Below the pieces are notes generated by a model. That model searched no databases and was not told where the DNA came from. It saw only the letters and a list, made by a program, of their open reading frames with translations. A DNA stretch of 11,043 bases from Methylovirgula sp. Its GTDB lineage: Bacteria > Pseudomonadota > Alphaproteobacteria > Rhizobiales > Beijerinckiaceae. The stretch is taken from contig JANXSV010000202.1 in assembly GCA_025356505.1 (NCBI GenBank), positions 1-11,043 of the forward strand. Direction: 5' to 3'. The translations under genes and the position numbers were made by a program. The number at the start of each line of letters is the position of its first letter. Positions within the stretch are counted from its first letter, which is position 1. Below are positions 1 to 11,043 of this stretch, piece by piece.

Positions 1-687
1 CATGATGAAAATCTGGTGATACGCGCGGCGCATGCCTTTCAGCGGCACACAGCCGCGAGGATCTTGGGCGCTTTTCATCTTATCAAGCGCCTTCCGGCAG
101 CTTCGGGCATCGGCGGTGGCTCGGCCGACGCTGGCGCGGCGCTGCGCCTTTTGGCGGGCCACAATCTGCTACCTTTTGACGACATTGGTGTTCTGGCTGC
201 TGCGCGCGAAGTGGGCGCGGATGGCCCCGTTTGTTTGTTTTCGGCATCCCGCATGATGAGCGGCATAGGTGAAACGCTGGGCGAGCCGATGAAATTGCCG
301 CCTCTATTTGCCGTTTTGGTTCATCCGGGCGTTCCACTGTCGACACTGTCGGTTTTTGCGCGGATCGGCTTGAACAGAGGAGACGAGCATAAGGCCGTCG
401 CGCATCCGGACCCTGTTCCCGCATTGGCCGCCGGTTTTGAACACACGATTGGCCTGCTGAATAAGGTGAGGAATGATATGGAGGACGCCGCCTGCGTTCT
501 GGCTCCAGTCATTGGCGACGTGCTCAATGTGCTCATGGCAGCTCGCGGATGCCGCTTGGCGCGGATGTCAGGCTCCGGCGCAACATGTTTTGCGCTGTTC
601 GAAACCTGCCGCTCCGCGGCCATCGCCGCGAAAGTCATTCGTCGCCATCACCCCGAATGGTGGGTGAAGGCGACGATTCTTCGCTGA
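1..687 (+). CDS. ispE: 4-diphosphocytidyl-2-C-methyl-D-erythritol kinase, 5'-truncated by window edge
   Basis: IspE is the cytoplasmic GHMP-family kinase of the MEP (non-mevalonate) pathway. It phosphorylates the 2-hydroxyl of CDP-methylerythritol using ATP. The frame is already open at base 1 (reads HDENLVIRAA, an IspE-like segment), so the GTG at 16 is an internal valine codon, not the start. Visible motifs are the GHMP ATP-binding loop LPAASGIGGGSADAG near bases 90-135 and the C-terminal glycine-rich motif MSGSGATCFALF near 565-600. About 228 codons are present; the family is usually 280-300 residues, so roughly 60 N-terminal residues lie outside the window. The TGA at 685-687 is followed after only 9 bp by the stop of the convergent phosphoesterase gene, and I see no hairpin terminator between them. 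Confidence 0.95.
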   Translation, partial: HDENLVIRAAHAFQRHTAARILGAFHLIKRLPAASGIGGGSADAGAALRLLAGHNLLPFDDIGVLAAAREVGADGPVCLFSASRMMSGIGETLGEPMKLPPLFAVLVHPGVPLSTLSVFARIGLNRGDEHKAVAHPDPVPALAAGFEHTIGLLNKVRNDMEDAACVLAPVIGDVLNVLMAARGCRLARMSGSGATCFALFETCRSAAIAAKVIRRHHPEWWVKATILR

Positions 688-696
688 TCCGTCAAG

Positions 697-1938
697 TCAA
701 AGTGAGGTACAATCGGCCTTGCGTCCAATAAGCGCGCATTTTGCCAATTTTGCGCCATGAATGTCATAATCTGTGATGCTCCAGCCTGTATCGCCACGTT
801 CCAGCATAGAAAATCCAAATACGCCGGGCACACCTATGCCGCCTGTCACCGTCTGGCCGTTGATTTTCATCCCGATAGGGTTGCGCGGTGCAGTGACGTC
901 AAGATTATCGCCCCCGTGACCGGTGACAATCTGGATCGGCAAATCGGCTTCATACGTCAATACCGAAAACGTGTGCTGGTGACCGGAAAGGATGGCCTGA
1001 ACATTTTTGCTCATTGAGCCCAGCGCGGCGACGGCGAGCGTCTTATTATCGCCCTCTACCGCGCCATTGCTGACCTCAATCGCTGACCATATCGGGCGGT
1101 GAAAAGCCATCCAGATAGGTTTGTCTGCCAGTTTGGATGTGGCTTCAAACTGTTGTTTGTAAAAAGCCGCTTGTTTTTCATTAACTTTGGAATCGTCGGC
1201 AGTGGCAACATCCATCACATAGATTTGCTCGGCACCGAGATCAACTGTGAACGGCTGGCCTGGCCCGAGACAACCGCTTGCGTCTGCGAATGTGTAAGGG
1301 TCAAGCGTCCGGCTCCAGCCCTTGCCGCCCCGGTCACATTCTTCATGGTTGCCACGCACGAAAATCCATGGTGCCGCGTTGAGCAGGGACTCTGCAGGCG
1401 AGAAGAAATCGGCGCGCCAGACATCCCAATTGTCACCAAACGGCGTTCCGGCGCAGCCCTTCGTGTCGATGGGACAACTCCCTTCGCGATAGTGAAAGTC
1501 ACCAACATGAATCACAAGATCGGGCTTCAACTCTGCCCCGATATCGGACCCGATGCGGAACGGCCACGCGGCAATATCATTGCACGCCTGTGTCACTTTG
1601 CCTTTCAAGCGGCAGCCGGTATCGCCGATGAGCAATATGCGCTTCGGATCCGCTACGGGCAGTGAGAGCGGCACATCGTTGATAGAAACACTCTTTGCGT
1701 CTTTCGGCACTGCCGCAGCGCATACCAGAATCGCATAATTTTCGCCTGGCTTCGAGCGGACGGTCATTTCAACTGGTGAGCCATCCACCTTGGCCGTCGG
1801 GCACGCAGCATCATGGGTGATAGCGCGCATTTCAAGTCCATCCGGCACATACTGAACCCAATGGTAACTTTCCTCTGCGTGGCCGGACGTTATCAAACCC
1901 AGCAATACCGCCACCGCCAACCCGAATTGCTTGGTCAT
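697..1938 (-). CDS. Exported purple-acid-phosphatase-like metallophosphoesterase
   Basis: This 413-residue protein starts with a Sec-type signal peptide: a short basic n-region, a hydrophobic core at residues 6-17 and likely cleavage after SGHA (about residue 21). It is therefore periplasmic or secreted. The calcineurin-like metal-binding blocks appear in order in the purple acid phosphatase pattern: GDTG (105-108), GDFHY (146-150), GNHE (196-199), AFH (278-280) and GHQH (319-322). The tyrosine of GDxxY is the residue that gives true purple acid phosphatases their Fe(III)-tyrosinate colour. These residues imply a dinuclear-metal phosphomonoesterase or diesterase; the substrate cannot be read from sequence. 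The ATG at 1938 has AAGGAG (complement of 1945-1950) six bases upstream. A DNA- or RNA-cleaving calcineurin enzyme is less likely given the export signal. Confidence 0.88.
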   Translation of the reverse strand: MTKQFGLAVAVLLGLITSGHAEESYHWVQYVPDGLEMRAITHDAACPTAKVDGSPVEMTVRSKPGENYAILVCAAAVPKDAKSVSINDVPLSLPVADPKRILLIGDTGCRLKGKVTQACNDIAAWPFRIGSDIGAELKPDLVIHVGDFHYREGSCPIDTKGCAGTPFGDNWDVWRADFFSPAESLLNAAPWIFVRGNHEECDRGGKGWSRTLDPYTFADASGCLGPGQPFTVDLGAEQIYVMDVATADDSKVNEKQAAFYKQQFEATSKLADKPIWMAFHRPIWSAIEVSNGAVEGDNKTLAVAALGSMSKNVQAILSGHQHTFSVLTYEADLPIQIVTGHGGDNLDVTAPRNPIGMKINGQTVTGGIGVPGVFGFSMLERGDTGWSITDYDIHGAKLAKCALIGRKADCTSL

Positions 1939-2030
1939 GCCTTGCTCCTTTTAAAGCCCAAACTAAGCCCGCTGCATGACAGATACATGAAATGGCGCGC
2001 CCTATAAACAGGTTCAGGCGAAGCCGGAAC

Positions 2031-2050
2031 ATTCGCCCGAATGGGCGAAT
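2031..2050. promoter_or_regulatory. Perfect inverted repeat in the divergent phosphoesterase/qmcA control region
   Basis: ATTCGCCC (2031-2038), a GAAT centre and GGGCGAAT (2043-2050) form a perfect 8-bp dyad. It lies 93 bp from the phosphoesterase start and about 80 bp from the SPFH start. The position between two divergent genes suits an operator, but it could also be a hairpin. No T-tract follows on the plus strand, so an intrinsic terminator is unlikely. The regulator is unknown. Confidence 0.45.
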
Positions 2051-2079
2051 ATGACGGTGAATTTCATGCTCACTCGGCT

Positions 2080-2107
2080 ATTACAAAGCCTAAATAGCGC
2101 CTATGAT
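2080..2107 (+). promoter_or_regulatory. Possible sigma-70-like promoter for the qmcA-nfeD operon
   Basis: A -10-like TATGAT at 2102-2107 is preceded by ATTACA or TTACAA at 2080-2086, giving a spacing of 15-16 bp, slightly short. Transcription would begin near 2114, leaving a leader of about 18 nt that contains the ribosome-binding site AAGAGGGG (2121-2128). The -10 is good and the -35 weak, so this is a tentative assignment. Confidence 0.35.
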
Positions 2108-2131
2108 ACCGCGTCAACGTAAGAGGGGCAC

Positions 2132-3118
2132 ATGGATATGTTCGCAGGTTTCAGCGTTTTTGCCGCAGTGGTTGCGCTGTTTGTTTTTGTCACTCTCATG
2201 ATGGGCATCAGACAGGTGCCTCAGGGCTATGCCTACACTGTCGAACGCTTTGGCAAATTTCATGACATCCTCACGCCCGGCCTTGGGCTCATTTTGCCTT
2301 GGCTCGACCGTATCGGTCGCAAGGTTAATATGATGGAACAAGTCATCGACGTGCCAAGCCAGGAAGTTATCACCAAGGACAACGCATCCATCGTGGTGGA
2401 CGGCGTCGTATTTTTTCAAATCTTGGACGCGGCTCGCGCCTCTTATGAAGTTTCCAATCTAGAACAGGCGCTGCTCAATCTGGTGATGACCAACATCCGA
2501 ACCGTGATGGGCTCAATGGACCTGGACCAGCTTTTATCCCACCGCGACGAGATCAACGTCCGCCTGCTCAATGTGGTCGACAAGGCCGTTGAGGCCTGGG
2601 GCATGAAAACCACCCGTATTGAAATCAAGGACATCGTCCCGCCGAAAGACCTCGTCGAATCCATGGGCCGCCAGATGAAGGCGGAGCGTGAAAAGCGCGC
2701 CAATATTCTCGAAGCGGAGGGCTTGAAGGCTTCCGAGGTGTTGCGCGCGGAAGGGCGCAAGCAGGCGCTTGTGCTTGATGCTGAAGGCCGTAAAGAGGCC
2801 GCCTTCCGTGATGCCGAAGCGCGCGAACGTCAGGCGCAGGCGGAAGCTGCCGCTACCGGCATGGTGTCTGAAGCCATCAGTAAAGGCGATTTGGCGGCTT
2901 TGAACTACTTCATTGCCGAAAAATATGTCCGCGCCATTGATGCGCTGGCACACTCCCCAAGCACAAAAACCTTCATCATGCCGCTGGATATGGCCTCATT
3001 GGCCGGTACTCTAGGCGGCATTGCCGAAATTGCCCGCTCCGCCACCAGCGAAAATGCCAAAGCTGACGCGTCGCGGCCTGCGCCACGCTCTTCCGTTCCG
3101 CCGATGGGCGGCAAGTGA
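2132..3118 (+). CDS. qmcA: SPFH/Band 7 membrane protein, QmcA (stomatin/paraslipin) family
   Basis: The 328-residue protein has one N-terminal transmembrane segment (about residues 5-25) with a minimal cytoplasmic-type start. An SPFH/Band 7 domain follows (about 26-190), with family-typical stretches RQVPQGYAYTVERFGKF (27-43), LTPGLGLILPWLDRI (48-61) and the SQEVITKDNA block (76-85). A charged helical repeat built on EAEG/RAEG/DAEG at 10-13-residue spacing (194-240) is the oligomerising coiled coil. The tail at about 305-328 is low-complexity and Ser/Pro-rich. SPFH proteins form large membrane-anchored rings and scaffold membrane microdomains; E. coli QmcA surrounds FtsH-type protease complexes less directly than HflKC. 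The ATG at 2132 has AAGAGGGG upstream; ATG 2138 is an in-frame alternative. The downstream nfeD-family gene is the classic partner, which supports the call. Confidence 0.9.
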   Translation: MDMFAGFSVFAAVVALFVFVTLMMGIRQVPQGYAYTVERFGKFHDILTPGLGLILPWLDRIGRKVNMMEQVIDVPSQEVITKDNASIVVDGVVFFQILDAARASYEVSNLEQALLNLVMTNIRTVMGSMDLDQLLSHRDEINVRLLNVVDKAVEAWGMKTTRIEIKDIVPPKDLVESMGRQMKAEREKRANILEAEGLKASEVLRAEGRKQALVLDAEGRKEAAFRDAEARERQAQAEAAATGMVSEAISKGDLAALNYFIAEKYVRAIDALAHSPSTKTFIMPLDMASLAGTLGGIAEIARSATSENAKADASRPAPRSSVPPMGGK

Positions 3119-3143
3119 GAAAATAGCGATTGAGGAAATAGAA

Positions 3144-3578
3144 ATGTTGAATTCATGGATCTGGTTGATTGGCGGTTTGGTGATTTGTATGGCCGAAATG
3201 CTGCTGCCCGGGGCATTCCTGCTCTGGATCGGGCTCGGCGCAGTCGCCACAGGCGTGTTTTTGCTGGCTGCGCCAAACGCGCTGGGCGCCGAAGGGCTAA
3301 TACTGCTGTTTGCGGCCTTTGCGGTGATTTTCAGCCTTGGTGGACGCTTCTTTTATGGCTCGATCTCCCAAAGCATCAAGCCGGAATTTCTGGGTCAGCG
3401 CGCCCAAGGCCTTATCGGTCGCAGCTTTTTGCTTGAGTCCGCCATCGTTAACGGCGAGGGCCGTATCAAGGTGCAGGATTCAGTCTGGAACGTGCGAGGG
3501 CCGGATTTGGCTTTAGGGCAGCGCGTCACGGTCATAGCCGTGGAAAATGGCGTGGGCTTGAGGGTGGAGCAGGGGTGA
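3144..3578 (+). CDS. NfeD-family membrane protein (YbbJ-like), partner of QmcA
   Basis: The 144-residue protein has three hydrophobic segments: about residues 4-20, 22-42 and 51-67. The C-terminal part, about 84-144, is a soluble OB-fold-like NfeD domain with the pattern GxxGxS...GEGRIKVQDSVWNVRG...GxxVTVxxVxGVxLxVE. The frame is open further upstream into qmcA, but that part is low-complexity antisense-like sequence. The ATG at 3144 is preferred because GAGGAAA (3132-3138) lies at proper spacing and the hydrophobic N-terminus begins right after it. It starts 25 bp after the qmcA stop, so the two are almost certainly co-transcribed. Short NfeD proteins of this type pair with stomatin-like proteins in bacteria and archaea; their exact role is not settled. 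This one lacks the ClpP-class serine protease domain of long NfeD proteins. Confidence 0.88.
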   Translation: MLNSWIWLIGGLVICMAEMLLPGAFLLWIGLGAVATGVFLLAAPNALGAEGLILLFAAFAVIFSLGGRFFYGSISQSIKPEFLGQRAQGLIGRSFLLESAIVNGEGRIKVQDSVWNVRGPDLALGQRVTVIAVENGVGLRVEQG

Positions 3579-3662
3579 ACGAGCGCCTTGGATATTATCA
3601 ACACTTTGGTTGCGGAAGAGAGCAAAATTCACGCGCGAGCTAGCAGATATCCGGCTTCGATT

Positions 3663-4676
3663 TTAATGCGCTCTCGCCACACAAAAATCCACCACATCGA
3701 GCAGCGCGTGCTTCCAATCCGAATTGGGGAACAGTTCGAGCGCATCCTTGGCCATAGCGCCGTAATGCCGCGCGCGTTCCACAGTATCTTCCAGCGCCCG
3801 ATGTTTGGTGAGATAACCCTGCGCCGTGGCAAGATCGCTGTCTTCGCGCTGTGAAGCCTCCAAAGTCCGCTTCCAGAAGGCGCGTTCGACTTCAGAGCCG
3901 CGACGATAAGCCAGGATAACGGGAAGGGTGATTTTGCCTTCGCGGAAATCATCACCGACGTTTTTGCCAAGCTTGGCTGAGGTGCCGCCATAATCGAGCG
4001 CATCGTCGATGAGTTGGAAAGCGATGCCGAGGTTCATGCCGTAGGACCGGCAATTGTCAATATCACCCTTGCCGCGCCCCGCCAAAATCGGCCCAACTTC
4101 GCTGGCAGCGGCAAACAGCGCCGCCGTTTTGGCGCGAATAACCGCCAGATAGCTTTCTTCGCTGGTTTCCATATTCTTGGCGGCGGCAAGTTGCATCACT
4201 TCACCCTCGGCGATGATACTGGCAGCGCTGGCCAACACATCAAGGCAGGGCAGAGAGCCCACATCCACCATCATTTTGAAGGCTTTGCCGAGCAGAAAAT
4301 CGCCCACAAGCACACTGGCTTCATTGCCCCACAGCTTGCGGGCAGATTGTTGTCCGCGCCGCATATCGCTTTCATCTACAACATCGTCATGCAGCAGCGT
4401 CGCGGTATGCATGAATTCAACCGAAGCTGCCAGTCGGATATGGCCGTCGCCGCGGTATCCGCACAGACCCGCGCTCGCCAAAGTCAGCATCGGCCGCAAA
4501 CGTTTACCGCCCGATGAGATCAGATGATTGGCTACTTGCGGTATCATTGTCACTTCGGAGCCGGTCAACGCCAGAATAGTCGTATTCACGCGTGCCATAT
4601 CCGCTTTAACCAGCGCCACAAGCGGCCCCAATTCTGCGGGCTTTGCTTTTTCTTGAGCGAGAATGATAATACTCAC
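3663..4676 (-). CDS. ispB: Long-chain all-trans polyprenyl diphosphate synthase (quinone side chain)
   Basis: This trans-prenyltransferase adds isopentenyl diphosphate units to an allylic primer to make the octa- to decaprenyl tail of ubiquinone. With the GTG at 4674-4676 it is 337 residues, normal for the family. It shows SSGGKRLRP (54-62), the first aspartate-rich motif DDVVD (97-101, in LLHDDVVDESDMRRG), the second DDALD (224-228, in FQLIDDALDYGG) and the GDDFREGKITLP block (241-252). Chain length cannot be read reliably; decaprenyl is common in alphaproteobacteria. The frame extends upstream to an ATG at 4757, but that adds 27 residues not typical of the family. GAGAGG nine bases before the GTG supports the shorter form. 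It is convergent with nfeD and divergent from the DUF2007 gene. Confidence 0.9.
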   Translation of the reverse strand: MSIIILAQEKAKPAELGPLVALVKADMARVNTTILALTGSEVTMIPQVANHLISSGGKRLRPMLTLASAGLCGYRGDGHIRLAASVEFMHTATLLHDDVVDESDMRRGQQSARKLWGNEASVLVGDFLLGKAFKMMVDVGSLPCLDVLASAASIIAEGEVMQLAAAKNMETSEESYLAVIRAKTAALFAAASEVGPILAGRGKGDIDNCRSYGMNLGIAFQLIDDALDYGGTSAKLGKNVGDDFREGKITLPVILAYRRGSEVERAFWKRTLEASQREDSDLATAQGYLTKHRALEDTVERARHYGAMAKDALELFPNSDWKHALLDVVDFCVARAH

Positions 4677-4783
4677 AGCAGATAACCTCTCGTAAATACA
4701 GTGATGGTCACCATTTGCACGTTTGACTATAGGCTGCAATAAGCAGGATTGCCGCAATCACCTCCGTCTGAGAAACTGCAATA
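4677..4783. promoter_or_regulatory. Divergent control region between ispB and the DUF2007 gene
   Basis: This 107-bp region must hold promoters in both directions. It contains the dyad GATTGC-C-GCAATC (4747-4759) and two direct copies of CTGCAATAA (4734-4742 and 4776-4784), the second overlapping the A of the DUF2007 start codon. On the minus strand TATAGT (complement of 4727-4732) could serve as a -10 for ispB, without a well-spaced -35. On the plus strand a TTGACT lies at 4723-4728 without a convincing -10. No promoter is assigned firmly. Confidence 0.4.
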
Positions 4784-5002
4784 ATGAAAGAATTGATGCG
4801 CACCAACGATCTTGTTTTGATTTCGGCTGTTGAAGCCATGTTGAAATCAGAAGAGTTCAACTATTTCATCGCCGATCAGTTCACCAGCGCTGCAGAAGGA
4901 TCGCTCGGGTTCCTGCCGCGCCGCATCATGGTGCCGGAAGACGAGTTCGATCAGGCGCGGCTGATGCTGACCGAGGCAGGGCTGGAAGATGCCCTCACCT
5001 GA
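4784..5002 (+). CDS. DUF2007 (putative signal-transducing) domain protein
   Basis: This 72-residue cytoplasmic protein fits the DUF2007 family: the N-terminal MKELMRTNDLVLISAVEAML, an aromatic FNYFIADQ strand, then GSLGFLPRRIMVPEDEFDQA and a terminal helix. The fold is a small ferredoxin-like alpha/beta unit; its biochemical role is not established. The start at 4784 fits the family N-terminus, though there is no strong Shine-Dalgarno, only a weak GAGA at 4770-4773. Its stop overlaps the methyltransferase start by 14 bp, indicating translational coupling. In related alphaproteobacteria I recall the same pairing next to the polyprenyl synthase, so the link with the methyltransferase is probably conserved. 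Confidence 0.82.
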   Translation: MKELMRTNDLVLISAVEAMLKSEEFNYFIADQFTSAAEGSLGFLPRRIMVPEDEFDQARLMLTEAGLEDALT

Positions 5003-5753
5003 ACTGCCCGCTGGAACTGCCGAGAGTTTTATTCTAGGCGGTAAAGTGCGTCTGGTTCAGCCGCTCACAGGCCACCGAGCCGGAACAGACGGTGTGTTGC
5101 TTGCTGCCTGCCTTCCCCATTCTTCACAAGGTCTGGTGCTCGATATCGGGGCGGGTGTCGGCGCTGTGGCCCTTGCCGCGGCCATCCGGGCGCCGCATAT
5201 TCGTGTGCATCTTGTTGAGCGCGATGACGGGCAGGCGGCACTGGCGCGGCACAACATAACGCTTAACGCTCTGGAAGGCCGGGCACAGGTCACAGTTGCG
5301 GACGTGCTGGATGTCAAATCGCGCCGGGCTACTAACCTGTCCGACAGGATGGCCGACATCATCCTTACCAATCCACCATTTTACAAAACCGGGTCTGTGC
5401 GCGCCTCGCCGGAGCCGCTCAAGTCGGAGGCCTATGCGATGGCTAGTTCACTTGATGATTGGCTCCGCGCCTGCGCCGCCCTTCTAGCGCCGAAGGGCAC
5501 ACTCTATTTGGTGCATCTAGCTTCGGCATTAGGCGAGGTTCTGGCCGCAACCGCCAGCCGGTTCGGCGATGTGCATATTATTCCGGTCTATTCAAAGACG
5601 GGACAAGCTGCATCGCGCATTCTAGTGCGGGCAACCAAAGGCAGCCGCGCGCCGCCTTCGATATTGCAAGGAATTGTCATGCATGACGGGGCTGCCTATT
5701 CGGCGCAGGCCGAAGCTATCCTGCGCGGGCAGGCCGAAATCAGGTTTCCTTAA
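4989..5753 (+). CDS. trmN6: tRNA1(Val) (adenine37-N6)-methyltransferase-like protein (TrmN6/YfiC family)
   Basis: The 254-residue protein is a class I S-adenosylmethionine-dependent N6-adenine methyltransferase. The N-terminal LVQPLTGHRAGTDGVLLAA (22-40) is a family signature. Motif I is VLDIGAGVGAVALA (50-63), the acidic ribose-binding position is VERDD (76-80), and the catalytic NPPF-type motif IV is ILTNPPFYKTG (125-135). NPPF/Y marks amino methylation of adenine. In E. coli the family member modifies A37 of tRNA1(Val); the target here is inferred by family, and another RNA substrate is possible. The ATG at 4989 lies inside the end of the DUF2007 gene, with GCAGGG (4976-4981) as ribosome-binding site. 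The stop at 5751-5753 faces the convergent small exported protein gene 31 bp away. Confidence 0.85.
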   Translation: MPSPELPAGTAESFILGGKVRLVQPLTGHRAGTDGVLLAACLPHSSQGLVLDIGAGVGAVALAAAIRAPHIRVHLVERDDGQAALARHNITLNALEGRAQVTVADVLDVKSRRATNLSDRMADIILTNPPFYKTGSVRASPEPLKSEAYAMASSLDDWLRACAALLAPKGTLYLVHLASALGEVLAATASRFGDVHIIPVYSKTGQAASRILVRATKGSRAPPSILQGIVMHDGAAYSAQAEAILRGQAEIRFP

Positions 5754-5784
5754 GCGCGCAGGTTTGTTTCAAATTTTCTGCTGA

Positions 5785-6060
5785 TTAATAGCAGACGCGC
5801 CGCACCACGCGGTGCCAACCATAATAGCCACGCTCCCAGTGGCGCTTCAAATAACACCGCGGCGCATCATCGTAGTAGACCGGTGCGGGGCCGTAGATGG
5901 GTGGCGCGAAGCCAAATCCAAATCCCAACCCGCCGCCATGGCCGTAGCCGTGGTGATAGCCATAGCCAAATGGATCTGCGGCAGCTGGCGTTGTTGTAAC
6001 TGCCACCGCGCCGGCAAGCGCGGCAGCGGCAGTCAGGGCAAGTGTAACTTTGCGAAACAT
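5785..6060 (-). CDS. Small exported Gly/Tyr-rich protein with C-x20-C tail
   Basis: The protein is 91 residues from the ATG at 6058-6060, chosen because CAGGAG (complement of 6067-6072) sits six bases upstream; a longer frame starts at 6087 but has no such site. The Sec signal peptide has a basic start (MFRK), a hydrophobic Ala/Val core and likely cleavage after PAAA (about residue 28). The mature protein is Gly/Tyr/His-rich (about 31-52), then Pro/Tyr-rich, then ends with Cys69 and Cys90 separated by exactly 20 residues around an aromatic and basic core containing YYGWHR. No enzyme motif is visible. Proteins of this style are common in Hyphomicrobiales and are uncharacterised; an envelope or surface role is a guess. 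A disulfide between the two cysteines is plausible after export. Confidence 0.75.
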   Translation of the reverse strand: MFRKVTLALTAAAALAGAVAVTTTPAAADPFGYGYHHGYGHGGGLGFGFGFAPPIYGPAPVYYDDAPRCYLKRHWERGYYGWHRVVRRVCY

Positions 6061-6155
6061 TGAAAACTCCTGATGTTCGTCATTCACCAGGAATTTATAT
6101 GTGCCTCACGCTGAACAGAGCCTGACTGGCAGGTTCATCTGCCGTTCAGGCTCGT

Positions 6156-6536
6156 CTAGCGGAAACAGCGCCGATAGGGTCCAAAAACCATGCCGTAGCG
6201 CGAACGATGCCAACCGACATAACGACGGCACGACACACCGTAATACGGCCGGTAAAACGGACGGTAAATCGGTCGATAAATCGGCCGGTAATAGCGCCGC
6301 GGCCCGTAAAAATACCGGTGATGATAATGACGATATCTACGGTAACGTGTCTGATCGATTTGTGTCGCAGGAAGTGCCTCCTGCGCAGTTGTCAGCGCAG
6401 CAAGCGGAGCCGCAGCAGCGGTTTCCACCATAGGCGGTACTGCAGAGGCTGCGAGGCACAACGCCAGCACTGCGCGGGTCATAAACATTTTGAAAAATTG
6501 AAGCGGGGACAAAAACTTCAAAAAACTGGAAATCAT
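6156..6536 (-). CDS. Small exported Tyr/Arg-rich protein with YRP repeats and C-x20-C tail
   Basis: The protein is 126 residues. The start at 6534-6536 has an excellent GGAGGA (complement of 6544-6549), so the long n-region (MISSFLKFLSPLQFFKMFM) is probably real; in-frame ATGs at 6488 and 6482 would give a more ordinary signal peptide but have no ribosome-binding site. The hydrophobic core is residues 21-33, with likely cleavage near ETAAAA (about 38-43). After an Ala/Thr/Gln linker (44-62) the protein is dominated by Tyr, Arg and His: YRRYRHYHHRYFYGPRRY (65-82) and four YRP[IFY] tetrapeptides (83-98). It ends with Cys103 and Cys124 spaced by exactly 20 residues, with GWH between, as in the neighbouring 5785-6060 protein. 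The mature part is strongly basic. Function unknown; cell-surface or polyanion binding would be a guess. Confidence 0.75.
   Translation of the reverse strand: MISSFLKFLSPLQFFKMFMTRAVLALCLAASAVPPMVETAAAAPLAALTTAQEALPATQIDQTRYRRYRHYHHRYFYGPRRYYRPIYRPIYRPFYRPYYGVSCRRYVGWHRSRYGMVFGPYRRCFR
6243..6290 (-). repeat. Four 12-bp tandem units encoding YRP[I/F/Y]
   Basis: Four consecutive 12-bp units encode Tyr-Arg-Pro followed by Ile, Ile, Phe and Tyr (residues 83-98 of the 126-residue exported protein). The units differ at some positions, so this is an aged in-frame coding minisatellite rather than a fresh duplication. Copy number may vary between strains. Confidence 0.7.
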
Positions 6537-6635
6537 GGGATGTTCCTCCGAAGTTGTAGCGCCGCAGTGTCAAATAAATTGCCGCGCAATTCAACCGTTA
6601 GTTTCGTTGCCGCAATGCGTCGCAGCCAGGCGCTC

Positions 6636-6674
6636 AAAAACATCAGCGGCGCAGCTTGAAGCCCCTGCGCCGCT
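6636..6674 (-). terminator. Probable intrinsic terminator of the 114-residue exported protein gene
   Basis: AGCGGCGCAG (6645-6654) and CTGCGCCGCT (6665-6674) form a perfect 10-bp GC-rich stem with a 10-nt loop. It begins 19 bp after the stop of the minus-strand gene at 6694-7038. Read on the minus strand, the stem is followed by GATG and then five T residues (complement of 6636-6640), typical of a Rho-independent terminator. It implies the downstream 126-residue gene has its own promoter in 6537-6640, so the three small genes are not a single operon. Confidence 0.65.
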
Positions 6675-6693
6675 TATAAAATTCCGGTCAGTG

Positions 6694-7038
6694 CTACATC
6701 CGAATCGGCGTTAGGCGATGGTGCATACAAACGTGAGCCTGTTGCAGGATATAGCCAATCTTATTGTCTTCCCACAGCCCGCGTGCGCAGGCTTCAGCCG
6801 CCGGCTGAGGTTGATAATAGCGCGTCGGGCACATGCGAAAAGTTGTGCCAGGCTGGCAGCCTGAAATGATCGAGTCGCTCGGGCCGGTTGGAGTGTTACC
6901 GTTGGTCGGGGCGGCGGGTGTGACGCCGTTGCTTGGGCCGCGGGTCTGCAGGGCTTGGGCAAAATCCGCGGTTGTAGCGATAACTGCGAGGCTGACGAGG
7001 ACGCTGGCTGCGAGATTCGAACGGGTAAAACGTGTCAT
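6694..7038 (-). CDS. Small exported protein of unknown function, four cysteines
   Basis: The 114-residue protein has a Sec signal peptide (MTRFTRSN start, hydrophobic core about 9-21, likely cleavage after DFAQA at about residue 29). A low-complexity Pro/Thr/Asn/Gly linker follows (about 31-55, with the repeated theme NGVTPAAPTNGNTPTGP). The C-terminal half is compact, with cysteines at 61, 70, 84 and 104, an even number consistent with two disulfides in the periplasm or outside the cell. There is a CPTRYYQP segment (70-77) and a His-rich end (CMHHRL). AGGAGA (complement of about 7045-7050) six bases upstream of the ATG supports the start. I do not recognise the family. It is divergent from glyQ across a 200-bp region with two palindromes, and a hairpin terminator follows it. 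Confidence 0.72.
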   Translation of the reverse strand: MTRFTRSNLAASVLVSLAVIATTADFAQALQTRGPSNGVTPAAPTNGNTPTGPSDSIISGCQPGTTFRMCPTRYYQPQPAAEACARGLWEDNKIGYILQQAHVCMHHRLTPIRM

Positions 7039-7061
7039 GGTGGTCTCCTGTTATTCTGGCA

Positions 7062-7076
7062 CCGGATGTCATCCGG
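7062..7076. promoter_or_regulatory. Palindrome CCGGATG-T-CATCCGG
   Basis: Two perfect 7-bp arms around a single T lie 24-38 bases upstream of the start of the minus-strand exported protein, just outside its ribosome-binding site. It could be an operator or a leader hairpin. It also resembles short ATCCGG-type dyads scattered between genes in many alphaproteobacterial genomes, so it may be a fragment of a dispersed repeat. Confidence 0.45.
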
Positions 7077-7113
7077 CATGACCACAGTGATGCACCCTGC
7101 CGCGCGCTGGCGC

Positions 7114-7129
7114 TGTGCGCATGCGCACA
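7114..7129. promoter_or_regulatory. Perfect 16-bp palindrome TGTGCGCATGCGCACA
   Basis: The sequence is identical to its own reverse complement over 16 bp with no spacer, the form expected of a site for a dimeric regulator. It lies in the middle of the region between the divergent exported-protein gene and glyQ, about 24 bp upstream of the predicted glyQ -35. Which gene it would control, and by what regulator, cannot be told. Confidence 0.5.
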
Positions 7130-7152
7130 AGCCTCAATGCCACAGACGCGCA

Positions 7153-7181
7153 TTGACCAAATCGCTCCGCCTCACTAGTTT
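7153..7181 (+). promoter_or_regulatory. Likely glyQ promoter
   Basis: TTGACC (7153-7158, five of six consensus positions) is separated by 17 bp from TAGTTT (7176-7181, three of six). Transcription would then begin near 7188, at the first unit of the 15-bp tandem repeats, leaving a leader of about 50 nt composed almost wholly of those repeats. Confidence 0.45.
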
Positions 7182-7185
7182 GCCC

Positions 7186-7230
7186 CAAAACTCGAACCTG
7201 CAAAACTCGAACCTGCAAAACTCGCACCCG
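7186..7230 (+). repeat. Three tandem 15-bp repeats directly upstream of glyQ
   Basis: CAAAACTCGAACCTG occurs at 7186-7200 and again, identical, at 7201-7215; a third copy at 7216-7230 (CAAAACTCGCACCCG) differs at two positions. The array ends 8 bp before the glyQ ATG and occupies the place where a ribosome-binding site would sit. The identity of the first two copies suggests recent duplication by slippage. Confidence 0.9.
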
Positions 7231-7238
7231 GCAAACCC

Positions 7239-8162
7239 ATGACCAGCAAAACCTCAGCGCTTGACCCGGCCCGCTCGTTTCAGGGGCTTTTGTTGACCCT
7301 GCAACAATTCTGGGCAGCGCAGGGCTGCGTTATTTTGCAACCCTACGATATGGAAGTGGGCGCGGGCACGTTCCACCCTGCTACAACCTTGCGCTCCCTT
7401 GGCCCCAAACATTGGAACGCCGCCTATGTTCAGCCCTCCCGCCGCCCTAAAGATGGCCGATATGGGGAAAATCCCAACCGCCTCCAGCATTATTACCAGT
7501 TTCAGGTCATTCTGAAGCCATCGCCTTCAAACCTTCAGCAACTCTATCTCGATAGCCTCGCGGCCATAGGCGTTGATATGGCGCTGCACGACATCCGGTT
7601 TGTGGAAGATGACTGGGAAAGCCCAACACTCGGCGCTTGGGGGCTTGGCTGGGAATGTTGGTGCGACGGCATGGAAGTCAGTCAGTTCACCTATTTTCAG
7701 CAAGTGGCTGGCGTCGAATGTGCGCCGATATCCGGCGAACTCACCTATGGGTTGGAGCGCCTCGCCATGTATGTGCAGGGCGTTGAAAATGTCTATGACC
7801 TCAACTTCAACGGCCTCGAAGGCGCAGCCAAAGTCACCTACGGCGATGTGTTCAAACAAGCCGAGCAGGAATATTCCCGCCATAACTTTGAACATGCCGA
7901 TACGGCGATGCTGGTTCAACATTTCAAAGACGCTGAAGCCGAATGTAAAGCGTTGCTTGCCGCAGGCGATCAGCACGAGCGTCACACCATGGCGCTGCCT
8001 GCCTATGACCAATGCATCAAGGCGTCCCACCGCTTCAATCTGCTTGATGCGCGCGGCGTGATCTCGGTCACCGAACGCCAAAGCTATATTTTGCGTGTGC
8101 GCGAACTTGCCAAAGCCTGCGGGCAGGCTTGGCTCAAAACAGCAGGCGGCGGAGCGGCATAG
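7239..8162 (+). CDS. glyQ: Glycyl-tRNA synthetase alpha subunit
   Basis: GlyQ is the catalytic subunit of the bacterial alpha2beta2 glycyl-tRNA synthetase, a class II aminoacyl-tRNA synthetase that activates glycine with ATP. The 307 residues match the usual ~300. Family blocks include [20 protein letters not shown] (14-33), [16 protein letters not shown] (34-49), the motif 2 region from [14 protein letters not shown] to LQHYYQFQV (63-90) and the motif 3 region [16 protein letters not shown] (166-181), whose arginine is the class II ATP-binding residue. The ATG at 7239 is right for the family, but no Shine-Dalgarno precedes it; the 15-bp tandem repeats lie there instead. It is followed after 50 bp by glyS, so co-transcription is expected. 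Confidence 0.97.
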
Positions 8163-8212
8163 TTAGCCCGTAAACGCCATCTCTCCATATTTTTCCAACA
8201 CAAAGCCGCAAA

Positions 8213-10777
8213 ATGCCCGACCTCCTTCTTGAATTGTTTAGCGAAGAAATCCCCGCCCGCATGCAGGCGAACGCCGCGCAGGATTTGCAGAAGCTGGTCA
8301 CCAATGCGCTCGTCGATCGCGGCCTCACCTATGAAGGCGCAGCCGCCTATGTCACGCCCCGCCGCTTAACGCTGAATATTGTTGGCCTTCCCGCCCGCCA
8401 GAGTGATCAGCACGAGGATATCAGAGGCCCGCGTGTCGGCTCACCCGAGCAGGCGCTGGCCGGATTCTTGAAAAAGGCCGGGCTGTCGTCGATCGATCAA
8501 GCCAAGATCGAATCCGATGGCAAAAAGGGCGAGATTTACATCGCCCACATCCACCGTGCCGGAAAGCAAACTTCAGACGTGTTGCGCGATATTCTGCCCG
8601 GCATCGTGCGCAATTTCCCGTGGCCAAGATCAATGCGTTGGGGCGATACGATAGCCTATCCGGAGTCGCTGCGCTGGGTGCGGCCTCTGCACAGCATTGT
8701 TTGCACCTTCGGGCCGGAAACCGAGGAGCCGGAAATCGTTGATTTCGAGGTTGGCGGCATCACGGCTTCCAACATTACCTACGGCCATCGTTTCATGGCG
8801 CCCGCTGCCATCAAAGTCCGGCGTTTCGGCGACTATGTTGCAGCGCTCGAGAAAGCCAAGGTGGTGCTTGATCCGGCGCGCCGCCGCGAAATTATTCTCA
8901 CCGACGCGCAGACGCTGGCCTTTGCGCATGGCTATGAGCTGGTTGAGGACGAGGGCCTGCTCAATGAAGTCGCCGGTCTTGTCGAATGGCCCGTGGTGCT
9001 GATGGGCAGTTTCGACGCGGCGTTTCTGGATATTCCGGGCGAAGTTGTGCGCGCCACCATCCGCGCCAATCAAAAATGCTTTGTGCTGCGAAACCCGAAA
9101 ACCAATAAGCTCGCCCCCGCCTTCATCCTCACCGCCAATATCGAGGCCACGGACCATGGCAAAGCCATCGCGGCCGGCAATAGCCGCGTTGTGCGCGCGC
9201 GCCTGTCCGATGCCCTGTATTTCTGGCAAACCGATCAGAAGCCGTTGCCGGATTATAATCCAAAGCGCAGCCTGCTCGATCAGCGCATGGACAAAAGCCG
9301 CCAGCTGAACATCGTCTTCCACGAAAAGCTCGGCACGCAGGGCGAACGCGTTGATCGCATCATTGCGTTGGCGCAGTATATTGCGTCGCTGGTTGGCGCA
9401 AATCCTGCCGATGCGAAGCGCGCTGCAGAACTGTGCAAAGCAGATCTAATCACAGAAGTTGTTGGCGAATTTCCTGAAGTGCAGGGCCTGATGGGCCGCC
9501 GCTATGCTGAGTTGCAGGGCGAAAAACCCGAAGTCGCGCTGGCGATCGAGGAACATTACAAGCCACAGGGCCCTTCGGACTATGTGCCGAAAAACCCCAT
9601 CTCCATTGCACTGGCGCTGGCCGACAAGCTCGACACTCTGGTTGGTTTCTGGGTGATTGATGAAAAACCCACCGGCTCGAAGGACCCCTTTGCCCTGCGC
9701 CGCGCCGCCTTGGGCGTGATCCGGCTGGTGCTGGAGAATGGATTGAAGATCAACCTGAGCAGCCCAGTCCGATACGCTCTTTTAAAACTACTTGTCTCCA
9801 AAATCGACTATTTTTATAATGCCTTTGATCGGGAATACCTCCCCAAAGAACGTCTAATCGAAGCAATAAGCTTTTTTGGCTATTTGCAGGAAAAGAGTCC
9901 TTTCGAGTACAATTATCTTAACTACGATGGATTTTTAAAACGATTTAATCCCTTGCTTATAAAAATGATGGACGAACATTGGGATGTGTATGAGTCGAGT
10001 ATCGAAGTTTTTGCGGTGGGCAACAATTTACTCGATTGGACAGTTACAGAAAAACTCTACGACACAGTTGTCCCGTTCGGCAAAAGGCTGAACGACGATG
10101 AAGTATCTCGTAGATACCCTGAATTGATGGAGCTTGTGACTAAGACTTTTGAGTCTAGGGCAAACGAGCTAACCAATTTAAGAATTCATCCGGATAAAAT
10201 TCCTGCAGAAAGTTCTTTTTTTGAAAAATATGCTTGTGCAATTTCCTCCGACCTCCTCACCTTTTTCAATGAACGCTTAAAAGTCTATCTGCGCGAGAAG
10301 GGCATGCGCCATGATGTCCTCGATGCGGTGATCTCACTCGAAGCAAATGACCTCCTCGAAATCCAAAACCGTGCGCAGGCGCTGCAAGTTTTCCTCGAAA
10401 CCGATTCGGGCAAAAACCTGCTCGCCGCCTATAAGCGCGCCGCCAATATCCTGCGCGCCGAGGAGAAGAAATTTCCCACTGAGGCCGCAAGTTATGCGCT
10501 ACCCGGCGAAGTCAAATATCTACACGAACCCTCAGAAAAGGCGCTTGGCGCTGAATTGCACACTTCTGCCTACGAGACCTCCGCCGCGATGCGGAAAAAT
10601 GATTTCACCGCCGCGCTCAATGCTCTCGCGAAGCTGGCGCAACCTGCAGAGGCGTTTTTCACCGATGTCATGGTCAACGCCGACGATGCCGCCCTGCGCC
10701 TCAACCGCCTGCGGTTGCTCTCGAATTTCAGAGCGCAAATGCACGCCGCAGCGGATTTTTCTAAAATTGCAGGCTGA
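8213..10777 (+). CDS. glyS: Glycyl-tRNA synthetase beta subunit carrying an unusual internal insertion
   Basis: GlyS binds tRNA(Gly) and complements GlyQ in the heterotetramer. The N-terminus [18 protein letters not shown] is diagnostic. The tRNA-binding body continues through blocks such as [11 protein letters not shown] and the HD-like domain with [13 protein letters not shown] and [20 protein letters not shown], up to about residue 515. The C-terminal DALR-type anticodon-binding domain begins at [18 protein letters not shown] (680-697) and runs to ADFSKIAG at the end. The protein is 854 residues, against about 690-700 usually; the excess lies in one block, residues 516-679, whose DNA is AT-rich and unlike its surroundings. 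The frame is intact and both flanking domains look functional. No clear ribosome-binding site precedes the ATG at 8213. Confidence 0.96.
9758..10249 (+). other. AT-rich in-frame insertion within glyS
   Basis: This block encodes residues 516-679 of GlyS, between LENGLKINL (507-515) and the start of the anticodon-binding domain. Hand-counted GC over 9781-10260 is 185/480 (38.5%), against 107/180 (59%) in the 180 bases 9541-9720. Codons rare elsewhere in the gene cluster here: TTA and CTA leucine, AGA and AGG arginine, ATA isoleucine. The protein is rich in Phe, Tyr, Asn, Lys and Glu, predicted mostly helical by eye, with no cysteine-asparagine intein junctions, no transposase DDE pattern and no zinc motif. 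I saw no terminal inverted repeats or target duplication. Exact ends are uncertain by some 10-20 codons because the native linker is variable. Confidence 0.8.
9792..9820 (+). promoter_or_regulatory. Promoter-like sequence inside the glyS insertion
   Basis: TTGTCT (9792-9797), a 17-bp spacer and a perfect TATAAT (9815-9820) form a sigma-70-like promoter on the plus strand at the start of the AT-rich block. It may be incidental to the low GC. An in-frame ATG pair follows at 9965-9970 without a ribosome-binding site. Confidence 0.3.
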
Positions 10778-10947
10778 TGAAAAGCGCTTCGTGCGCATCA
10801 AACATCAGCCGGCACTTAAATTTTTGCAGAAAGTGGCGCAATTATTGCAGCTTTAGCGCTAAGTCTTATTCCAATTTCAATATTTCTGTTCCAAAACACC
10901 CCCATGCCTCAAGCTGAAATCCGGCCAAATATCGAAGGACATCTAAT
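10778..10947. other. Intergenic region between glyS and ppdK
   Basis: This 170-bp stretch holds a small imperfect hairpin (GCGC-TTCGT-GCGC, 10783-10795) with no T-tract, a GCAAT-T-ATTGC dyad (10838-10848) and the palindrome TTAGCGCTAA (10853-10862). No convincing intrinsic terminator for glyS and no well-spaced promoter for ppdK were found, though one should lie here or read-through occurs. Confidence 0.4.
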
Positions 10948-11043
10948 ATGGTGAAATGGGTCTATTCATTCGGCGACGGTAAAGCCGAAGGCAAAGCGGG
11001 CATGAAAAACCTTTTGGGCGGCAAGGGCGCAAATCTCGCCGAA
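10948..11043 (+). CDS. ppdK: Pyruvate, phosphate dikinase, N-terminal fragment cut by window edge
   Basis: Thirty-two codons are present, reading [15 protein letters not shown] and then the [11 protein letters not shown] block, which is the highly conserved start of PPDK. The GGKGANL stretch belongs to the N-terminal ATP-grasp nucleotide-binding domain. The enzyme interconverts pyruvate, ATP and phosphate with phosphoenolpyruvate, AMP and pyrophosphate, in the cytoplasm. The ATG at 10948 has GAAGGA (10934-10939) eight bases upstream. The rest of the roughly 880-residue protein lies beyond the window. Confidence 0.93.

Follow-up and report, generated by a model that had tools for sequence, protein, structure and literature searches.

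The glyS gene, which codes for the beta subunit of glycyl-tRNA synthetase (GlyRS), carries a low-GC in-frame block in the 11,043-nt stretch of Methylovirgula sp. DNA analyzed here (hereafter, the window). This block is probably one allele of a hypervariable cassette locus within glyS, which we consider the best overall explanation, and it is very likely that alternative cassettes are exchanged through the conserved flanks of the gene. Hypervariable cassettes are expected at cell surfaces and in specificity subunits, and not in the tRNA-charging machinery.

A Low-GC Block Lies Between Two Conserved Domains of GlyS

In the window, glyS spans 8213..10777 of the forward strand, in 854 codons that form one unbroken ORF. 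It is preceded by an ordinary ORF of 307 aa (7239..8162, +; GC 56.4%) which, from its own sequence and its position ahead of glyS, we take to be glyQ, coding for the alpha subunit. The product of glyS scores 725.5 bits against the NCBIfam model TIGR00211 (cut-off 300), matches the Pfam family tRNA_synt_2f (PF02092) and has a C-terminal anticodon-binding domain (ABD), by which it was assigned to GlyS. Elsewhere in the window, two small ORFs (5785-6087 and 6156-6536, both -) code for Gly/Tyr/Arg/Pro-rich products that, judged by eye, are perhaps secreted.

Three parts can be told apart in the gene. The conserved body through the end of the HD part (residues 1–515, 8213..9757, +) has a GC content of 58.8% and a GC3 of 69.3; the corresponding values are 39.0% and 39.6 for the block (residues 516–679, 9758..10249, +), a hypervariable cassette which, to judge by the linkers of relatives, replaces a short ancestral linker, and 55.6% and 64.0 for the conserved, DALR_1-like ABD (residues 680–854, 10250..10774, +). 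The first-pass annotation had described an 854-residue GlyS with a foreign-looking, low-GC block at precisely these coordinates, and both the position and the difference in GC from the upstream part are correct. It had also sited the block at the boundary between the HD-like body and the ABD, in agreement with what was found: the alignment of the solved GlyS chain 7yse_C to the window GlyS is lost after residue 519 and regained at 677, an interval for which 7yse_C has 15 residues, and the Pfam matches cover residues 4–524 (PF02092) and 737–846 (DALR_1, PF05746).

The block is coding sequence and not a chance reading frame, since frame +1 alone is open, the other five containing 6–13 stops each, and when the bases of the block were shuffled 20,000 times the frame was open in 0 cases. 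This openness also speaks against an assembly chimera or a frameshift artifact, an explanation suggested by the fact that the window makes up the entire length of a short contig, one of 453 in the assembly. As like replacements, with the same boundaries, occur in many other assemblies, those of isolates included, we regard it as extremely improbable. A Ser-Ser pair at residues 516–517 and 678–679 had been proposed to mark the join; because the pair is unconserved at the block edges in the relatives compared, it is unlikely to do so and is probably incidental.

Close Relatives Often Carry Unrelated Linkers

GlyS was found in 59 of the 60 genomes searched, the window's own genome among the 60. 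Full matches are typically interrupted at about residue 517 and regained at about 677, within open frames of very different length. Alignment with relatives, which had been proposed as a means of defining the ends of the block, hence yields typical ends near 517 and 677, but the linkers so flanked are mostly unrelated to each other. The genome lacking a GlyS match, G001, belongs to the same family and is listed as 100% complete; its congeners G067, G103 and G130 have one, and the absence possibly reflects a missing stretch of sequence or the use of a different type of glycyl-tRNA synthetase. Among the matches listed, one in G002 contains a stop.

The protein set, with the best 120 listed of 8000 matches, leans to close relatives. 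The closest proteins among the matches listed, P0009, P0010 and P0011, are 86–88% identical to the window GlyS in the best local alignment, and their linkers, of 64, 42 and 53 residues (the last counted by eye), are unlike that of the window and unlike each other; between P0009 and P0010, body identity is nevertheless 97.8% and ABD identity 98.8%. Similar variety was observed at 80 named loci from Beijerinckiaceae, Bosea, Microvirga, Methylobacterium, Mesorhizobium and others (the L084 sequence stops short of the linker).

For a systematic comparison, 253 of the 255 entries longer than 600 aa were reduced, by merging identical ones, to 230 unique GlyS proteins; three loci without a frame and five entries without an end anchor, P0011 among them, had been dropped beforehand. 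Clustering of the 230 linkers (blastp, E < 1e-4) gave 131 clusters, of which 100 are singletons. Taking as homologous those linkers that match at E < 1e-3 (blastp), both being at least 25 aa long, homology was detected in 6 of 7 pairs with 100% body identity, in 87 of 160 at 95 to <100%, in 75 of 437 at 90–95%, in 76 of 980 at 85–90% and in 10 of 1067 at 80–85%. Measured by DNA, 27 of the 160 pairs with a body dS of 0.2–0.4 share a homologous linker.

Linkers without detectable similarity occur in 27 of the 70 protein pairs with a body identity of at least 97%, part of which may be diverged homologues; short linkers are unable to reach low E-values. For instance, P0022 and P0023 bear linkers of this kind and are 98.2% identical in the body and the same in the ABD, and for P0020 and P0024, likewise among the 27, the identities are 97.6 and 98.8%. 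A candidate for diverged homology among the 27 is L129/P0105 (body 99.6%, ABD 100%), whose equal-length linkers look partly alike. For a given body identity, pairs with different linkers have an ABD identity about 2–5 points lower than pairs sharing a linker, which fits recombination tracts that enter the ABD, without being proof of them; one outlier pair, P0016/P0019 (n = 1), has a body identity of 100% and an ABD identity of 76%.

A Short Linker Has Been Replaced Between Nearly Fixed Boundaries

Fourteen locus pairs were compared at the DNA level, their main collinear blocks being about 78–94% identical and up to about 13 kb long. In all 13 pairs with different linkers, similarity is lost no more than 25 nt from the last HD codon, and in 12 of them it is regained within 12 nt of the ABD motif, L061/L072 regaining it inside the ABD. 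In the remaining pair, L064/L098, the linker is shared and similarity runs continuously across it.

The event is seen clearly in another alphaproteobacterial family, f76, represented by the best 30 of 81 matching genomes. At 28 of these 30 loci the linker has 39 residues (27 called by pattern, L175 by reading) and a GC content near that of the gene. The other two, L159 and L169, have linkers of 93 and 92 residues with a GC content of 45–46%, between flanks that are 96.5/96.1% and 95.4/94.8% identical in DNA to those of the short-linker relatives. Since L159 and L169 differ from their 39-residue relatives in the linker while the flanks match at about 95–97%, the short linker has here been replaced and not split. 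The first-pass annotation had thought of an acquired element; what is found, instead of an insertion confined to one genome, is a short ancestral linker that has given way to other sequence, at a position hypervariable throughout the family.

Linker length, counted from the last HD arginine to the FFxDRLKV motif, was also surveyed more widely. The survey took in 40 of the 120 genomes with a match in a class-wide draw and, from outside the class, 20 of 28 with a match; of its 120 loci in all, 10 had no frame that could be read by pattern and were left out (8 of the 20, and 2 of the 40, in both of which the GlyS frame is long). Linkers range from 22 to 113 residues at 31 loci of the Bosea-like group g12 (19 of at least 50) and from 36 to 99 at 29 loci of the Microvirga-like group g32 (24 of at least 50). 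Other alphaproteobacterial families show 22–123 residues with a median of 39 (38 of 40 readable, 4 of at least 50). Outside the class but within the phylum, in what are presumably beta- and gammaproteobacteria, the range is 37–54 with a median of 40 (12 of 20 readable, one of at least 50), and the family of G583, also outside the class, has a 41-residue linker in 8 of 8. Because the other families and the genomes outside the class mostly keep about 40 residues, the short form looks ancestral, and judging from these sequences replacement looks common in the family to which the window belongs and occasional outside it.

Genes around glyS served as a local control, in which an internal segment of less than 35% identity between conserved flanks was flagged. 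In two genome pairs, both picked for their differing glyS linkers, 131 (L159/L164) and 109 (L064/L101) orthologous gene pairs, 240 altogether, were scanned. Seven were flagged: glyS in both genome pairs, and five other genes in L159/L164 that we read as repeat or low-complexity indels. Another scan of L064/L101 (107 pairs) flagged glyS and one borderline ORF, read as antisense. Among the 240 gene pairs around glyS, none is comparable but glyS itself.

Some Cassettes Are Shared Between Lineages and Are Under Constraint

Low GC is usual for these cassettes and not special to the window, since the median GC of 96 linkers of at least 40 aa for which DNA was at hand is 12.3 points under that of the gene body (ABD median, -0.3); 76% of them lie more than 5 points under the body and none more than 5 over.

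On a tree built quickly from 155 gene bodies, the 114 rows with a linker of at least 40 aa comprise 78 types and call for at least 88 changes. The Microvirga/Bosea cassette, present in 18 rows, accounts for at least 11 changes, one 5-row cassette for 5 and one 4-row cassette for 4; near-vertical cassettes exist too (4 rows with 2 changes, 3 rows with 1). Free-standing relatives of the cassettes were sought by a six-frame genome search with the families A2 and A7, the protein search being restricted to GlyS-like lengths, and both families were found in glyS only. A7, the Microvirga/Bosea family, occurs in 18 of 397 genomes of the family and A2 in 5 of 397 (the window's by construction), with a single match per genome, each in a frame of glyS length. 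The first-pass annotation had allowed that the same segment, at matching GC, might be found across the order as part of an ordinary GlyS. This is not so: when the A2 profile, in which the window's segment is included, was run against 397 genomes sampled order-wide, the window was its sole match.

An early reading of the block as a homologue of the NYDGF cassettes, which belong to other genera, was demoted. Against a profile built without the window (from L016, P0003, P0005 and P0118), the window cassette ranked first of those outside the profile among 534 sequences searched (334 linkers and 200 shuffles), at an E-value of 0.069 over 17 residues, and hhalign gave an E-value of 6e-4 and a probability of 28%; the resemblance is at most marginal.

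Substitution rates were estimated for 173 pairs with homologous linkers of at least 40 codons, of which 33 were saturated in linker dS, leaving 140. Median dS is 0.52 in the body, 0.99 in the linker and 0.55 in the ABD; the linker exceeds the body in 124 of the 140 pairs and the ABD in 110, an excess whose direction weighs more than its size, as the pairs are non-independent and the linkers differ in base composition. Median dN/dS is 0.089 in the body, 0.158 in the linker and 0.091 in the ABD, with a linker value below 0.5 in 138 of the 140 pairs; these figures come from shared cassettes other than that of the window, which is a singleton without a confident homologue. A short shared linker of 32 codons (L042/L011) has a dN/dS of 1.31. 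The cassettes are not junk: those that are shared are under purifying selection. On the simplest reading, a cassette that is shared would be functional as part of the protein and would in many cases predate the gene that surrounds it. Horizontal acquisition, already put forward in the first-pass annotation, remains the best reading for the window's block.

This constraint, together with the recurrence of the same cassettes in separate lineages and the absence of the two families searched from sites outside glyS, argues against the main rival explanation. According to it, the HD-ABD loop is a permissive spacer that tolerates any incoming DNA, subject to a folding constraint, and has no role. 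Such tolerance is consistent with linker lengths of 20 to 198 residues by the counting used here, with extra residues near 295–300 and 709 in the GlyS of relatives, and with the resemblance of linkers P0002, P0015, L006/L076 and L080 to translated dispersed repeats (MAGLVPAIH...GHD type); it would be less expected to leave glyS as the one such gene in the local control, where the five other flagged pairs were read as repeat or low-complexity indels. We consider a spacer without a role unlikely.

Purifying selection inside shared cassettes would also be seen if particular lineages had appended an ordinary domain with one set function, for example the binding of tRNA or of a partner. AlphaFold predicts for the L101 cassette a helical pair that enters the first ABD helix, an extension of this kind, with moderate confidence (58–78) from a shallow alignment of 17 rows; for the window cassette, from a likewise shallow alignment of 32 rows, helices are predicted with low confidence (block means of 35–62 over residues 531–670). 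Against such a domain stand the 27 of 70 pairs that have dissimilar segments in bodies at least 97% identical, and we hold it to be quite improbable. The fixed new domain with one partner considered in the first-pass annotation is unlikely for the same reason, as bodies 97–100% identical can bear unrelated segments.

Searches for the Source of the Block

Its low GC and patchy distribution could also be those of a selfish or mobile element residing at the site (a palindromic element, a homing element or the remnant of an intein), which we nonetheless judge very improbable. In the window's genome the block matches itself alone by protein, and by DNA no further match lies below an E-value of 0.09, so that the copies in other genes which the first-pass annotation proposed to look for were not encountered in this genome. 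Phages gave no match; four pattern matches in viral contigs were not confirmed, and the two matches in plasmids both have an E-value of 0.8. Between 9600 and 10400 there are 0 inverted repeat pairs and one 14-nt two-copy direct repeat, no more. No Pfam domain was found in the block up to an E-value of 1, and an intein was rejected, a Hint/splicing domain being absent from these matches. RNA families searched in 9000–11043 gave none up to an E-value of 0.1. Moreover, the clean cases show the ancestral linker replaced, not split.

The comparison with the palindromic elements of Rickettsia that had been drawn for the block does not hold. These elements consist of hairpin-forming inverted repeats with many genome copies. 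Like them, the glyS cassette is an in-frame segment within a conserved protein; unlike them, it is non-palindromic, present in a single copy and not dispersed in the genome, and much longer; in the comparisons made with short-linker close relatives, it takes the place of sequence and does not add to it.

Of the 92 listed linkers of at least 60 aa, 53 (the window's included) were also compared with Pfam, PHROG and PADLOC, with nothing convincing: the best E-values were 0.014, 0.0032 and 0.0046, respectively, and each family was matched by one member. Accordingly, nothing among these 53 linkers points to a phage or a toxin. A protein search with alignment A4, built from these 53 unrelated linkers, gave no matches, which means little for a profile of unrelated sequences.

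Comparison with Known Systems and Possible Driver

No description of a hypervariable glyS linker was found in the open-licence part of the literature. Among known systems, the HsdS subunits of type I restriction enzymes exchange unrelated target-recognition domains between conserved stretches, and the exchanged segment sets a known specificity. The glyS gene would likewise swap unrelated variable segments between conserved stretches; of the two systems, a known specificity of the segment belongs to HsdS alone.

Idiosyncratic insertions of aminoacyl-tRNA synthetases offer another parallel. Ins3 of human GlyRS contacts tRNA, and its deletion nearly abolishes activity (PMC8464048). The glyS cassette is, like Ins3 as there described, an extra domain in a synthetase; unlike it, glyS cassettes can differ completely between close relatives.

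The nearest likeness is with flagellin. As described in PMC7018530, the hypervariable region of flagellin has forms without detectable homology between conserved ends, each with internal variation; these forms are thought to move by recombination in the conserved ends, and a different surface is their sole known role. Exchange of cassettes through the flanks was adopted as an explanation for glyS because the pattern matches that described for flagellin. Both have the conserved ends of a housekeeping-like gene and unrelated central forms, a likeness in behavior and not in homology. In glyS, central forms without detectable homology are found between close relatives while the ends are conserved (the 27 of 70 pairs and the DNA flanks), and forms common to separate lineages by exchange are indicated by the changes on the body tree and by the higher linker dS in 124 of 140 pairs. 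The two differ in setting: GlyS binds tRNA in the cytoplasm, as a subunit of an enzyme that the cell cannot do without, whereas flagellin lies outside the cell and acts as an antigen.

Taken together, these observations show for the family, the window's own cassette being a singleton, that the short ancestral linker at the HD-ABD junction gives way in frame, between near-fixed boundaries, to segments that vary widely in length, are mostly dissimilar to each other and mostly have a lower GC than the gene. Alleles would move between strains and species by homologous recombination of the flagellin type, the exchanged tracts ending within conserved glyS sequence on either side, and cassettes may be changed often because a new surface at the HD-ABD hinge is favored. 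We infer such selection for change from the turnover; no antagonist, partner or phenotype was found.

Escape from an antagonist that binds GlyRS is the leading candidate for a driver, which we infer with reserve. The candidate binder at the hinge might be a phage protein, a toxin or the inhibitor of a competitor, while the conserved domains would go on charging tRNA. Somewhat more doubtful is the wider proposal that glyS could be a polymorphic recognition locus, in which unrelated cassettes are exchanged, diversity is kept by a rare-allele advantage against GlyRS-binding factors of phages or competitors, and old alleles cross species borders. If an antagonist is the driver, this bacterial group would be under a widespread attack on glycyl-tRNA synthetase that has so far gone undescribed, and the cassettes would be ready baits with which to find the attacker. 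Whatever the driver, the locus is a natural experiment on how modules that are unrelated, yet constrained, are accommodated at a single hinge of an essential multidomain enzyme, and the linker may serve as a marker that separates close strains.

Other Variable Sites in GlyS

A second extra segment is present inside the ABD, near window residues 708–711, in G011, G014, G019, G022, G035 and G055 and in L009, L018 and L031. In the last three, where it was read, it is Pro/Ser/Gly-rich and has what we take to be the look of translated dispersed repeats. At a third site, near window residues 295–300, GlyS is split or extended in G014, G035, G050 and P0003, and the extra residues of P0003 look repeat-derived. 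The repeat-like linkers P0002, P0015, L006/L076 and L080 have in common, across different genera, a MAGLVPAIH...DxRxKxGHD-like stretch, which we presume to be a dispersed palindromic repeat read in frame.
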